A stretch of DNA of 64,000 nt from Nocardioides sp. HDW12B. GTDB lineage: Bacteria > Actinomycetota > Actinomycetes > Propionibacteriales > Nocardioidaceae. The stretch spans positions 2,418,001 to 2,482,000 of the forward strand of contig NZ_CP049867.1 in the NCBI RefSeq assembly GCF_011299595.1, given 5' to 3'. This document shows, one piece after another, positions 1-64,000 of the stretch. Below the pieces are notes generated by a model. It had not been told where the DNA came from, did no database searches, and worked only from the letters and a program-made list of their open reading frames with translations. The position numbers and the translations under genes were made by a program. How positions within the stretch are numbered: the first letter of the stretch is position 1; the number at the start of each line of letters is the position of its first letter.

Positions 1-102
1 CTGATCTGTCGCTGGGACGGCGACGTCCTCGTCGTCGGACGGGTCCTCCACGACTCGATGGACACCCGACGACACCTCCCCTCCCCGCCCTTGTGGGAGT
101 GA
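1..102 (+). CDS. C-terminal end of a RelE/ParE-type toxin-like protein (partial)
   Basis: Only the last 33 codons are inside the window; the stop is TGA at 100-102. The visible residues include WDGDVLVVGRVLHDSMD followed by RRHL, which resembles the final beta-strand and tail of RelE/ParE toxins, where a V-x-R-V-L-H-x-x-M-D-x-x-R-H-L pattern is common. Those toxins act in the cytoplasm as ribosome-dependent mRNases (RelE) or gyrase poisons (ParE), usually paired with an upstream antitoxin. The antitoxin gene would lie left of the window. The identification rests on this short tail alone, so it is moderate. Confidence 0.55.
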   Translation: MICRWDGDVLVVGRVLHDSMDTRRHLPSPPLWE

Positions 103-159
103 GGCGGTCCGCATGATCGCTCGACGCCCAGGACATCCTGCTACCCGAGGAAACACGAC

Positions 160-648
160 ATGACTCCGCTCACCGCCGCCGAGATCCGAGCGTCCTTCGT
201 CAACTGCTCCCGGGGCGAGGCGAAGCGCGCCGCGCTGCCGGACATCGCCGCCGTGCCCTGGACGGACCTCGACTTCCTCGGCTGGGTCGACCCGTCCGGC
301 TCGTCACGCGCCTACCTGGTCGTCGAGCGTGACGGCGCTCCGCTCGGGATCCAGCTGCGCCAGACAGCTGGCGTCGGCGCCGCCCGCAAGACGATGTGCC
401 ACGTCTGCATCACCGCGCACTCGGGCAACGGCGTCGCCCTCAGCGTCGCGCAGAAGACCGGCGCGGCCGGCAGGAAGGGCGACTCGACCGGCCTCTACCT
501 CTGCCGCGACCTCGCTTGCTCGCTCTACGTGAGGGGAAAGAAGCGCACCGGCACGGTGAGGCTGCCCGAGACCCTCAGCGTCGAGGCTGCTATCGAGCGT
601 CTGCGGCGCAACCTCGACCAGTTCGTCGATCGCGTGACCCAGCCGTGA
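160..648 (+). CDS. FBP-domain protein, FusB-like treble-clef zinc finger (EF-G binding)
   Basis: This 162-aa protein has four cysteines at residues 80, 83, 115 and 120 (MCHVC and YLCRDLAC). The spacing C-x2-C-x31-C-x4-C closely matches the zinc site of staphylococcal FusB (C-x2-C-x33-C-x4-C). FusB-family proteins bind elongation factor G and release it from the ribosome when fusidic acid stalls it. Actinobacterial members are usually annotated as FBP-domain proteins, and their physiological role is not settled. The ATG at 160 follows a GAGG ribosome-binding site by 9 bases. It appears to be a single-gene unit. The fold assignment is firm; resistance is an inference. Confidence 0.8.
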   Translation: MTPLTAAEIRASFVNCSRGEAKRAALPDIAAVPWTDLDFLGWVDPSGSSRAYLVVERDGAPLGIQLRQTAGVGAARKTMCHVCITAHSGNGVALSVAQKTGAAGRKGDSTGLYLCRDLACSLYVRGKKRTGTVRLPETLSVEAAIERLRRNLDQFVDRVTQP

Positions 649-668
649 GACACGGCTAGGTCCGCACG

Positions 669-1067
669 TCAGCCCCGTCGGACCACGCGCGCTCCTGCGC
701 GGAGCACCCGCGGGATCTCCGCGACCTCGTCGACCACGGCGGCAAGGCGTGCCTGGTCCTCGACGGGGGCCGGCGAGTCGATCGTGACGTCGTAGCTGAT
801 GCCGGTCGACTTCCAGTCCTCGTCGAAGCCACCGTCAGCCTCGACCGCGACGCCGTCGATGGTGATGCCGAGGCGCTCGGCCTCCCGGTAGGTGTCGTTG
901 AGGACGCACAGGGCCACCGAGAGGTTGAGCACCTGCGCGCCGTTGGCAGCAGGTCCCGCGACCACGCCTTCCTCGGTCCAGGCATGACGGAGCGCGACCG
1001 TCTCGGGTCCGACCGCAGCGCGCAGGGAGCCGGCCGTTGCGCGCACGCCTGACGTGTACAGATCCAT
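669..1067 (-). CDS. OsmC-like protein lacking the second conserved cysteine
   Basis: The 132-aa protein follows the OsmC/Ohr layout. An N-terminal strand region is followed by a helix with a single cysteine at about residue 54 (VALCVLNDTY), then an alternating strand segment and a final helix. OsmC/Ohr enzymes reduce organic hydroperoxides with a cysteine pair, the second one in a C-P-V motif. Here that position reads EIPRVL, so the pair is broken. Either the protein uses one cysteine or it belongs to the non-peroxidase branch of the family. It is divergent from the following dehalogenase gene, with 99 bases between them. Function is tentative. Confidence 0.6.
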   Translation of the reverse strand: MDLYTSGVRATAGSLRAAVGPETVALRHAWTEEGVVAGPAANGAQVLNLSVALCVLNDTYREAERLGITIDGVAVEADGGFDEDWKSTGISYDVTIDSPAPVEDQARLAAVVDEVAEIPRVLRAGARVVRRG

Positions 1068-1166
1068 GCCCCCATGATGCTCTCGGCGAGATCGGCGTGG
1101 GCTGCGCCGTGCCAGCGGAGCGTCAAGGGCAGCAGGTCACATCCGGACCGGTGACACACTGCGCGG

Positions 1167-2075
1167 ATGGAGGTCTTCCGCACGCCCGACTCCGCTTTCG
1201 AGAACATCCCGGACTTCGCGTGGGAGCCGAGGTACGCCGAGGTCGCCGACCCCGACGGCGGCACGCTGCGCATGGCGTACGTCGACGCCGGCCCGGCCGA
1301 CGGACCCGTGGCGGTGCTGCTCCACGGCGAGCCGTCCTGGTCGTTCCTCTACCGCCACGTCATCCGCGTGCTCACCGAGCGCGGGATCCGCTGCGTGGTG
1401 CCCGACCTCATCGGCTTCGGCCGCTCCGACAAGCCGCTCGACCAGGCCGACTACTCCTACGCCCGCCTGGTGGAGTGGACCCGTGAGCTGGTCGTCGACC
1501 ACCTCGACCTGCGCGAGGTCACCCTCGTCGGACAGGACTGGGGCGGCCTGATCGGGCTCCGCCTGGTCACCGAGAACCCGGACCGCTTCTCCCGCGTGGT
1601 CGCATCGAACACCGGACTCCCGACCGGGGACTTCGACATGCCCGAGGTGTGGTGGCAGTTCCGCCGCGCGGTCGAGACGACCGAGGTGCTCGACATCGGC
1701 CGCCTGGTCGCCGCCGGCTGCGTGCACCCGCTCTCCGACGAGGTGCGGGCGGCGTACGACGCCCCGTTCCCGGAGGAGCGCGCGAAGGCGAGCGCCCGCG
1801 TCATGCCGACGCTGGTGCCCACCCGGCCTGACGACCCCGCGACCGAGGCCAACCGCGCTGCTTGGGAGGTGCTCTCGACGAGCGAGGTGCCCTTCCTCGT
1901 CGCGTTCAGCGACCGCGACCCGATCACCGGCGCGATGGGGCCGATCCTCCAGAAGCTCGTCCCCGGCGCCCGCGGCCTGAGCCACCCGACGATCCGCGAC
2001 GCGGGCCACTTCCTGCAGGAGGACGCCGGCGAGGAGCTGGGACAGGTCGTCGCGGCCTTCATGGGGGGAGGATGA
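1167..2075 (+). CDS. Haloalkane dehalogenase
   Basis: This 302-aa alpha/beta hydrolase would cleave carbon-halogen bonds hydrolytically, giving an alcohol and a halide. The nucleophile motif VGQDWGG places Asp124 and the halide-binding Trp125 at the same numbers as in the classical enzyme DhlA. HGEPSW (residues 53-58) forms the oxyanion region, with Glu55 as acid-supporting residue. The catalytic histidine is His281 in DAGHFLQED, and Asp249 or Asp251 in SDRDP is the likely acid. A VWW pair at 161-163 in the cap could supply the second halide-stabilising tryptophan. No halocarbon pathway genes are nearby, so the natural substrate is unknown. An epoxide hydrolase is less likely because the DW pair and Glu55 fit dehalogenases. 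Confidence 0.85.
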   Translation: MEVFRTPDSAFENIPDFAWEPRYAEVADPDGGTLRMAYVDAGPADGPVAVLLHGEPSWSFLYRHVIRVLTERGIRCVVPDLIGFGRSDKPLDQADYSYARLVEWTRELVVDHLDLREVTLVGQDWGGLIGLRLVTENPDRFSRVVASNTGLPTGDFDMPEVWWQFRRAVETTEVLDIGRLVAAGCVHPLSDEVRAAYDAPFPEERAKASARVMPTLVPTRPDDPATEANRAAWEVLSTSEVPFLVAFSDRDPITGAMGPILQKLVPGARGLSHPTIRDAGHFLQEDAGEELGQVVAAFMGGG

Positions 2076-2138
2076 CCGAACGGTCGGGTCTGAGGTGATC
2101 GCCGGACAGCGACGTCGGGCGGCCGCTAGAAGTGGGGC

Positions 2139-2594
2139 ATGGACTCGATGCCTCCACCCGTCGCCCCGCACGCCACCGCCGACGCCTCCGTCGGCCAGCG
2201 TGTCGGAGCCCTGCTCCTCGACACGCTGCTGGTGATGCTCCCGCTGTTCATCGTCTCGGGGATCCTCTTCGGCGAGAGCCAGGCCGACGGCGGCGGCGCG
2301 AGCGTGTCGCTGACGGGCATCCCGTTCCTGCTCACCGTGCTCGTGGCCTTCGGCTACTTCTTCGGCCTCGAGGCCGCCAACGGCCAGACCCTCGGCAAGA
2401 GGATCGTCGGGACACGCGTCGTCTCCGACAAGGGCCCCGAGCTGACCGCCGCGCAGGCCCTGATCCGCACCGTCATGCGCGTGGTCGACGGATTCGCCTT
2501 CTACCTGGTCGGATTCGTCGCCGCTCTCGCCAGCCCGAAGAACCAGCGGCTCGGCGACATGGCCGCCTCGACGAGGGTCGTCAGGAGCCGGTAG
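2139..2594 (+). CDS. RDD family membrane protein
   Basis: This 151-aa inner-membrane protein begins with a proline-rich stretch, then GQRVGALLLDTLLVMLP, carrying the Arg and Asp that name the RDD family. Three hydrophobic segments are visible, around residues 25-45, 65-85 and 115-140, with GQTLGKRIVG before the third. RDD proteins have poorly defined functions; some are linked to ion exchange. An alternative ATG lies three codons downstream. The start at 2139 follows a GGGG stretch and a TAGAAG hexamer that could serve as ribosome-binding site and weak -10. The 3' end overlaps the convergent oxidoreductase gene by 14 bases. Confidence 0.8.
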   Translation: MDSMPPPVAPHATADASVGQRVGALLLDTLLVMLPLFIVSGILFGESQADGGGASVSLTGIPFLLTVLVAFGYFFGLEAANGQTLGKRIVGTRVVSDKGPELTAAQALIRTVMRVVDGFAFYLVGFVAALASPKNQRLGDMAASTRVVRSR

Positions 2595-4077
2595 CGACGG
2601 AGGTCCGGAAGACCTCGACCGGCCCGCAGCGGACGTCGTACGTCGTCGCCATCGTGTCGAGGGCTGCCTGGTACGCCGGGCGCTTGCGCTTGTGCGCGAC
2701 GACGAACCGCAGGGTGTCGACGAGCGTGCGGGGCGGGGCGTACCAGAGGTTGAAGTCGAGGCCGAAGGTCGCGAACACCGAGCGCGGCACGGCGTCGAGC
2801 ACCAGCCCGAGGTTGTACTGCACCAGCGTGGCGGCGGCCGCCGAGAACGCGGCCTTCGACTTCAGCAGGAGGTCGTCGCCGTCGAGCTGGTAGAGCGGGA
2901 CCTCGGTGATCTTGTCGAGGAAGGCCAGGTGCGTGAGGAAGTAGCCGGCGAACGAGGTGAACCCGAACATCGGGGTCCGCCCGATGACCACCGTGCGCCC
3001 TGACTCCGACACGTAGGGCTCGTGGACGTTGTCCTCCCGGCCGTTCAGGTAGCCGGTGCAGTTGACGACCCAGGTGCCGGGCTCGACGGGCACGACCTCC
3101 CCACTGCGCAGGCGAAGCTCTACCCCTTCGCTGGTGTCGACGGCGTCGACGAGGTAGTCCAGGCGGACCTGGTCGAGGCCGGCCCGGATCTGCCGCGCCT
3201 CGTCGTCGCCGAGCAGTCCGAAGATGTAACGGTCCGCGCGCTCGGTGACCGCATGACCGAACCTGCGGTGCGTCGCGTCCAGGACCTCCTGAGCGTTCGT
3301 GCCGTCGAAGGCATCGGCCATCATCGCGAAGTGACGGACGGCCAGGGTCCGCCGCCACCACCGGGCACCACCGGTGGCGAAGAAGTAGTCGCGCCGCGAG
3401 AAGAAGGTCCCCGCCCCTGCCAACAGGTTCACGCTGCGCCCGGGTTGCGCCGTGACCAGCGCCAGAGCCGTGTCCATGGCGGTCTTGCCGCCACCGACGA
3501 TCCAGACCGGGGCGGAGTCCTGGGCGATCCCACCGTCGCGCATGTCGCAGAAGTCAGGAGAGACCGAGTGGACGGCGGTGCTGCTGAGCGCCAGCGCGGG
3601 GTTCGTCTCGACGGACAACCCGACGGCCTTGACCAGCCGGTCGGCGACGACGGTGACGCGCTGGCCGTCGGCCCCGCGACACACCACGCGCACGGTGCCG
3701 TCGACCTCGTCGTGCTGCTCCAGCTCGTGGCCGAACAGCTCGACCACGGTGGTCTTCTTCTTGATCTCGTCGAGGCAGTGCCGGAGGTGGTCGAGCACCT
3801 CCCCCTTGTCGGCGAGGTACTCCGGGGGCTTGTCGATGGTCCACGCGACGTTGCCCGTGGTGAAGAAGGGGTGCGGCTGGTGCAGGCGCACGTAGTCGTA
3901 GGTGTTCACCCACATGCCGCCGGGACGGTCGTTGCGGTCGACCAGCACCGCGGTCTGGTCTGGCCCCAGGTACTGAGCCGCCACCCACAGGGCGTTCAGC
4001 CCCGCGATCCCGGCGCCCACGACGCACACGTCCGCGCGGATCTCCGCCGATCCGCCTCGATCGTTCTCCACTGTCAC
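2581..4077 (-). CDS. FAD/NAD(P)-binding oxidoreductase, flavin monooxygenase-like
   Basis: The 498-aa protein has two Rossmann nucleotide-binding motifs. GAGIAG at residues 21-26 should bind FAD, and a second motif, IVGGGKTAMD near residue 195, should bind NAD(P)H. PGGMWVNTYDYVRLHQP after the first fold resembles the substrate-facing segment of flavin-containing and Baeyer-Villiger-type monooxygenases. The full FMO fingerprint could not be confirmed, so a simpler reductase is possible. The gene stands alone, convergent with the RDD gene. It is separated by 102 bases from the minus-strand regulator pair upstream. Substrate unknown. Confidence 0.7.
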   Translation of the reverse strand: MTVENDRGGSAEIRADVCVVGAGIAGLNALWVAAQYLGPDQTAVLVDRNDRPGGMWVNTYDYVRLHQPHPFFTTGNVAWTIDKPPEYLADKGEVLDHLRHCLDEIKKKTTVVELFGHELEQHDEVDGTVRVVCRGADGQRVTVVADRLVKAVGLSVETNPALALSSTAVHSVSPDFCDMRDGGIAQDSAPVWIVGGGKTAMDTALALVTAQPGRSVNLLAGAGTFFSRRDYFFATGGARWWRRTLAVRHFAMMADAFDGTNAQEVLDATHRRFGHAVTERADRYIFGLLGDDEARQIRAGLDQVRLDYLVDAVDTSEGVELRLRSGEVVPVEPGTWVVNCTGYLNGREDNVHEPYVSESGRTVVIGRTPMFGFTSFAGYFLTHLAFLDKITEVPLYQLDGDDLLLKSKAAFSAAAATLVQYNLGLVLDAVPRSVFATFGLDFNLWYAPPRTLVDTLRFVVAHKRKRPAYQAALDTMATTYDVRCGPVEVFRTSVATGS

Positions 4078-4179
4078 CAGGCCACGCTCCCCACGCCGAG
4101 CCCCGTCTCCGTGCCGCTCAGAGGAATCGTGGCACCGCGTGCGCCTCCGGTCGAGGGTCGTTCGGCCCCATCGCGGGAG

Positions 4180-4467
4180 TCAGTCGACGGCGTCGATCAG
4201 TCGGCGCAACGCGGAGACGTGCTGCTGCAGGGCGGTGCGTCCGGCCTCGGTCAGCGCCACCCACGTCGTACGTCGTCCCGCGCGCGTGCCCTTGTGGCTG
4301 CGGACGTAGCCGGCGTTCGCCAGCGCCGACACGTGCTTGGAGAGCACCGAGTCGCTGACCTCGAGCGCGTCGCGAAGGGTGGCGAACTCGGCCTCGGAGA
4401 CCGCCGACAGGGTGGCGAGGAGCTGCAGGCGCGCGGGGGCGTGGACCAGCGGGTCGAGCTTCTCCAT
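4180..4467 (-). CDS. Small winged-helix transcriptional regulator (MarR/ArsR-like)
   Basis: The 95-aa protein is a single winged-helix domain. The recognition region reads VSDSVLSKHVSALANAGYVRSHKG and is followed by a basic wing (TRAGRRTTW). The N-terminal MEKLDPLVHAPARLQLL is typical of compact one-domain regulators of the HTH_34 type. Its ATG overlaps the stop codon of the upstream membrane gene by one base (TGATG), so the two are translationally coupled. Two palindromes in front of the membrane gene are the obvious candidate operator, which would make the pair autoregulated. The inducing signal is unknown. A longer upstream start in this frame would run into the membrane gene and is not needed. 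Confidence 0.8.
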   Translation of the reverse strand: MEKLDPLVHAPARLQLLATLSAVSEAEFATLRDALEVSDSVLSKHVSALANAGYVRSHKGTRAGRRTTWVALTEAGRTALQQHVSALRRLIDAVD

Positions 4468-5030
4468 CAGGCCAGGACCAGGAGCACGACGAGCCCCAGG
4501 CCGGCCACCAGGACCAGCGCGGCGAGCATCCGCGGGGAGGAGCCCCGCGCGTGGGTGACGGGGTCGGCGACGTACGCGTCCCACCACCGCCGTACGCCGA
4601 GCGCGTAGCCGGCTCCCCCGGCCACCGCGGCGACCACCGTGATCCACCACGCGGCCTCGAAGGCCGCCCAGGTCGCGCACGCCAGGGCGCCCATGTAGGC
4701 ACCCGTCGCCAGCGGGCCCGTCCCGAGCACGACCTGGCTGGCCAGGCCGTCGACCCGGGCGCCGTTCACGCCCCGGAACAGGCGCAGCGCCACCGCGGCG
4801 ACGACGGCGAAGACCACGAGACCGGCGAGCAGGACGCCCATCCCGGTGGCTGTCTGCTGAGCGATGCCCCAGGCGGCGGTGGCGATCTGCACGGAGACGG
4901 CGGCGCCGAGCGCGGGCACGAGACCGGCGGGCAGGCGGATGCCCGACGTCATGCGCTCACGGGCCTGGTCCGCGCTCGCGAGCGCGGCGCGGGCCGTGGC
5001 GGGATCCGGACCGGCAGCACTACTTTCCAT
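4467..5030 (-). CDS. Polytopic membrane protein paired with winged-helix regulator
   Basis: The 187-aa protein has about four hydrophobic segments (near residues 30-55, 63-85, 108-135 and 168-187) and a short polar N-terminus. No enzyme motif is recognised. Two-gene units of a small membrane protein plus a one-domain winged-helix regulator are common in actinobacteria; the membrane partner's role is not known. The ATG at 5030 lies inside a perfect inverted repeat. The nearest purine-rich site, GAGGAG, is 13 bases upstream, rather far, so a GTG seven codons earlier is an alternative start. Confidence 0.65.
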   Translation of the reverse strand: MESSAAGPDPATARAALASADQARERMTSGIRLPAGLVPALGAAVSVQIATAAWGIAQQTATGMGVLLAGLVVFAVVAAVALRLFRGVNGARVDGLASQVVLGTGPLATGAYMGALACATWAAFEAAWWITVVAAVAGGAGYALGVRRWWDAYVADPVTHARGSSPRMLAALVLVAGLGLVVLLVLA

Positions 5031-5068
5031 AACGGAAAGTTTGCTCCTCACTTTCCAATCTGGCAAGA
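5022..5068. promoter_or_regulatory. Two tandem operator-like inverted repeats, ACTTTCC-N5-GGAAAGT
   Basis: The first copy (5022-5040) is perfect: ACTTTCC, five bases (ATAAC), GGAAAGT. The second (5050-5068) has a perfect left arm, five bases, and an imperfect right arm GGCAAGA. Their starts are 28 bp apart. The first copy covers the start codon of the membrane protein, so a bound protein would block transcription and translation initiation. The most likely ligand is the winged-helix regulator encoded downstream. The site is seen directly; the binding partner is inferred. Confidence 0.6.
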
Positions 5069-5153
5069 AGAGATCTGGACGGCGACCCCCAGCTGCCGCC
5101 GCTGAGCCCCTCCGCGAGCCCTCCGCGTGGCACGACCCGTCCGACGCGGACGG

Positions 5154-5159
5154 TAGGAT
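5154..5159 (+). promoter_or_regulatory. Candidate -10 box (TAGGAT) for prfC
   Basis: TAGGAT fits the actinobacterial TANNNT -10 consensus and lies about 70 bases upstream of the chosen prfC start. No convincing -35 is visible. Its last bases overlap an in-frame ATG at 5158. A promoter here would put that ATG upstream of the transcript and supports the ATG at 5230 instead. Confidence 0.4.
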
Positions 5160-5229
5160 GACCGGTCGCAGCGCCATCGAGAGGAACACACCCGCACATG
5201 GGTCTCCACCACCTCCTCGGCTCGACCTC

Positions 5230-6834
5230 ATGAGCGGCGCGACGTCACCCGACACCGACGTCGACGTCCTCCGCGAGGCCCGACGCCGTCGTACCTTCGC
5301 GGTCATCAGCCACCCCGACGCCGGCAAGTCGACCCTCACCGAGGCACTCGCGCTGCACGCCGAGGTGATCTCCGAGGCCGGCGCCGTCCACGGCAAGGCC
5401 GGCCGCCGGGGCACCGTCTCGGACTGGATGGAGATGGAGCGCGCCCGCGGCATCTCGATCACCTCCGCGGCGCTGCAGTTCGCCTACGGCGACCACGTCG
5501 TCAACCTCGTCGACACCCCGGGCCACGCCGACTTCAGCGAGGACACCTACCGCGTGCTGTCCGCGGTCGACGCGGCCGTCATGCTCGTCGACGCGGCGAA
5601 GGGGCTGGAGCCGCAGACGCTCAAGCTCTTCCAGGTCTGCCGCTACCGCCGCATCCCGGTCATCACCGTCATCAACAAGTGGGACCGGCCCGGCCGCGAC
5701 GCCCTCGAGCTGCTCGACGAGATCGACCGGCAGATCGGGCTGCGCCCCACTCCCCTGACCTGGCCGGTCGGCGTCGCCGGCGACTTCCGCGGCGTGCTGC
5801 AGCGCACCAGCGGCGACTTCATCCGCTACACCCGCACCGCCGGCGGCTCCAAGCGCGCCCCGGAGGAGCACCTGTCCTCGGCCGAGGCGCGCGAGCGTGA
5901 GGGCGAGGCCTGGGAGGCGGCCGAGGAGGAGCACCAGCTGCTCGAAGCAGACGGCGCCGACCACGACCAGGAGCGCTTCCTGGCCGGTGACACGACCCCG
6001 GTCCTCTTCGCCTCCGCCATCAGCAACTTCGGGGTGGCACAGCTGCTGGACACCCTGGTCTCGATCGCCCCGCCGCCGTCCGACACGGCGGACGCCGAGG
6101 GCTCGCTCCGCGCGCTGGCCGAGCCCTTCAGCGCCTTCGTCTTCAAGGTGCAGGCCGGGATGGACACCGCCCACCGCGACCGGCTGGCCTACGCCCGGGT
6201 CGTCTCGGGCGTCTTCCGCCGCGGCATGGTCGCGACCCACGCGGAGACCGGTCGTCCGTTCCCCACGAAGTACGCCCAGGCCGTCTTCGGACGTGAGCGG
6301 ACCATCGTCGAGACCGCCTACCCCGGCGACATCGTGGGCCTGGTCAACGCCGGGTCGCTGCGCGTGGGCTCCACGATCTTCGAGAGCGACCCGGTCCGCT
6401 TCCCGCCCATCACCAGCTTCGCCCCCGAGCACTTCGCCACCGTCCGCGCGGTCGACTCCGGGCGCTACAAGCAGTTCCGCCGCGGCATCGAGCAGCTCGA
6501 CCAGGAGGGCGTCGTGCAGGTCCTGCGCTCGGAGATGCGCGGCGACCAGGCCCCGGTGCTGGCTGCGGTCGGCCCGATGCAGTTCGAGGTCGTCGAGCAG
6601 CGGATGGGCAGCGAGTTCAACGCTCCGGTCCGGCTGGAGCGGTTGGGCTACTCGCTGGCACGTCGTACGACGCCCGAGCACGCCGTCGAGCTCAACAGCC
6701 TGCGCGACGTCGAGGTGCTCCAGCGCTCGGACGGCGACCTGCTCGCGCTGTTCCCCGACCGCTGGCGGGCCGGCGCGGTCGAGCGCATGCACCCCCACCT
6801 CGTGCTGGAGACCCTGGTCGCCGGCGTCGGCTGA
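5230..6834 (+). CDS. prfC: Peptide chain release factor 3
   Basis: The 534-aa GTPase removes RF1/RF2 from the ribosome after peptide release. All G motifs are visible near the N-terminus: SHPDAGKST (G1), a switch I region with GISITSAA, DTPGH (G3) and NKWD (G4). Domain II and the RF3-specific C-terminal domain follow, and the length matches the usual about 530 residues. The start at 5230 was chosen over an in-frame ATG at 5158 because a TAGGAT -10 box overlaps the earlier codon and RF3 proteins normally have a short leader before the P-loop. No clear ribosome-binding site precedes it. The gene is monocistronic or co-transcribed with arr. Confidence 0.93.
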   Translation: MSGATSPDTDVDVLREARRRRTFAVISHPDAGKSTLTEALALHAEVISEAGAVHGKAGRRGTVSDWMEMERARGISITSAALQFAYGDHVVNLVDTPGHADFSEDTYRVLSAVDAAVMLVDAAKGLEPQTLKLFQVCRYRRIPVITVINKWDRPGRDALELLDEIDRQIGLRPTPLTWPVGVAGDFRGVLQRTSGDFIRYTRTAGGSKRAPEEHLSSAEAREREGEAWEAAEEEHQLLEADGADHDQERFLAGDTTPVLFASAISNFGVAQLLDTLVSIAPPPSDTADAEGSLRALAEPFSAFVFKVQAGMDTAHRDRLAYARVVSGVFRRGMVATHAETGRPFPTKYAQAVFGRERTIVETAYPGDIVGLVNAGSLRVGSTIFESDPVRFPPITSFAPEHFATVRAVDSGRYKQFRRGIEQLDQEGVVQVLRSEMRGDQAPVLAAVGPMQFEVVEQRMGSEFNAPVRLERLGYSLARRTTPEHAVELNSLRDVEVLQRSDGDLLALFPDRWRAGAVERMHPHLVLETLVAGVG

Positions 6835-6847
6835 GCCCTGCGCAGCC

Positions 6848-6853
6848 TAGATT
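6848..6853 (+). promoter_or_regulatory. -10 box (TAGATT) of a leaderless arr transcript
   Basis: TAGATT ends seven bases before the ATG at 6861, the spacing expected if transcription starts at or next to the start codon. There is no ribosome-binding site in between, which fits leaderless translation. The prfC stop is only 14 bases upstream, so the -35 region lies in the prfC 3' end. Confidence 0.55.
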
Positions 6854-6860
6854 GGCTCCC

Positions 6861-7295
6861 ATGGGTACGACGAGCGAACCGGTGCCGTTCGAGGTCTACG
6901 AGCCGGGCACCTACCTCCACGGCACCAAGGCGCACCTCGTGGCCGGTGACCTGCTGGTGCCCGGCCGGGAGTCGAACTTCGAGGCCGGCCGGGTCATGAA
7001 CCACATCTACTTCACCGCCACCCTCGACGCGGCGGTCTGGGGCGCCGAGCTGGCGCCGGGCGAGGGCCGTGGCCGGATCTACGTCGTCGAGCCGGTCGGC
7101 GACTTCGAGGACGACCCCAACGTCACCGACAAGAAGCTCCCGGGCAACCCGACGCAGTCCTTCCGCAGCCGCGAGCCGCTGCGCGTCGTGCGCGAGCTGC
7201 ACGACTGGGTCGGCCACTCCCCCGAGAAGCTCCAGGGCATGCGCGACGGTCTCGCCCGCATGCAGCGCGAGGGCACCGCGGTCATCTACGACTGA
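6861..7295 (+). CDS. arr: Rifamycin ADP-ribosyltransferase
   Basis: The 144-aa enzyme transfers ADP-ribose from NAD to the C23 hydroxyl of rifamycins and inactivates them. His20 (YLHGTKA), Tyr50 (NHIYFTATLDAA) and Asp85 (FEDDPN) sit one position beyond His19, Tyr49 and Asp84 of the mycobacterial enzyme. GEGRGRIYVVEP and the TDKKLPGNPTQSFR block are strongly family-typical. A TTG nine bases upstream is in frame, but the ATG fits the -10 box spacing. This is a chromosomal copy in ordinary surroundings, with no integron or transposon nearby, so it is likely intrinsic. Confidence 0.92.
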   Translation: MGTTSEPVPFEVYEPGTYLHGTKAHLVAGDLLVPGRESNFEAGRVMNHIYFTATLDAAVWGAELAPGEGRGRIYVVEPVGDFEDDPNVTDKKLPGNPTQSFRSREPLRVVRELHDWVGHSPEKLQGMRDGLARMQREGTAVIYD

Positions 7296-7362
7296 GGCAC
7301 CGGACCGGACCACCGGGGAAATGCCCGTGCCGGGTCGGGCGGACGCGGTCCACGATGGGGCG

Positions 7363-8175
7363 ATGAGCGAGTCGCTGCTGCCGGACGAGGGAGAGCACCT
7401 GACCGACGGCTGGGAGCCCGACGCGCCCCCCGACGACACCCTCAAGCGCCGCGCGGTGCTCGTGCACGCGTCGTGGCCGCTGGCGGTGGCCGCCGCGCTC
7501 AGGCGACCCTCACGGCGTACGGACCGCTGGTCGGGCGCCTGGGTCGGCGACACCGGCGACCTGACCAACCCGGTCGTCCTCACGCAGCCGGTCCCCGACG
7601 CCGACGCCGCCACGCTCGTCGCCGAGGTCGCCGAGCTGGTCCCGCCGACGTCGCCGTACTTCCTGCTGAGCCCGTGGCTGGGCCCCGACCTCGCTCCCCA
7701 CGGCCTGGCGCTGCTCGGCCACCCGCCGGTGATGGTGCGGTTCCCCGCTCCCGGTCCCGACCGTCAGCCGGAGGGCGTGAACGTCGTCGAGGTCCGCAGC
7801 CCCGAGGAGCTGGCCCGGGCCGAGCAGGTGTTGATCAGTGGCTTCCCGATGCCCGGCAGCGGCCCGGGCAGCGTGCTCCAGCCGGGTCTCCTGGACGGCA
7901 CCACCCGGGTGTGGGTCGGGTCCGTCGACGGGGAGCCGGTCTCGGTGGCCGCCGCCCACCAGGCCGCCGGCGCCACCCTCGTCGAGTACGTCGCTGCGCT
8001 CCCGTCGGCGCGGGGTCGCGGCGCGGGGGCGGCCGTCACCTGGGCGGCGACGCTGGCGGACCCCGACGTGCCGGCCGTCCTGGTCGCCAGCGACGACGGA
8101 CGTCCGACGTACGAGCGGATGGGCTACGTGGCGCTCGAGCGCTGGACGGCCTGGCTCCGACCAGCGCAGGAGTGA
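7363..8175 (+). CDS. GNAT-family acetyltransferase
   Basis: The 270-aa protein has a divergent N-terminal half and a C-terminal GNAT half. The acetyl-CoA loop is seen as ARGRGAGAAVTWAA at about 222-235, followed by the final strand and YERMGYVALERWTAWL, typical of the GNAT end. The N-terminal half (ASWPLAVAAALRRP, SPYFLLSPWLGPDL) may be a degenerate second GNAT fold. The acceptor substrate is unknown. The last 140 bases overlap, on the opposite strand, the 3' end of the O-antigen-ligase-like gene. Confidence 0.7.
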   Translation: MSESLLPDEGEHLTDGWEPDAPPDDTLKRRAVLVHASWPLAVAAALRRPSRRTDRWSGAWVGDTGDLTNPVVLTQPVPDADAATLVAEVAELVPPTSPYFLLSPWLGPDLAPHGLALLGHPPVMVRFPAPGPDRQPEGVNVVEVRSPEELARAEQVLISGFPMPGSGPGSVLQPGLLDGTTRVWVGSVDGEPVSVAAAHQAAGATLVEYVAALPSARGRGAGAAVTWAATLADPDVPAVLVASDDGRPTYERMGYVALERWTAWLRPAQE

Positions 8176-9250
8176 CCGGCTCGTCGGGAAGCGCGGCCGG
8201 TGGTTCCGTCGTCGCGAGCGCCGCCAGGGCGGCGGCCACGACGGCCACCGCGGTGATCCGCAACGTGAAGTCGACCAGGCCGGCGCACAGCGGCGCTGCG
8301 GCCGCCACCTGCAGCCAGCAGTCCTGCGTGGTCCACGAACGGCAGCGTCGGAGGGCGAGCACCACCACCAGGACGCCGAGCGCGAGGCCGACGAGGCCGT
8401 ACTCCACGCCCCACTGCAGCAGCTCGTTGTGGGCGTGCGTGGTCACCCGGGCTCCGGGGACCGAACGCTCGTAGGGCTCCGGGAGCGTCCCGGCCCCGAC
8501 CAGCGGGTGCTCGGCGATGCGACCGAGCGCCTGCTGCCACAAGTGGGGTCGCTGCTCGAGCGGCTCGGTCGCCACCCGCCACGCGACCATGGCGCCGCCG
8601 ACGAGCACCGCGAGACCGGTGAGGGCCCGGAGCACGCGGCTGGGACGGGTGGCGGCGTACCCCAGGAGCAGGACCCCGGCGACCAGGATGGCGGTGCGGC
8701 TGCCGGTCGCGAGCAGCGCCGCTCCCTGGAGGCCGAGCGCGAGCCCGGACAGACGGCCGCCGCCGCGCTCCGCCTCGCGAGCCGTGAGGACCGAGGTGGC
8801 GACCAGCAGCATGCCGAGACCCGTGGCGGAGCCCAGCGTCGACGCGGGGCGCGAGGGGTAGGGCACTCCCTGTGCCACCGCGAGGGCGAACTCGCCGAGC
8901 ACGACGACCGCGTGCAGGCATCCGAGGACGACCAGGCCGGTGACGAAGAGCTCCCGCTGGGCCCGGTCGAGGCGGGCGACGACGAGCACGGTCAGCGTCG
9001 CCGCCCCGACCAGCAGGGGGATGCGGGCGGTCTCCAGCGAAAGGCCGTCGCGCAGTGGCCCGAGCGCGACCAACCAGGTCAGCAGCGCGGCCAGCGACCC
9101 GACCAGCAGCGGGTCGCGCGGCAGCCGCGCCCGGACGGCGACCCCGGCGCTCCCGAGGAGCGCGAGGACGACCACCAGGTCGCGCAGGTCCGTCCCGCCG
9201 CGAGTGGCGAGCGACCACGCGACCGCCGCCAGCAGCAGGGACGCCGTCAC
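8036..9250 (-). CDS. O-antigen ligase-like polytopic membrane protein
   Basis: The 404-aa protein has about ten hydrophobic segments and, near residue 285, the motif THAHNELLQWGVEYGLVGLAL. That matches the conserved large periplasmic loop of Wzy/WaaL O-antigen ligase-type proteins, which join or polymerise surface glycans. The GTG start at 9250 overlaps the stop of the upstream secreted-protein gene (GTGA), so both are made together. After the last membrane segment a basic, Pro/Arg/Ser-rich tail of about 47 residues is encoded antisense to the acetyltransferase gene; no earlier stop exists in frame. No other glycan genes are nearby, so the substrate is unknown. Confidence 0.7.
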   Translation of the reverse strand: MTASLLLAAVAWSLATRGGTDLRDLVVVLALLGSAGVAVRARLPRDPLLVGSLAALLTWLVALGPLRDGLSLETARIPLLVGAATLTVLVVARLDRAQRELFVTGLVVLGCLHAVVVLGEFALAVAQGVPYPSRPASTLGSATGLGMLLVATSVLTAREAERGGGRLSGLALGLQGAALLATGSRTAILVAGVLLLGYAATRPSRVLRALTGLAVLVGGAMVAWRVATEPLEQRPHLWQQALGRIAEHPLVGAGTLPEPYERSVPGARVTTHAHNELLQWGVEYGLVGLALGVLVVVLALRRCRSWTTQDCWLQVAAAAPLCAGLVDFTLRITAVAVVAAALAALATTEPPAALPDEPVTPALVGARPSSARAPRSPSARTSDVRRRWRPGRPARRGPPASPPR

Positions 9251-10407
9251 GGCCCCGGGCCGGGCGGTGCGCCGGGCCCCGCGCCGGGCCCCGCGCCGGG
9301 CCCCGCGCCGGGCGCAGGATCGGCAGTGGCGGCCTTCTGCCGCTTCGACCACTGCGAGTGGAGCCCGACCGCCGCCGCCAGGACCGCGAGGATCGGCCCG
9401 AGGTAGAGGAACGGCTTCTGCAGCGTCGCCCAGAACGAGTCGCCCGGCTCGACGGCCCGCACCGTCTTCGTCACCGGCACGGCCTGCGCGAGCGCCTGCC
9501 CCTCGGCGCGCCCGGCGACGTCGGCCACGAAGACGAGGTCGACCTGGCCGGGCTCGTCCGGGATCACGGTCCACCGGCGCTCGACGGTGCCCGCCGGCGC
9601 ACTCACCAGCGACAGGCCGGGCGCGACCTCGGCCCCGGTCCCGACCGAGGCCGACGGACCGGGCGGGGCCTCGGTGATGGTGACCTCGGCGGAGTCCTCC
9701 CCCTGCTCGAGGCGGATGTCGGCCGACACCGAGTCCGCGGGCGCCGCCAGCGGCATCGACGCGCCCACGTCGTGCTCCTTGCCGACGGTCATCTCGTCGG
9801 GGACCTCGGTCTCCATGGCGGCGGCGGCGTTGACCACCGCGTCGAAGTCGCGCTGGACGGGGTTGACCTCGACGGTGACGGGGACCGGCTGGTTGACGTC
9901 GGCGAGGTTCGGGATCGTCCGGCCCTCGACGACGACGGTGGGGCTGACCTGGACCATCAGCGTCTGGTCGCCCGGCTTCAGGGGGGTGACGTCCCACGTC
10001 CAGTCGAGCTGGAAGCCGCCGCCGGGGCGCCGCGCGCCGTCGTCGAGGAACTGGCGCGACGCCGAGGTCGGCTCGATCACGAACGCTTCCTCGTCCTGGG
10101 CCGTCAGGGTCGCCGCGTTGCTCCAGGCGACACGGACCGTCGGCAGGTCCGGGGTCGTCGCGGTCCCGTAGATGAGGCGCGCGGTGAACCCGACGGTCTG
10201 GAACTGCGTGACCTCGTCGGCGTCGAACCGGGGGTCGAGGTTGGCCTTTGTGAGCGCGTCACCGATCCCGCCCGGCCCGTCGCCGGGCGTCGGGTAGACC
10301 TGCGCGTAGAGCGGGCTGACCGCGGGGAGCGCGACGGCCAGCAACGTCGCGGCCGCGACCACGATCGCCGCCCGCGCCGACCCTCCTGCCGCCGTCACCC
10401 CATGCAT
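9247..10407 (-). CDS. Secreted, membrane-anchored protein of unknown function
   Basis: The 386-aa protein starts with a signal peptide (hydrophobic AAIVVAAATLLAVALPAV, probable cleavage near SPLYAQ). A long beta-rich extracellular region follows, with repeated TVRV, VPVTVEV and STRAND-like patterns and no cysteines. It ends with one membrane segment (LGPILAVLAAAVGL, about residue 345) and a low-complexity tail of Pro, Gly and Ala. The tail is encoded by 12-bp tandem repeats. The downstream ligase-like gene is translationally coupled, so the two may act together at the cell surface. No family recognised. Confidence 0.65.
   Translation of the reverse strand: MHGVTAAGGSARAAIVVAAATLLAVALPAVSPLYAQVYPTPGDGPGGIGDALTKANLDPRFDADEVTQFQTVGFTARLIYGTATTPDLPTVRVAWSNAATLTAQDEEAFVIEPTSASRQFLDDGARRPGGGFQLDWTWDVTPLKPGDQTLMVQVSPTVVVEGRTIPNLADVNQPVPVTVEVNPVQRDFDAVVNAAAAMETEVPDEMTVGKEHDVGASMPLAAPADSVSADIRLEQGEDSAEVTITEAPPGPSASVGTGAEVAPGLSLVSAPAGTVERRWTVIPDEPGQVDLVFVADVAGRAEGQALAQAVPVTKTVRAVEPGDSFWATLQKPFLYLGPILAVLAAAVGLHSQWSKRQKAATADPAPGAGPGAGPGAGPGAPPGPGP
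9271..9306. repeat. 12-bp tandem repeat, three copies
   Basis: The unit GCCGGGCCCCGC occurs three times in a row, with a partial fourth copy up to 9313. It is in frame and encodes the PGAG-type repeats at the C-terminus of the secreted protein. Copy-number change would lengthen or shorten the tail without a frameshift. Confidence 0.85.
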
Positions 10408-10558
10408 GGCCTCTTCCCTCGAGCTGAGCGCCTGGGTGCTTCACCTTCGACGCTAGGGACCCCACCCGGCACTGTCCACGCTGGTGCAGACCACGTGACC
10501 GGTCCACTCCACCCGCCCGGGTGCGGCGTGCGCTTGGGCCCGACGGTAGAACTGACCC

Positions 10559-10699
10559 ATGAAGCTGTTGCGAAGTGCCGCCGCGATCGGCGTGGCCAAG
10601 AAGCTCTACACCGAGGCCCAGAAGCCGGAGAACCAGCGCCGGATCCGCGAGGCCGTCGACAAGGCCAAGGCCAAGCGGGAGCAGCGCCGCCCCCGCTGA
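10559..10699 (+). CDS. 46-aa basic small protein
   Basis: The reading frame starts with ATG at 10559 and ends with TGA at 10697. The product is an amphipathic, highly charged peptide beginning MKLLRSAAAIGVAKKLY, with a lysine/arginine-rich second half (REAVDKAKAKREQRRPR). A TAGAAC hexamer six bases upstream of the ATG resembles the leaderless -10 boxes elsewhere in this window. Third codon positions are strongly GC, as in real genes here. It is convergent with hisF, with only 7 bases between the stop codons. Function unknown. Confidence 0.55.
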   Translation: MKLLRSAAAIGVAKKLYTEAQKPENQRRIREAVDKAKAKREQRRPR

Positions 10700-10706
10700 C
10701 CGGCTC

Positions 10707-11477
10707 CTAGCGGACGGGGTGGCCAGCCTCGGCCAGGCCAGCCTTCACGTCGCCGATGCTCATCTGGCCGAAGTGGAAGACGCTGGCCGCGAGGACCGCG
10801 TCGGCGCCCGCCGCCACGGCCGGCGGGAAGTGCTCGACCTTGCCGGCTCCGCCCGAGGCGATGACCGGGATGGAGACGGCGGCGCGCACGAGCTTGATCA
10901 GCGGTACGTCGAACCCGTCGCGCGTGCCGTCGGCGTCCATGGCGTTGAGGAGGATCTCGCCGGCGCCGAGCTCCTCGGCCCGTGCCGCCCACGCCACGGC
11001 GTCGATGCCGGTGCCGGTGCGGCCGCCGTGGGTGGTGACCTCGAAGCCGGACTCGGTCGTCGTGGCCTCGCCCACCCGGCGGGCGTCGACCGACAGCACG
11101 AGCACCTGGTTGCCGAAGCGGTCGGCGATCTCGGCGATCAGCTCCGGACGGCGGATCGCGGCGGTGTTGACCGCCACCTTGTCGGCGCCGGCGCGCAGCA
11201 GCGTGTCCACGTCGCTCACCGAGGCGACTCCCCCGCCGACGGTCAGCGGGATGAAGACCTGCTCGGCGGTGCGGGCGACGATCTCGATCGTGGTGGCGCG
11301 GCCCTGGTGGGAGGCCGAGATGTCGAGGAACGTCAGCTCATCGGCGCCCTCGGCGTCGTACAGCTTGGCGAGCTCGACCGGGTCACCGGCGTCGCGCAGG
11401 CCCTGGAAGTTGACGCCCTTGACGACGCGCCCACCGTCGACGTCGAGGCACGGGATGACGCGGACGGCCAGGGTCAC
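10707..11477 (-). CDS. hisF: Imidazole glycerol phosphate synthase, cyclase subunit
   Basis: The 256-aa TIM barrel closes the imidazole ring using ammonia from HisH and releases the AICAR by-product for purine synthesis. [17 protein letters not shown] gives the catalytic Asp11-type residue, and GGGVASV and VIASGGAG are the phosphate-binding loops. The second catalytic aspartate region reads LSVDARR. The GTG start at 11477 overlaps the priA stop (GTGA). No hisI follows, so this block contains only priA and hisF. Confidence 0.95.
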
Positions 11478-12208
11478 GCCGGGCCTCGGGTCAGCGCGAG
11501 CGCGTCCTCGAGGGTGAAGCGGCCCTCGTAGAGCGCGGTGCCGACGATGGCGCCCTCGACGCCCTCGTCCACCAGGCCCGCGATGGCCTCGAGGTCGGCC
11601 AGCTCGGTGATGCCGCCGGAGGCGACGACCGGGCGGTCGGTGCGCTCGCACACGGTGCGCAGCAGGTCGAGGTTCGGGCCCTGGAGCATGCCGTCCTTGT
11701 CGACGTCGGTCACGACGTAGCGGGCGCAGCCCTCCGCGTCGAGCCGCGCGAGCACGTCGTAGAGGTCGCCGCCCTCGCGGGTCCAGCCGCGCGCGGCCAG
11801 GGTGCGTCCGCGGACGTCGAGGCCGACCGCGATCCGGTCGCCGTGCTCGGCGATGGCCCGGGCGCACCACTCGGGCTGCTCGAGCGCGGCGGTGCCGATG
11901 TTGACCCGCCGGCAGCCGGCGTCGAGCGCGGCCTTGAGCGACGAGTCGTCGCGGATGCCGCCGCTCATCTCGACCTTGATGTCGAGCTTGCCGACGATCT
12001 CGGCCAGCAGCGCGCGGTTCTCGCCGCGCCCGAACGCAGCGTCCAGGTCGACGAGGTGGATCCACTCGGCGCCGCGGTTCTGCCAGTTCAGCGCGGCCTC
12101 GACCGGGTCGCCGAAGACCTTCTCCGAGCCCGCGACCCCCTGCACCAGCTGGACGGCGTGACCGCCCTGCACGTCGACGGCGGGCAGCAGCTCGAGGTAC
12201 GAAGACAT
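11474..12208 (-). CDS. priA: Bifunctional HisA/TrpF isomerase (PriA type)
   Basis: The 244-aa TIM barrel is a phosphoribosyl isomerase. In actinobacteria the HisA homologue usually also replaces TrpF, serving both histidine and tryptophan synthesis. [18 protein letters not shown] carries the first catalytic aspartate, and [16 protein letters not shown] carries the second. [14 protein letters not shown] matches the PriA loop that adapts to both substrates. The dual role is inferred from the family and from the loop; trpF could exist outside the window. A TAGGCT box six bases before the ATG suggests a leaderless promoter, so this block is not simply read from hisD. Confidence 0.9.
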
Positions 12209-12214
12209 GGCTCA

Positions 12215-12220
12215 AGCCTA
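12215..12220 (-). promoter_or_regulatory. -10 box (TAGGCT) for priA-hisF
   Basis: Read on the minus strand, TAGGCT is followed by six bases and the priA ATG. This is the same leaderless arrangement as at arr and hisD. Confidence 0.5.
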
Positions 12221-12250
12221 GGGCCGCGGGACGGGTCGTCCGCGCCGGGC

Positions 12251-13624
12251 TCAGACTGCGGGCGCACGCCGCAGGCCGCGCGCCACGAGGGCTGCCACGA
12301 CACCGGCACCGACCGCCACGCCGACCAGGGCAGGGCCCGCGCCGAGCACCTGGGCCAGGGGCCCGGCGAGGGCCGAGCCGACGGCGATCGCTCCCACGTT
12401 GAGCTGGTCGTAGACGCCGAAGACCCGCGCCAGCACCGCCGGGTCGCTGTCGCGCTGCAGCACCGTGACGGCCGCGATCTCGGCCACCAGGGTGGCCGCG
12501 CCGGCCAGCCCCACCAGCGGCAGAGCGAGGCGCAGGTCGACCCCGGCCGCTCGAGTGGCCAGACCCGTGCCGAGGAGCGCGAGCACGAAAGCCAGCAACC
12601 CCGCCGTGGCCAGCCGGGTGGTGCGGACCGCTCGCGCGAGACGGCCAGTGACCACCACGGCCACCAACGCCCCCACGGTCAGCGCCCCGGGCAGCACTCC
12701 GCCCGCTCCCCCTGCCAGCAGCACCAGCGTCACGACGACGTAGCCGTAGAGGAAGTTGTCGACCATGGCCAGCCCCATCGCTGCGCGCAGCCGGGGCCGC
12801 GACGCGACAAGACGCAGCCCGGCGAGCGCCTCCGCGGCCCAGCCGGGGGACGTCTCACTGCCGCGAGCCGGCCGCGACAGCCGTACGCCGAGGACCGGGA
12901 GGACCGCGACCGTGCAGACGACGGCGGCGACGAGGGCCACGACCGACGGCGGGCACCCCACGACCATCAGCAGACCGAAGAGCCCGGGCCCGACCAGCCA
13001 GGCGAGGTTCTCCACCCCGGTGGCCACGGCGTTCCAGCGCTCGAGCCCCTCGTCGGGAACGCACTGCGTCACCGACGCGGCCACCGACGGGTACGCCGGC
13101 GTCGCGGCGACCGCTGCCAGCACGGCCAGGACCGCGAGCCAGCCGACCGGACCGTCCAGCACCATCACGCCGGCCGAGGCCGCGACCAGCAGCGCCCGCA
13201 GGCCGCAGGACCAGGCCAGGACCGTGCTGCGCGGGAGCAGGTCGGCCACCAGGCCGGCCAGCCCCGAGAGCACGACGTACGGCAGCACGCCGAGGGCGAC
13301 CGTGAGCGAGGCCAGGGACGCCGAGCCGGTCCGCTCCAGCGCGTAGGCGCCGGCGGCGAGGCTGGTCGTCGTCTGGGCCAGCGTCGCCAGGCCGTGGCCG
13401 GTGAGGAGCCGGACCAGTGCCCGCCGTCCGGCCAGGCCCTGCGGGGCCTCCGACACCTCGACCGGCCGCGGAGCCGTGGCGCTGGGCCGCTCCGGGTACG
13501 CCGGCTCGGGAGCCCGACGCTGCCGCGGGACCCGCACCTCCACCGGCCCGTGCGTCGGCAGCGGCCGGTCGGCAGGGACCGGGCGGTCGGCCAGCGCGGT
13601 GGGTCGGAAGTCGGGGGTCGGCAC
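12251..13624 (-). CDS. Major facilitator superfamily transporter
   Basis: The 457-aa protein has a 65-residue proline-rich cytoplasmic N-terminus and then about 12 hydrophobic segments. The inter-helix stretches [16 protein letters not shown] and the central loop with charged residues are typical of MFS_3-type drug or siderophore exporters. The start is GTG with GGGAGGGA six bases upstream. It lies between rtcB and priA, inside the gap that splits the histidine genes. The substrate cannot be predicted from sequence. Confidence 0.8.
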
Positions 13625-13805
13625 CGGCGCTCCCTCCCGGGGCCGGGCAGGTGCCGGCCTCGGACGTCAGGAGCGGAGCCGGTGGAGGTTGATACCCGCC
13701 GGTCCGGACCACTGCGCGTCGTACGGCGGGGGTGCCGGCGCCCGACCGGGGTCATCCGGAGCCATCTGGTGGCAGCGGACGACCCCGATCAGGCCGGAGC
13801 TCGTC

Positions 13806-14978
13806 TCAGTCGCCCTTGACGTTGACGATCTGCCGGAGCACGTGGCGCACCTCGACGAGGTCCTTCGCGTCCTCCATGACGACGTCGATGTCCTTGTACG
13901 CCGCCGGGATCTCGTCGACGAAGGCGTCGGTGTCGCGGTACTCGATATCCCCCATCGCCGCCCGCAGGTCGTCCTGGGTGAAGGTGCGCCGCGCCGCCGA
14001 CCGGCTGTACTCCCGCCCCGCCCCGTGCGGGGACGAGTTGAGCGACAGCCGGTTGCCCTTGCCGACCACGACGTAGGACCGCGTCCCCATCGACCCGGGG
14101 ATGAGCCCGGGCACGCCCGCGGACGCGTCGATGGCGCCCTTGCGGGACAGCCACACGTCCTTGCCGAAGTGCCGCTCCTTGGTCGTGTAGTTGTGGTGGC
14201 AGTTGATCTGCTCGGTCGGCTCGACCGCGTCGACGCCGGCCCACGCCGCGAAGGCGGTCGCGACCCGGTCCATCATCTCCTCGCGGTTGAGCAGCGCGAA
14301 CCGCTGCGCCCACCGCAGCTCACGGATGTAGGCCCAGAACTCCGGCGTGCCCTCGACGAGGTAGGCCAGGTCGCGGTCGGGCAGCTGGATCCACCACCGG
14401 GCGCACTCGCGCTGCGCCACCTTGATGTGGTGCTGGGCGATCTTGTTGCCGACACCGCGCGAGCCCGAGTGCAGGAACAGCCAGACCCGGTCGTCCTCGT
14501 CGAGGGAGACCTCGATGAAGTGGTTGCCGGAGCCGAGGGTGCCCAGCTGGAGCCGCCAGTTCGCGGCGTACGACGCGGGGTCGAGCTCGGCCTTCTCGGC
14601 GGCGGCCTCGAGGTCGGCGATGCGGGCGACCGTGTGCTCGCGCGTGACCTCGGTGTTGTAGGCACCCGCCGACGTCGGCACGGCGGCCTCGATCGCCTCC
14701 CGCAGCGGACGCCGGTCCGCGGGCAGGTCGTCCCGGCCGAGCTGCGTGCGGACCGCGATCATGCCGCAGCCGATGTCCACGCCCACCGCGGCGGGGATGA
14801 TCGCGCCGAGCGTCGGGATGACCGAGCCGACGGTGGCGCCCTTGCCGAGGTGCGCGTCGGGCATCAGCGCGATGTGCGGGTGGATGAAGGGCAGGGTCGA
14901 GGCCGTCGCGGCCTGCTGCCGCGTCGTGTCCTCGAGGATGGAGGCCCAGCTCATGAGCCTCTTGCTGATCTGCTGCAC
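13806..14978 (-). CDS. rtcB: RtcB-family RNA ligase
   Basis: The 390-aa protein joins RNA 2',3'-cyclic phosphate or 3'-phosphate ends to 5'-hydroxyl ends using GTP and manganese. Metal ligands and catalytic residues are visible: VDIGCGM (Cys71), LGSGNHF, FLHSGSRGVG, NCHHNY and, near the end, SSPHGAGR with the histidine that accepts GMP. MPDAHLGKGATVGSV near the N-terminus is highly typical. The start is assigned to GTG at 14978 because family members begin with QQISKRLMSWASIL; no strong ribosome-binding site is present, so it is less certain. No archease or RtcA partner is nearby, and the RNA target is unknown. Confidence 0.9.
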   Translation of the reverse strand: MQQISKRLMSWASILEDTTRQQAATASTLPFIHPHIALMPDAHLGKGATVGSVIPTLGAIIPAAVGVDIGCGMIAVRTQLGRDDLPADRRPLREAIEAAVPTSAGAYNTEVTREHTVARIADLEAAAEKAELDPASYAANWRLQLGTLGSGNHFIEVSLDEDDRVWLFLHSGSRGVGNKIAQHHIKVAQRECARWWIQLPDRDLAYLVEGTPEFWAYIRELRWAQRFALLNREEMMDRVATAFAAWAGVDAVEPTEQINCHHNYTTKERHFGKDVWLSRKGAIDASAGVPGLIPGSMGTRSYVVVGKGNRLSLNSSPHGAGREYSRSAARRTFTQDDLRAAMGDIEYRDTDAFVDEIPAAYKDIDVVMEDAKDLVEVRHVLRQIVNVKGD

Positions 14979-15042
14979 GAGGAGACACTCTGCGTCAGAT
15001 GCGACGCGGCGGCCACCGGTTTTCGCCGGCCCCGTGCCACGG

Positions 15043-15089
15043 GATCGTGTGCATCCCGAGTCACCTGGTGGCACCAGGTGCACACGATC
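15043..15089. repeat. Dispersed 47-bp palindromic element, copy 1
   Basis: The outer arms GATCGTGTGC and GCACACGATC pair perfectly. Inside, CACCTGGTG and CACCAGGTG pair around one central base. Nine unpaired bases lie on the left side only, giving a bulged hairpin. A second copy with 44 of 47 identical bases lies at 36725-36771. Right after this copy is a small hairpin CGCCCC-TGA-GGGGCG (15089-15103), just beyond the hemerythrin stop codon. Function unknown; it sits in a 129-bp gap between the hemerythrin gene and rtcB. Confidence 0.85.
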
Positions 15090-15107
15090 GCCCCTGAGGG
15101 GCGAGCG

Positions 15108-15749
15108 TCAGTGGCGCCAGACGGGGGCGATGCGGCGGCGGTAGCCGAGACCGACGACCCGGCTCAGCAGGAACACCACCGGCGTCGGCACGGCGGAGCG
15201 CACGTAGGCGTCCTCACGTGGCGGCAGACCGTCGAGCACCCAGGCGAAGAACCCGCCCGCGACACCGAGCGGCTGCTTGCGGAGCCGCCTCTCGACGAGC
15301 TTCCACTCGGGGCTCTCGACGTGCTGGAGCAGCTGCGGCTCGAGCTCGTCCTCCTCGTGGCGCAGGTGGCGCTCGGTGACGGTGCGGGTGTGCTCGAGCG
15401 CCTCGGCCGCGACGGTGGCGTCCTCGTTGCGGGCGGAGGCGCCCAGTCGCTTCATGTGTCCCGACGTCTCCTCCAGCGCGTCGTGCATGGCCTGGTGCTC
15501 GCTCTCCATCTCCCCGAGCAGCACCGGATCCACCCCGAGGCTCTCCAGCGCCGGCCAGATGAGCGTGTCCTCCTGCTCGTGGTGGTGGGTCAGCTGGTGC
15601 GCCAGGTGGTCCCAGGCACGGGCCAGCTCAGCCGCCCGGGTGGTGTCGCCGTCGCGGAACGCGTCGAGCGCCTTCGCCGTGCGCTCGAAGTCGCGGCGGA
15701 CGGCTGCGTGGATCACGCGGTTCATCGTCATCTGCGGATCGGTCGCCAT
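15108..15749 (-). CDS. Hemerythrin HHE-domain protein
   Basis: The 213-aa protein has the histidine/glutamate pattern of a hemerythrin four-helix bundle. HQLTHHHEQEDTLIWPAL near residue 50, ESEHQAMHDAL near 80 and RHLRHEEDELEPQL near 127 would bind a di-iron site. A basic C-terminal extension with a hydrophobic stretch (PTPVVFLLSRVVGLGY) follows. Bacterial proteins of this type sense or bind oxygen, nitric oxide or peroxide, or store iron. A TAGCCT box seven bases before the ATG points to a leaderless transcript. Confidence 0.8.
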   Translation of the reverse strand: MATDPQMTMNRVIHAAVRRDFERTAKALDAFRDGDTTRAAELARAWDHLAHQLTHHHEQEDTLIWPALESLGVDPVLLGEMESEHQAMHDALEETSGHMKRLGASARNEDATVAAEALEHTRTVTERHLRHEEDELEPQLLQHVESPEWKLVERRLRKQPLGVAGGFFAWVLDGLPPREDAYVRSAVPTPVVFLLSRVVGLGYRRRIAPVWRH

Positions 15750-15756
15750 GCTCGGC

Positions 15757-15762
15757 AGGCTA
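15757..15762 (-). promoter_or_regulatory. -10 box (TAGCCT) for the hemerythrin gene
   Basis: On the minus strand TAGCCT is followed by seven bases and the ATG at 15749. There is no ribosome-binding site between them. Confidence 0.5.
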
Positions 15763-15785
15763 GCCCCGACGCGACGGGGGCGGTA

Positions 15786-15904
15786 GGTCTCGACGAGCTC
15801 GGGCCCACCGTTGGTCGAGCAGCGAGCGCCAGCGAGCGGCGTCGAGACCTGGGCGACCACCTCACCGGGTCTCGACGACGGGCGCTGGCGCGCCCTGCTC
15901 GACC
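15786..15904. repeat. Dispersed GGTCTCGAC/GGTCGAG repeat, two opposed copies
   Basis: The first copy (15786-15849) starts with GGTCTCGACGAG and ends with GGCGTCGAGACC, so its ends are inverted. It contains GGTCGAGCAGCGAGCGCCAG in the middle. The second, shorter copy (15868-15904, from GGTCTCGACGACGG to CTGCTCGACC) is a diverged reverse complement of the right half of the first. From general familiarity, similar sequences occur between genes in many high-GC actinobacteria. They fill most of the space between the hemerythrin promoter and the next minus-strand gene. Confidence 0.7.
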
Positions 15905-15908
15905 GACG

Positions 15909-16253
15909 TCAGCGGCGGGAGAAGAGCAGCAGGCGCAGGACCGGGAAGGCCAGCACCACCAGGACGACGATGCCGAAGCGGGCGGCCCAGTCGGGTCGCA
16001 CGACCCAGACGACGATCACGAGGACGAGCAGCAGCGCGACGAGCAGGCCGTTCTGCTGACGGCGCCGACGCTCGAGGACGCCCGTGGGCCGGCCCATCCC
16101 AGGCGCCGGTCGGAGCACACCGGCCGCAGCCTTCAGCGGTCGCGTCCGGGCGGCGCGGCGCTCACGCCGCTCCTGCTCGGCCGCCTTGGCCGCTGCCCGC
16201 AGGCCCGCCTCGTGCTCGCGAGCCGCGCGCCGCTGGGCGCGCTCCTTGCTCAC
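15909..16253 (-). CDS. Small membrane protein downstream of hisH
   Basis: The 114-aa protein has a strongly basic, Ala/Arg/Glu-rich N-terminal half ([20 protein letters not shown]), probably a cytoplasmic helix. Two adjacent hydrophobic segments follow ([16 protein letters not shown] and [19 protein letters not shown]). The GTG start overlaps the hisH stop (GTGA), so it is translated as the last gene of the hisD-C-B-H unit. No known histidine function fits a membrane protein, and no domain is recognised. Its position next to hisH may be chance of operon structure. Confidence 0.7.
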
Positions 16254-16984
16254 GAGCCCACCGTCGCGGGCACGAGGCCCTCGACCCAGTGGCGCAGGAG
16301 AGCGGCGCCGGCGTCGCCGGACTTCTCGGGGTGGAACTGGGTGGCGGTCAGGGGCCCGTTCTCGACGGCAGCGACGAACCGGTCGCCGCCGTACTCGCAC
16401 CACGTCACGCCCGGCGGCGTGGTGCGCCCGTTGGTGACCAGCTCCCAGCGGCGTACGCCGTAGGAGTGCACGAAGTAGAACCGCTCGTCCTCGAGGCCGG
16501 CGAACAGCCGCGAGCCCTCGGGCGGCTGCACCGTGTTCCAGCCCATGTGGGGCACGACCGGGGCCTGGAGCCGCTCGACGGTGCCGGGCCACTCCCCCAG
16601 CCCCTCGGTCTCCTGGCCGTGCTCGACGCCGCGGTCGAAGAGGATCTGGAGCCCGACGCAGATGCCGAGCACGGCGCGCCCGCCGGCCAGCCGGCGACCG
16701 ATGATCTCCTCGGCCCGCACCGCGCGGACGCCCTCGACGCAGGCACGGAAGGCGCCGACCCCCGGGACCACGAGGCCGTCGGCCTCCCGGGCGCGGTTCT
16801 TGTCGGCGGTCAGCTCCACCCGGGCGCCGGCGCGCTCCAGCGCGCGTACGACGGAGCGCACGTTGCCGAAGCCGTAGTCGAGCACGACGACGTCCGGGCC
16901 CGAGCTGGGCTGGTCGTGCGTGAGAGCCGGTACGGCGACGGGGTCGGCGCCCGAGACGGCAGCGGGGGTCTCCCCACCGGTCAC
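16250..16984 (-). CDS. hisH: Imidazole glycerol phosphate synthase, glutamine amidotransferase subunit
   Basis: The 244-aa glutaminase supplies ammonia to HisF. The nucleophile elbow LGICVGLQ carries the catalytic cysteine, and [11 protein letters not shown] near the end carries the catalytic His and Glu. [13 protein letters not shown] marks the true domain start at about residue 31. The 30 residues before it, rich in Pro, Ala and Gly, are an extension beyond the usual about 200-210 residues. The GTG start overlaps the hisB stop (GTGA). If the extension is not translated, an internal start would apply, but the coupling favours the long form. Confidence 0.93.
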
Positions 16985-17625
16985 AGGGTGCCCTTGGTCG
17001 ACGGCACGCCGGTCTCGCGCGGGTCGTAGGCGATCGCGTCGCGCAGCGCGCGGGCCACGGCCTTGTACTGCGTCTCGACGATGTGGTGCGGGTCGCGACC
17101 GCCGAGGACGCGCACGTGCAGCGCGATCTGCGCGTGGTGGGCGATGGTCTCGAAGACGTGACGGGTCAGCGACCCGACGTAGCCGACGCCGGAGCCACCG
17201 ATGGTGACGAACTGCTGGCCCTCCGGCTCACCGGTGTGCACGCAGTAGGGACGCCCGGACACGTCGACGACGGCCTGCACGAGCGCCTCGTCGAGCGGCA
17301 CGGTGGCGTCACCGAAACGACGGATGCCGCTCTTCGGTCCGAGCGCCTCGAGCAGCGCGTCGCCGAGCACGATGGCGGTGTCCTCGACGGTGTGGTGGCC
17401 GTCGATGTGGAGGTCGCCGTCGGCGTGGACGGTGAGGTCGATGAGCGAGTGGCGCGAGAGCGCGTTGAGCATGTGGTCGTAGAACCCGACGCCGGTGCTG
17501 ATGTCCGCGCGCCCGGTGCCGTCGAGGTTGACCTCGACGAGGACCTTCGACTCCCGGGTGGTCCGCTCGATGCGTGCGGTGCGGGCGGGGCGGGCGCTCG
17601 TGGGCGTGCCCGTCTCGTCGCTCAT
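16981..17625 (-). CDS. hisB: Imidazoleglycerol-phosphate dehydratase
   Basis: The 214-aa manganese enzyme dehydrates imidazole glycerol phosphate in step six of histidine synthesis. Both metal motifs are present: [11 protein letters not shown] and GRDPHHIVE, along with GVGFYDHML. It is the monofunctional type, without the histidinol-phosphatase domain found in enterobacteria. The ATG overlaps the hisC stop (ATGA). Confidence 0.96.
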
Positions 17626-18737
17626 GTCATGACCTCCATCAGGGCCGCCCGGAAGGCGGCCGTCTCGTCAGGTGTGCCCACGGAGACCCGCAGCCACCCC
17701 TCGGGTCCAGTCTCGCGGATCAGCACACCGCGGTCCACCAGGCCCTGCCAGACCGCGTGGCGGTCCTCGAAGAGCCCGAACAGCACGAAGTTGGCGTCGC
17801 TGTCGGCCACGGTCAGCCCCTGCTCGCGCAGCCAGACCACGAGCTCGTCGCGCTCGCGGCGCAGCCGGTCGACCTGGGCCAGCAGCTCGTCGGCGTGACG
17901 CAGCGCGGTCAGCGCGACGGCCTGGGTCACCGCCGACAGGTGGTAGGGCAGGCGCACCAGGCGGAGCGCGTCGGTGATCTCCGTCGAGGCCGCGAGGTAG
18001 CCGAGCCGCACGCCGGCGAAGGCGAACGCCTTGCTCATGGTGCGGCTGACGACCAGGTTCGGCGTGGTGTCCAGCAGCTCCAGGGCCGTCGGGGTGCCGG
18101 GTCGACGGAACTCGGCGTAGGCCTCGTCGACGACGACCAGCCCCGGGGTCGGCAGCGCCGCCGCGGCCGCGCAGAGCGCCTTCACGGTGTCGAGCGGCAG
18201 CGCGGTGCCGGTCGGGTTGTTCGGCGACGGCACGAGCACGACGGTCGGCTCGACCTCGCGCACCAGCGCGACGGCCTTGTCGACGTCGACGGCGAAGTCG
18301 GTCTCGCGGTGGCCGACCACCCAGCCGGTGTGGGTGTCGCGGGCGTACTCGGGATACATCGAGTACGTCGGGGCGAAGGAGATCGCCGTACGACCCGGAC
18401 CGCCGAAGGCCTGCAGCAGGTGCAGCATGACCTCGTTGGAGCCGTTCGCGGCCCAGACGTGCTCGGGGCCCAGCGCGTGCCCGAGGTACGCCGCCAGCGC
18501 CTCGCGCAGGGCGGTGAACTCGCGGTCGGGGTAGCGGTTGAGCTCGCCGGCGACCGCGCTCACGGCCGCGGCGAGGTCGGCCGCCACCGCGTCCGAGGGC
18601 GGGTAGGGGTTCTCGTTGACGTTGAGCAGCACGGGCAGGTCGAGCTGCGGGGCGCCGTACGCCGCGACCCCCTCGAGCTCGGGGCGCAGCGGCAGCCGGA
18701 ACGCCCCGGTCGCGGGCGCGCTCACCGGCGCGCTCAC
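17622..18737 (-). CDS. hisC: Histidinol-phosphate aminotransferase
   Basis: The 371-aa PLP enzyme transfers an amino group to imidazole acetol phosphate. The PLP lysine lies in [17 protein letters not shown], preceded by [10 protein letters not shown], and [11 protein letters not shown] is the conserved N-terminal substrate segment. The GTG start at 18737 overlaps the hisD stop (GTGA). The first residues contain a short repeated SAP-V motif because of a second GTG four codons on, which could also initiate. Confidence 0.95.
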
Positions 18738-20053
18738 CGGGCCTGCGTGCGTACGTCGATCGCCGCACCGTGCCCGGGAAGGTCCTCGGCGTTGGCCAGG
18801 GACACGACGTGCGCGGCGACGTCGGACAGTGCCTCGCGGGTGTACTCGATGACGTGGACGCTGGTGCGGAACGAGCGCACCGACAGGCCCGAGGAGTGGC
18901 AGGCGCAGCCGCCGGTGGGCAGCACGTGGTTGGAGCCGGCGCAGTAGTCGCCCAGCGACACCGGGCTCCACGGCCCGACGAACACCGCCCCACCGTTGCT
19001 GACCCGGCGCGCCCAGGCGGCGGCGTCCTCGGTCTGGATCGACAGGTGCTCCGCGGCGTAGGCGTTGACGACCTCCAGGCCCTGCTCGAGGTCGTCGACC
19101 AGGACGATGCCCGACTGCGGACCGGTCAGCGCGGTGCGGATGCGCTCGACGTGGCGGGTGGCCGAGACCTGCTTGTCGAGCTCGGCCACGACGTCGTCGG
19201 CCAGCGACTCGGAGTCGGTGACCAGCACCGAGGCGGCCAGCGGGTCGTGCTCGGCCTGGCTGACCAGGTCGGCCGCCACGAAGGCCGGGTCGGCGGAGGC
19301 GTCGGCCAGCACGGCGATCTCGGTCGGGCCGGCCTCGGAGTCGATGCCGACGACGCCCTTGACCAGCCGCTTGGCGCTGACGGTGAAGATGCCGCCGGGG
19401 CCGGTGACCAGGTCGACCGGTCGGCACGGGCCCGCGCCGTGGGCCAGCATCGCGATCGCCTGCGCACCGCCGACGGCGTACACCTCCTCGACGCCGAGCA
19501 GGGCGCACGCGGCCAGGATGGTGGGGTGCGGCAGGCCGTCGTTGTCGACCTGCGGCGACGAGGTGAGCGCGATGGAGCCGACGCCGGCGACCTGGGCCGG
19601 GACGACGTTCATCAGCACGCTGGAGACCAGCGGCGCGATGCCGCCGGGCACGTAGAGCCCGACGCGGTCGATGGGGACGAGTCGCTGGGTCACGGTGCCG
19701 CCGGGCACGACCTCGGTGGTGACGTCGGCCTCGAGCTCGGCCTCGCTGGTGATCCGCAGCCGCCGGATGGACTCCTCCAGCGCGGCCCGCACGGCGGGGT
19801 CGAGCGCCTCGAGGGCGGCCTGGGTGGCCTCGACCGGCACCCGGATGTCGGTCTGCTCGACGCTGTCGAAGCGGGCGGAGAACTCGCAGACGGCCTCGAG
19901 CCCGCGCTCCCGGACGGCGGCGATGATCGGCTCGACGACGGCGAGGGTGGCGGCGACGTCCATCTCGGCGCGCGGCACCGCGGCCCGGTAGTGCGAGCGA
20001 GCGTCCGTGTCGGGTGCGACGGCCTGGCCACGGAGGTCGATTCTGCGGATCAT
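18734..20053 (-). CDS. hisD: Histidinol dehydrogenase
   Basis: The 439-aa zinc enzyme oxidises histidinol to histidine in two NAD-dependent steps. [43 protein letters not shown] and AAEHLSIQ are conserved; the last two carry the catalytic Glu and His region. [15 protein letters not shown] near the C-terminus is family-typical. It is the first gene of the hisD-C-B-H unit. A TAGACT box lies six bases upstream of the ATG, back to back with the promoter of the divergent LON-domain gene. Confidence 0.96.
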
Positions 20054-20059
20054 GCCCCC

Positions 20060-20073
20060 AGTCTAGGTAGGTT
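20060..20073. promoter_or_regulatory. Back-to-back leaderless promoters for hisD and the LON-domain gene
   Basis: The 26-bp gap between the two start codons holds TAGACT on the minus strand (20060-20065, six bases from the hisD ATG) and TAGGTT on the plus strand (20068-20073, six bases from the other ATG). Only two bases separate the boxes. Each -35 region must then lie inside the other gene's first codons. Polymerases could not occupy both sites at once. Confidence 0.55.
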
Positions 20074-20079
20074 GACGGC

Positions 20080-20754
20080 ATGACCGAGCAGCTGCCCATC
20101 TTCCCGTTGGGCATGGTCGCGTTCCCCGGGATGACGGTGCCGCTGCACATCTTCGAGGAGCGCTACCGGGCGATGGTGCGCCACCTGCTGACCATCGACG
20201 ACCCGGCCCGGCGTCGCTTCGGCATCGTCGCGATCCGTGAGGGCTACGAGACCGGCGGTCACGAGGCCCGGTCGATGTACCGCATCGGCTGCGTGGTGCA
20301 GCTCGGCACCGTCTCGCAGTACGACGACGGGCGCTTCGACCTGGCCGCCGTCGGCCAGGAGCGGATGCGCGTGATGGGCACCGACGCCTCCGGCCCGTTC
20401 CTGGTGGCCGACGTCGAGGTCATGCCCGAGGAGACGCGCCCCTCGGTCGACACCGCCCGCGAGGCCGCGCACGCGCTGGCCACCTTCGCCGACTACCGCG
20501 ACCTGGTCTCCGAGCTGCGCGGCGACGACGTGATGACCGGCAGCCTGCCGCGCGACCCCGAGCTGCTGTCCTACGTGCTGGCCTCGACCTGCTCGCTGAC
20601 GCTGCGCGAGCGCCAGCAGCTGCTGGAGTCGCCGACCACCCACGAGCGGCTCGGCCTGCTGCGTCGACTGATGCGCCGCGAGATCGGCGCCATGAACGCG
20701 ATCCCGTCGCTGCCCGCCACCGAGGTCGCCCGGTCGGGCTGGAGCCCCAACTAG
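20080..20754 (+). CDS. LON substrate-binding domain protein (no protease domain)
   Basis: The 224-aa protein corresponds to the N-terminal domain of Lon protease only. LPIFPLGMVAFPGMTVPLHI and FEERYRAMV are signature motifs, and the helical end (ERQQLLESPTTHERLGLLRRL) completes the domain. There is no AAA or peptidase part. Stand-alone LON-domain proteins are widespread in actinobacteria without a proven role; binding of unfolded proteins or regulation of Lon have been suggested for relatives. The promoter is shared space with hisD. Confidence 0.88.
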   Translation: MTEQLPIFPLGMVAFPGMTVPLHIFEERYRAMVRHLLTIDDPARRRFGIVAIREGYETGGHEARSMYRIGCVVQLGTVSQYDDGRFDLAAVGQERMRVMGTDASGPFLVADVEVMPEETRPSVDTAREAAHALATFADYRDLVSELRGDDVMTGSLPRDPELLSYVLASTCSLTLRERQQLLESPTTHERLGLLRRLMRREIGAMNAIPSLPATEVARSGWSPN

Positions 20755-20780
20755 CCCCGACTAGCCCCAACTAGCCCCAC
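20751..20780. repeat. 10-bp tandem repeat around the stop codon
   Basis: CTAGCCCC plus two bases occurs three times in a row. The first copy contains the TAG stop of the LON-domain gene, and the last ends 17 bases before the hydrolase start. CTAG is generally rare in such genomes, so three adjacent copies stand out. Confidence 0.8.
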
Positions 20781-20797
20781 AGCGCAGGAGCAGACCC

Positions 20798-21601
20798 ATG
20801 GCACGGACCACGTCGGCCGACGGCACGCCTCTCGGGTTCGACCGCCTCAGCGACGGCGGCCCCGTGGTGGTCCTGGTGAGCGGCGGACTGGACGACGGCA
20901 CCGAGAACCTCCCGCTCGGTGAGCACCTGGCGGGGTCGTTCACCGTCATCACCTACCGACGGCGCGGGCGCGGGGACAGTGGCGACACCCAGCCCTACGC
21001 CGTGCAGCGCGAGATCGAGGACCTCGCGGCCGTCGTCGAGGCCGCGGGCGGGAAGGCCCACCTGTTCGGCGCCTCGTCCGGCGGCGCGCTCGCCCTGCTG
21101 GCAGCGGCGGCCGGCGTGCCGGTGGACCGTGTCGCCGTCCACGAGGTGCCCTACCTGCTCGGTGACGAGATGCTCGCGGCCTGGCGCGCGTACACCCGTG
21201 ACCTCGCCGGCGCGCTCGACGCCGACGACCGGGACGGGGCCCTGCGGCTGTTCATGCGGCTCGCCGGCTCCTCCCACGCCGACATCGCCGCCGCCGAGGC
21301 CGCGCCGGTCTGGTCGGACCTCCGGGCGCTCGCGCCGACCCTGCGCTACGACGCCGCCTGCCTCGGCGACGGCGCGCCCCCGGGCGAGCGGCTCGCGGCG
21401 GTCAGCCAGCCGGTGCTGCTCACCACGGGCGCGACCCTCGACCCGCACTCCGCCGGGTTGCCCGCCGACTTCTTCGGCGCCGCCTCCGACGCGGCCGCCG
21501 CTGCCCTGCCGGACGCGCGCCGCGCCACGATCGAGGTCGCGAGCCACGTCCCCGACCCGGCCGTCCTGGGCCCGCTCGTCGCGTCCCACTACGCCCCCTG
21601 A
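20798..21601 (+). CDS. Alpha/beta-fold hydrolase
   Basis: The 267-aa protein has the hydrolase nucleophile elbow GASSGG (Ser about residue 99) and an early VVLVSGGLDDG oxyanion segment. A final SHVPDP histidine (about residue 249) completes a plausible triad. YRRRGRGDSGDTQPY matches the conserved loop of small esterase and lactonase-like members. The start follows AGGAG by seven bases. Substrate unknown. It may be co-transcribed with the LON-domain gene 43 bases upstream; a strong hairpin follows. Confidence 0.8.
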   Translation: MARTTSADGTPLGFDRLSDGGPVVVLVSGGLDDGTENLPLGEHLAGSFTVITYRRRGRGDSGDTQPYAVQREIEDLAAVVEAAGGKAHLFGASSGGALALLAAAAGVPVDRVAVHEVPYLLGDEMLAAWRAYTRDLAGALDADDRDGALRLFMRLAGSSHADIAAAEAAPVWSDLRALAPTLRYDAACLGDGAPPGERLAAVSQPVLLTTGATLDPHSAGLPADFFGAASDAAAAALPDARRATIEVASHVPDPAVLGPLVASHYAP

Positions 21602-21627
21602 GCAGGGTCGCCGCGCCGGACGTGCGT

Positions 21628-21663
21628 CGGCCCGGCCGGACCCCTGAGGGTCCGACCGGGCCG
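21628..21663. terminator. Bidirectional hairpin terminator
   Basis: Two 16-base arms (CGGCCCGGCCGGACCC and its near-complement) pair with one mismatch around a CTGA loop. The hairpin lies between two convergent genes, ending at 21601 and 21686. There is no T-run, as is common in high-GC actinobacteria. Confidence 0.75.
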
Positions 21664-21685
21664 TCGGTACGTCGTGCCGCGTGCG

Positions 21686-23359
21686 TCAGTCCGTGGTGAT
21701 GCGGACCGTGTAGGAGAAGCCGTCCTCGTTGGCCGTGGTCGACACACCTGCGGCCTGCAGCGGCTCGATGTTCTCCTGGATCTTCGCCGAGTCCTCGCCC
21801 GGGAAGCTGCCCACCAGAGCCGAGAGCCAGTCGCCCTCGAAGCTGACGAAGAACGCACCCTGGTCGCCGCTCAGCTCCGAGAGCACGCTCTCGAAGGCCG
21901 GCTCGCTGCCCAGCTCGCCGGTGCCGGCGAGCTCCGCGACGTAGTCGGGGTTCAGCCCGACCGCGAGGGCGCCCTCACCCTCCTCGATGGTGAGGAAGCC
22001 CGGCGGCGCGCCGGAGGCGTCGAGCGCGCGCTCGAGCACCTCGCGGATCTCGGCCGGGTCGCCGTTGATGCGGATGCCGGCGGGGATCTGGTCGGGACCG
22101 GACGACCCGGAGGTCAGGCCTCCGAAGTCGACCGAGTCGTCGAGGGAGATCGTGAAGCCGTCGCCCAGCAGGGTCTGGATGTCCTCGGGGACCGACAGCC
22201 CGGTCGCGGACTCGAACTCGGTGATGCCCTGCTCGAGCTCGCCCTCGGTGTCGAACTTCTCGGCGAACTCCAGGATCTGCGCCACCGCGTCGTCGCCGAC
22301 CGGGATGCCGTAGGCCGCGATGGTGGTCGCGGGCAGCTCGGTCATGCCCGTGTCGCCCTCGGACAGCGCGGCGGAGAGGTCCTCCTGGACCACGCCGGCG
22401 GCGGTGACCTTGAACTCGACGCCCTCGTCGGCGAAGCGCAGCGACATCGCGGCGCCCTCGAAGTCGGCGAAGGCCTCCTCGAGCAGCTCCTTCTCCTCCT
22501 CGCTCGGGGCGGAGCCGCCGAGCGTCTCGGTCTCGTTCGAGACCGTCTCGAGAAACTCGGTGGCCGCCTCGGGCGAGGCGTAGCCGGTCACGAAGCCGGT
22601 GCCGCCGGCCTCCTCGACGCGGGCCTGGAAGGTCTCGTCGTCGGCCAGGGTGCCCTTGTCGATCTCGGCGAGCACCTCGTCGACGTCGTCCTGGCTCTCG
22701 GCGAAGACCATGTAGTCGCCGCTGAAGTCGTAGGCCGGGCCGTCACTGTCCTCGGAGTCCTCCGAGGAGGCGGACTCCGAGGGGGCGGGCTCCGAGGAGT
22801 CCGCCGCGTCCTCGCTGGACCCGCACTCCGCGAGCGTGGCGACGCCCTTCTCGGCGGCGTCCTGGTCGGTGGTCTCGACGACGGCGAACGCCGTGGGCTC
22901 CTCGTCACCGGGGAGCGCCGCGAAGGCGACGCTGTTGCCGAGCCACGGCTCGATGTCGTCGGCGAAGCTGAGGTCGTCGCAGCCCGACTCCTCCTTGATC
23001 AGGTTGAACAGGCTCTCGCGCAGGTCGCTCTCGCTCTCGAGGCCGAGCTCCTTCTCGAGCGCGGGGAACTTCTTCAGCGTCTGGTAGGCCTCGAGCTGCT
23101 GGTCCTTGCCGGGGTCGATGTCGATCCCGATGTAGCCGATGGCGCTGGCCGGGATGGCCTGCGCGGGGGTGGTGCTGTCGGACAGGAACTGGGTCACGCC
23201 CCAGGCCGCGGCTCCGACCACGGCGACGGTGACGACCGCCGCCCCGGCCACCAGCGGGCCCTTGCGCCGCTTCTTCGGCGCCGCGTCCTCCAGGTAGTCC
23301 ACGTGTGCCGGCTCGCCGGCGCCTGCTCCGCCGGGCGTCCCCGGAGTGTCGCTGGACAT
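21686..23359 (-). CDS. DUF3352-like membrane-anchored protein
   Basis: The 557-aa protein has a cytoplasmic N-terminus with a KKRRK cluster and one membrane segment (VAGAAVVTVAVVGAAAWGV, about residues 36-55). A large acidic extracellular part follows. IPASAIGYIGIDIDP right after the membrane segment and the repeated FVTGY, AAYGIPV and FFVSFEGDW strand patterns fit DUF3352. A Ser/Glu/Asp-rich insert lies near residues 185-205. Function of the family is unknown. The start at 23359 was chosen for the GGGAGA site four bases upstream and for the clean membrane topology. Confidence 0.75.
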   Translation of the reverse strand: MSSDTPGTPGGAGAGEPAHVDYLEDAAPKKRRKGPLVAGAAVVTVAVVGAAAWGVTQFLSDSTTPAQAIPASAIGYIGIDIDPGKDQQLEAYQTLKKFPALEKELGLESESDLRESLFNLIKEESGCDDLSFADDIEPWLGNSVAFAALPGDEEPTAFAVVETTDQDAAEKGVATLAECGSSEDAADSSEPAPSESASSEDSEDSDGPAYDFSGDYMVFAESQDDVDEVLAEIDKGTLADDETFQARVEEAGGTGFVTGYASPEAATEFLETVSNETETLGGSAPSEEEKELLEEAFADFEGAAMSLRFADEGVEFKVTAAGVVQEDLSAALSEGDTGMTELPATTIAAYGIPVGDDAVAQILEFAEKFDTEGELEQGITEFESATGLSVPEDIQTLLGDGFTISLDDSVDFGGLTSGSSGPDQIPAGIRINGDPAEIREVLERALDASGAPPGFLTIEEGEGALAVGLNPDYVAELAGTGELGSEPAFESVLSELSGDQGAFFVSFEGDWLSALVGSFPGEDSAKIQENIEPLQAAGVSTTANEDGFSYTVRITTD

Positions 23360-23426
23360 TGCTCTCCCTCGTTGTGGGCCCCCGACCACTTCGGGTGGCA
23401 CCCGCCCAAGGTATCCGCTCGCGACC

Positions 23427-23984
23427 TCAGGAGGGCGCTTTGCCGGACCGGTGGGGAGAGTCCGATTCAGGACCTGACCGTTCGGTCACCGGGTTGTAGT
23501 CCGTGTCGGTGGTCTGCTGCAGGCGCGGTGGCTTGAGCAGCAGCACCACCAGGGAACCGAGCGCGGCGGCGAGGGGCCAGACCACCAGCACCACCCAGGT
23601 GTGCACCGTCAGCTGCGCCGGCGCCTGCTCCCCCGGTGCGGCGTCGCGCAGCGCCTCGATCGGGTCGCCGGGCCCGATCAGCAGCCCCACGGCGACGCAC
23701 AGCCCGGAGGCGAGGATCGCCCCGGCGACCACGGAGAGGACACCGACGACGGGGTCGGTCCGGGTGCGCAGGGCCATCACCATCCCCGCGGGCACGCAGA
23801 CGAGCAGGCCGAGCACGGCGAACCACGCGTCGCTGTCGATCTGCTTGGCCAGCTCGGGGCCGGCGGTGACCACCCCGGCGGTGTCGCGGGTCAGCTGGGG
23901 GGTCTCGACGACCAGGCCCCACACCACGCCCGCGGCCACGCCGAGCCCGGCGAGGAACGCCAGGACCGTCAGGACCTGCTTCAT
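23427..23984 (-). CDS. Four-helix membrane protein coupled to dnaE
   Basis: The 185-aa protein has four hydrophobic segments: VLTVLAFLAGLGVAAGVVWG, FAVLGLLVCVPAGMVMAL, a third starting VVGVLSVVAGAILA, and LVVWPLAAALGSLVVLLL. A short charged tail follows. Its ATG overlaps the dnaE stop codon (ATGA), so it is translated from the polymerase mRNA. It may belong to DUF2567, but this is a guess from topology. No role in replication is implied by anything in the sequence. Confidence 0.65.
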   Translation of the reverse strand: MKQVLTVLAFLAGLGVAAGVVWGLVVETPQLTRDTAGVVTAGPELAKQIDSDAWFAVLGLLVCVPAGMVMALRTRTDPVVGVLSVVAGAILASGLCVAVGLLIGPGDPIEALRDAAPGEQAPAQLTVHTWVVLVVWPLAAALGSLVVLLLKPPRLQQTTDTDYNPVTERSGPESDSPHRSGKAPS

Positions 23985-26900
23985 GCCTCGGCGAGACAGT
24001 TCGGGCCCAGGAGGGTCTTGAGGTCGGCGTACAGCGCGGAGGACGCCTCCACCCGCAGCCGGTCGTCGAGGCGCATCACCGTGGTGCTGTTGCGCGACAG
24101 GAGCTTCAGCCGGACCTCGGTGACCCCGGGGTGCGTGCCGAGGACGTCGCGCAGCTGGTCGACGACCGGCGGCGTGCACCGGGTGGAGGGCAGCGAGATC
24201 ACGATCGGCCCGGACGGGCCCTCGGTCAGGTCGGGGACGCTGACCTCGCGGCCGTGGATCTCCGGCTGGTCCTTCGAGCGCGACAGCGAGCCCTTGACGG
24301 TGATGATGATGTCCTCGTTGAGCGAGGTGCTCACCAGCTGGTAGACGGTGGGGAACAGCAGCACGTCGACGGCACCCTCGAGGTCCTCGACGGTGACCAG
24401 CGCCCACGAGTCGCCGCGCTTGGTCACCTTGCGCTGGATCGCGGTCACCAGCCCCGAGATCTTGACGGGCGCGCCGTCGCCGCGGCTCTCGTCGAGCAGC
24501 ACCTGCCCGATGGTGCAGTCGGCCTCGCGCGAGAGGATGTGCTCGAGCCCGGTCAGCGGGTGGTCGGAGACGTAGAGGCCGAGCATGTCGCGCTCGTGGG
24601 CCAGCAGCGCCTGCTTGTCCCACTCGGCCATGTCGGGGATCGCGATGGTGACGCCCCAGCCGGCCTGGTCGGCGGCGTCGTCGAGGCCGGCGAAGAGCGA
24701 GTCCTGGCCGATGGCCTCGTTGCGTTTGATGTCGACGTACTGGTCGACGGCCGACTCGGCGACCGCCACCAGCGCGCGGCGTCGGTGGCCCAGGGAGTCG
24801 AAGGCGCCGGCCTTGATGAGCGACTCGATGACGCGCTTGTTGCACGCCACGACGTCGACCTTGCCGAGGAAGTCGCCGAAGTCGACGTACCGGCCCTGCT
24901 CGCGGCGGGCGCGCACCACCGCGTCGACGACGTTGGCGCCGACGTTGCGGATCGCGGTGAGGCCGAAGCGCACGTCGCCCTCGACCGGGGTGAAGTCGGC
25001 GTCGGACTCGTTGACGTCGGGCGGGAGCACCTGGATCTTCATCCGCCGGCACTCGTTGAGGTAGATCGCGGACTTGTCCTTGTCGTCCTTCACCGAGGTC
25101 AGCAGCGCCGCCATGTACTCCTGCGGGTAGTTGGCCTTGAGGTAGGCGGTCCAGTAGGAGACCAGGCCGTACGCCGCGGAGTGGGCCTTGTTGAAGGCGT
25201 AGTCGGAGAACGGCAGCAGGATGTCCCACAGCGTCTTGATGGCGGCGGCCGAGTAGCCGCGCTCGCTCATGCCGGCGGAGAACGCCTCGAACTGTTTGTC
25301 CAGCTCGGCCTTCTTCTTCTTGCCCATGGCGCGGCGCAGCAGGTCGGCCTGGCCCAGCGTGTAGCCGGCCAGCTTCTGCGCGATCGCCATGACCTGCTCC
25401 TGGTAGACGATGAGACCGTAGGTCTCACCCAGGACGTCCTCGAGGGCGTCGGCCAGCTCGGGGTGGATCGCCTCGACCGGCTCGCGCCCGGTCTTGCGGC
25501 GGGCGTACTTGTTGTGGGAGTCCGCACCCATCGGACCCGGGCGGTAGAGCGCACCGACCGCGGAGATGTCCTCGAACGTGTCGGGACGCATGCTGCGCAG
25601 CAGCGCCCGCATCGGGCCGCCGTCGAGCTGGAAGACGCCCAGGGTGTCGCCGCGCTGGAGCAGCGCGTAGGTGTTCTCGTCGGTCAGCTCGAGCTCCTCG
25701 AGCACGACCTTCTCGCCCCGGTTGCGCTCGATGTTGCGCAGCGCGTCGTCGAGGACGGTGAGGTTGCGCAGCCCCAGGAAGTCCATCTTGATGAGGCCGA
25801 GGCGCTCGCAGGTCGGGTAGTCGAACTGCGTGATGACCGCGCCGTCCTGCGGGCGGCGCATGATCGGGATGACGTCGAGCAGCGGCTCGCTCGACATGAT
25901 GACGCCGGCCGCGTGCACGCCCCACTGCCGCTTCAGCCCCTCGAGACCGATGGCGGTGTCGACGACGGTCTTCACGTCCGGCTCGGAGTCGTAGAGCGCC
26001 CGGAACTCGCCGCCCTCGCCGTACCGCGCGTGGTTGGGGTCGAAGATCTCCTTGAGCGGGACGTCCTTGCCCATCACCGCGGCGGGCATCGCCTTGGTGA
26101 CCCGGTCGCCCATCGCGAAGGGGTAGCCGAGGATGCGCGAGGAGTCCTTGACGGCCTGCTTGGCCTTGATGGTGCCGTAGGTGACGATCATCGAGACCCG
26201 GTCGTCGCCGTACTTCTTGGAGACGTAGTCGATGACCTCGCCGCGGCGACGGTCGTCGAAGTCGATGTCGAAGTCGGGCATCGAGACGCGGTCGGGGTTC
26301 AGGAAGCGCTCGAAGATCAGGCCGTGCTCGAGCGGGTCGAGGTCGGTGATGCGCATCGCGTACGCCGCGATGGAGCCGGCGCCGGAGCCACGACCGGGAC
26401 CGACCCGGATGCCGTTGTCCTTGGCCCAGTTGATGAAGTCGGCGACGACGAGGAAGTAGCCCGGGAAGCCCATCTGGGTGATGACGCCGGTCTCGAACTC
26501 GGCCTGCTTGCGCACCTTGTCGGGGATGCCCTGGGGGTAGCGGAAGGCCAGCCCCTTCTCGACCTCCTTGACGAACCAGGAGTCCTCCGACTCGCCCTCG
26601 GGCACCGGGAACCGGGGCATGTAGTTGGCCGAGGTGTTGAACTCGACGTTGCAGCGCTCGGCGATCAGCAGGGTGTTGTCGCAGGCCTCCGGCAGACCGT
26701 TGCGGTCGGCCCAGAGCTCGCGCATCTCCTCGGGCGACTTGATGTAGTAGGAGTCGCCGTGGAACTTGAAGCGGCCCGGGTCCGACATCGTGCTGCCCGA
26801 CGAGACGCACAGCAGGTGCTCGTGGGCGCCGGCGTCCTCGGGGCGGACGTAGTGGGAGTCGTTGGTGGCGATCGGCGGGATCGACAGGTCCTTCGACAGG

Positions 26901-27535
26901 CGCAGCAGCCCCTCGCGGACGCGGGTCTCGATGTCGAGGCCGTGGTCCATCAGCTCGAGGAAGTAGTTGTCGGCGCCGAGGATGTCGCGGAAGTCGGCGG
27001 CCGCCTGGCGGGCCTTGTCGTAGTCGCCGATGCGCAGCCAGGTCTGGACCTCGCCCGAGGGGCAGCCCGTCGTGCCGATGAGGCCGCCGGCGTACTCCTG
27101 GAGCAGCTCGCGGTCGGCGCGCGGCTTGTAGAAGTAGCCCTCCAGCGAGGAGCGCGACGACAGCCGGAAGAGGTTGTGCATGCCGGCCGTGGTCTCGGCC
27201 AGCAGCGTCATGTGGGTGTAGGCACCGAAGCCCGAGACGTCGTCGTCGCCGCCGTTGTTCCACCGCACCCGCTTGCGCTCGAAGCGCGAGGTGTTGGGCG
27301 TGAAGTAGGCCTCCATGCCGATGATCGGCTTGACCCCGTGCGCCTGCGCCTTGGAGTAGAAGTCGAACGCGCCGAACACGTTGCCGTGGTCGGTCATGGC
27401 GATCGAGCCCATCCCGAGCTCGGCGGTGCGCGCGAACATGTCGTCGAGGCGGGCGGCCCCGTCGAGCATGGAGTACTCGGTGTGCACGTGCAGGTGTGCG
27501 AAACCGGCCTGGGTGCTGCTGGTCCCACCTGACAT
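23981..27535 (-). CDS. dnaE1: DNA polymerase III alpha subunit
   Basis: The 1184-aa replicative polymerase begins with a PHP domain (HLHVHTEYSMLDGAARLDD, residues 14 on; MTDHGNVFG). The catalytic aspartates are in MPDFDIDF at residues 419-426. Further conserved blocks are the GRGSGAGS motif, the tandem helix-hairpin-helix region, and a C-terminal OB fold (VKISGLVTAIQRKVTKRGD). Length and domains match DnaE1, the main chromosomal polymerase, not the error-prone DnaE2. An upstream ATG 18 codons earlier is possible, but MSGG before the PHP domain has a GAGGAG site 11 bases away. Confidence 0.97.
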   Translation of the reverse strand: MSGGTSSTQAGFAHLHVHTEYSMLDGAARLDDMFARTAELGMGSIAMTDHGNVFGAFDFYSKAQAHGVKPIIGMEAYFTPNTSRFERKRVRWNNGGDDDVSGFGAYTHMTLLAETTAGMHNLFRLSSRSSLEGYFYKPRADRELLQEYAGGLIGTTGCPSGEVQTWLRIGDYDKARQAAADFRDILGADNYFLELMDHGLDIETRVREGLLRLSKDLSIPPIATNDSHYVRPEDAGAHEHLLCVSSGSTMSDPGRFKFHGDSYYIKSPEEMRELWADRNGLPEACDNTLLIAERCNVEFNTSANYMPRFPVPEGESEDSWFVKEVEKGLAFRYPQGIPDKVRKQAEFETGVITQMGFPGYFLVVADFINWAKDNGIRVGPGRGSGAGSIAAYAMRITDLDPLEHGLIFERFLNPDRVSMPDFDIDFDDRRRGEVIDYVSKKYGDDRVSMIVTYGTIKAKQAVKDSSRILGYPFAMGDRVTKAMPAAVMGKDVPLKEIFDPNHARYGEGGEFRALYDSEPDVKTVVDTAIGLEGLKRQWGVHAAGVIMSSEPLLDVIPIMRRPQDGAVITQFDYPTCERLGLIKMDFLGLRNLTVLDDALRNIERNRGEKVVLEELELTDENTYALLQRGDTLGVFQLDGGPMRALLRSMRPDTFEDISAVGALYRPGPMGADSHNKYARRKTGREPVEAIHPELADALEDVLGETYGLIVYQEQVMAIAQKLAGYTLGQADLLRRAMGKKKKAELDKQFEAFSAGMSERGYSAAAIKTLWDILLPFSDYAFNKAHSAAYGLVSYWTAYLKANYPQEYMAALLTSVKDDKDKSAIYLNECRRMKIQVLPPDVNESDADFTPVEGDVRFGLTAIRNVGANVVDAVVRARREQGRYVDFGDFLGKVDVVACNKRVIESLIKAGAFDSLGHRRRALVAVAESAVDQYVDIKRNEAIGQDSLFAGLDDAADQAGWGVTIAIPDMAEWDKQALLAHERDMLGLYVSDHPLTGLEHILSREADCTIGQVLLDESRGDGAPVKISGLVTAIQRKVTKRGDSWALVTVEDLEGAVDVLLFPTVYQLVSTSLNEDIIITVKGSLSRSKDQPEIHGREVSVPDLTEGPSGPIVISLPSTRCTPPVVDQLRDVLGTHPGVTEVRLKLLSRNSTTVMRLDDRLRVEASSALYADLKTLLGPNCLAEA

Positions 27536-27637
27536 CGGGCGACCGGCTCCTCTCGAGGGTGCGGGCAGGGGCGGACCGGACGGGTTCACGCTCCGGGCAG
27601 GAGGGCGATCGGCCGAGTCGGGGGGAAGGAGACCACC

Positions 27638-28348
27638 CTAAGCGACCGACCCTCCTGCGACCACGGTGCCACTCCGCTCCGACAGAACCGCGAGCCAGCC
27701 CTCCTCGATCCCGGGCCGTCCGGCGCTGCGGTGGACGTGGAGGATCCGCCACCCGGCCCCCTCGAGCACGGCGCGCAGCGCCGGCTCCCGCCAGAAGGTG
27801 AAGTGGCGCGGGGCGCCGACCGAGCCGTGGGAGGACCAGCCGTCGCCGTCGCCCTCCTTCATGGTCAGCGCGAGGACGCCGCCGTCGCGGACCGCGTCGT
27901 GGAGGCGCCGCAGCAGCCGCGGCAGGTCGGCGCGGGCGACGTGCAGGAGCACGGCGTCGGCCCAGACCGCGTCGTAGCAACCGTCCGCGCCTGCTTGCGG
28001 GCCGCCCTGTGGGCCTGCCTGTGGGCCTGCCTCTGGGTCGCGCAGGTCCTCGTGGAGCGGGTCGAGGACGTCGGCGGCCTGCCCGAGGCGCCGGAGCCGG
28101 TCGACGAACGCCGGCGTGATGTCGGTGCGCCGGACGCTCAGCCCGCGCTCCTCCAGCGCGAGCGCGTCCCGGCCGGGTCCGGACCCGATCTCCAGCACCC
28201 GGGCCCCGGGCCGGAGCCGCGCGCGGGTGCGGTCCATGAGGTCGAGGACCTCGGGCGGGGCGGCGGGTGAGGCCTCGGCGTACGCCTCGGCGCCGGCCTG
28301 GTACGCCGCGAGCGTCGCCTCGGTCTCGCTCGACCGACGGCTGCTCAC
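27638..28348 (-). CDS. Class I SAM-dependent methyltransferase
   Basis: The 236-aa protein has the SAM-binding motif ARVLEIGSGPGRDAL near residue 50 and the later DGCYDAVWADAVLLHV and GGVLALTMKEG strands. Between these halves is a low-complexity insert of QAGP/QGGP units (about residues 103-117), encoded by 12-bp imperfect repeats at 27985-28030. HGSVGAPRHFTFW near residue 172 may shape the substrate site. The GTG start overlaps the stop of the upstream fusion gene (GTGA). Substrate unknown. Confidence 0.8.
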   Translation of the reverse strand: MSSRRSSETEATLAAYQAGAEAYAEASPAAPPEVLDLMDRTRARLRPGARVLEIGSGPGRDALALEERGLSVRRTDITPAFVDRLRRLGQAADVLDPLHEDLRDPEAGPQAGPQGGPQAGADGCYDAVWADAVLLHVARADLPRLLRRLHDAVRDGGVLALTMKEGDGDGWSSHGSVGAPRHFTFWREPALRAVLEGAGWRILHVHRSAGRPGIEEGWLAVLSERSGTVVAGGSVA

Positions 28349-29085
28349 CGACGGCGCCGCTCGGCCACGTCCAGACCGGTCTCGACGAGCCGGTGGACCA
28401 CCGGCGTCCAGTCGGACGCGTCGAGACCGGGCGTGCGGGAGGCCAGGCGGGCGGCGATCTCCGCCTCCCGCTCGGGGTCGCGGCCGGCGTGGCCCGGGGT
28501 GTCCTTGACCGCCTGGACGGCGGCGGTGAGCGCGACCCGGCGGTTGACCACGGCGGCGAGCTCCTCGTCGACGAGGTCGATCTGGTGGCGCAGGAAGGCG
28601 AGCGGGTCCGGCCCGGGCCAGACCATGCGCACGTCGGGGGCCTTCTCCTCGTTGGCCGAGCCGTCGGTCGTCTCCAGCTCGAGCAGCCCCTGCCGGCGGT
28701 AGAAGGCGCGGGCGCCCTCGTTGGTGGAGAACACCCACAGCCCGAATCCCTCGGGCCGGCAGGCCTTGGCCAGGTCGAGCAGCGCCGCCCCGACGCCCCG
28801 GGCCTGGGCACGCGGGTGGACGTAGAGCGAGTGCACCCAGTGGCCGTCGAGGTCGAGGTGGCCCACGACCTCGCCGGCGATCTCGGCCACCCAGACCTCG
28901 TGGTCGCAGACCCGGCCGGCGAAGAAGGCGCGGTCCTCCTCGACGGTGTGCACCGGGGGCGGGAAGGCGCGGCCGGCTCCGCGCCGGGCCGCGATCACCA
29001 CCTCGGCGCAGTCGGCGGCGTCCTCCGGCACGGCACGGCGCACCAGGACGTCGGGCCCGGCGGTCTGCGGGTCAGTCGAGCTCAC
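28345..29085 (-). CDS. GNAT acetyltransferase fused to AroQ-type chorismate mutase
   Basis: The 246-aa protein joins two domains. Residues 12-156 form a GNAT fold with the CoA loop [15 protein letters not shown] and the [11 protein letters not shown] end. Residues 161-241 form an all-helical chorismate mutase domain. Arg166, Arg183, Lys194, Asp203, Arg206 and Glu207 reproduce the spacing of Arg11, Arg28, Lys39, Asp48, Arg51 and Glu52 in the E. coli AroQ domain. Chorismate mutase turns chorismate into prephenate for phenylalanine and tyrosine synthesis. The last two active-site positions (Ser84/Gln88) could not be placed with confidence. It overlaps rluD by 14 bases. Whether both domains act on related substrates is unknown. 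Confidence 0.8.
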
Positions 29086-30001
29086 GGACGAGCTCCAGGG
29101 CGTGGGCGAGGTCGGCCGGGTAGGGCGACTCGTAGCTGACGTGCTCCCCCGTCCCGGGGTGCTCGAAGCCGAGGCGTACGGCGTGCAGCCACTGGCGTGT
29201 CAGGTCGAGGCGGGCCGCGAGGACCGGGTCGCCGCCGTACAGCGGGTCACCGGCGCAGGGGTGCTTGAGCGCCTGCATGTGGACCCGGATCTGGTGGGTG
29301 CGGCCGGTCTCGAGGTGGACCTCGAGCAGGCTGGCGAAGCGGTGGGCCTCGAGGGTGTCGTAGTGGGTGACGCTGTGGCGGCCGCCCTCGGCGACGTGGA
29401 ACTTGTGGTCGAAGCGCGGGTGGCGCGCGATCGGGGCGTCGATCGTGCCGCGCAACGGGTCGGGGTGGCCCTGGACCAGCGCGTGGTAGGTCTTGTCGAC
29501 CGTGCGGTGGCGGAAGGCGTTCTTGAGCCGGGAGTAGGCGACCTCGCCCTTGGCGATGACCATGACCCCGCTGGTGCCGACGTCGAGCCGCTGGACGATG
29601 CCCTGCCGCTCCGAGGCGCCGCTGGTGGCGATCCGGAAGCCGGCGGCGACGAGGTGGCCGACGACGGTGGGTCCGTTCCAGCCCGGGCTCGGGTGTACGG
29701 CGACCCCGACCGGCTTGTCGATGACGACCAGGGAGTCGTCGTCGTGGATGATCCCGATGCCCTCGACGATCTGGGGCACGATCGCCACCGGGTCACGCAG
29801 GTCGGGGATCTCGACGTCGAGCATCGCGCCGCCGTGGACCCGGTCGGACTTCGCCACGTCGCGCCCGTCGAGGCGGACGTGCCCGTCGGCGACGAGGTCG
29901 GCCGCGCGGGTGCGGGAGAAGCCGAACATGCGCGCCAGGCAGGCGTCGACGCGCTCGCCCTCCATGCCGTCGGGGACGAAGACGGTGCGGTGCTCGCTCA
30001 C
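29072..30001 (-). CDS. rluD: RluA/RluD-family 23S rRNA pseudouridine synthase
   Basis: The 309-aa enzyme isomerises uridines in large-subunit rRNA. It has an N-terminal S4 RNA-binding domain ([19 protein letters not shown]) and the catalytic aspartate in [12 protein letters not shown]. Further RluA-family blocks are [24 protein letters not shown] and [10 protein letters not shown]. The GTG start overlaps the lspA stop (GTGA). This lspA-rluD pairing is usual in many bacteria. The exact modified positions follow from the family, not from this sequence. Confidence 0.92.
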
Positions 30002-30549
30002 GGCGCGTTCCGCTCGCCGCGGAGGCTGATGCCGCGGAAGGCCTGCACGACGATGACGACCGCCGCCAGGTTGATGCACATGTCGGCGACGTTGAAGACC
30101 GGCCAGTTCGGCAGCTGGAACATGTCGACGACGTGGCCGCGCAACGGTCCGGGGTCGCGGAAGAGCCGGTCGGTCAGGTTGCCGAGGATGCCGCCGAGCA
30201 GCGCACCGAGCCCGACGGCCCAGAGCGGGTCGCCGACCTTGCGGGCGACGACGAGCACCACGACGGCGGCCACCATCGCGAAGATCGTGAGGTAGACCGT
30301 GGAGGACGTACCGAGGCTGAAGGCGGCGCCGGGGTTGAAGACCAGGGTGAGGCGGAACAGGTCCCCCACCACCTCGACGGGCTGCCCGCGCTCGAGCGCG
30401 GCGAGCGCCCAGGTCTTGGTGCCGAGGTCGACCAGGTAGGCCACCACGGCGACGGTCGCGAAGAGGCCGAGCCGACGTCGTCGGTCCGGCGGTGTCGGGG
30501 GGTGCTCGTCGTCGCTGTCGTTCAGCGACGCTCCTCGCGCTGCTTGCAT
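29998..30549 (-). CDS. lspA: Lipoprotein signal peptidase (signal peptidase II)
   Basis: The 183-aa inner-membrane aspartyl protease removes signal peptides from diacylglyceryl-modified prolipoproteins. Four hydrophobic segments are present. The catalytic aspartates lie in GNLTDRLF and FNVADM, and VFNPGAAFS is the conserved loop. An acidic, proline-rich N-terminus of about 25 residues precedes the first segment. The ATG at 30549 lies inside the end of the upstream gene (28-base overlap); a GTG at 30558 is an alternative. A likely client in this window is the lipoprotein encoded at 35954-36628. Confidence 0.93.
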
Positions 30550-31967
30550 GGCACGCACAGTGTGGCACGCGGGAACGCCATCAAACGATTCTTGCCGATG
30601 GCCTCACCGCAGCTCTCGCACCGGCCGTAGGTGCCGTCCTCGATGCGCTCGAGGGCGTGCTCGGTCTGGGTCAGCATGTCCCGCGCGTTGTTGGCGATGG
30701 ACACCTCGTGGTCGCGCTCGAAGGTGGCCGACCCGACGTCGGCCTGGTCGTGACCCGCCCCGTCCCCGGCGTCGCGCATGAGCCCGTCGAGCTCCTTCGC
30801 CGCCAGGTCCAGCTCGCCGCGCAGGCGCTCGACGTCGGCGGCCAGCTCGGCCTTGACCTGGTTGAGCTCCTTCGCCGTCCACGGCGACTCGTCGGCCTTC
30901 ACCGCCAGCGAGGAGGCGCGGATCGGGCCGGACTTCTTGGCCGGCTTCTTGGCCGTCGTCGGGGTCGCGGCCGTGGCCGTCTTCCGCGTCGCGGTCGTCG
31001 CGGCCGACGCGGTCTTCTTCGCAGCCGTCGCAGCAGCGGAGGCCGTCTTCTTGGCCGCGCTCGCGGCAGCAGCGGTCGCCGCGGCGGCAGCCGGTGCGGT
31101 CTTCTTCGCCGTGCTCGTCGACGAGGCCTTCGAGGTCGCGAGCTTCGCCGTCGACGCGGCCGGGGACGGCGCCTTCTTCGCGGCCGCCTTCTTCACCGAG
31201 GCCGTGGTCGCCGCCGACTGCTTCGCGGGCGCCGGAGCGGTCGCCTTGGTGGCCGACTTCTTCGTCGCGCTGGCCTTCTTCGACGCGCCGGCCTTCTTCG
31301 CCGTGGCCGTCGACGTGCCCTTCGTGGCGATGGCCTTCTTCGCCGCGGTCGCCTTCTTGACTGGCGTCGCCTTCTTCGCGGGCGTCGCCTTCGTCGCCGT
31401 GCTCGCTGACGCCTTCTTGACTGGCGTCGCCTTCTTGGTGGGCGTCGCCTTCGTCGCCGTGCTCGCTGTCGCCTTCTTGGCGGGCGTCGCCTTCTTCGCC
31501 GTGCTCGCGGCGGACGCCTTCTTGGCGGGGGCTGCCTTTGTGGCCGTGCTCTTCGCCGGGGCCTTCTTCGCCGGGGTCTTCTTCGCCGCACTCGCGGCGG
31601 GCGCCTTCTTGGCGGGGGCCGCCTTCGTGGCCGTGCTCTTCGCCGGGGTCTTCTTCGCTGGGGTCTTCTGCGCCGGAGCCTTCTTCGCCGGGGCCTTCGC
31701 GGCCGGCGCGGGCGACGGCGCCTTCGCGGCAGCCGCCTTCTTCACCGACGCGGCCGTGGCCGCCGACTGCTTCGCGGGTGCCGGCGCGGTCGACTTCGCC
31801 GAGGTCTTCTTCGCCGGGGACTTCTTCGCGGCGGCCTTCGCCGGCGCGGCGGCGGTCTTCGCGGCGGACTGGGCGGCGGACTTGGCGGCCTTCCCGCCCC
31901 GACCGGTGACGCGCTTGGCGGCAGCCGCCGTCTTGCCCGCCAGCTTGGCGGCGCTCATCCGAGCCAT
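30522..31967 (-). CDS. Histone H1-like lysine/alanine repeat domain fused to DksA/TraR zinc finger
   Basis: The 481-aa protein has two very different parts. Residues 1 to about 360 consist almost only of Lys, Ala, Thr, Pro and Ser in AKKA, PAKK and TKKA repeats, like eukaryotic histone H1 tails or HctB-type DNA condensers. Residues about 362-481 form a DksA/TraR-type domain: a helical hairpin, then a C4 zinc finger with Cys450, Cys453, Cys471 and Cys474 (C-x2-C-x17-C-x2-C). DksA-like proteins act in the secondary channel of RNA polymerase. The basic tail should bind DNA nonspecifically. The ATG follows AGAAGGG. Repeat DNA at 31000-31900 may vary in length between strains. It lies directly upstream of lspA. 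Confidence 0.85.
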
Positions 31968-32179
31968 CGTCGTGCCCTTCTCGAGAAGGAGATCGCTTCG
32001 CCGATGGGTGGAACACCTGGCCCCGCCCGGCGTACCTGCACGTCCCCAGCCCGCACAGTGCGGTGAGGATATGCCCGGGCACCCCCCAGGACAACAGGCC
32101 ACGCCACGCGCGAGGCCGCGAAGTCACGCCGGTCCGGATACCGAGTTGGTCGCGACCGGGGCGGCTGGCAGACTGGCAC
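31968..32179. other. Intergenic region between divergent H1/DksA-fusion gene and ileS leader
   Basis: No open reading frame with support was found in this stretch. A possible plus-strand promoter is TTGGTC near 32144 followed after 17 bases by CAGACT, a weak -10. It would place the start of the ileS transcript just before the T-box. The minus-strand promoter of the fusion gene must also lie here, but no clear TANNNT box could be fixed. Confidence 0.3.
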
Positions 32180-32485
32180 CCGCGTACGCACGGTGTCGAC
32201 GGGACGAGTAGGTCCGGGACCAGCCGAGAGCGACCTGGGGACGGTGGGAGCCCAGGGGTGTTGGCCGGATCGAAGATCACCCCGAGCCGCCGGAGGAGCG
32301 CCCCCGACCCCGGTCGCGGGCAGGTAGAACCGGCAGCGGACGTGCACGAGAGGGCTTCCCCCAGCACCACGGGAGGACGCCAAGGAGGGTGGTACCGCGG
32401 GACCGGCTCGATCGAGCGGCCTCGTCCCTTCGTCGCAGGATCGACGTACCCCCGGGTCGTCGAACGACAGACGAGGACGCACCCC
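32180..32485 (+). promoter_or_regulatory. T-box riboswitch for ileS, translational type
   Basis: The T-box sequence GGGTGGTACCGCGG ends at 32400; its TGGT (32390-32393) would pair with the ACCA end of uncharged tRNA. The likely specifier is ATC (32276-32278) in GAAGATCACCCC, an isoleucine codon that matches the gene downstream. Upstream motifs GACGAGTAG and CGAGAGC resemble stem I and the linker of actinobacterial T-boxes. No T-run terminator follows. Instead CCTCGTC (32420-32426) can pair with GACGAGG (32470-32476), which covers the ileS ribosome-binding site. Uncharged tRNA-Ile should free that site. Pairings were worked out by eye. Confidence 0.85.
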
Positions 32486-35400
32486 GTGGACACCAGCACC
32501 GACCGCCCCGGCGGCTCTTCCTACCGCCCGGTCCCCGCGCAGGTCGACCTGCCCGCGCTGGAGCACGAGGTGCTCGACCTCTGGCGGGAGAACGACACCT
32601 TCGCCGCGTCGCTGGAGCGCACCCGCGGCGCCGAGCCGTGGACCTTCTACGAGGGCCCGCCGACGGCCAACGGCCTGCCCGGCACCCACCACGTCGAGGC
32701 CCGCGTCTTCAAGGACGTCTTCCCGCGCTTCCGCACGATGCAGGGCTACCACGTCGAGCGGAAGGCCGGCTGGGACTGCCACGGCCTGCCCGTCGAGCTC
32801 GCGGTCGAGAAGGAGCTGGGCTTCACCGGCAAGAACGACATCGAGGCGTTCGGCGTCGCCGAGTTCAACGCCCGCTGCCGGGAGTCGGTGCTGCGCAACG
32901 TCGACCAGTTCGCGAAGATGACCGACCGGATGGGCTACTGGGTCGACCTCGAGCACGCCTACACCACCATGGCCCCCGAGTACGTCGAGTCGGTGTGGTG
33001 GGCGCTCAAGCAGATCCACACGTCGGGCCTGCTGGTCGAGGACCACCGGGTGGCGCCGTACTGCCCGCGCTGCGGCACCGGGCTGTCCGACCACGAGCTG
33101 GCCCAGGGCTACGAGACCGTCACCGACCCCAGCGTCTACGTGCGCTTCCCGCTGACCAGCGGCCCGCTCGCCGGGCGCGCGAGCCTGCTGGTGTGGACGA
33201 CGACCCCGTGGACGCTGGTGTCGAACACCGCGGTCGCGGTCAACCCCGAGGTCACCTACGTCGTGGCCACCGACGGCACCGAGACGCTCGTCGTCGCCGA
33301 GCCGCTGCTGGCGGAGACGCTCGGCGAGGGCTGGGAGGTGCTGGAGACGGTCGGCGGCGCGGACATGGAGCGCTGGACATACACCCGGCCCTTCGACCTC
33401 GTCGAGTTCCCCGCCGACGAGCCCGCGCACTACGTCGTGCTCGGCGACTACGTCACCACCGAGGACGGCTCGGGCCTGGTGCACCAGTCCCCCGCCTTCG
33501 GTGAGGAGGACATGGCGGTCTGCCGCCGCTACGGGCTGCCGGTGGTGAACCCGGTCAAGGCCGACGGCCACTTCGAGGACGCGATCCCGCTCGTCGGCGG
33601 GCAGTTCTTCAAGCACGCCGACGCCGACCTGGTGAGCGACCTCGAGGCTCGGGGGCTGCTGTTCCGCCACGTCGCCTTCGAGCACTCCTACCCGCACTGC
33701 TGGCGCTGCCACACCGCGCTCATGTACTACGCGCAGCCGTCCTGGTACGTCCGGACCACCGAGCGCAAGGACGAGCTGCTGCGCGAGAACGCGGCCACGA
33801 GCTGGCACCCCGAGACGATCCAGTGGGGCCGCTACGGCGACTGGCTCAACAACAACATCGACTGGGCGCTGTCACGGCGTCGCTACTGGGGCACGCCGTT
33901 GCCGATCTGGCGCTGCGAGGACGACCACCAGACGTGCGTCGGCTCGCGCGCCGAGCTGACCGAGCTGACCGGGACCGACCAGTCCGACCTGGACCCGCAC
34001 CGTCCGTTCGTCGACGACATCGTCTTCGCCTGCCCGGTCTCGACCGGCTCGACCACCTGTGGGCTCGAGGCCCGACGCGTACCCGAGGTCATCGACGCGT
34101 GGTTCGACAGCGGCTCGATGCCGTTCGCGCAGTGGGGCTACCCCCACGTCGAGGGCTCGAAGGAGCGCTTCGAGGCCGCGTTCCCGGCTGACTTCATCTG
34201 CGAGGCGATCGACCAGACCCGCGGCTGGTTCTACACGTTGATGGCGGTGAACACGCTGGTGTTCGACCGCTCGTCGTACAAGAACGTCGTGTGCCTGGGC
34301 CACATCCTGGCCGAGGACGGCCGCAAGATGAGCAAGCACCTCGGCAACATCCTCGAGCCGCTGCCGCTGATGGACCGCCACGGCGCCGACGCGGTGCGCT
34401 GGTTCATGGCCGCGTCCGGCTCCCCCTGGTCGGCGCGGCGCGTCGGGCACCAGGCGATCGAGGAGACCGTCCGCAAGGTGCTGCTGACCTACTGGAACAC
34501 GGTCGGCTTCCAGGCGCTCTACGCCCGGTCGGCGGGCTGGTCGCCGACCGACGCCGCGCCGGCGCCCGCCGAGCGGCACGTGCTCGACCGCTGGGCCCTC
34601 TCGGAGGCTCACCGGCTGGTCCGCGACGTCACCGAGGCGCTCGAGGGGTTCGACACCCAGCGCACCGGCGCACGCATCGCGGCGTACGTCGACGTGCTGT
34701 CGAACTGGTACGTCCGTCGCTCGCGGCGGCGCTTCTGGGCCGGCGACCCCGGCGCGCTGGCGACGCTGCACGAGTGCCTGCGGCTGGTGACGCTGGTGTC
34801 GGCGCCGCTGACGCCGTTCATCACCGAGCGTGTCTGGCAGGACCTCTTCGCCGCGACCGGAGCGGAGGCGTCGGTGCACCTGGCGTCGTGGCCCGAGGTC
34901 GACGAGGCGCTCGTCGACGTGGACCTCGACCGGCGCATGCAGCAGGCGCGCCGGATCGTCGAGCTGGGACGCGCGGCACGCGCCGACGCCAAGGTGCGCA
35001 CGCGGCAGCCGCTGCGGCGCGCGCTGGTGCCGTCGGCGGCGTGGTCGGCTCTCGGCGAGGACCTGCGGGGCGAGGTCGCCGAGGAGCTCAACATCGGCGC
35101 CGTCGAGTCGCTGGACTCGACCGGCGACCTGGTCGACGTCAGTGCGAAGGGCAACTTCCGCGCGCTCGGCAAGCGGTTCGCGAAGCGTACGCCGCAGGTG
35201 GCCGGTGCGATCGCTGCCGCCGACGCGGCCGTCCTGGCCGCCTCGCTGCGGGAGTCGGGCTCGGCATCGGTCGCCGTCGACGGCGAGGAGCTGTCGGTCA
35301 CCGCCGAGGAGGTCATCCTCTCCGAGCGTCCTCGCGAGGGCTGGTCGGTGGCCAACGAGCACGGCGAGACCGTCGCGCTCGACCTCGAGCTGACGCCGGA

Positions 35401-35653
35401 GCTGCGTCGAGCGGGACTCGCGCGCGAGGTCGTCCGGCTGGTGCAGGAGGCCCGGAAATCGAGCGGCTTCGAGGTCAGCGACCGGATCTCGCTGGTGTGG
35501 CAGGCCGACGGCGAGCTGGGCGAGGCGCTGGCCGAGCACGAGGCCGCCGTGGCCGACGAGGTCCTGGCGATCTCGGTGTCGCGCTCCGAGCCGAGCGGCG
35601 ACGTCCGCGAGGACGCCGACCTGGGGCTGCGGTTCTCGGTCGCCCGCGTCTGA
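32486..35653 (+). CDS. ileS: Isoleucyl-tRNA synthetase, type 2-like with GTHH signature
   Basis: The 1055-aa class I synthetase charges tRNA-Ile. The KMSKS loop reads KMSKH at 614-618. The ATP-binding HIGH motif is replaced by GTHH at residues 66-69 (ANGLPGTHHVEARVF). This exchanged GxHH order is described for some type 2 (eukaryote-like) IleRS enzymes and is linked to extreme mupirocin resistance. The editing domain (LLVWTTTPWTLVSNTAV) and anticodon-binding C-terminal part are present. It begins with GTG eight bases after GAGGA, and the leader carries an isoleucine T-box. The conserved TTTPWT editing motif indicates that valine proofreading is kept. Confidence 0.95.
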   Translation: MDTSTDRPGGSSYRPVPAQVDLPALEHEVLDLWRENDTFAASLERTRGAEPWTFYEGPPTANGLPGTHHVEARVFKDVFPRFRTMQGYHVERKAGWDCHGLPVELAVEKELGFTGKNDIEAFGVAEFNARCRESVLRNVDQFAKMTDRMGYWVDLEHAYTTMAPEYVESVWWALKQIHTSGLLVEDHRVAPYCPRCGTGLSDHELAQGYETVTDPSVYVRFPLTSGPLAGRASLLVWTTTPWTLVSNTAVAVNPEVTYVVATDGTETLVVAEPLLAETLGEGWEVLETVGGADMERWTYTRPFDLVEFPADEPAHYVVLGDYVTTEDGSGLVHQSPAFGEEDMAVCRRYGLPVVNPVKADGHFEDAIPLVGGQFFKHADADLVSDLEARGLLFRHVAFEHSYPHCWRCHTALMYYAQPSWYVRTTERKDELLRENAATSWHPETIQWGRYGDWLNNNIDWALSRRRYWGTPLPIWRCEDDHQTCVGSRAELTELTGTDQSDLDPHRPFVDDIVFACPVSTGSTTCGLEARRVPEVIDAWFDSGSMPFAQWGYPHVEGSKERFEAAFPADFICEAIDQTRGWFYTLMAVNTLVFDRSSYKNVVCLGHILAEDGRKMSKHLGNILEPLPLMDRHGADAVRWFMAASGSPWSARRVGHQAIEETVRKVLLTYWNTVGFQALYARSAGWSPTDAAPAPAERHVLDRWALSEAHRLVRDVTEALEGFDTQRTGARIAAYVDVLSNWYVRRSRRRFWAGDPGALATLHECLRLVTLVSAPLTPFITERVWQDLFAATGAEASVHLASWPEVDEALVDVDLDRRMQQARRIVELGRAARADAKVRTRQPLRRALVPSAAWSALGEDLRGEVAEELNIGAVESLDSTGDLVDVSAKGNFRALGKRFAKRTPQVAGAIAAADAAVLAASLRESGSASVAVDGEELSVTAEEVILSERPREGWSVANEHGETVALDLELTPELRRAGLAREVVRLVQEARKSSGFEVSDRISLVWQADGELGEALAEHEAAVADEVLAISVSRSEPSGDVREDADLGLRFSVARV

Positions 35654-35683
35654 CGCACGTCGCTCGGTCGGGACGTGGACCGG

Positions 35684-35850
35684 CCTCACGTCGTTGACGA
35701 CGTGGAGCAGCACGCCGTACGTCGTTGACGACCTGAGGCACCACGCCGTAGGTCGTTGGCGACGTGAGGCCTCTGCCAGCAGCCCCTGGACCGTCCCCAT
35801 GTCGTTGACGACCTGAGGCAGCACGCCGTACGTCGTTCACGACGTGAGGC
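35684..35850. repeat. Cluster of five palindromic repeat units after ileS
   Basis: Units with the core GTCGTTGACGACSTGAGGC begin near 35684, 35714, 35745, 35795 and 35824. Neighbouring units are about 31 bp apart and share the linker CASCACGCCGTA. Each core is nearly self-complementary (CCTCACGTCGT pairs with ACGACGTGAGG). A diverged sixth copy lies at 61725-61748. There are no unique spacers, so this is not a CRISPR array. With the hairpin that follows, it fills most of the 300-bp gap after ileS; no gene was found there. Confidence 0.85.
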
Positions 35851-35867
35851 TGGGCGGAGGCGAGTTC

Positions 35868-35916
35868 TCATACGCCTGGACGGTCAGGACGGCCCCCGGA
35901 CCGTCCAGGCGTATGA
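35868..35916. terminator. Strong hairpin with 18-bp perfect stem
   Basis: The arms (35868-35885 and 35899-35916, beginning TCATACGCCTGG) pair perfectly over 18 bases around a 13-base loop. It lies between ileS and the convergent lipoprotein gene, where a bidirectional terminator is expected. There is no T-run. The length and perfection of the stem exceed what termination needs. Confidence 0.7.
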
Positions 35917-35953
35917 CGAGCGCGCGCCGGCCGGGTTGGCTCGACGATCGGGG

Positions 35954-36628
35954 TCACGGCTCCGCGATCGTCAGGTCGACGGCTCGGAGACGACCGTGCC
36001 GGTCGGCGGCGAGCACCAGGGCGAAGTCGTTCGCGCAGGTGCGGTCACCCAGGCTGGGTCTGAGGACCACCCGCCGCCCGGACGGCACCGGACCGGTCCT
36101 CGTCGGTGCACAGGTGACGGCTCCGACCCGCGGGGTGAGGACGAGGGTGCGGCCGTTCGCCTCGGCGTTGGTGATCTGCGCAAGGGAGTCCACCGGGCAG
36201 GACCCGGCGCCGTACGTCGTCCAGCCGGGCGGGCAGCTCCTCCACGTCCGACGCGTCGACAGCGCCTGCGAGAGGTCGTCGAGCGTGCCGGCCGCCTCTC
36301 CGCCGAGCGACAAGGAGATCGTGACAGCGTGCGGGAACGTGCGCGCATCACCCACGGCGTACGCCACGAACGACGTCGCCAGGCGCACCAGGTCGGGGTC
36401 GACCGCGGCGGGGCGGCCGTCCGGCAGCAGCTGAGCGGGCCGTTCGTCGCGCTCGCGCACGGACGACCCGGACGACGGTCCGCGGGGCGACGCGGCGTGG
36501 CGGCTGTCCGTCGACGGCTTCGCGGGAGGAGCGGGGGTCGCAGCCTCGTTGCCGCCGCTGCAACCGCCGAGGCCGATCCCCACGACGAGCGTCACCACTC
36601 CTGCGACGACCTTCTGCACGGCGTTCAT
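35954..36628 (-). CDS. Putative secreted lipoprotein
   Basis: The 224-aa protein has a lipoprotein signal peptide: a positive start, a hydrophobic core (VVAGVVTLVVGIGLGG) and the lipobox LGGC at about residue 23. A Pro/Ser/Thr-rich linker follows. The folded part has five cysteines, including RSCPPGWTTYGAGSCP and GDRTCAND, which probably form disulfides outside the membrane. No domain is recognised. The start at 36628 places the lipobox normally; an ATG six codons upstream is possible. Processing would need the LspA encoded in this window. Confidence 0.7.
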   Translation of the reverse strand: MNAVQKVVAGVVTLVVGIGLGGCSGGNEAATPAPPAKPSTDSRHAASPRGPSSGSSVRERDERPAQLLPDGRPAAVDPDLVRLATSFVAYAVGDARTFPHAVTISLSLGGEAAGTLDDLSQALSTRRTWRSCPPGWTTYGAGSCPVDSLAQITNAEANGRTLVLTPRVGAVTCAPTRTGPVPSGRRVVLRPSLGDRTCANDFALVLAADRHGRLRAVDLTIAEP

Positions 36629-36724
36629 GTCACTGACACTCCCCACGGAGCCGCGAGGTTGTCGTCGACGCCCGTGTGGGGCTCATCCGTCCGAGGGCCA
36701 CTGATCGCCGCTCATGATCCTGAG

Positions 36725-36771
36725 GATCGTGTGCAGCTCGAGTCACCTGGTGGCACCAGGCGCACACGATC
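36725..36771. repeat. Dispersed 47-bp palindromic element, copy 2
   Basis: This copy matches the one at 15043-15089 at 44 of 47 positions, with the same perfect 10-base outer arms and the central CACCTGGTG half. One change (C for T at 36761) breaks the last inner base pair. It lies in the 169-bp gap between the divIVA stop and the lipoprotein start, where no other feature is visible. Confidence 0.85.
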
Positions 36772-36797
36772 AGGCGGCCCCTGGCGGATCGCCTGCG

Positions 36798-37841
36798 TCA
36801 GGCGTGGGGGCGAGAGCCGTCCTCGGTCGCCTCGCCCTGGTCCTCACCGGACGCCTCGGAGCCTGCCGCGTCGGAGCCTGCCGCGTCGGAGTCCGCCGCG
36901 TCGGAGCCTGCCGCGTCGGAGTCTGTCGAGCCAGACTCGCTGGACTCCTCCTCGGCGAGGATCGAGCGCAGGCGTGAGCCGATCTCGCCCTCGTCCTCGT
37001 GGAGGTCCTCGGCGAGCGTGACGCCGCCACCCTGGGCGTCGAGCGCCTCCAGCTGCTGCTGGAAGTAGTTGCGGAGCTGGGCGCGGTACTCGCGCTCGAA
37101 GACGCGCAGGTCCTCGACCTCGTCCTTGAGCTCCTGGTGGTCACGCTCCAGCTCGGCCACCAGGGCCGTGCGGCGCTGCTCGGTCTCGCCGTCGAGCTGC
37201 TCGGCCCGTCCGGACGCCTCGGCCACGATGCGGTCGGCCTGGCTGCGTGCGTCGGTGACGAGCTCCTCGGCGTTGCGGCCGGCCAGCTCGAGCATGCGTG
37301 CGGCCGCCGCAGCGGCCTCCTCGGTGGTCGCGACGCGCAGCAGCTCGCCCCGGGTGCCGGACACCCGGGCCACCTCGGTGTCGCCCTCGGCCAGCTCCTC
37401 CTCGGCCTCGGCGGAGTGGGTCCCGGCCGCAGGAGCCGTGTCGTCCGCCTCGGCGTCGGACGTCGCGCTCGACACGTCCGCCTCGCTCGCGCCGTCCTCG
37501 GCGTGCCTGCCCTCGGGCTCGTCGGCCCCGTCCGCGCTCGTCGTACCGGTGTCCGCCTCGGTGTCGGACGCCTTCGCCTCCGTGGTGTCGTCACCCGCCG
37601 AGTCGTCGGTCGCGGCGGGCGTGCTCTCGCCGGTCGCCGACGCGGCGGTGGTCTGCTCCTCGGTGGGACCGCCGGAGCCGGACGCCTGGGACCGCAGCTC
37701 GGCGATCTCGTCGTGCAGGCGCTTCATCTCCGCGGCGACCTCGTCGAGGAAGTTGTCGACCTCGGTCATGTCGTAGCCCTGGCGCATCACGCGGGCCGTG
37801 GCGAAGCGCTTGTTATCCACGTCCTCGGGGGTCAAGGGCAC
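36798..37841 (-). CDS. wag31: DivIVA/Wag31 polar growth protein
   Basis: The 347-aa protein starts with the DivIVA membrane-binding domain (PLTPEDVDNKRFATARVM, then GYDMTEVDNFLDEVAAEM). An acidic disordered linker rich in Ser, Thr, Asp and Glu (about 70-160) follows. Next is a coiled coil (about 175-285), and then a tail of SDAAG repeats. Wag31 marks the cell pole and directs new wall synthesis in actinobacteria. The start is GTG at 37841, five bases after AAAGGTGA, which excludes a longer frame. The linker and tail are longer than in mycobacteria. Position at the end of the dcw cluster is canonical. Confidence 0.93.
   Translation of the reverse strand: MPLTPEDVDNKRFATARVMRQGYDMTEVDNFLDEVAAEMKRLHDEIAELRSQASGSGGPTEEQTTAASATGESTPAATDDSAGDDTTEAKASDTEADTGTTSADGADEPEGRHAEDGASEADVSSATSDAEADDTAPAAGTHSAEAEEELAEGDTEVARVSGTRGELLRVATTEEAAAAAARMLELAGRNAEELVTDARSQADRIVAEASGRAEQLDGETEQRRTALVAELERDHQELKDEVEDLRVFEREYRAQLRNYFQQQLEALDAQGGGVTLAEDLHEDEGEIGSRLRSILAEEESSESGSTDSDAAGSDAADSDAAGSDAAGSEASGEDQGEATEDGSRPHA
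36861..36920. repeat. 15-bp tandem repeat in divIVA, four copies
   Basis: The unit GCCTGCCGCGTCGGA occurs at 36861, 36876 and 36906, with a variant (GTCCGCCGCGTCGGA) at 36891. It encodes the SDAAG repeats in the C-terminal tail. The unit length is a multiple of three, so copy changes keep the frame. Confidence 0.85.
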
Positions 37842-37905
37842 GAGATCACCTTTCGGGGGCGGCAGGGTCGAGCACACCGTACCGCTGGGACAGGTGCCCT
37901 CGGAG

Positions 37906-38199
37906 TCAGGTGAGGAGAACGGCGCGGTTGACCGCGCGGAGGATGTAGACCGCGATCAGCACCAGGATGAAGCTCGTGTCCAGGGAGATCGAGCCGATGC
38001 GCAGCGGCGGCACGAACCGCCGGATGAACAGGATCGGCGGGTCGGTGATCGAGTAGATGATCTCGAGGATCACCAGCACCACGCCGCGCGGCTGCCACGA
38101 GCGCGCGAAGACCTGGACCCAGTCCACGACGAACCGCGCGAAGAGCAGCAGCAGGAAGAGGAACAGGACCAGCTCGATGACGAGGCCGACGGTCTGCAC
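37906..38199 (-). CDS. yggT: YggT family membrane protein
   Basis: The 97-aa protein has two hydrophobic hairpins (VIELVLFLFLLLLFARFVV and FILVLIAVYILRAVNRAVLL) separated by the conserved ITDPPILFIRRFVPPLR segment. YggT proteins have been linked to osmotic tolerance and, by their position, to division. The start is GTG, eight bases after a TAGGAT -10 box, and a hairpin separates it from sepF, so it has its own promoter. Confidence 0.88.
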   Translation of the reverse strand: MQTVGLVIELVLFLFLLLLFARFVVDWVQVFARSWQPRGVVLVILEIIYSITDPPILFIRRFVPPLRIGSISLDTSFILVLIAVYILRAVNRAVLLT

Positions 38200-38207
38200 G
38201 ATGTCTG

Positions 38208-38213
38208 ATCCTA
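38208..38213 (-). promoter_or_regulatory. -10 box (TAGGAT) for yggT
   Basis: TAGGAT on the minus strand is followed by eight bases and the GTG start. There is no ribosome-binding site in between, so translation is probably leaderless. Confidence 0.5.
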
Positions 38214-38229
38214 GGGGGGTCGGCCAAGT

Positions 38230-38253
38230 CGCCCCGGGCTCGCACCCGGGGCG
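38230..38253 (-). terminator. Hairpin terminator between sepF and yggT
   Basis: CGCCCCGGG and CCCGGGGCG form a perfect 9-bp stem around a six-base loop. It begins a few bases after the sepF stop codon on the minus strand. Confidence 0.6.
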
Positions 38254-38259
38254 CTGAGG

Positions 38260-38787
38260 TCAGCTCTGGTTGAAGAAGCCGCTGTCGGCGATGCGGGCCT
38301 TGTCCTCGGTCGAGACCGCCACGTTGGGCGGCGAGAGCAGGAAGACCTTGTTGGTCACGCGCTCGATCGTGCCGTGCACCGCGAAGACCAGCCCGGCCGC
38401 GAAGTCGACGAGACGCTTGGCGTCGACGTCGCTCATCTCGGACAGGTTCATGATCACCGGGATGCCCTCGCGGAAGTTCTCGCCGATGACCCGCGCCTCG
38501 TTGTAGGTGCTCGGGTGCAACGTCGTGATCCGCGACAGCTCCGCCATACGGGGCGCGACGGCGAGACCGCCGGCCTGGCCGGGCACCACGCCCGCGGCGG
38601 GGCGGCGACGCTCGGCGAGCTGGGCCACGGTCGCACCGGAGGCACGTCCGGGCGGCGCCTGGTGGCCGGCGGCGCCGGCGTGGGTCCCCTGGTCGGGGTC
38701 CTGGTCGTACTCGTCGTACTCGTCGTAGCGCTCGTTGTCCTCGAGGAGTCCGAGATAGACGCCCATCTTCCGCATCGCGCCGCTCAT
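38260..38787 (-). CDS. sepF: Cell division protein SepF
   Basis: The 175-aa protein anchors FtsZ to the membrane; actinobacteria rely on it because they lack FtsA. The amphipathic membrane-targeting start ([17 protein letters not shown]) is followed by an acidic Tyr/Asp-rich linker ([10 protein letters not shown]). The SepF core is clear: [42 protein letters not shown] and VFLLSPPNV. The ATG at 38787 follows GGAGG by eight bases. A TAGCGT box at 38827-38832, overlapping the yggS stop codon, may provide an extra promoter. Confidence 0.95.
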
Positions 38788-38829
38788 GAGTTTCGCCTCC
38801 ACACAGGGATCACAACTGTCTCCTTCACG

Positions 38830-39567
38830 CTATCCGTTGGTCGGTCTGTTTCCGAGGATCGCCCCGCCGACGCGCACGTGTGTCGCGCCGCACTCGAGGG
38901 CGACCTCGAGGTCTCCACTCATGCCGGCCGAGACGTACGTCGCCTCCGGCACCACCGCGCGCACCGTCTCCGAGACCGCGCGCAGCCGTTCGAACGCCGC
39001 CCGGGGGTCGCCCTCGCGGGGTGCCACCGCCATCACGCCGCGCAGCCGGAGGGACGCGGCGGCGACGACGGCCTCCGCCAGGGCGGGTACGTCGGCGGGG
39101 TCGGCGCCCCCGCGACCCTGCGCCTCCTCGGGGTCGGTGTCGAGGTTCACCTGCACGAGCACGTCGAGGGGGCCACGACCCTCCCGCTCCTCGGCGCCGC
39201 GGGCCAGCGGGGTGACGAGCTTGGCGCGATCGAGCGACTGCACCACGTCGGCCCAGCGGCCCGTCGCGGCGGCCTTGTTGCTCTGCAGCCGGCCCATGAA
39301 GTGCCACCGCAGGTCGAGGTCGGCGCACTCCTCGCTCTTGGCCACGGCCTCCTGGTAGCGGTTCTCCCCCACCTCGCGGACCCCCAGGTCGGCCAGCAGC
39401 CGCACGTCGGAGACCGGGAAGTACTTCGTCACCACGACGAGGGTGACCTCGTCGCGGTCGCGGCCCGCCCGGGCGCACGCGTCGGCGATGCGTCGCTCGA
39501 CGGTCGCGAGTCCGGCCGCGACGGCGTCGGCCCGACCGTCGGCGGGGTGCGCTCCTGCCTCGCTCAC
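38830..39567 (-). CDS. yggS: YggS-type PLP homeostasis protein
   Basis: The 245-aa protein is a single-domain PLP-binding TIM barrel that buffers pyridoxal phosphate and amino-acid pools without catalysing a known reaction. The PLP lysine lies in TLVVVTKYFP, and GENRYQEA, WHFMGRLQSNK and VSAGMSGDLEVAL are signatures. The GTG start overlaps the pgeF stop (GTGA). Its place between ftsZ/pgeF and sepF is standard. Confidence 0.93.
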   Translation of the reverse strand: MSEAGAHPADGRADAVAAGLATVERRIADACARAGRDRDEVTLVVVTKYFPVSDVRLLADLGVREVGENRYQEAVAKSEECADLDLRWHFMGRLQSNKAAATGRWADVVQSLDRAKLVTPLARGAEEREGRGPLDVLVQVNLDTDPEEAQGRGGADPADVPALAEAVVAAASLRLRGVMAVAPREGDPRAAFERLRAVSETVRAVVPEATYVSAGMSGDLEVALECGATHVRVGGAILGNRPTNG

Positions 39568-40331
39568 CGCGCCACCCGCACGAGCCCGGCGAGCCGTCCC
39601 GAGGCGGCGCCGTCGCGGCGGTAGGAGTACAGCGCGGGGTCCTCGCGGGTGCAGCGGCCGACCGCCTCGACGCGCTGCGGGGCGATGCCGGCCGCGTGCA
39701 GCTGGAGGCGGACACCGGCGCCGAGGTCGACGGCCGGGGTGTCCCACGAGGTGGTGGTGGCGGTGCCGGGCACCGCCGCCTCGACGTCGTCGCGCATCGA
39801 CTCCGGCACCTCGTAGCAGCGACCGCACACGTGGGGCCCGACCCAGGCGTGCACCCGGGCCGGGTCGGCTCCGAGCTCGCGCATGGCCGCCACCCCGTGG
39901 GGCAGCACCCCGGCCACCAGCCCGGGGCGTCCGACGTGGAGGGCGGCCGCGACCCCGGCCTCGGGGTCGGCCAGCAGCACCGGGACGCAGTCGGCCACCC
40001 GGACCACGAGCGTCACGCCGGGCTCGTCGGTCACGAGTCCGTCGGCGGTGGGCAGGTGGTCCACCCCTGGGGAGGGCTCGGCCGGGAGGTCCGCGGCGCG
40101 GACCCTGACGACGTCACCGCCGTGCACCTGGTGCATCAGCGCCCACGGCTCGCCGTCCGCCGTGCCGGTGAAGGCCTGCTGCACGCGGCAGAGGTTGGCG
40201 GCCACCGCGGACGGGTCGTCGTCGCCGACAGCGGCGAGGTTGAGCGAGTCGAAGGGCGGCCCGGAGACGCCGCCGGCCCGGTCGGTGAACGCCACCTCGA
40301 CCGGGCCGACCGCTGAGCGGAAAGCGAACAC
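39564..40331 (-). CDS. pgeF: Peptidoglycan editing factor / laccase-domain protein
   Basis: The 255-aa protein belongs to the YfiH/PgeF family. Members remove wrongly built muropeptide precursors or act as purine nucleoside enzymes with a zinc site. MHQVHGGDVV, VRVADCVPVLL, and CGRCYEV supply conserved His and Cys ligands. The usual HAGWRG motif reads LHVGRPG here. The GTG start lies eight bases after the ftsZ stop, so the two are co-transcribed. Confidence 0.88.
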   Translation of the reverse strand: MFAFRSAVGPVEVAFTDRAGGVSGPPFDSLNLAAVGDDDPSAVAANLCRVQQAFTGTADGEPWALMHQVHGGDVVRVRAADLPAEPSPGVDHLPTADGLVTDEPGVTLVVRVADCVPVLLADPEAGVAAALHVGRPGLVAGVLPHGVAAMRELGADPARVHAWVGPHVCGRCYEVPESMRDDVEAAVPGTATTTSWDTPAVDLGAGVRLQLHAAGIAPQRVEAVGRCTREDPALYSYRRDGAASGRLAGLVRVAR

Positions 40332-40339
40332 TCAGAGCG

Positions 40340-41608
40340 TCACTTCAGGAAGTCCGGCACGTCGAGGTCGTCGTCGGCCGCCGGGGAGGTGCGTGCCGGC
40401 GCGGGGGCCGGGGTGCGCGGGGCCTCGGGACGCTGGTACTCGTTGCGCTCCGGACGGGCGTACTCGCTGCGCTGCTCGGTCCGCTGGGGGGCCGACGTCG
40501 ACGACGAGCCGAAGGACGTGTAGCCGTTGCGAGCCGCCTCGGCGCCCCGCTCGGAGTCCCGACGGACGGCCGCGGCAGCAGCCGCGGCGCGGGTCTCGGC
40601 CTGGCTCTGCGACGGCAGCGGCTCGCGGCGCGCGGCCGGCACGGCCTCGCGACGCTTGGGCATCCCGCCGTCGAAGCCGGCCGCGATGACCGTGACCCGG
40701 ACCTCGTCGCCCAGGGCGTCGTCGATGACGGCACCGAAGATGATGTTGGCCTCGGCGTGGGCCGCCTGGGAGACGAGCGCTGCGGCCTCGTTGATCTCGA
40801 ACAGTCCGAGGTCGGAGCCACCGGCGATCGAGAGCAGCACGCCGTACGCGCCCTCGATGGAGGCCTCGAGCAGCGGGCTCGAGACGGCCATCTCGGCAGC
40901 GGCGACCGCGCGGTCCTCACCGCGGGCCGAGCCGATGCCCATGAGCGCGGAGCCGGCGTTGGACATGACCGACTTGACGTCGGCGAAGTCGAGGTTGATC
41001 AGGCCCGGGGTGGTGATGAGGTCGGTGATGCCCGAGACACCCTGGAGCAGGACCTGGTCGGCCTGCTTGAAGGCGTCGAGGACCGAGACGTTGCGGTCGC
41101 TGATCGACAGCAGTCGGTCGTTGGGGATCACGATGAGGGTGTCGACCTCCTCGCGGAGACCGGAGATGCCCTCCTCGGCCTGGTTGGCGCGGCGGCGGCC
41201 CTCGAAGGAGAAGGGACGCGTCACGACGCCGATGGTCAGCGCGCCGAGCGAGCGCGCGATGCGCGCGACGACGGGGGCGCCACCGGTGCCGGTGCCACCG
41301 CCCTCGCCCGCGGTCACGAAGACCATGTCGGCGCCCTTGAGCACCTCCTCGATCTCCTCCGCGTGGTCCTCGGCGGCCTTGCCGCCGACGTCGGGGTTCG
41401 CGCCGGCGCCGAGCCCACGGGTCAGCTCGCGGCCGATGTCGAGCTTCACGTCGGCGTCGCTCATCAGGAGCGCCTGTGCGTCGGTGTTGATCGCGATGAA
41501 CTCGACACCCTTGAGTCCCACCTCGATCATCCGGTTCACGGCGTTGACGCCACCGCCACCGATCCCGACGACCTTGATGACGGCCAGGTAGTTCTGCGGT
41601 GCTGCCAC
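40340..41608 (-). CDS. ftsZ: Cell division GTPase FtsZ
   Basis: The 422-aa tubulin homologue polymerises into the Z ring. The GTP-binding signature GGGTGTG is at 103-109, with [17 protein letters not shown] at the start. The catalytic loop reads [11 protein letters not shown]. After a Pro/Arg/Ser-rich linker (about 315-410) it ends in DLDVPDFLK, the peptide bound by SepF. The start is GTG after GAGAGGGA. A 357-bp upstream region with its own palindrome suggests transcription independent of ftsQ. Confidence 0.98.
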
Positions 41609-41965
41609 GGCAGGTCCCTCTCATGTGTGGCGCCGGCCCGGTCGGCCGACGTGCTTGCTGCTGATGGATGGCTGGTGCTGGGTGGAACGGGGGTGGAGCT
41701 GGGTGGAACGGTGGGGAAGAGGCCCTCGGCGTGTCCCTGAACGTTAACCCTGAAGTAGAGGGTTATAGTTATGTCAACCTCGCGCCTGTGGAAGAACGTA
41801 GGACACCGACCCCGCGACCCGACGCAGACACGCAGGCGTGTCGACAAATAGTCGACAAAGTCGCAGCGGGCCCCCCACGCACCTCGCTCGTGCACGAGCG
41901 ACCTCTCGGCCGCACAGGAGTGACGCTTCGCGCGGGCAGGAGCGACGCTTCGCGGAAAAAAGGCG
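41609..41965 (-). promoter_or_regulatory. ftsZ upstream region with AT-rich palindrome and GTGGA boxes
   Basis: This 357-bp gap holds no gene. An inverted repeat TAACCCT-N7-AGGGTTA (41745-41765) lies in the most AT-rich part, next to a -35-like TTGACA (minus strand, 41772-41777); no good -10 was found at 17 bp. Closer to ftsZ, at 41680-41720, GTGGAAC/GTGGAGC/GTGGAAC/GTGGGG boxes recur every 8-11 bases on the plus strand. They resemble the boxes at the mraZ promoter. Near ftsQ, CAGGAGYGACGCTTCGCG is duplicated (41915 and 41937). Confidence 0.5.
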
Positions 41966-42796
41966 CTACTTGGTGAGGGTGGGGCGACCGGGGGCGGTGA
42001 CGTCGTAGATCCGCCCCTCCTGCTCCATGAGCAGGGTGAGGACCTCGAGCTTGGCCGCGGACTCGTCCGCGCTCCCCCAGTTGATGCGGGTGCCGTCGCG
42101 CAGCAGCAGGCTGATGGCGTCGATCGAGCCGACCTCGACGCTCTCGATCCGCGCCAGCAGCTCGGCGGGCAGGTAGTCCACGACGGTGGCGGCCTCGCCG
42201 AGCGCCTCGGCGGGCGTGGCGGCGGAGGTGTCGAGCAGGGGCAGGCCCTCGGGCCGCTCGGGGTAGGTGCGGAACAGCACGCCGTCGCCGTCCACCCCGC
42301 GCCAGGCGCCCTCCCACTCGACGACCGCGAGCGCCTCGCGCTCGGTCACCTCGATCGTCACCGTGTCGGGCCAGTCGCGGGAGATCTCCACCGAGGACAC
42401 CGGGGCGAGGGCCTCGACCCGGGCCTCGACGGCGTCGAGGTCGCTGGTCGCGAGCGACACGTCGAGCGGCACGGCCGCCTGCTCGCGCACCTCGTCCTCG
42501 CTGAGCACCGAGACCCCCTCGACCGAGACGTCGTGCACCGAGGTGAGCGACGAGAACAGCATCAGCCACACGCCGCCCGCGACGGCAGCCACCAGCGCGA
42601 CGAGCACGAGCACGCGGCGCCAGGCACGCCAGCGGCGTGCCCGCAGGCGTCGGGCGAAGCGGCGCTGCACCCGGCTCGCCCGGTGGGTACGGCGACCGCG
42701 CAGTCCGCGCCGCCCCGCCCCGGCGGCGGGCTCGCGCGGGAGGCCGTCGAGCGAGGTCGTGGTGTCGGGGTCGTGGGTCGGGGAGCCGGTCCTCAT
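41966..42796 (-). CDS. ftsQ: Cell division protein FtsQ
   Basis: The 276-aa bitopic protein has a long basic cytoplasmic N-terminus (RRFARRLRARRWRAWRR). One membrane segment follows (VLVLVALVAAVAGGVWLML, about 62-80), then a POTRA domain (VHDVSVEGVSVLSEDEVREQ) and a beta domain. DWPDTVTIEVTEREALAVVEW is the conserved FtsQ block. It links the early and late divisome. The ATG overlaps the murC stop (ATGA). Confidence 0.93.
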   Translation of the reverse strand: MRTGSPTHDPDTTTSLDGLPREPAAGAGRRGLRGRRTHRASRVQRRFARRLRARRWRAWRRVLVLVALVAAVAGGVWLMLFSSLTSVHDVSVEGVSVLSEDEVREQAAVPLDVSLATSDLDAVEARVEALAPVSSVEISRDWPDTVTIEVTEREALAVVEWEGAWRGVDGDGVLFRTYPERPEGLPLLDTSAATPAEALGEAATVVDYLPAELLARIESVEVGSIDAISLLLRDGTRINWGSADESAAKLEVLTLLMEQEGRIYDVTAPGRPTLTK

Positions 42797-44217
42797 CGGT
42801 CCGCCTCCGCCTCGGCCAGCAGGGTCAGCACCTCGGGCCCGACCAGCGTGACGTCACCGGCGCCGAGGGTGAGCACGACGTCGCCGGGACGCGCCCGCTC
42901 GACGAGGGCCGCGGGCGTCAGCGACCACGACGACACGAAGGCGACGCGGTCGGGGTCGAGCGGGACGTGGGAGGCGACCATGGCGCCGTTGACGCCGGGC
43001 TCGGGGTCCTCACGGGCGACGTAGACGTCCATGACGACGACCTCGTCGGCGGCGCCGAGGGCCTCGCCCATGGCGGGCCCGAAGATCTTGGTGCGCGAGA
43101 CCAGGTGGGGCTGGAAGGCCACCACCACCCGGCCGTCGCCGGCCAGGGACCGCGCCGCCTGCAGGTCGCCGGCGATCTCGTTGGGGTGGTGGGCGTAGCT
43201 GTCGTAGACCCGGATGCCGCCGACCTCGCCCTTGAGCTCCATCCGCCGCCGGGTGCCGGAGAAGGACTCCAGCCCGCGCTTGAGGTCCCCGAAGGCGAAG
43301 CCGAGCCGCAGCCCCGTGCCGAGGGCGGCCAGCGCGTCGAGCACGTAGTGGCGCCCGGGGATCCGCAGCGTGATCTCCCCCAGCCGCTCACCGGCCCGGT
43401 CGACGGTGAACGTCGAGGTCGACCCGAGGAAGCTCACGGTCGCGGCCCGCAGGTCGGCGCCCTCGGACTCCCCCACCGTCATCACCTCGAGGTCGCGCTC
43501 GCGCGCGACCCGGGCCAGCTCGGCCGCGCCGGGGTCGTCGGCGCAGGCGACGAGGAACCCGCCGGGCTCGATGCGGTCGAGGAACTGCACGAAGGCCGCC
43601 CGGTAGGCCTCCTCGGTGCCGTAGTTGTCGAGGTGGTCGGCCTCCACGTTGGTCACGATCGCCGCGGTCGGCGAGTAGACGAGGAACGCCCCGTCGCTCT
43701 CGTCGGCCTCGGCCACGAAGAGCGCGCCGGTGCCGTCGTGGGCGTTGGCCCCCGACTCGTTGAGCTCGCCGCCGATCGCGAAGGACGGGTCGGCGCCGCA
43801 GTGCTGCAGCGCGACGGTGAGCAGCGACGTCGTCGTGGTCTTGCCGTGGGTGCCGGCCACGGCCACCACGGTGCGTCCGCGCATCACGGAGTCGAGGGCG
43901 GCCGAGCGCGGCAGGACCCGCAGCCCACGGGCCGTGGCCTCGACCACCTCGGGGTTGTCGGCGCGCACCGCGGTCGAGACCACGACGGTGTCGGCGTCGG
44001 CGACCTGCTCGGCGCGGTGGCCCACGTGCACCTGCGCGCCCAGGGCGGTCAGCGCGGTCAGCGCGCGGGACTCGCGGGCGTCGCTGCCGCTGACGGTGAT
44101 GCCGCGGGCCAGCATGATGCGGGCGATGCCGGACAGGCCGGCGCCGCCGATGCCGATGAAGTGGACGCGGCCCAGCGCGTCGGCGGCCGGGATGTCGTCG
44201 GGGACGGGGACCCTCAC
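42793..44217 (-). CDS. murC: UDP-N-acetylmuramate--L-alanine ligase
   Basis: The 474-aa ligase adds the first amino acid to UDP-MurNAc with ATP. VHFIGIGGAGLSGIARIM binds the UDP part, AGTHGKTTTTSLL is the ATP loop, and VYDSYAHHPNEI is the MurC-type C-terminal motif. The GTG start at 44217 overlaps the murG stop (GTGA). Confidence 0.97.
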   Translation of the reverse strand: MRVPVPDDIPAADALGRVHFIGIGGAGLSGIARIMLARGITVSGSDARESRALTALTALGAQVHVGHRAEQVADADTVVVSTAVRADNPEVVEATARGLRVLPRSAALDSVMRGRTVVAVAGTHGKTTTTSLLTVALQHCGADPSFAIGGELNESGANAHDGTGALFVAEADESDGAFLVYSPTAAIVTNVEADHLDNYGTEEAYRAAFVQFLDRIEPGGFLVACADDPGAAELARVARERDLEVMTVGESEGADLRAATVSFLGSTSTFTVDRAGERLGEITLRIPGRHYVLDALAALGTGLRLGFAFGDLKRGLESFSGTRRRMELKGEVGGIRVYDSYAHHPNEIAGDLQAARSLAGDGRVVVAFQPHLVSRTKIFGPAMGEALGAADEVVVMDVYVAREDPEPGVNGAMVASHVPLDPDRVAFVSSWSLTPAALVERARPGDVVLTLGAGDVTLVGPEVLTLLAEAEADR

Positions 44218-45353
44218 GCCGACCACCCCGCCGCGCGCAGCACCATCGCCGCCAGCGTCTCGTCGGCGTCGCGCGGGATCAGGTCGGCCGCGGCGCGCGA
44301 CATGGACGCCAGCCGCTCGGTGTCGGTGGCCAGGTCGGGCAGGGTTGCGGCGGCCCACTCGGCGGTGAAGGCGTCGTCGGAGACCAGCAGACCTCCCCCG
44401 GCGTCGACGACGGGGCGGGCGTTGCGCGCCTGCTCCCCGTTGCCGATCGGCAGCGGCACGAACACCGCGGGCAGCCCCACGGCGGCGACCTCGGTGACCG
44501 AGTTGGCGCCGGCGCGGCAGACGGTCAGGTCGGCGGCGGCGTAGGCGAGGTCCATGCGGTCGACGTAGCGCTCCACGACGTACGGCGGCGCGCCGGTCTC
44601 GGGGGCGACGTCGACCTCGCCCGCCGGTCCCACGACGTGCAGCACCTGGACGCCCGCCGCGGCCAGCGCCGGCTGGGCGCTGCCCACGGTCTGGTTGAGC
44701 CGCCGCGCGCCCTGCGAGCCTCCGGTGACCAGCAGCGTCGGCCGGCCGGGCTCGAGGCCGAAGTGGGCGAGCGCCTCGTCACGGAGCGCGGCCCGGTCGA
44801 GGGTGGAGATCATACGCCGGATCGGCAGCCCGAGGTAGGTCGCGTGGCGCAGCGGCGAGTCGGGGAAGCTGGTGGCCACGTGGGTGGTGAACCGGGCCCC
44901 GAGCCGGTTGGCCACGCCGGGCAGAGCGTTGCCCTCGTGGACGACGATGGGCAGCTTGGCCTTGCGGGCCGCGAGGTACGCCGGCACCGACACGTAGCCG
45001 CCGAAGCCGACGACGACGTCGGGCTGCACCCGCTCGATGACCTCGCGGGCGGCCCGGACCGCGCCTCGCAGGCGCCCCGGCAGCCGGCCGAGGTCGGCCG
45101 AGACCTTGCGGGGCAGCGGCACCGGCGGGACCAGCTCGAGCGGGTAGCCGGCGGCCGGCACCACGGTCGTCTCGAGCCCGCGGGCGGTGCCGAGGGCGGT
45201 GACCTCCACCCGTCCGCCGAGCTCGGGGCCCCTGCGGACCAGCGCGTCGGCGGTCGCCAGCAGCGGCGAGGTGTGGCCGGCGGTGCCGCCGCCGGCCATG
45301 AGGACGCGCAGCACCCGCGCCTCGGTGCGTGGCGAGGGGTCGGACGCACTCAT
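44214..45353 (-). CDS. murG: Lipid II synthase MurG
   Basis: The 379-aa glycosyltransferase transfers GlcNAc to lipid I on the inner membrane face. LMAGGGTAGHTSPLLATA is the glycine-rich lipid I loop, GFGGYVSVP follows, and CRAGANSVTEVAAVGLPAVFVP is the donor-binding block. The ATG overlaps the ftsW stop (ATGA). Confidence 0.97.
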   Translation of the reverse strand: MSASDPSPRTEARVLRVLMAGGGTAGHTSPLLATADALVRRGPELGGRVEVTALGTARGLETTVVPAAGYPLELVPPVPLPRKVSADLGRLPGRLRGAVRAAREVIERVQPDVVVGFGGYVSVPAYLAARKAKLPIVVHEGNALPGVANRLGARFTTHVATSFPDSPLRHATYLGLPIRRMISTLDRAALRDEALAHFGLEPGRPTLLVTGGSQGARRLNQTVGSAQPALAAAGVQVLHVVGPAGEVDVAPETGAPPYVVERYVDRMDLAYAAADLTVCRAGANSVTEVAAVGLPAVFVPLPIGNGEQARNARPVVDAGGGLLVSDDAFTAEWAAATLPDLATDTERLASMSRAAADLIPRDADETLAAMVLRAAGWSA

Positions 45354-46633
45354 CGGCGCCCACCTCGCGACAGCCCGCCGGCGGTGGTGCCGCGGGGGCC
45401 GCCCTCGCGGCGACGGCCCAGCGCGGCCTGGGCGCCGGGCTCGTGGCGGGCGAAGGAGACCAGCAGGCCGAGGGCGACCAGCGACGGCAGCAGCGCCGAG
45501 CCGCCGTAGGACACCAGCGGCAGCGGGATGCCGATGACCGGCAGCAGGGCCAGCACCATGCCGATGTTGATGATCATCTGCGCCGTGATCCACACGGTGA
45601 TGCCGGCCGCCATGTAGCGGGCGAACGGGTCGACGGTGCGGCGTGCCACCCGGAAGCCGGCGTAGGCGACAGTGAGGAACAGCGCCAGCACGAGCATGGT
45701 GCCGAACAGGCCGAGCTCCTCGCCGAGCACGGCGAAGATGAAGTCGGTGTGGGCCGCGGGCAGGTCGCCCCACTTCTGCTGGCTGGCGCCGATGCCCTTG
45801 CCGAAGATGCCGCCGCTCGACATGGCGAAGATGCCGTGCGCGGCCTGCCAGCCCGAGTCGCCGTACGACGCGAAGGGGTCGGCGAAGCTGGTGAGCCGGT
45901 CCATGCGCTCGGGCGAGGAGGCGGCGAGGCCGAGGGCCGCGACCCCGGCAACCAGGATCGAGCCGACGAACATCTTCGTCGGCGCCCCGACGACCCACAG
46001 CAGGCCCAGCACGATCGACATCAGCACCAGCGCGGTGCCGAGGTCCTCACCGACGATGACCAGGCCGATGACGACGAACATCAGCGGCACGACCGGGATG
46101 AGCGTGTGCCGCCAGTCGGTGAGCAGCCGCTCCTTGGTGGCGTAGATGTGCGAGCACCACAGGATCACGGCGAGCTTGGCCAGCTCGGCGGGCTGGATCT
46201 GCACCGGTCCGAGGGCCAGCCAGTTCTGGTTGCCGTTGACCTCGACGCCCATCGGGCCCTGGGTCAGGCCGAGCAGCACCACCGAGAGGATCAGCGCGGG
46301 CCAGGCGAACTTGCGCAGCATCGAGTGCGGCATCCGGACCGCGACCCAGACGAAGGGCGCGGCGAGCACGACCCAGGTGAGCTGCTTGAGGAAGGTGGCG
46401 TAGCTGTTGCCCCCGTTGAACTCGTAGGACCACACGCTCGAGCTGCTCAGCACCATGATCAGCCCGAGGGTCAGCAGCAGGCCGGAGGCCCCGACGAGCA
46501 GGTAGTACGACGTCAGGGGACGATCGAGCGAGTCGCGCAGGGCCGCGATCGAGAGCGGGCGACGGCCCTGTCCGGCCCGGGCCTCGTCGGTCGGGTCGAG
46601 GGGCCGGGTGGGTCGAGCCGCTGTCGTCGTCAA
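45350..46633 (-). CDS. ftsW: Septal peptidoglycan polymerase FtsW
   Basis: The 427-aa SEDS glycosyltransferase has about ten membrane segments and polymerises lipid II with FtsI. NGNQNWLALGPVQIQPAEL and HTDFIFAVLGEELGLFG are signature motifs, with the catalytic Asp region before them. LPVIGIPLPLVSYGGSALL is the usual C-terminal block. Initiation is at a TTG codon, six bases after AGGAAGG; no ATG or GTG fits as well. It lies 24 bases after murD. Confidence 0.96.
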   Translation of the reverse strand: MTTTAARPTRPLDPTDEARAGQGRRPLSIAALRDSLDRPLTSYYLLVGASGLLLTLGLIMVLSSSSVWSYEFNGGNSYATFLKQLTWVVLAAPFVWVAVRMPHSMLRKFAWPALILSVVLLGLTQGPMGVEVNGNQNWLALGPVQIQPAELAKLAVILWCSHIYATKERLLTDWRHTLIPVVPLMFVVIGLVIVGEDLGTALVLMSIVLGLLWVVGAPTKMFVGSILVAGVAALGLAASSPERMDRLTSFADPFASYGDSGWQAAHGIFAMSSGGIFGKGIGASQQKWGDLPAAHTDFIFAVLGEELGLFGTMLVLALFLTVAYAGFRVARRTVDPFARYMAAGITVWITAQMIINIGMVLALLPVIGIPLPLVSYGGSALLPSLVALGLLVSFARHEPGAQAALGRRREGGPRGTTAGGLSRGGRR

Positions 46634-46657
46634 CGTCGGCCTTCCTGCGCCGGTGGG

Positions 46658-48118
46658 TCAGCTCCCGCCGAGGCGTCGCACCGACCCGGCGAAGGCATCC
46701 CCGCGAGCACCGTAGTTCGCGAACATGTCCATGGAGGCGCACCCCGGGGCGAGGAGCACGGTGTCGCCCGGCTGGGCGAGGCCTGCTGCTGCCCGGACCA
46801 CGCGGTCCATGACGTCAGTCTCGTCGTCGGGCACCTCGATCACGGGGACCTCGGGCGCGTGTCGCCGCAAGGCGTCAGCGATCACCGCGCGATCGCGGCC
46901 GAGCAGCACCACGCCGCGCATCCGCGGCCCCATGGCGACCACCAGGTCGTCGAAGGAGGCTCCCTTGGCCAGTCCGCCGGCCACCCACACCACGTGCTCG
47001 TAGGCGCCGAGCGAGGAGCGGGCGGCGTGCGGGTTGGTGGCCTTGGAGTCGTCCACGTAGGTGACCTCGGCGACGGTCGCGACGGTGGCGATGCGGTGGC
47101 CGTCGGGCCGGAAGCCCCGCAGGCCGTCGCGCACGGCGGCCGGCGCGACGCCGTGGGAGCGGGCCAGGGCGGCCGCGGCCAGGGCGTTGGCGACCATGTG
47201 CGGCGCCGGGCTGGCCAGGTCGGCCAGCGTGCCGAGCTCGGCGGCCGAGTCGTGGCGGTTCTCGACGAAGGCCCGGTCGGCGAGGACGTCGTCGACCACG
47301 CCGAGCATGCCGACGGCCGGGGTGCCGAGGGTGAAGCCGATGGCGCGGGCGCCCTCGACGACGTCGGCCTCGCGCACCAGCTCCTCGGTGAGCGGGTCGG
47401 CGACGTTGTAGACGCAGGCCCGCTCCACGCCGGAGTAGATCCGGCCCTTGTCGGCGGCGTAGTCGGCCATGGAGGAGTACCAGTCCAGGTGGTCCTCGGC
47501 GACGTTGAGCACCGCGGCCGACTGGGCCGTCATCGAGTCGGTGTAGTGCAGCTGGAAGCTCGACAGCTCCACGGCGAGGACGTCGTACGGCTCGGGGTCC
47601 ATGACCACCTCGACCAGCGGCAGCCCGACGTTGCCGCAGGCGACCGTGCGCAGCCCGCCGGCGCGCAGCATCGCCTCGAGCATCTGCACCGTCGTGGTCT
47701 TGCCGTTGGTGCCGGTGATCGCCAGCCAGGGCGCCGCGTGCTCGGGGTCGCGCAGGCGCCAGGCGAGCTCCACCTCTCCCCACACCGGTACGCCGAGCCC
47801 GCGGGCCTGGGTGAGCAGCGCGGCGTCGGGGCGCCAGCCCGGCGAGGTGACGAGCACGTCGACGCCGTCGGGGAGCGTCGCCGTCGAGCCGGGACCGGTG
47901 CGGACGTCGGCGCCGAGCACCTCCAGCAGGGTGGCCTTCTCGGCCCGCTCGCCGGTCGGCTCGGTCTCGTCGAGGACCACGACCTGCGCGCCGAGGTGGG
48001 TCAGGTTGTCGGCGGCGGCGAAGCCGGAGACGCCCAGACCGGCGACGGCGGCGCGCACGCCCTCCCAGGAGTCGCGGCGGCCGAGGGCGTCCACCCGCCC
48101 GGGGACGCGGTCGCTCAC
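46658..48118 (-). CDS. murD: UDP-N-acetylmuramoyl-L-alanine--D-glutamate ligase
   Basis: The 486-aa ligase adds D-glutamate to the growing stem peptide. [13 protein letters not shown] lies in the UDP-binding domain, [14 protein letters not shown] is the ATP loop, and [17 protein letters not shown] and [12 protein letters not shown] are MurD-type motifs. The GTG start overlaps the mraY stop (GTGA). Confidence 0.97.
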
Positions 48119-49179
48119 GTGCCCGCCACCCACTCGGCGTAGAAGATGCCCATGCCGCCGGCGACGCAGAGGCCGGCGATGATCCAGAAGCGGATGACGA
48201 CGGTGATCTCGTCCCAGCCCTTCAGCTCGAAGTGGTGGTGCAGCGGCGCCATCCGGAACATCCGCTTGCCGCCGGTGGCCTTGAAGAAGCCGACCTGGAG
48301 GATCACCGAGACGCTCTGGGCCACGAAGAGCCCGCCGAGCACGACGAGCAGCAGCTCGGTGCGGGTCAGGATGGCCAGGCCGGCGATCGCACCGCCGAGG
48401 GCCAGCGAGCCGGTGTCGCCCATGAAGATCTTGGCCGGCGAGGCGTTCCACCACAGGAAGCCGAAGCAGGCACCGGTGAGGGCGGCGGAGATGATCGCGA
48501 GGTCGAGCGGGTCGCGCACCTCGTAGCAGGTGTTGCCCTGGGTCAGCTCGCACGACTGGTTGTTCTGCCAGATGTTCATGATCGCGTAGGCGGCGAACAC
48601 GATCGTCGAGCAGCCGGTGGCCAGGCCGTCGAGACCGTCGGTGAGGTTCACCGAGTTCGACGTCGCGGCGATCATGAAGAGGATCAGCAGCACGACGAGG
48701 AACGTCGGCAGCGTCCACGCCTCCCAGTCGCGGGTGAAGGACAGGTGCCGCGAGGCCGGTGTCTGCCCGCGCTCGTCGGGGAAGCGCAGCGCCAGCAGCG
48801 CGAACACGATCGCCACCAGCACCTGGCCGGTCATCTTGGCCCGGCTGCGCAGGCCGAGGCTGCGCTGCTTGGCGACCTTGATGTAGTCGTCGAGGAAGCC
48901 GACCAGGCCCAGGCCGACGAGCAGGAACAGCAGCAGCAGGCCGGACGCCGTGGGCATCCGCGAGGTCAGCAGCGCCGAGAGCAGGTAGGCCAGCACGACC
49001 GAGCCGATGATGACGGTGCCGCCCATGGAGGGCGTGCCGCGCTTGGTGTGGTGCGTGGTGGGGCCGTCGTCGCGGATCAGCTGCCCGTAGCCCTTGGCGG
49101 ACAGGAAGCGGATGGCGCCGACGGTGCCGACGAGGGTGAAGACCAGCGCGAGGCCGCCGGACAGCAGGATCGCTCTCAC
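48115..49179 (-). CDS. mraY: Phospho-MurNAc-pentapeptide transferase
   Basis: The 354-aa membrane enzyme makes lipid I by joining the UDP-MurNAc peptide to undecaprenyl phosphate. About ten membrane segments are visible. [35 protein letters not shown] and the [13 protein letters not shown] loop carry the catalytic Asp and His residues. The GTG start overlaps the murF stop (GTGA). Confidence 0.98.
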
Positions 49180-50672
49180 GCGCCCACCCCCCGGTCGTCG
49201 GCGAGCAGGGCGGCAGCGACCTCGTCGAGGCGGGCGCCGCGCGAGGCCTTGACCAGCACGACGTCGTCGGCGCGCAGGTGCTCGCCCAGCCAGCGGACGG
49301 CGGCCTCGTTGTCGGCGGCGGCGACCGCCCGCACCTGGTCTGACTGTCCGGCCATGCCGTCCTCTCCGTCGTCCCCGTGCGTCGCGTCGAACCCGGTCAG
49401 GGCCGGTCGGGCCGCCTCCCCCACCGCGAGCAGCACGTCGACGCCCAGGCTCCGGGCCAGTCTGCCGACCTCGGCGTGCTCGGCGTCGGCGGACGCGCCC
49501 AGCTCCTTCATCTCACCCAGCACGGCGACCCGCCGGCGGGCGGACCCACCGGCACCGATGGAGACCAGCGCCTCGAGGGCGGCGCGCATCGAGTCGGGGT
49601 TGGCGTTGTAGGCGTCGTTGACCACGACCACGCCGTCGGCGCGACGGGCGACCTCCATGCGCCAGCGCGACACCGTGGAGACGCCGGCGAGGGAGGCTGC
49701 GGCCTCCTCGAGCCCGATGCCGACCGCGGCGGCGGCGGCCACCGCGGCGGCGGCGTTCGGCACGTGGTGGGCGCCGACCAGCTGCAGGGTCACGGGCACG
49801 CGGCGCCACTCGACGACCAGCGCGAAGGTGGGGCGTCCCTCGGCGTCGAGCCGGACGTCGGCGTACCCGACCGTCGGGGCGTCCCGGGCGAAGGCCGCGG
49901 CCACGACGTCGGTCGGCACCTCGTCCGTGGGCAGCGTGCTCCCGAGGGTGCCGAAGGTGACCACGCGCCCGGCGGTGCGCGCGGCCATGGCGGCGACGCG
50001 GGGGTCGTCGGCGTTGAGGACGGCGACCCCGTCGGGGGTGAGGGCCTCGACCAGCTCGCCCTTGGCGGTGGCGATGTCGTCCTGGGTGCCGAACTCGCCG
50101 AGGTGGGCCTTGCCCACGTTGAGCACCAGCGAGACGTCGGGACGGGCGATGGCGCACAGCTCGCGCAGGTGGCCGATGCCGCGTGCGCCCATCTCGAGCA
50201 GCAGGAAGCGGGTGCCGGTGCCCGCCCGCAGCACCGTCAGCGGCAGTCCGAGCTCGTTGTTGAACGAGCCGCGGGTGGCCACGGTCTCGGCGTGCGCGGC
50301 GAGCACCCCGGCCAGCAGGTCCTTGGTGGAGGTCTTGCCCTGCGAGCCGGTGACGGCCAGCACCGTGACGTCGGGCAGCCGGCCCAGCACGTGGTGGGCC
50401 AGGGCACCGAGCGCGGCCTGGGGGTCCTCGACCAGCACGGTCGGGTGGCCGGTGGCGCGGCTGCCCAGCACGGCGGCGGCGCCGGCCGCGACGGCCGCAC
50501 CGGCGAAGTCGTGGCCGTCGCTGCGCTCCCCCACGAAGGCGGCGAAGAGACCGTCGGGCTCGATCTCGCGGCTGTCGACGCTCGCGGCCCCGCGCACGAC
50601 GACGCCGTCGGGGTCGTCGACGACCTCGCCACCCACGACGGCGGCGATCTCGGGCAGGGTCAGCGCGATCAC
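49176..50672 (-). CDS. murF: UDP-MurNAc-tripeptide--D-Ala-D-Ala ligase
   Basis: The 498-aa ligase completes the pentapeptide. [21 protein letters not shown] is the N-terminal substrate block, [15 protein letters not shown] the ATP loop, and [18 protein letters not shown] the MurF-type C-terminal motif. A Gly/Asp-rich insert ([14 protein letters not shown]) near residue 435 is not usual. The GTG start overlaps the murE stop (GTGA). Confidence 0.97.
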
Positions 50673-52240
50673 GACGGCGCGCCCGTCCGGGCCTCGAGCG
50701 CGGCGCGCAGCTCCACCCGGTCGTCGAAGGGGTGGACCACGCCCGCGACCTCCTGGCCGGTCTCGTGCCCCTTGCCGGCCACCACCACGGTGTCGCCGGG
50801 TCCGGCCTGCGCCACGGCGTGCCGGATGGCGGCGCGACGGTCGCCCTCCTCGTGCACCTCGGCCCGGAGCGACTCGTCCGGGCCGGCCCGGCGGGCGCCG
50901 GCGAGCACCTCGCCCCGGATGGCGGCCGGGTCCTCGGTGCGGGGGTTGTCGTCGGTGACCACGAGCAGGTCGGCCAGCCGGGCGGCGACCTCGCCCATCA
51001 GCGGCCGCTTGCCGCGGTCGCGGTCACCGCCGGCGCCGAGCACCACGATGAGCCGCCCGGTGGTGCGCTCGCGCAGGCTGCTCAGGGCCGCCTCCACCGC
51101 GTCGGGCTTGTGGGCGTAGTCGACGACCGCGAGGAAGTCCTGACCGGCGTCGACGCGCTCGAGCCGGCCCGGCACCCCGCTGACCCGGGCCAGCGACTCG
51201 GCGACGAGCACCGGGTCGAGGCCGGCCTCGGCGAGCAGGGCGACCGCGCACAGCGCGTTGGAGACGTTGAAGGCGCCGGGCACCAGGATCTCGGTGCCGA
51301 CCCGGACCCCGCCGGGGCCCTCGACGACGAAGCGGGAGCCGCTGGCGGTCGCCTCGACCTCGACCGCGCGCCAGTCGGCCTCATGCTCGGGGCCGTGGTC
51401 GGGGTCGGGCGCCACGGCGTACGTCGTCATCGGGATGCGCGCCTCGGCCAGCAGCCGGCGGCCGTGCTCGTCGTCGACGTTGACCAGCCCGCGGCGGGCG
51501 CGCTCGGGGGTGAAGAGGGAGGCCTTGGCCTGGTAGTAGTCCTCGACGTCGGCGTGGAAGTCGAGGTGGTCGCGGCCGAGGTTGGTGAAGGCGGCCACGT
51601 CGAAGACCACCCCGTCGACGCGCCCCATGACCAGCGCGTGGCTGGAGACCTCCATGGCGCAGCAGCGCACCCCGCGCTCGACCATGACGGCCAGCAGCGC
51701 GTGCAGGTCGGGGGCCTCGGGGGTCGTCAGCGAGGAGGTCACGGCCTCGCCGGCGACCCGGGTGCCGATGGTGCCGACCACGCCGGCGGGCACGCCGGCC
51801 ACCTCCAGGGCGGCCTCGGCCAGGCGGGTGGTGGTGGTCTTGCCCTGGGTGCCGGTCACCGCGACCAGGGCGAGCGAGCGGGCGGGCTCGCCGTACAGCC
51901 AGGCGGCGAGGCCGCCGACCACCGCGCGCGGGTGGGCGACCACGAGCACCGGTACGCCGACCTCGGCGGCCCGGCACAGCTCCGCGCCGGCGTCGTCGGT
52001 CAGGACCGCGACGGCACCGGCCTCCACGGCGGGAGCGGCGAACCGGGCGCCGTGGGTGGTGGCTCCGGCGGCGGCGACGTAGAGGTCGCCGGGCTGCACG
52101 AGGCGGCTGTTCATGGTGACCCCGGTGAGCACCACGTCGGCGGCGTGCGCGCGGTCGTCCGGCTCCAGCGCCACCGCGAGCCGGTCGGCCACCGCGACCA
52201 GCGGGGTGCGGCGTGGAGCCACGGGACGGGTCGGGGTCAC
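50669..52240 (-). CDS. murE: UDP-MurNAc-dipeptide--diaminopimelate ligase
   Basis: The 523-aa ligase adds the third stem-peptide residue. VTGTQGKTTTTRLAEAAL is the ATP loop, and DDNPRTEDP near residue 425 is the DNPR motif that marks diaminopimelate-adding, not lysine-adding, enzymes. The wall should thus contain DAP. The start is GTG. It is separated from ftsI by 70 bases, the first clear gap in the chain from murE to ftsQ. Confidence 0.96.
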   Translation of the reverse strand: MTPTRPVAPRRTPLVAVADRLAVALEPDDRAHAADVVLTGVTMNSRLVQPGDLYVAAAGATTHGARFAAPAVEAGAVAVLTDDAGAELCRAAEVGVPVLVVAHPRAVVGGLAAWLYGEPARSLALVAVTGTQGKTTTTRLAEAALEVAGVPAGVVGTIGTRVAGEAVTSSLTTPEAPDLHALLAVMVERGVRCCAMEVSSHALVMGRVDGVVFDVAAFTNLGRDHLDFHADVEDYYQAKASLFTPERARRGLVNVDDEHGRRLLAEARIPMTTYAVAPDPDHGPEHEADWRAVEVEATASGSRFVVEGPGGVRVGTEILVPGAFNVSNALCAVALLAEAGLDPVLVAESLARVSGVPGRLERVDAGQDFLAVVDYAHKPDAVEAALSSLRERTTGRLIVVLGAGGDRDRGKRPLMGEVAARLADLLVVTDDNPRTEDPAAIRGEVLAGARRAGPDESLRAEVHEEGDRRAAIRHAVAQAGPGDTVVVAGKGHETGQEVAGVVHPFDDRVELRAALEARTGAPS

Positions 52241-52310
52241 GTCGGGAATGTACTAGAGGCGGGACCCGTCTCCGGGGGGCGTCGGGCGGTCACCGTGACG
52301 TCGGTCCCGG

Positions 52311-54215
52311 TCACTGACGGCGACGCTCCCCCGCCTGCCACGCGATGGGCAGCTGGGGCGAGGCCTTCCCGGACGGCGGGACGGCGTAGCGCTGCAGCAG
52401 GTAGGACATGATCTTGCGGAACGCCGGACCGGCCGTGCCGCCACCACCGACGTCGCCCTGCGGGTTGTGGATCACGATGTAGACGGTGAAGCGCGGGTCG
52501 TCGGCCGGGGCGAAGCCGGCGAACGAGATCACGAACTTCTCGGCGGAGTAGGAGCCGTTCTCGGCCACCTGCGCGGTGCCGGTCTTGCCCGCCACCCGGT
52601 AGCCGGCGACCTTGGCCAGCGGAGCGGTGCCCTCGTCCTCGTCGGTGACCATCTCCATCATCTTGGTGACCTGCTGCGCGGCCTCGGGGCTGATGACCTC
52701 GCGGGTCTCGGCGTGGTCGGAGCCCTGCGGGCCGAACTCGGTGTCGGCGCTGCCGAGCACCAGGCTGGGCGCCACGTAGACGCCGCCGTTGGCGATGGTG
52801 TTCACCGCCGCCGCCATCTGGGCGACGTTGACCGCGACGCCCTGGCCGAAGGCGATGTTGTCGCGCACGATCGGGCTCCACGACGAGGCGGGGGCCAGGA
52901 TGCCGGGCTGCTCGCCGTACCCCTCCAGACCGGTGCGCTTGCCGAGGCCGAAGCCGGTCAGGTAGCGGCTCAGCTGCGTCGGCGGCAGCTGGCGGGCGGC
53001 CAGGACCGTGCCGATGTTGGACGACTTGGCCAGCACGCCCGTCAGGGTGAGCGGGATGGTGCCGTGCTCCCAGTGGTCGTTGATCGGCATGCCCGAGCTG
53101 GTCAGCTGGCCCGGGACCGTGAGCCGGGTGCGCGGGGTGACGCGGCCGGCGTCGAGCAGCGCGCCCATGGTGAGCACCTTCTCGACCGAGCCCGGCTCGT
53201 AGACCTCGCGCAGCGCCCGGGAGCCGAGCAGCCGCTCGTCGATCGCGCCGGTGACGCCGTTCGGGTCGAAGGTCGGGTAGTCGGCCAGCGACAGCAGCTG
53301 GCCGGTCTGGGTGTCCATGACCACGGCCGCGCCGGACTCGGCGCCGACGTCCTCGATCGTCTGGCGCAGGATGCGCTGGGTGTACCACTGCACGTCGCGG
53401 TCGATGGTCAGCGCGACGTCGCGGCCGTCGACCGGGTCGGTGACGCTGTTGTCGCCCAGCGGGATGCGGTTGCCGCCGCCGATGTCGTAGGTCGCGGACC
53501 CGTCCTTGCCGGCCAGCAGCTTCGAGAACAGCAGCTCCGCACCGTCGGCGCCGTTGCCGGCGTCGTTGATCCAGCCGACCAGGTTGGCGCCGACGTCCTT
53601 GGCCGGGTAGCTGCGCAGCGGGTCGCGCTCGGTGTCGAGGCCCTTGTAGCCGAGCTCGGTGAGGTCGGCCACGACGTCGGTGGCCTTGGTCGACGGGATG
53701 CGGCGCGCGATGTAGCGGAAGTGGACCGAGGGGTCGGGCCAGCTGAGGTTGCGGACCGCGTCGATGTAGTCGATGCCGAGCCGCTCCTCGAGGACCGAGG
53801 CGATCTCGGCGGCGTCGTCCTTGGTCTTCGTCGGGTCGGCGACGATCATCATGCCGTCGAGCGACTCGGCCAGCGGCTCGCCGTTGCGGTCGGTGATGGT
53901 CCCCCGGGTGGCGGGCAGGATCTGCTGGACGGCGCCGACCTCACGCGCCTTGGCGGCGTACGCCGCGGCGTCGAGACCCTGCAGCTGCAGCAGCCGCGCG
54001 CCGAAGATCGAGACCACCATCGCGATCAGCAGGAATCCGATGCGCAGGCGGAGCAGCGAGGCGGTGCGGACGCGCGCGAGGTCACGCTCGCGGGACGCCT
54101 GGCGCGGCAGGCCCGAGCCGGCCGGGCCGGACCGGGCGGCCGGGCGGGCCGTGCGCGAGCGTCGCAGGGACAGGCCTCGACCGCGTGCGCCCTGTCGGCG
54201 ACCGGTGCTGGGCAT
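52311..54215 (-). CDS. ftsI: Septal transpeptidase FtsI (PBP3)
   Basis: The 634-aa class B penicillin-binding protein cross-links septal peptidoglycan with FtsW. A basic cytoplasmic start precedes one membrane segment (about 60-74). The active-site motifs are Ser343-Val-Glu-Lys, Ser398-Ser-Asn400 and Lys544-Thr-Gly. LPATRGTITDRNGEPLA starts the dimerisation domain. No PASTA domains follow. The start at 54215 has GGGAGGA seven bases upstream; a longer frame exists but lacks such a site. Confidence 0.96.
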   Translation of the reverse strand: MPSTGRRQGARGRGLSLRRSRTARPAARSGPAGSGLPRQASRERDLARVRTASLLRLRIGFLLIAMVVSIFGARLLQLQGLDAAAYAAKAREVGAVQQILPATRGTITDRNGEPLAESLDGMMIVADPTKTKDDAAEIASVLEERLGIDYIDAVRNLSWPDPSVHFRYIARRIPSTKATDVVADLTELGYKGLDTERDPLRSYPAKDVGANLVGWINDAGNGADGAELLFSKLLAGKDGSATYDIGGGNRIPLGDNSVTDPVDGRDVALTIDRDVQWYTQRILRQTIEDVGAESGAAVVMDTQTGQLLSLADYPTFDPNGVTGAIDERLLGSRALREVYEPGSVEKVLTMGALLDAGRVTPRTRLTVPGQLTSSGMPINDHWEHGTIPLTLTGVLAKSSNIGTVLAARQLPPTQLSRYLTGFGLGKRTGLEGYGEQPGILAPASSWSPIVRDNIAFGQGVAVNVAQMAAAVNTIANGGVYVAPSLVLGSADTEFGPQGSDHAETREVISPEAAQQVTKMMEMVTDEDEGTAPLAKVAGYRVAGKTGTAQVAENGSYSAEKFVISFAGFAPADDPRFTVYIVIHNPQGDVGGGGTAGPAFRKIMSYLLQRYAVPPSGKASPQLPIAWQAGERRRQ

Positions 54216-54313
54216 CCGTGCGTCCTCCCGTTCCGTCTGACCTGCCGTGTGACCCGCGGGGCCGGCGGTCGGGTGCGACCGGCGCGGCCCTCCTTTTCTA
54301 CCTGCCACGGGGC

Positions 54314-54826
54314 CTACCGCTCCGAGGGCGCGCCGTCCACGAGGTCATCGGGCGTGACCGTGGGCGCGGCCGGCATCAGCGACGCCGGACGACGGGTGGG
54401 CAGCGGGGTGAGGCGCTGGGCGTCGGCGGCGGTGGCGGGCACCGCGTTGCCGAGCGTGGAGCCGTCCTCGAGCTTGAGGAAGGCCGGGTTGGCGACCGGG
54501 ACCATGCCGAGCGAGCGCGCGCGCTGGGCGACGCGCTGCGGGTCGCGCAGGGTGTCGAGCTCCATGCGCAGCGCCTGCTCCTGGGCGTGCAGCGCGGTGG
54601 CCCGGGTCTCCAGCGTCGTGGCCTTGAAGGAGGCCTGCTGCATGTGGGTGTTGAAGACCAGCAGCCCGATCACGCCGGTGAGCATCACGAGCGCCACGAA
54701 CGCCAGGAACGGCATCCGGGGGGCCTGGTGGCGGGGTCGCGGCACCAGCGTCAGTCGCGCCCGCTCGACCGCGGTCTCGGCCAGGCGCGGGAGGCGGGTG
54801 CGGGACTGTGCCATCCAGGTGCTCAT
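54314..54826 (-). CDS. ftsL: FtsL-like septum formation initiator protein
   Basis: The 170-aa bitopic protein has a cytoplasmic start and one membrane segment (PFLAFVALVMLTGVIGLLVF, about 38-57). A coiled coil follows (ATTLETRATALHAQEQALRM), ending in LGMVPVANPAFL. This is the actinobacterial FtsL layout, in the usual place between rsmH and ftsI. FtsL with FtsB/DivIC activates FtsW-FtsI. A proline-rich tail of about 50 residues is extra. The start at 54826 has only a weak AAGGG ten bases upstream; an ATG four codons later is possible. Confidence 0.85.
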   Translation of the reverse strand: MSTWMAQSRTRLPRLAETAVERARLTLVPRPRHQAPRMPFLAFVALVMLTGVIGLLVFNTHMQQASFKATTLETRATALHAQEQALRMELDTLRDPQRVAQRARSLGMVPVANPAFLKLEDGSTLGNAVPATAADAQRLTPLPTRRPASLMPAAPTVTPDDLVDGAPSER

Positions 54827-54905
54827 CTGCGGGTGCCCTTCGTGGTGCTGGTGGTGTGTCGGTCGACTGCTGCGGGTGCGGGTGCTGGTGCTGGTGCTGG
54901 GGGTC

Positions 54906-55865
54906 TCAGGCGGCGTCGCTCGCGCGCAGCCGCTCGGCGGCGCGGACACGGACGGACTGGGCGCGGGGGTTGGCGGCGACCTCGTCGGCGGAGGCCTGCT
55001 CGGCGCCGCGGGTCAGCAGGCGCAGCTCGGGGCGCAGCGCGTCGGCGGTCACCGGCAGGTCGGCCGGCAGGTCGTCGCGGGCGCCGGCGCGGAGCGCGGC
55101 CTTGGCGAGGCGGTCCTCGAGCGAGTGGTAGGACATGACGACGATCCGGCCCCCGACCGCCAGCGAGGCGATCGCGGCGGGCAGCGCCCGGGTCAGCACG
55201 GTGAGCTCGTCGTTGACCTCGATGCGCAGGGCCTGGAAGGTGCGCTTGGCGGGGTGCCCGCCCGTGCGCCGGGTGGCGGCCGGGATGGACTCACGCACCA
55301 GCTCGGCGAGCCGCTCGGTGGAGGTGAACGGCTCCCGGGCCCGCTCGGCGACGATCCGCTGGGCGATGCGGCGGGCGAAGCGCTCCTCGCCGTACTGCGC
55401 GAGGATCCGGGTCAGCTCCCCCACCGGGTAGGTGTTGACGACCTCGGCGGCGGTGCGGCCGGCGGTCTCGTCCATCCGCATGTCCAGCGGGGCGTCCTGG
55501 GCGTAGGAGAAGCCGCGGTCGCGCAGGTCGAGCTGCATGCTCGAGACGCCGAGGTCGAAGAGCACGCCGTCGACGTGGGCGAGCCCCTGGTCGGCCAGCA
55601 CGTCGGCGATCTCGTCGTACACCGCGTGGACGCAGGTGAGGCGCTCGCCGTACGCCGCGAGCCGCTCGCCCGTGCGCGCCAGCGCCTGGGGGTCACGGTC
55701 GATGCCGATGACCCGGGCCTGCGGGCAGCGGTCGAGGACGGCCTCGGTGTGCCCGCCGAGGCCGAGCGTGGCGTCGACGAGGACGGAGCCGGGGCGCTCC
55801 AGCGCGGGCGCCACGAGGGCGACGACCCGGTCGAGCATCACCGGGACGTGGACGGCGTCGGTCAT
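54906..55865 (-). CDS. rsmH: 16S rRNA (cytosine1402-N4)-methyltransferase
   Basis: The 319-aa enzyme methylates C1402 in the decoding centre. [10 protein letters not shown] at the start, [16 protein letters not shown] (SAM binding), [26 protein letters not shown] and [13 protein letters not shown] are all RsmH signatures. It follows the 85-aa membrane gene by 6 bases. Formerly called mraW. Confidence 0.97.
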
Positions 55866-55871
55866 CGCGGG

Positions 55872-56129
55872 TCAGGCCGCCCAGCTCAGGGCCACCGCGG
55901 CGAGCACCGCGACCAGGGTGGAGGCTCCGGCCGAGAAGAGGACGACGCCGAGGGCGTCGCGGGCCTCGTAGCGGACCCGGCGCGAGCAGCGGCGGTTCTC
56001 CAGCGACTCGGCCCGGGCGAGGTCGACGGCCTCGGCCCAGCCGCTGCGGTCGCCGCGTCCCCGACGGTCGGCGGCGCCCTGCGGCTGCAGCGGTCCGAAG
56101 GGAGAGCGGTGGTGGGTGGTGAGGCTCAT
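55872..56129 (-). CDS. 85-aa membrane protein between mraZ and rsmH
   Basis: The product starts MSLTTHHRSPFGPLQPQG, continues with a charged middle (AEAVDLARAESLENRRCSRRVRYEARDAL) and ends with one membrane segment (VVLFSAGASTLVAVLAAVAL). The ATG follows AAGGAG by six bases, a strong signal. The 6-bp spacing to rsmH implies co-expression with division genes. No domain is recognised. The topology (short, one C-terminal membrane segment) would suit a small divisome accessory protein, but this is only inference from position. Confidence 0.7.
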   Translation of the reverse strand: MSLTTHHRSPFGPLQPQGAADRRGRGDRSGWAEAVDLARAESLENRRCSRRVRYEARDALGVVLFSAGASTLVAVLAAVALSWAA

Positions 56130-56393
56130 GCCGCTCTCCTTCGGGTCTCGCCGGGTCTCGCCGGGTGCAGGGGCCGGCTCACCGGGCCAGGTCCCCGCCC
56201 GCTCCCCCCGCGAGCCTCGGTCGCCTGGCACCGGGGAAGGTGCGCCAGGGGACCGCGATCACGGGGTGGAGCGGACGTGAGACCTCGTCCTGCGTGCCGG
56301 CTGTTGAGTTCTGTGCTGCTGGTGGTGCCGGTGGTGCGGGTGGTGCGGGGTGGAGCAGGGGTGGAGCGGTGGGGGGAAGTGGAGGGACGGGGG
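56130..56393. other. G-rich intergenic region after mraZ
   Basis: No gene was found in these 264 bases. Near mraZ, the plus strand reads GTGGTGC-type units every 10 bases (56320-56350). GTGGAG/GTGGAG/GTGGGG/GTGGAG boxes then begin at 56350, 56361, 56369 and 56379. They are like the boxes at the mraZ promoter but in the opposite orientation relative to the operon. A second promoter or a control point for rsmH and later genes could lie here. Confidence 0.45.
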
Positions 56394-56822
56394 TCAGATC
56401 CCGGGGAAGACCTCGTCGGAGAGCTCCGCGAAGGCCTCCTCCTGGCTCTCGGAGTACGCCGTCCAGGCCGCGTCGTCCCAGATCTCGAGGCGGTTCATCG
56501 CCCCGATGACCACGACGTCCTTGGTCAGCGAGGCCCAGGTCCGCAGCGTCGGCGGGATCGTGATCCGGCCCTGCTTGTCGGGTCGCTCGTCGGAGGAGGC
56601 CGAGGAGAACATGCGGACGTAGTCGCGGGTGGCCTTGTTGGAGACGGGCGCCTCGCGCAGCCGGTCGGTGATCCGCTCGATCTCCGCCTGCGGCCAGACG
56701 TAGAGGCAGTGCTCCTGACCTCGCGTCACCATCAGCCCTCCTGCCAGCTGCTCCCGGAACTTCGCCGGGAGGATCAGGCGCCCCTTCTCGTCCAGCTTCG
56801 GTGTGTAGGTGCCGAAGAACAT
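56394..56822 (-). CDS. mraZ: Transcriptional regulator MraZ
   Basis: The 142-aa protein has two AbrB-like halves, each with the DK/RGR motif: [16 protein letters not shown] and [16 protein letters not shown]. MraZ forms a ring that binds direct DNA repeats in its own promoter and controls the dcw operon. [14 protein letters not shown] at the start is typical. The ATG follows GGGAGG by six bases. Four boxes with 10-bp spacing lie immediately upstream. Confidence 0.97.
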
Positions 56823-56847
56823 CCGACACCTCCCTCAGCGCCTCTTC

Positions 56848-56889
56848 CTCCACTGCGCTCCACTTTACTCCACTTCCCCCCACCGTCAA
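56848..56889 (-). promoter_or_regulatory. mraZ promoter with four MraZ-type boxes
   Basis: On the minus strand, TTGACG (56884-56889) is a -35 and TAAAGT (56862-56867) a -10, 16 bp apart. GTGGGG (56878-56883) and three GTGGAG boxes (56868-56873, 56858-56863, 56848-56853) follow at exactly 10-bp steps. They overlap the spacer, -10 and start region. MraZ is known to bind several short direct repeats at its own promoter, so autorepression is the expected function. The promoter and boxes are seen directly; binding is inferred. Confidence 0.75.
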
Positions 56890-56981
56890 CGAGATTCGGC
56901 CCCACCGCGCCCCCTTTCTCGCCTTCTTTTCGGTGGTGGGGTTCACTGGACCCCGACACCCCGGACAGCAGAGGAGGGCGC

Positions 56982-57988
<1,007 letters not shown>

Positions 57989-57989
<1 letters not shown>

Positions 57990-59284
57990 TGGCAGCCTCC
58001 CGGCGGTCGAGCCTGCGCACCGCGCTGGGCTCGTTGACGCTGAGGGGGCGCGCCTTCGTCTCGGCCGGCGTCACCGCCGTGCTCTGCGGGCTCGTGTTCT
58101 CCCTCGACGACCTCAGCCGGATGGGCGTCTTCCTGCTGTCGCTGCCGCTGCTGGCCGCCGCCCTGGTCATCCGCGGCCGCCACAAGCTGGCGCTGGTGCG
58201 GTCGGTGTCGCCCCTGCGCATCGGCGTCGGGCAGAGCGCCGAGGTCAGCCTGCACCTGCGCAACGAGGGCCGCGGCCCGACCGGCCTGCTGCTGCTGGAG
58301 GAGCAGGTGCCCTACTCGGTCGGCACCCGGCCCCGCTTCGTGCTCGACCGGATGCCGCCGACGTGGGAGCGCACGGTGAGCTACCGGATCCGCTCCGACG
58401 TGCGCGGGCGCTTCACCCTCGGTCCCGTCACCGTCCGCGCGGCCGACCCCTTCGGCCTGGTCGAGCTGGACCGGGCGTTCCGCTCCACCGCGACCGTCAC
58501 CGTCACCCCGAAGGTCGTCGCGCTGCCCCCCATCAGCCTCAACGGCAGCTGGACCGGCTCGGGCGACAACCGCCCCCGCGACTTCGCCGGCGGCAGCGCC
58601 GAGGACGTGACCGTGCGGGAGTACCGCCGCGGTGACGACCTGCGCCGCGTGCACTGGCGCGCCAGCGCCCACGCCGGCGAGCTGATGGTGCGCCGCGAGG
58701 AGCAGCCCTGGCAGTCGCGCGCCACCGTCTTCATCGACAACCGGGCCCACGTGCACCGCGGCAGCGGCGCCGCCTCGTCGCTGGAGTACGCCGTCAGCGC
58801 CGCCGCCTCGATCGCCGCCCACCTGGTGCAGCGCGGCTTCCGGACCCGGCTGCTGTCGGCCAGCGGCACCTCGCTGGGCGAGGGCTGGCACGAGGCCGGG
58901 GCGACCGCCACCGACACCGGTCCCCTGCTCGAGGCCCTCGCCGTCCTCGCGCCCGAGACGGCGCAGCGGCTCGACGCCCTCGGCCCCGACGAGACCCACG
59001 CCCGCGGGCTCGTCGTCGGGATCTTCGGCGACCTCGCCGCCACCGACCAGGCGGTCGTCAACCGGCTGCGCCACGAGACCCCGAACGCGATCGCCCTGGT
59101 CCTGGACGTCGACCGCTGGTCCCGCACCCCCGGGCCGCGTCACGAGGAGCCGCCCGGTCTGCGCAGCCTCACGGCCAGCGGGTGGCGGGCGGTCGCGGCC
59201 GGACCGCAGGACCCGCTGCCGAGCAAGTGGCGCGAGGTCGGGGTCGCCGTACGCCGCTCCACGGCCGGGGAGCGGGTGTCGTGA
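57989..59284 (+). CDS. DUF58-domain membrane protein
   Basis: The 431-aa protein has two membrane segments near the N-terminus (AFVSAGVTAVLCGLVFSL and MGVFLLSLPLLAAALVI). A beta-rich part follows, and then the DUF58 core: REYRRGDDLRRVHWRASA near residue 207 and VRREEQPWQSRA. The family has a vWA-like fold and pairs with MoxR ATPases. The ATG overlaps the moxR stop by one base (TGATG). Confidence 0.92.
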
Positions 59285-61692
59285 CCGACCGCCTGCCCGT
59301 GCACCCCACCCGGATCGGCCTGGCCCTGCTGACCGCCGCGACGTCGTACCTCGCGCTGCGCTCGTGGTCCGGCATCTCCGCCGACCCCGGCGCCTTCCTC
59401 GGCCCGCTGCTGTGGATCTGCCTGGTGCTGTCGCTCAGCGGGCTCGGACTGCGTGCGCTGCGGCTCCCGCCCGTCGGCGTCGTGGCGGTGCAGGTCCTCC
59501 TGGTCCTGCTCGTGCTCAACCACCTGTGGGCCTCGTCCGTGTCGCCCTTCGGCTGGGTCCCGACACTGGAGTCGCTGCGCCGCGACGTGGAGGTGCTGGC
59601 CGCTGCCGGCCGCTCGGCGCAGGAGTGGGCGACGCCGGTGCCGGCGAACGTCCGTGCGTTCCCGCCGCTGCTGATCGGCGCGGGGGCCCTCCTGGCGCTG
59701 CTGGTCGAGGTGCTCGTCGGCACCGTGCGCCGCGTCCCGCTCGCCGGCCTGCCGATCATCGCCGCCCTGACCGTGCCCGTCAGCCTGCTGGGAGGCGTGC
59801 CCGCGCTGTCCTTCGCGCTGGCCGCCGTGTCATTCGCGCTGCTGCTCGCCGCCGAGCAGACCCTGCGGGTGAGCCAGTGGGGGCTGGGGCACTGGGGCGG
59901 CGGGTCCGACGACGAGCGTCGGACCGACACGGAGGTGGGCCTGCCCTCGACGCTGCCGCCCGCCCTGGGCGTCGGGGTCGCCGGTGTGCTGGTGGCCGTC
60001 GTCGCCCCGATCCTGCTGCCGTCCGGCCTCGGCCTGCTCGACCGCTTCGGCAGTGGCGGGTCCGGCGACGGCGACGGCGGCGCGCTGGAGCTGAGCAACC
60101 CGATGCTCAACATGCAGCGCGACCTGGTCCAGGGCGCCAACGACCCGCTCGTGCAGGTCACCACCAACGACCCCGACCCGGACTACCTGCGCCTCACCGT
60201 GCTCGACGAGTTCGACGGCGAGGCCTGGCGCCCGTCGCAGCGCGACATCCCCCCGACCAACCAGGCCGACGAGCGCCTGCCGTCGGTGCCCGGGCTGTCC
60301 AACGCCACGCCGAAGCAGGCCTTCCGCTCCAGCATGGTGGCCACCCAGGACTTCGAGAGCCAGTGGCTGCCGACGGTCTACCCGGCGGTCGACGTGTCGG
60401 TGTCCGGCGACTGGCGCTACGACGACGAGACCCTCGACATCGTCGGGTCCGAGGTCGAGTTCGCCCAGGCCGAGGTCACCAGCCTCGAGGTCCGGCCCGA
60501 CCCCGAGGAGCTGGTGGACGCCCCGCTGCCGCCGCGCGGGATCGAGCGGCTCGGCACCGACCTGCCCGACGAGATGCCCGACTTCATCGAGCGCACCGCC
60601 GAGGAGGTCACCGAGGGCGCGACCAGCGACTTCGAGCGGATCGTGATGCTGCAGCGCTGGTTCCGCGACGAGGGCGGCTTCGAGTACACGACCGACACCT
60701 CCCCCGGCAACGGCCTCGAGCAGCTCGAGGTCTTCCTGGGCGACGGTCCCGGCAGCCGCGAGGGCTACTGCGAGCAGTTCGCCACCGCGATGGCGCTGAT
60801 GGCGCGCTCCCTCGACATCCCGGCGCGGGTGTCGGTCGGCTTCCTCGAGCCCGAGAACGTCGGGCCCGACACCTGGGTCTACAGCCGACGCGACCTGCAC
60901 GCCTGGCCGGAGATCTACTTCGAGGGCGCCGGCTGGACCCTCTTCGACCCCACCCCGTCGATCCGGGTCCCCCGCGTTCCGGAGTACACCAGCGGCGAGC
61001 TCCCCAGCGAGCAGCAGACGACCGGACCGACCGACGTCCCCAGCGACGCGGCGAGCCAGGCCCCGCGCGACCTGCGCCGCGACGACCTGCTGACCGGCAC
61101 CGAGGACACCGCGACGGACGAGGGCCTCAACCCCGTCGTGCCGACCGTGCTGGCCGTGCTGGTGCTGCTCGTCGCACTCGTGCTGGCCCCCCGGCTGCTG
61201 CGGACGCTGCAACGGCGCCGGCGCCTCGAGGGGCGGCTGCCCGACGGAGCCGGTGTCGCCGAGGGCGCCTGGGCCGAGGTGCGGGCGACCGCGCTCGACC
61301 TCGACCTCGACTGGGACGACGGCGCCTCGCTGCGACGCCAGGCGGTGGCCCTGCTGGGTCCGTTGCGCCGGGTCGAGACCGACGACGACGTGACCGGGGC
61401 GGGTCGACGTACGGAGGGGCCGCGGTTGTCCGAGGCCCAGGTGCGCGCGCGGCTGGAGTCGCTGGTGTTCGCCCTCGAGCGGGGCCGCTACTCGGCCCGC
61501 GGGCTCGGCCCGGACGAGTCCGCCACCGCGGCGGGCGACGCCCAGGTCGTCGTCGAGACGCTGCTGGCCTCGGCCCGCCCCGCGGCACGGCGGCGGGCGA
61601 CGTGGCTGCCGTCCTCGCTGTGGCGGGCCCGGCGCATCAACACCGGTGGGACGGACAGCGTCACGACCGAGCGGGAGCAGATGCGGCTCTGA
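59281..61692 (+). CDS. Transglutaminase-like membrane protein
   Basis: The 803-aa protein starts with about six membrane segments (residues 1-240). An extracytoplasmic part carries a transglutaminase-type triad: Cys497 (GYCEQFATAMALMAR), His540 (RDLHAWPEIYF) and Asp556 (TLFDPTP). One more membrane segment (VVPTVLAVLVLLVALVLAP) and a cytoplasmic helical tail follow. Such proteins may cross-link or cleave peptide or peptidoglycan bonds; the true reaction is unknown. The GTG start overlaps the DUF58 stop (GTGA). The triple operon MoxR-DUF58-TGase is a recurrent unit. Confidence 0.93.
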   Translation: MTDRLPVHPTRIGLALLTAATSYLALRSWSGISADPGAFLGPLLWICLVLSLSGLGLRALRLPPVGVVAVQVLLVLLVLNHLWASSVSPFGWVPTLESLRRDVEVLAAAGRSAQEWATPVPANVRAFPPLLIGAGALLALLVEVLVGTVRRVPLAGLPIIAALTVPVSLLGGVPALSFALAAVSFALLLAAEQTLRVSQWGLGHWGGGSDDERRTDTEVGLPSTLPPALGVGVAGVLVAVVAPILLPSGLGLLDRFGSGGSGDGDGGALELSNPMLNMQRDLVQGANDPLVQVTTNDPDPDYLRLTVLDEFDGEAWRPSQRDIPPTNQADERLPSVPGLSNATPKQAFRSSMVATQDFESQWLPTVYPAVDVSVSGDWRYDDETLDIVGSEVEFAQAEVTSLEVRPDPEELVDAPLPPRGIERLGTDLPDEMPDFIERTAEEVTEGATSDFERIVMLQRWFRDEGGFEYTTDTSPGNGLEQLEVFLGDGPGSREGYCEQFATAMALMARSLDIPARVSVGFLEPENVGPDTWVYSRRDLHAWPEIYFEGAGWTLFDPTPSIRVPRVPEYTSGELPSEQQTTGPTDVPSDAASQAPRDLRRDDLLTGTEDTATDEGLNPVVPTVLAVLVLLVALVLAPRLLRTLQRRRRLEGRLPDGAGVAEGAWAEVRATALDLDLDWDDGASLRRQAVALLGPLRRVETDDDVTGAGRRTEGPRLSEAQVRARLESLVFALERGRYSARGLGPDESATAAGDAQVVVETLLASARPAARRRATWLPSSLWRARRINTGGTDSVTTEREQMRL

Positions 61693-61724
61693 GTCGCCGC
61701 CTCCCGGTCCTCACGTCGACCGGT

Positions 61725-61748
61725 CCTCATGTCGTTGACGGCGTGAGG
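61725..61748. repeat. Palindromic repeat related to the cluster after ileS
   Basis: CCTCATGTCGTTGACGGCGTGAGG shares its core (TCGTTGACG flanked by CCTCA and TGAGG) with the units at 35684-35850. A partial copy, CCTCACGTCGAC, lies just before it (61709-61720). It lies between two convergent genes and could fold as a hairpin, so it may work as a terminator here. Confidence 0.7.
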
Positions 61749-61808
61749 GGCGCACGGCACGTCAGAGACCCCCGGAGCCGACGGGCCGCGGGTCGTGTCA
61801 GACGACGA

Positions 61809-62264
61809 TCAGCGCTCGCCCTCGCGGCGACGACGCCACCGCTCCTCGAAGCGGTCCATCATCGTGCCGGAGGAGGGCTGCTGGCCGCGGGAGCCCCGGG
61901 GGCCCTTGCGGCGGGACTTCTTGCCACCGTCGAGCACGCGGAGCCCGGCGGGTGCGTCGCCGGAGGGGGCCTGGGGGCCGGAGGCAGCGGCGCCGCCGCC
62001 GCTCTTCCAGCGGGTCAGGGTGAAGAACACGGCTGCGAGCATCACGACGAAGCCGATGACGCCGAGCCAGGGCAGGCTCATCACGGCGCCCGACATCAAG
62101 AGCACGATGCCGACGACGAAAGCGGTCACGCCGAGGGCGATGGCGCGTCGCTGGTGCTGGCGGACCTTCGTGCCTCGTAGGGTCGAGGCCAGCTTGGGGT
62201 CCTCGGCCACGAGCGCGCGCTCCATCTGCTCCAGCAAACGCAACTCTTCTTCTGAGAGCGGCAC
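61809..62264 (-). CDS. DUF3040 membrane protein
   Basis: The 151-aa protein starts with PLSEEELRLLEQMERALVAEDPKLASTL (shown in parts: PLSEEELRLLEQMERAL, then EDPKLAS), the hallmark of DUF3040. Two membrane segments follow (AIALGVTAFVVGIVLLM and LGVIGFVVMLAAVFFTL) and then a basic Gly/Arg-rich tail. GTG start five bases after AGGAGG. The family is actinobacterial, of unknown function, and often found next to the dcw cluster or dinB. Confidence 0.88.
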   Translation of the reverse strand: MPLSEEELRLLEQMERALVAEDPKLASTLRGTKVRQHQRRAIALGVTAFVVGIVLLMSGAVMSLPWLGVIGFVVMLAAVFFTLTRWKSGGGAAASGPQAPSGDAPAGLRVLDGGKKSRRKGPRGSRGQQPSSGTMMDRFEERWRRRREGER

Positions 62265-62344
62265 GTCATCCTCCTGTCGGACCCGGTCCTGTTCAGAGTC
62301 TAGGCACCCATGCCACACGGCGGTAGCCGAGCATCGAAAATCTC

Positions 62345-63583
62345 CTACCCAGAACGTGGTACGCGTCTCCCCAGGAGGGAAGCCGGCTGGACCGCACGGG
62401 CCCCGAAGCGGGACACCGCGCGGTCGACGGCCTGGTCGGCCTCGGACCAGCCCTGGTCGCGCTCACCGAGCACGAGCTGGCGGAACACCTGCGCGCGCGG
62501 CTGGAGGCCCTCGACCCGGACGCCGACGAGACGGATGCGGGCCCGCTGCAGGCCCAGCCCCCGGAACAGGGCGACTGCCGTCTCGTAGATCTCCCCGGTG
62601 ACGTCGGTGGGTTCGGGGCGGGTGCGCGAGCGGGTGATCGTGGTGAAGTCGGCGAACCGGACCTTGATGGTGACGGTGCGGCCCGCCACGGCGGCGGCAC
62701 GCAGTCGAGCGGCCACGCCGACGGTCAGGTGCAGCAGCTCGCGCAGCACGACCTCGGGGTCGTCGGTGTCGCGGCCGAACGTCTCGTCGGAGCCGATGCT
62801 CTTGTCCGGCCCCTCCGCGTCGTGGCGCCGGGCGACGACCATCCGGCTGTCCTCGCCCCAGGCGTAGCGGTGCAGCTGCAGCCCCAGCGCCTGGCCGAGG
62901 GCGCGCTGCAGGGTCGGCCGCGGGGTGTGCGCGAGGTCGCCCACGGTGTGCAGCCCGAGGCGGTGCAGCTGCTCGCCGGTCTTCGGCCCCACTCCCCAGA
63001 GCTCGGTCACGGCGAGCGGGTGCAGGAAGGAGGTGACCTGGTCCGGGGGTACGACGACCACGCCGTCGGGCTTGGCGCGCCGGCTGGCGATCTTGGCCAC
63101 CCCGACGGTGCCGGCCACCCCGACCGAGCAGGCGATCCCCTGCTCGTCGGCGACGCGGGCCCGGATCAGCTCGGCCACGTCGACCGGGCCACCGAGCCGG
63201 CGCGAGGCACCGGAGACGTCGAGGAACGCCTCGTCCAGCGAGAGCGCCTCGACGGCCGGGGTGACGCGCCGGAAGATCTCCATCACCGAGATCGAGACGG
63301 TGGTGAACAGGTCGTAGTCGGGGCGGATGACCAGGGCCGTCGGACAGAGCCTGCGGGCCCGGGTCATCGGGATCCCCGATCGCACCCCGCTCGTCCGGGC
63401 GGCGTAGCTGGCCGAGAGCACCACGCCCCGGTCACCGCCGCCGACGACCACCGGCCGGTCCCGCAGCTCGGGCCGGTCGCGGGTCATCACCGCCGCGTAG
63501 AAGGCGTCCATGTCGACGTGCAGGTAGGGACAGTCCTCGGACGTGACAGGCGCCGGGGCCCGGGCGTCGCCCGCCCCGCTCAT
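62345..63583 (-). CDS. dinB: DNA polymerase IV (Y-family, translesion)
   Basis: The 412-aa polymerase copies damaged DNA with low fidelity. Catalytic acidic residues are in LHVDMDAFYAAV (Asp24) and EALSLDEAFLDVSG. SYAARTSGVRSGIPM is the finger region and ELWGVGPKTGEQLHRLG the helix-hairpin-helix. The C-terminus (LGERDQGWSEADQAVD) lacks an obvious QLxLF clamp-binding peptide; a related motif may be the internal FRQLVLGE. ATG start. Confidence 0.94.
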   Translation of the reverse strand: MSGAGDARAPAPVTSEDCPYLHVDMDAFYAAVMTRDRPELRDRPVVVGGGDRGVVLSASYAARTSGVRSGIPMTRARRLCPTALVIRPDYDLFTTVSISVMEIFRRVTPAVEALSLDEAFLDVSGASRRLGGPVDVAELIRARVADEQGIACSVGVAGTVGVAKIASRRAKPDGVVVVPPDQVTSFLHPLAVTELWGVGPKTGEQLHRLGLHTVGDLAHTPRPTLQRALGQALGLQLHRYAWGEDSRMVVARRHDAEGPDKSIGSDETFGRDTDDPEVVLRELLHLTVGVAARLRAAAVAGRTVTIKVRFADFTTITRSRTRPEPTDVTGEIYETAVALFRGLGLQRARIRLVGVRVEGLQPRAQVFRQLVLGERDQGWSEADQAVDRAVSRFGARAVQPASLLGRRVPRSG

Positions 63584-63652
63584 GCCGACCTGCCGGACGT
63601 GCGCGCAGCCCGGCGGTCGCGACCGCTCCGAGCAGCCGCCTGCGGGGGACGC

Positions 63653-64000
63653 TCAGTCGCCGCGACGGGCCAGGGCGTGGACCTGGGTGGCGAGGGCGAG
63701 GTACTCCGGACGGGTCGAGACCGCCTGCTCCAGCGACGCGAGGGCGGCTGCGGCCCCCGGCTCGAGGTCGACCAGGGAGCTGGGCACGAGGTCGCCGAAC
63801 ACCCGGACGGCGTGGAGGGTGGGCTCGCCCAGCCCGACCTCGGCGAGCAGCGACCGGATCTCCTCGGCGGTGAAGCGGCGCGGACCGGTGGTCTCGCCGA
63901 TCGTGCCGGCGTCGGTGGTGCCGTCGGCGTCGAGCAGCTCGTGGGCCTGCCGGAAGTGGCCGGCCATGGCCCGGGCGAGCACAGCGGCGTGCCGCTGGCT
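63653..64000 (-). CDS. C-terminal part of a SAM-dependent methyltransferase (partial)
   Basis: The frame is open to the right window edge, so the start is missing; 115 codons are visible. MAGHFRQAHELLDADG, RRFTAEEIRSLLAEVGLGEP and RPEYLALATQVHALARRGD resemble the end of actinobacterial class I methyltransferases, where a final EYLALA-x-QxH pattern is common. The SAM-binding motif would lie outside the window. The target is unknown. Confidence 0.55.
   Translation of the reverse strand, partial: SQRHAAVLARAMAGHFRQAHELLDADGTTDAGTIGETTGPRRFTAEEIRSLLAEVGLGEPTLHAVRVFGDLVPSSLVDLEPGAAAALASLEQAVSTRPEYLALATQVHALARRGD

Follow-up and report, generated by a model that had tools for sequence, protein, structure and literature searches.

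In class I enzymes, the first histidine of the HxGH signature is catalytic. A rearranged form of this signature, G/AxHH, has been described in 86 of 379 isoleucyl-tRNA synthetases (IleRS), exclusively in type 2 enzymes (IleRS2), and the residue X of GxHH is given as Ile, Val, Leu, Met or Tyr (Brkic 2023, PMC10485003). For the ALHH IleRS2 of Deinococcus radiodurans, the mupirocin Ki is 6.6 mM and becomes 823-fold lower when HVGH is restored, and GVHH introduced into the Thermus and Priestia IleRS2 raises the Ki about 200-fold or more at a catalytic cost of at most tenfold, the structure of a GVHH mutant showing accommodation of the third His (PMC10485003). In the actinobacteria, a mupirocin Ki of 10 mM has been reported for the IleRS2 of Streptomyces griseus (Cvetesic 2016, PMC4861432), and bifidobacteria are intrinsically resistant to mupirocin via an atypical IleRS (PMC3714544). 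For actinobacterial ileS genes, a T-box leader that sequesters the Shine-Dalgarno sequence has been proposed (Seliverstov 2005, PMC1262725). Both the swapped motif and its association with mupirocin Ki values in the millimolar range are already published (PMC10485003, PMC4861432), in agreement with the first-pass annotation, which had connected the GxHH order with very strong resistance, and the enzyme analyzed here is one more case.

The window, a stretch of 64,000 nucleotides from Nocardioides sp. HDW12B (NZ_CP049867.1), encodes on its forward strand an ileS gene (32486..35653) with a GTG start and a 1055-residue product. The protein matches the TIGR00392 (ileS) model with 875.4 bits against a cut-off of 621.4, and Pfam identifies a class I catalytic domain, Anticodon_1 and DUF5915. 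In this frame, from the GTG at 32486 through a stop codon that ends at 35653, the codons GGC ACC CAC CAC (32681..32692) encode G66-T67-H68-H69 where H-x-G-H is expected, confirming the replacement first reported at residues 66-69; the coordinates originally assigned to it, 32680-32695, bracket the actual motif. As in the non-canonical IleRS2 defined by Brkic (PMC10485003), which have Gly/Ala at position 1 and His at positions 3 and 4, the motif begins with Gly and ends with two His residues. Its X, Thr, lies outside the residues listed in the accessible parts of that paper, and in relatives X is often Ala, Phe or Ser. The top PDB match by sequence is 8c8w, whose G-V-H-H aligns with the window motif and which has GVHH where its near-twin 8c8v has HVGH; 8c8w appears to be the Priestia megaterium GVHH mutant from PMC10485003. 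The second class I motif is KMSKH (residues 614-618, 34325..34339), and the CP1 editing motif, HQSPAFGEED, retains its His and Asp. In the alignment to E. coli IleRS, Thr60 (32663..32665) occupies the position of Tyr59, a residue tied to tRNA-dependent pre-transfer editing (PMC4861432). After removal of identical sequences (304 reduced to 292), this position was found to hold Thr in 234 of 237 distinct GxHH sequences and Phe in 45 of 45 HYGH sequences. Given the editing role of Tyr59 and the presence of Thr versus Phe in its place, an exchange between GxHH and HYGH may alter proofreading too.

The absence of the C-terminal CxxC pair (none is found past residue 420, against two in E. coli IleRS), the presence of Anticodon_1 and DUF5915 and placement in the GxHH clade all identify the protein as a type 2 IleRS, the class to which the first-pass annotation had linked the exchanged motif. 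An IQ-TREE quick tree with 93 rows, comprising IleRS1 and IleRS2, groups the window enzyme with type 2 and separates it from the IleRS1 rows (E. coli L235, L105 and L315) by a branch with support of 100, which rules out type 1 identity; long-branch warnings concern L317, L235, L102 and L307, none of them close to the window. The window enzyme is joined to a row of its own genus (SH-aLRT 99) within the GxHH clade, where nearby rows belong to the same family (Nocardioidaceae) and order, Streptomyces, Kribbella, Propionibacteriaceae and Aeromicrobium, and 31 Actinomycetes-type HYGH rows form a clade of their own (support 100). An acquired MupA-like gene was ruled out, since the NCBIfam models for MupA and MupB score 751 and 737 bits against a cut-off of 1900. 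The genome consists of a single contig of 4,192,138 bases, and the search for a second ileS that had been suggested at the outset found none on it: with the protein as query, other matches reach at most 92.6 bits, and with the family model the remaining matches reach at most 209.2 bits, below the TIGR00392 cut-off, and are presumably ValRS, LeuRS, MetRS and CysRS. This result covers the one 4.19 Mb contig, and small extra replicons would escape it.

Across 304 extracted IleRS proteins (loci with a motif match and an open frame of at least 600 residues, duplicate loci included), GxHH was found in 244, HYGH in 50 and other motifs in ten, and no HxHH or GxGH intermediates occurred among the 304. 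All 29 GxHH-type family loci inspected carry GTHH, and this conservation of GxHH in relatives rules out chance or sequencing error as the source of the motif. GxHH was also read in 109 of 109 loci in the range L106-L214 and, among the phylum-sample matches listed, in 30 of 30 loci from the best matches and in 75 of 80 further loci (L236-L315); some 40 genomes of that sample, with best E values of about 1e-68 to 1e-119, fall mostly outside the motif reading, and the two whose loci were read (L105, L315) are IleRS1-like with HLGT. Judged on identity alone and counted by hand, 114 of the 143 class genomes with a match are GxHH-like (at least 57% identity) and 29 are HYGH-like (about 40-46%). GxHH is the commonest form among the actinobacterial IleRS2 compared and, since it prevails in both the sampled loci and the class genomes, GTHH represents the normal state in much of the class. 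Some IleRS2 motifs also lack the fourth His, namely AVHT (L103, L309), GVHT (L310) and GVHN (L307), each of these loci being the sole match at E 1e-60 in its own genome. Within the GxHH clade, beside a GIHH row, locus L243 (genome G084) carries HIGH, having naturally reverted to the canonical order.

The gene order in the window is dnaE, rluD, lspA and traR, all on the reverse strand, ileS on the forward strand, and then a lipoprotein-like ORF, divIVA, yggT, sepF and ftsZ, again all on the reverse strand. The slot is flanked on one side by lspA (signal peptidase II; 29998..30558, reverse strand; PF01252) and the ORF of a DksA/TraR-type zinc-finger protein (traR; 30522..32102, reverse strand; PF01258), a mechanical ORF with its start unset, and on the other by divIVA (36798..37877, reverse strand; PF05103), which is separated from ileS by the lipoprotein-like ORF (35954..36646, reverse strand), an ORF without a Pfam match. 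Searching the window genes in 20 neighbourhoods located the GTHH gene in this divIVA-ileS-lspA slot, on the strand opposite to its neighbours, in all five GxHH loci examined. In six of six loci of genus g149, the HYGH ileS is likewise flanked by lspA and divIVA and transcribed in the direction opposite to theirs; the HYGH genes of L223 (g234) and L224 (g226) occupy the slot but on the strand of their neighbours, and those of five family loci (L221, L222, L225, L226 and L227) lie outside it. By eye, imperfect repeats of CGTCGTTGACGAC-type units were noted right after the ileS stop (35690-35860), and the stretch separating ileS from the lipoprotein-like ORF showed a long inverted repeat (35868-35920), TCATACGCCTGGACGGTC ... 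GACCGTCCAGGCGTATGA, which is possibly a bidirectional terminator.

Upstream of ileS, on the same strand, the leader presents the elements of a T-box. A long-form Stem I region (32201..32282) and the T-box sequence AGGGTGGTACCGCG (32386..32399), the 5' part of the antisequestrator, are present, and a restricted scan yielded two partial matches to RF00230, at 30.1 bits (Stem I, E 8.2e-5) and 20.4 bits, below the gathering score of 93. An Rfam scan of the window at the gathering score returned no T-box match; the leaders of known relatives score similarly low against RF00230. AUC (Ile) at 32276..32278 is a candidate specifier codon. In the MFE fold, CCUCGUC (32420..32426), which overlaps the 3' arm of the antisequestrator, forms the 5' arm of a sequestrator by pairing with GACGAGG (32470..32476), which lies over a Shine-Dalgarno-like GAGGA (32473-32477). 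Sequestrator and antisequestrator are mutually exclusive. The fold as a whole is no better than those of shuffled sequences (z -1.27; 14 of 100 shuffles are at least as stable). A translational T-box probably governs expression, in which uncharged tRNA-Ile would pair with the AUC specifier and free the Shine-Dalgarno sequence, and charged tRNA-Ile would leave the latter covered by the sequestrator. The initial view of this gene as a housekeeping, T-box-regulated copy agrees with its being the only IleRS found and with a leader in which an AUC specifier occurs together with a sequestrator of the Shine-Dalgarno sequence.

The T-box sequence was found upstream of ileS in 26 of the 29 family GTHH loci and in all six g149 HYGH loci, and in none of five g149-type GTHH loci (the three remaining family loci, L047 and Aeromicrobium terrae L168). 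The canonical Stem I pattern is present in 97 of 149 T-box-bearing GxHH leaders versus 0 of 45 HxGH leaders, and Stem I has the long form in the window but the short form in other family members. A hairpin, GCCG-UCAUCA-GCGGC, is common to the family HYGH leaders with the exception of L225, whose leader resembles that of its tree neighbour L083. From these patterns, leader and gene can be read as having moved together, in more than one acquisition.

The two IleRS2 types form a mosaic across the family, in which 193 of the 197 genomes searched had an IleRS match. By hand count, the best match was of the GxHH type in 103 of these 193 (102 listed rows with at least 67% identity and one resolved 62% fragment), and 90 presented only a distant IleRS2 (40-48% identity); the motif was HYGH in all 23 of the distant-type genomes in which it was inspected. 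All 70 genomes of the Nocardioides-like genus g150 with a match are of the HYGH type by score (eight of eight inspected read HYGH), genus g149 comprises 40 GxHH-type and 8 HYGH-type genomes, and the window genus (g1) comprises four GxHH genomes and one HYGH genome, the latter represented by a fragment from a genome of 82% completeness. Among the genomes resolved, pieces of both types were found only in G382 (480 contigs, contamination 3%), a check that leaves out second pieces in G353, G366, G478, G399, G469, G473, G491 and G503; outside the family, G162 carries a GVHH gene and a HYGH gene together. In the 93-row IleRS tree, Aeromicrobium terrae (L168) nests within the g149 rows, and the HYGH rows of the family fall within groups of HYGH rows from other families. 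One family genome, G509 (one contig, 100% complete), presented only weaker synthetase matches and no IleRS, which is absent, masked or on a replicon outside the searched sequence.

We consider it highly probable that the window ileS is a vertically inherited, housekeeping GxHH IleRS2 gene with a probable translational T-box, and that HYGH enzymes replaced it repeatedly in relatives. The hyper-resistant GxHH gene would have given way several times to HYGH IleRS2, since in those relatives a distant HYGH IleRS2 that has a short-stem T-box of its own occupies the slot or is present in the cell, and the window lineage would have kept GxHH. On an rpoB+gyrA tree of 29 genomes, hand-picked (29-30 in the species trees) and enriched for exceptions, IleRS type requires at least six changes, five of them forced by well-supported branches; this tree keeps genera together, one of the six changes can stem from the HYGH outgroup, and G360 (no rpoB) and the gyrA of G418 are omitted. 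On a dnaE tree built from these genomes the count rises to 11, but genera are split, and rpoB+gyrA was preferred as a basis for counting; because the dnaE tree gives 11 changes without clustering beyond that of shuffled labels (402 of 500 label shuffles are as low), the exact number of replacements is unsure. Hence, as the two trees differ in count and quality, several exchanges are well supported, and their exact number and direction less so. The window copy looks like the inherited state and the relatives appear to have replaced theirs, a direction read from outgroups and the tree rather than from formal reconstruction. It is unlikely that the reverse holds, with HYGH as the ancestral family type and GTHH gained by transfer in the window lineage. 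Such a gain would fit the HYGH types throughout g150 and the existence of mobile GxHH copies (on a Rhodococcus opacus plasmid and as an extra copy in G757, described below), but the GxHH tree tracks taxonomy (genus, family, Propionibacteriaceae, Kribbella, Streptomyces), the window lying well within it, slot and orientation are shared with the Streptomyces-type locus L234, and it is the family HYGH rows that nest among those of other families.

In an inherited GxHH enzyme of this kind, His68, the third residue of the motif, would substitute for the missing first His in contacts with ATP and the transition state, as in the enzymes studied in PMC10485003, and its bulk would clash with mupirocin. 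Because His68 would both take over these contacts and clash with the drug, catalysis would be kept and mupirocin bound only in the millimolar range (PMC10485003), and it is a strong prediction that the window IleRS would be nearly immune to mupirocin. That GTHH is instead neutral and specific to the lineage, hardly affecting mupirocin because other residues differ, is very unlikely. Its Thr at X and its KMSKH, rather than KMSKS, do fall outside the enzymes assayed in the accessible parts of PMC10485003 and PMC4861432, and the Ki values of canonical-motif IleRS2 already vary about fivefold (0.20 vs 1.08 uM; PMC10485003, Table 1), but S. griseus, wild-type D. radiodurans and the Pm and Tt swap mutants all gain 170- to >1000-fold (PMC10485003, PMC4861432). 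Moreover, the S. griseus enzyme and that of the window come from a single Actinomycetes GxHH lineage. There is next to no likelihood that the GTHH protein is a degenerate or specialised copy rather than the housekeeping IleRS: loss of the catalytic first His could suggest inactivity, but the protein is full length with its KMSK motif and editing-site His-Asp intact, slot and T-box are conserved, GxHH is usual among relatives, and a second or degenerate copy was rejected because this is the sole IleRS found in the one-contig genome.

Beyond vertical inheritance in the window lineage and replacement in its relatives, it is possible, although we put this forward only tentatively, that the family ileS slot is an allele-exchange site at which GTHH and HYGH swap repeatedly together with their leaders, with inhibitors and cost driving opposite directions. 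The hyper-resistant GTHH allele would combine Thr at the pre-transfer editing position with a long-stem T-box or none, and the normal-motif HYGH allele Phe with a short-stem T-box; natural IleRS inhibitors from neighbours, perhaps including the product of a Rhodococcus plasmid cluster that contains a GTHH ileS, would drive the exchange one way, and a cost in catalysis or fidelity would drive it back. If so, close species would differ by orders of magnitude in their tolerance to mupirocin-like IleRS inhibitors.

The Rhodococcus opacus plasmid (NZ_CP095404.2; L316:9980-13135) carries a GTHH ileS with 61% identity to the window IleRS; NRPS-like condensation, AMP-binding and carrier genes come immediately before it, and an LLM flavin oxidoreductase follows. 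This may be a self-resistance copy in an IleRS-inhibitor cluster; a literature search for a Rhodococcus plasmid cluster with ileS found no paper. One of 401 sampled genomes of family f4 (G757; L445/L446) has an extra GVHH ileS beside an IclR regulator, in addition to a HYGH gene, and this extra copy does not lie within the plasmid's cluster. The biochemistry is known, and repeated in-place swapping within one family is the modestly new part: no title on in-slot exchange of the two IleRS2 types came up among the publications listed on GXHH, intrinsic mupirocin resistance and actinobacterial ileS transfer. The family offers natural matched pairs, close species with GTHH or HYGH in the same ileS slot, through which the cost and gain of the swapped motif could be assessed in living cells, beyond mutant enzymes in vitro, and which predict mupirocin tolerance from genome sequence alone.

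Of the described systems, the S. griseus IleRS2 shares with the window enzyme its type, its actinobacterial origin and the swapped motif (PMC10485003), and has Thr or Phe for Tyr59, like the Thr of the window (PMC4861432); it comes from another genus, and Streptomyces tree rows present GAHH rather than GTHH. The D. radiodurans IleRS2 is likewise a sole-type housekeeping enzyme with a naturally swapped motif, but has Ala at position 1 and belongs to a separate IleRS2 clade (PMC10485003). The P. megaterium GVHH mutant (probably 8c8w; Brkic 2023) presents G-x-H-H at the matching place, but was engineered from a Bacillota enzyme that naturally has HVGH (PMC10485003). MupA of staphylococcal plasmids is also a type 2 IleRS that gives mupirocin resistance, but is an acquired plasmid gene with an HTGH motif and about 37% identity to the window IleRS. 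The Actinomycetes HYGH IleRS2 (e.g. L066, L215-L227) share type 2 identity, a T-box leader and, in some relatives, the same slot, but differ in their canonical-order HYGH motif, the Phe that stands in for Tyr59, a short Stem I and an identity of about 42%. With respect to the leader, nothing essential distinguishes the window from the actinobacterial ileS translational T-box as presented in the accessible parts of PMC1262725.
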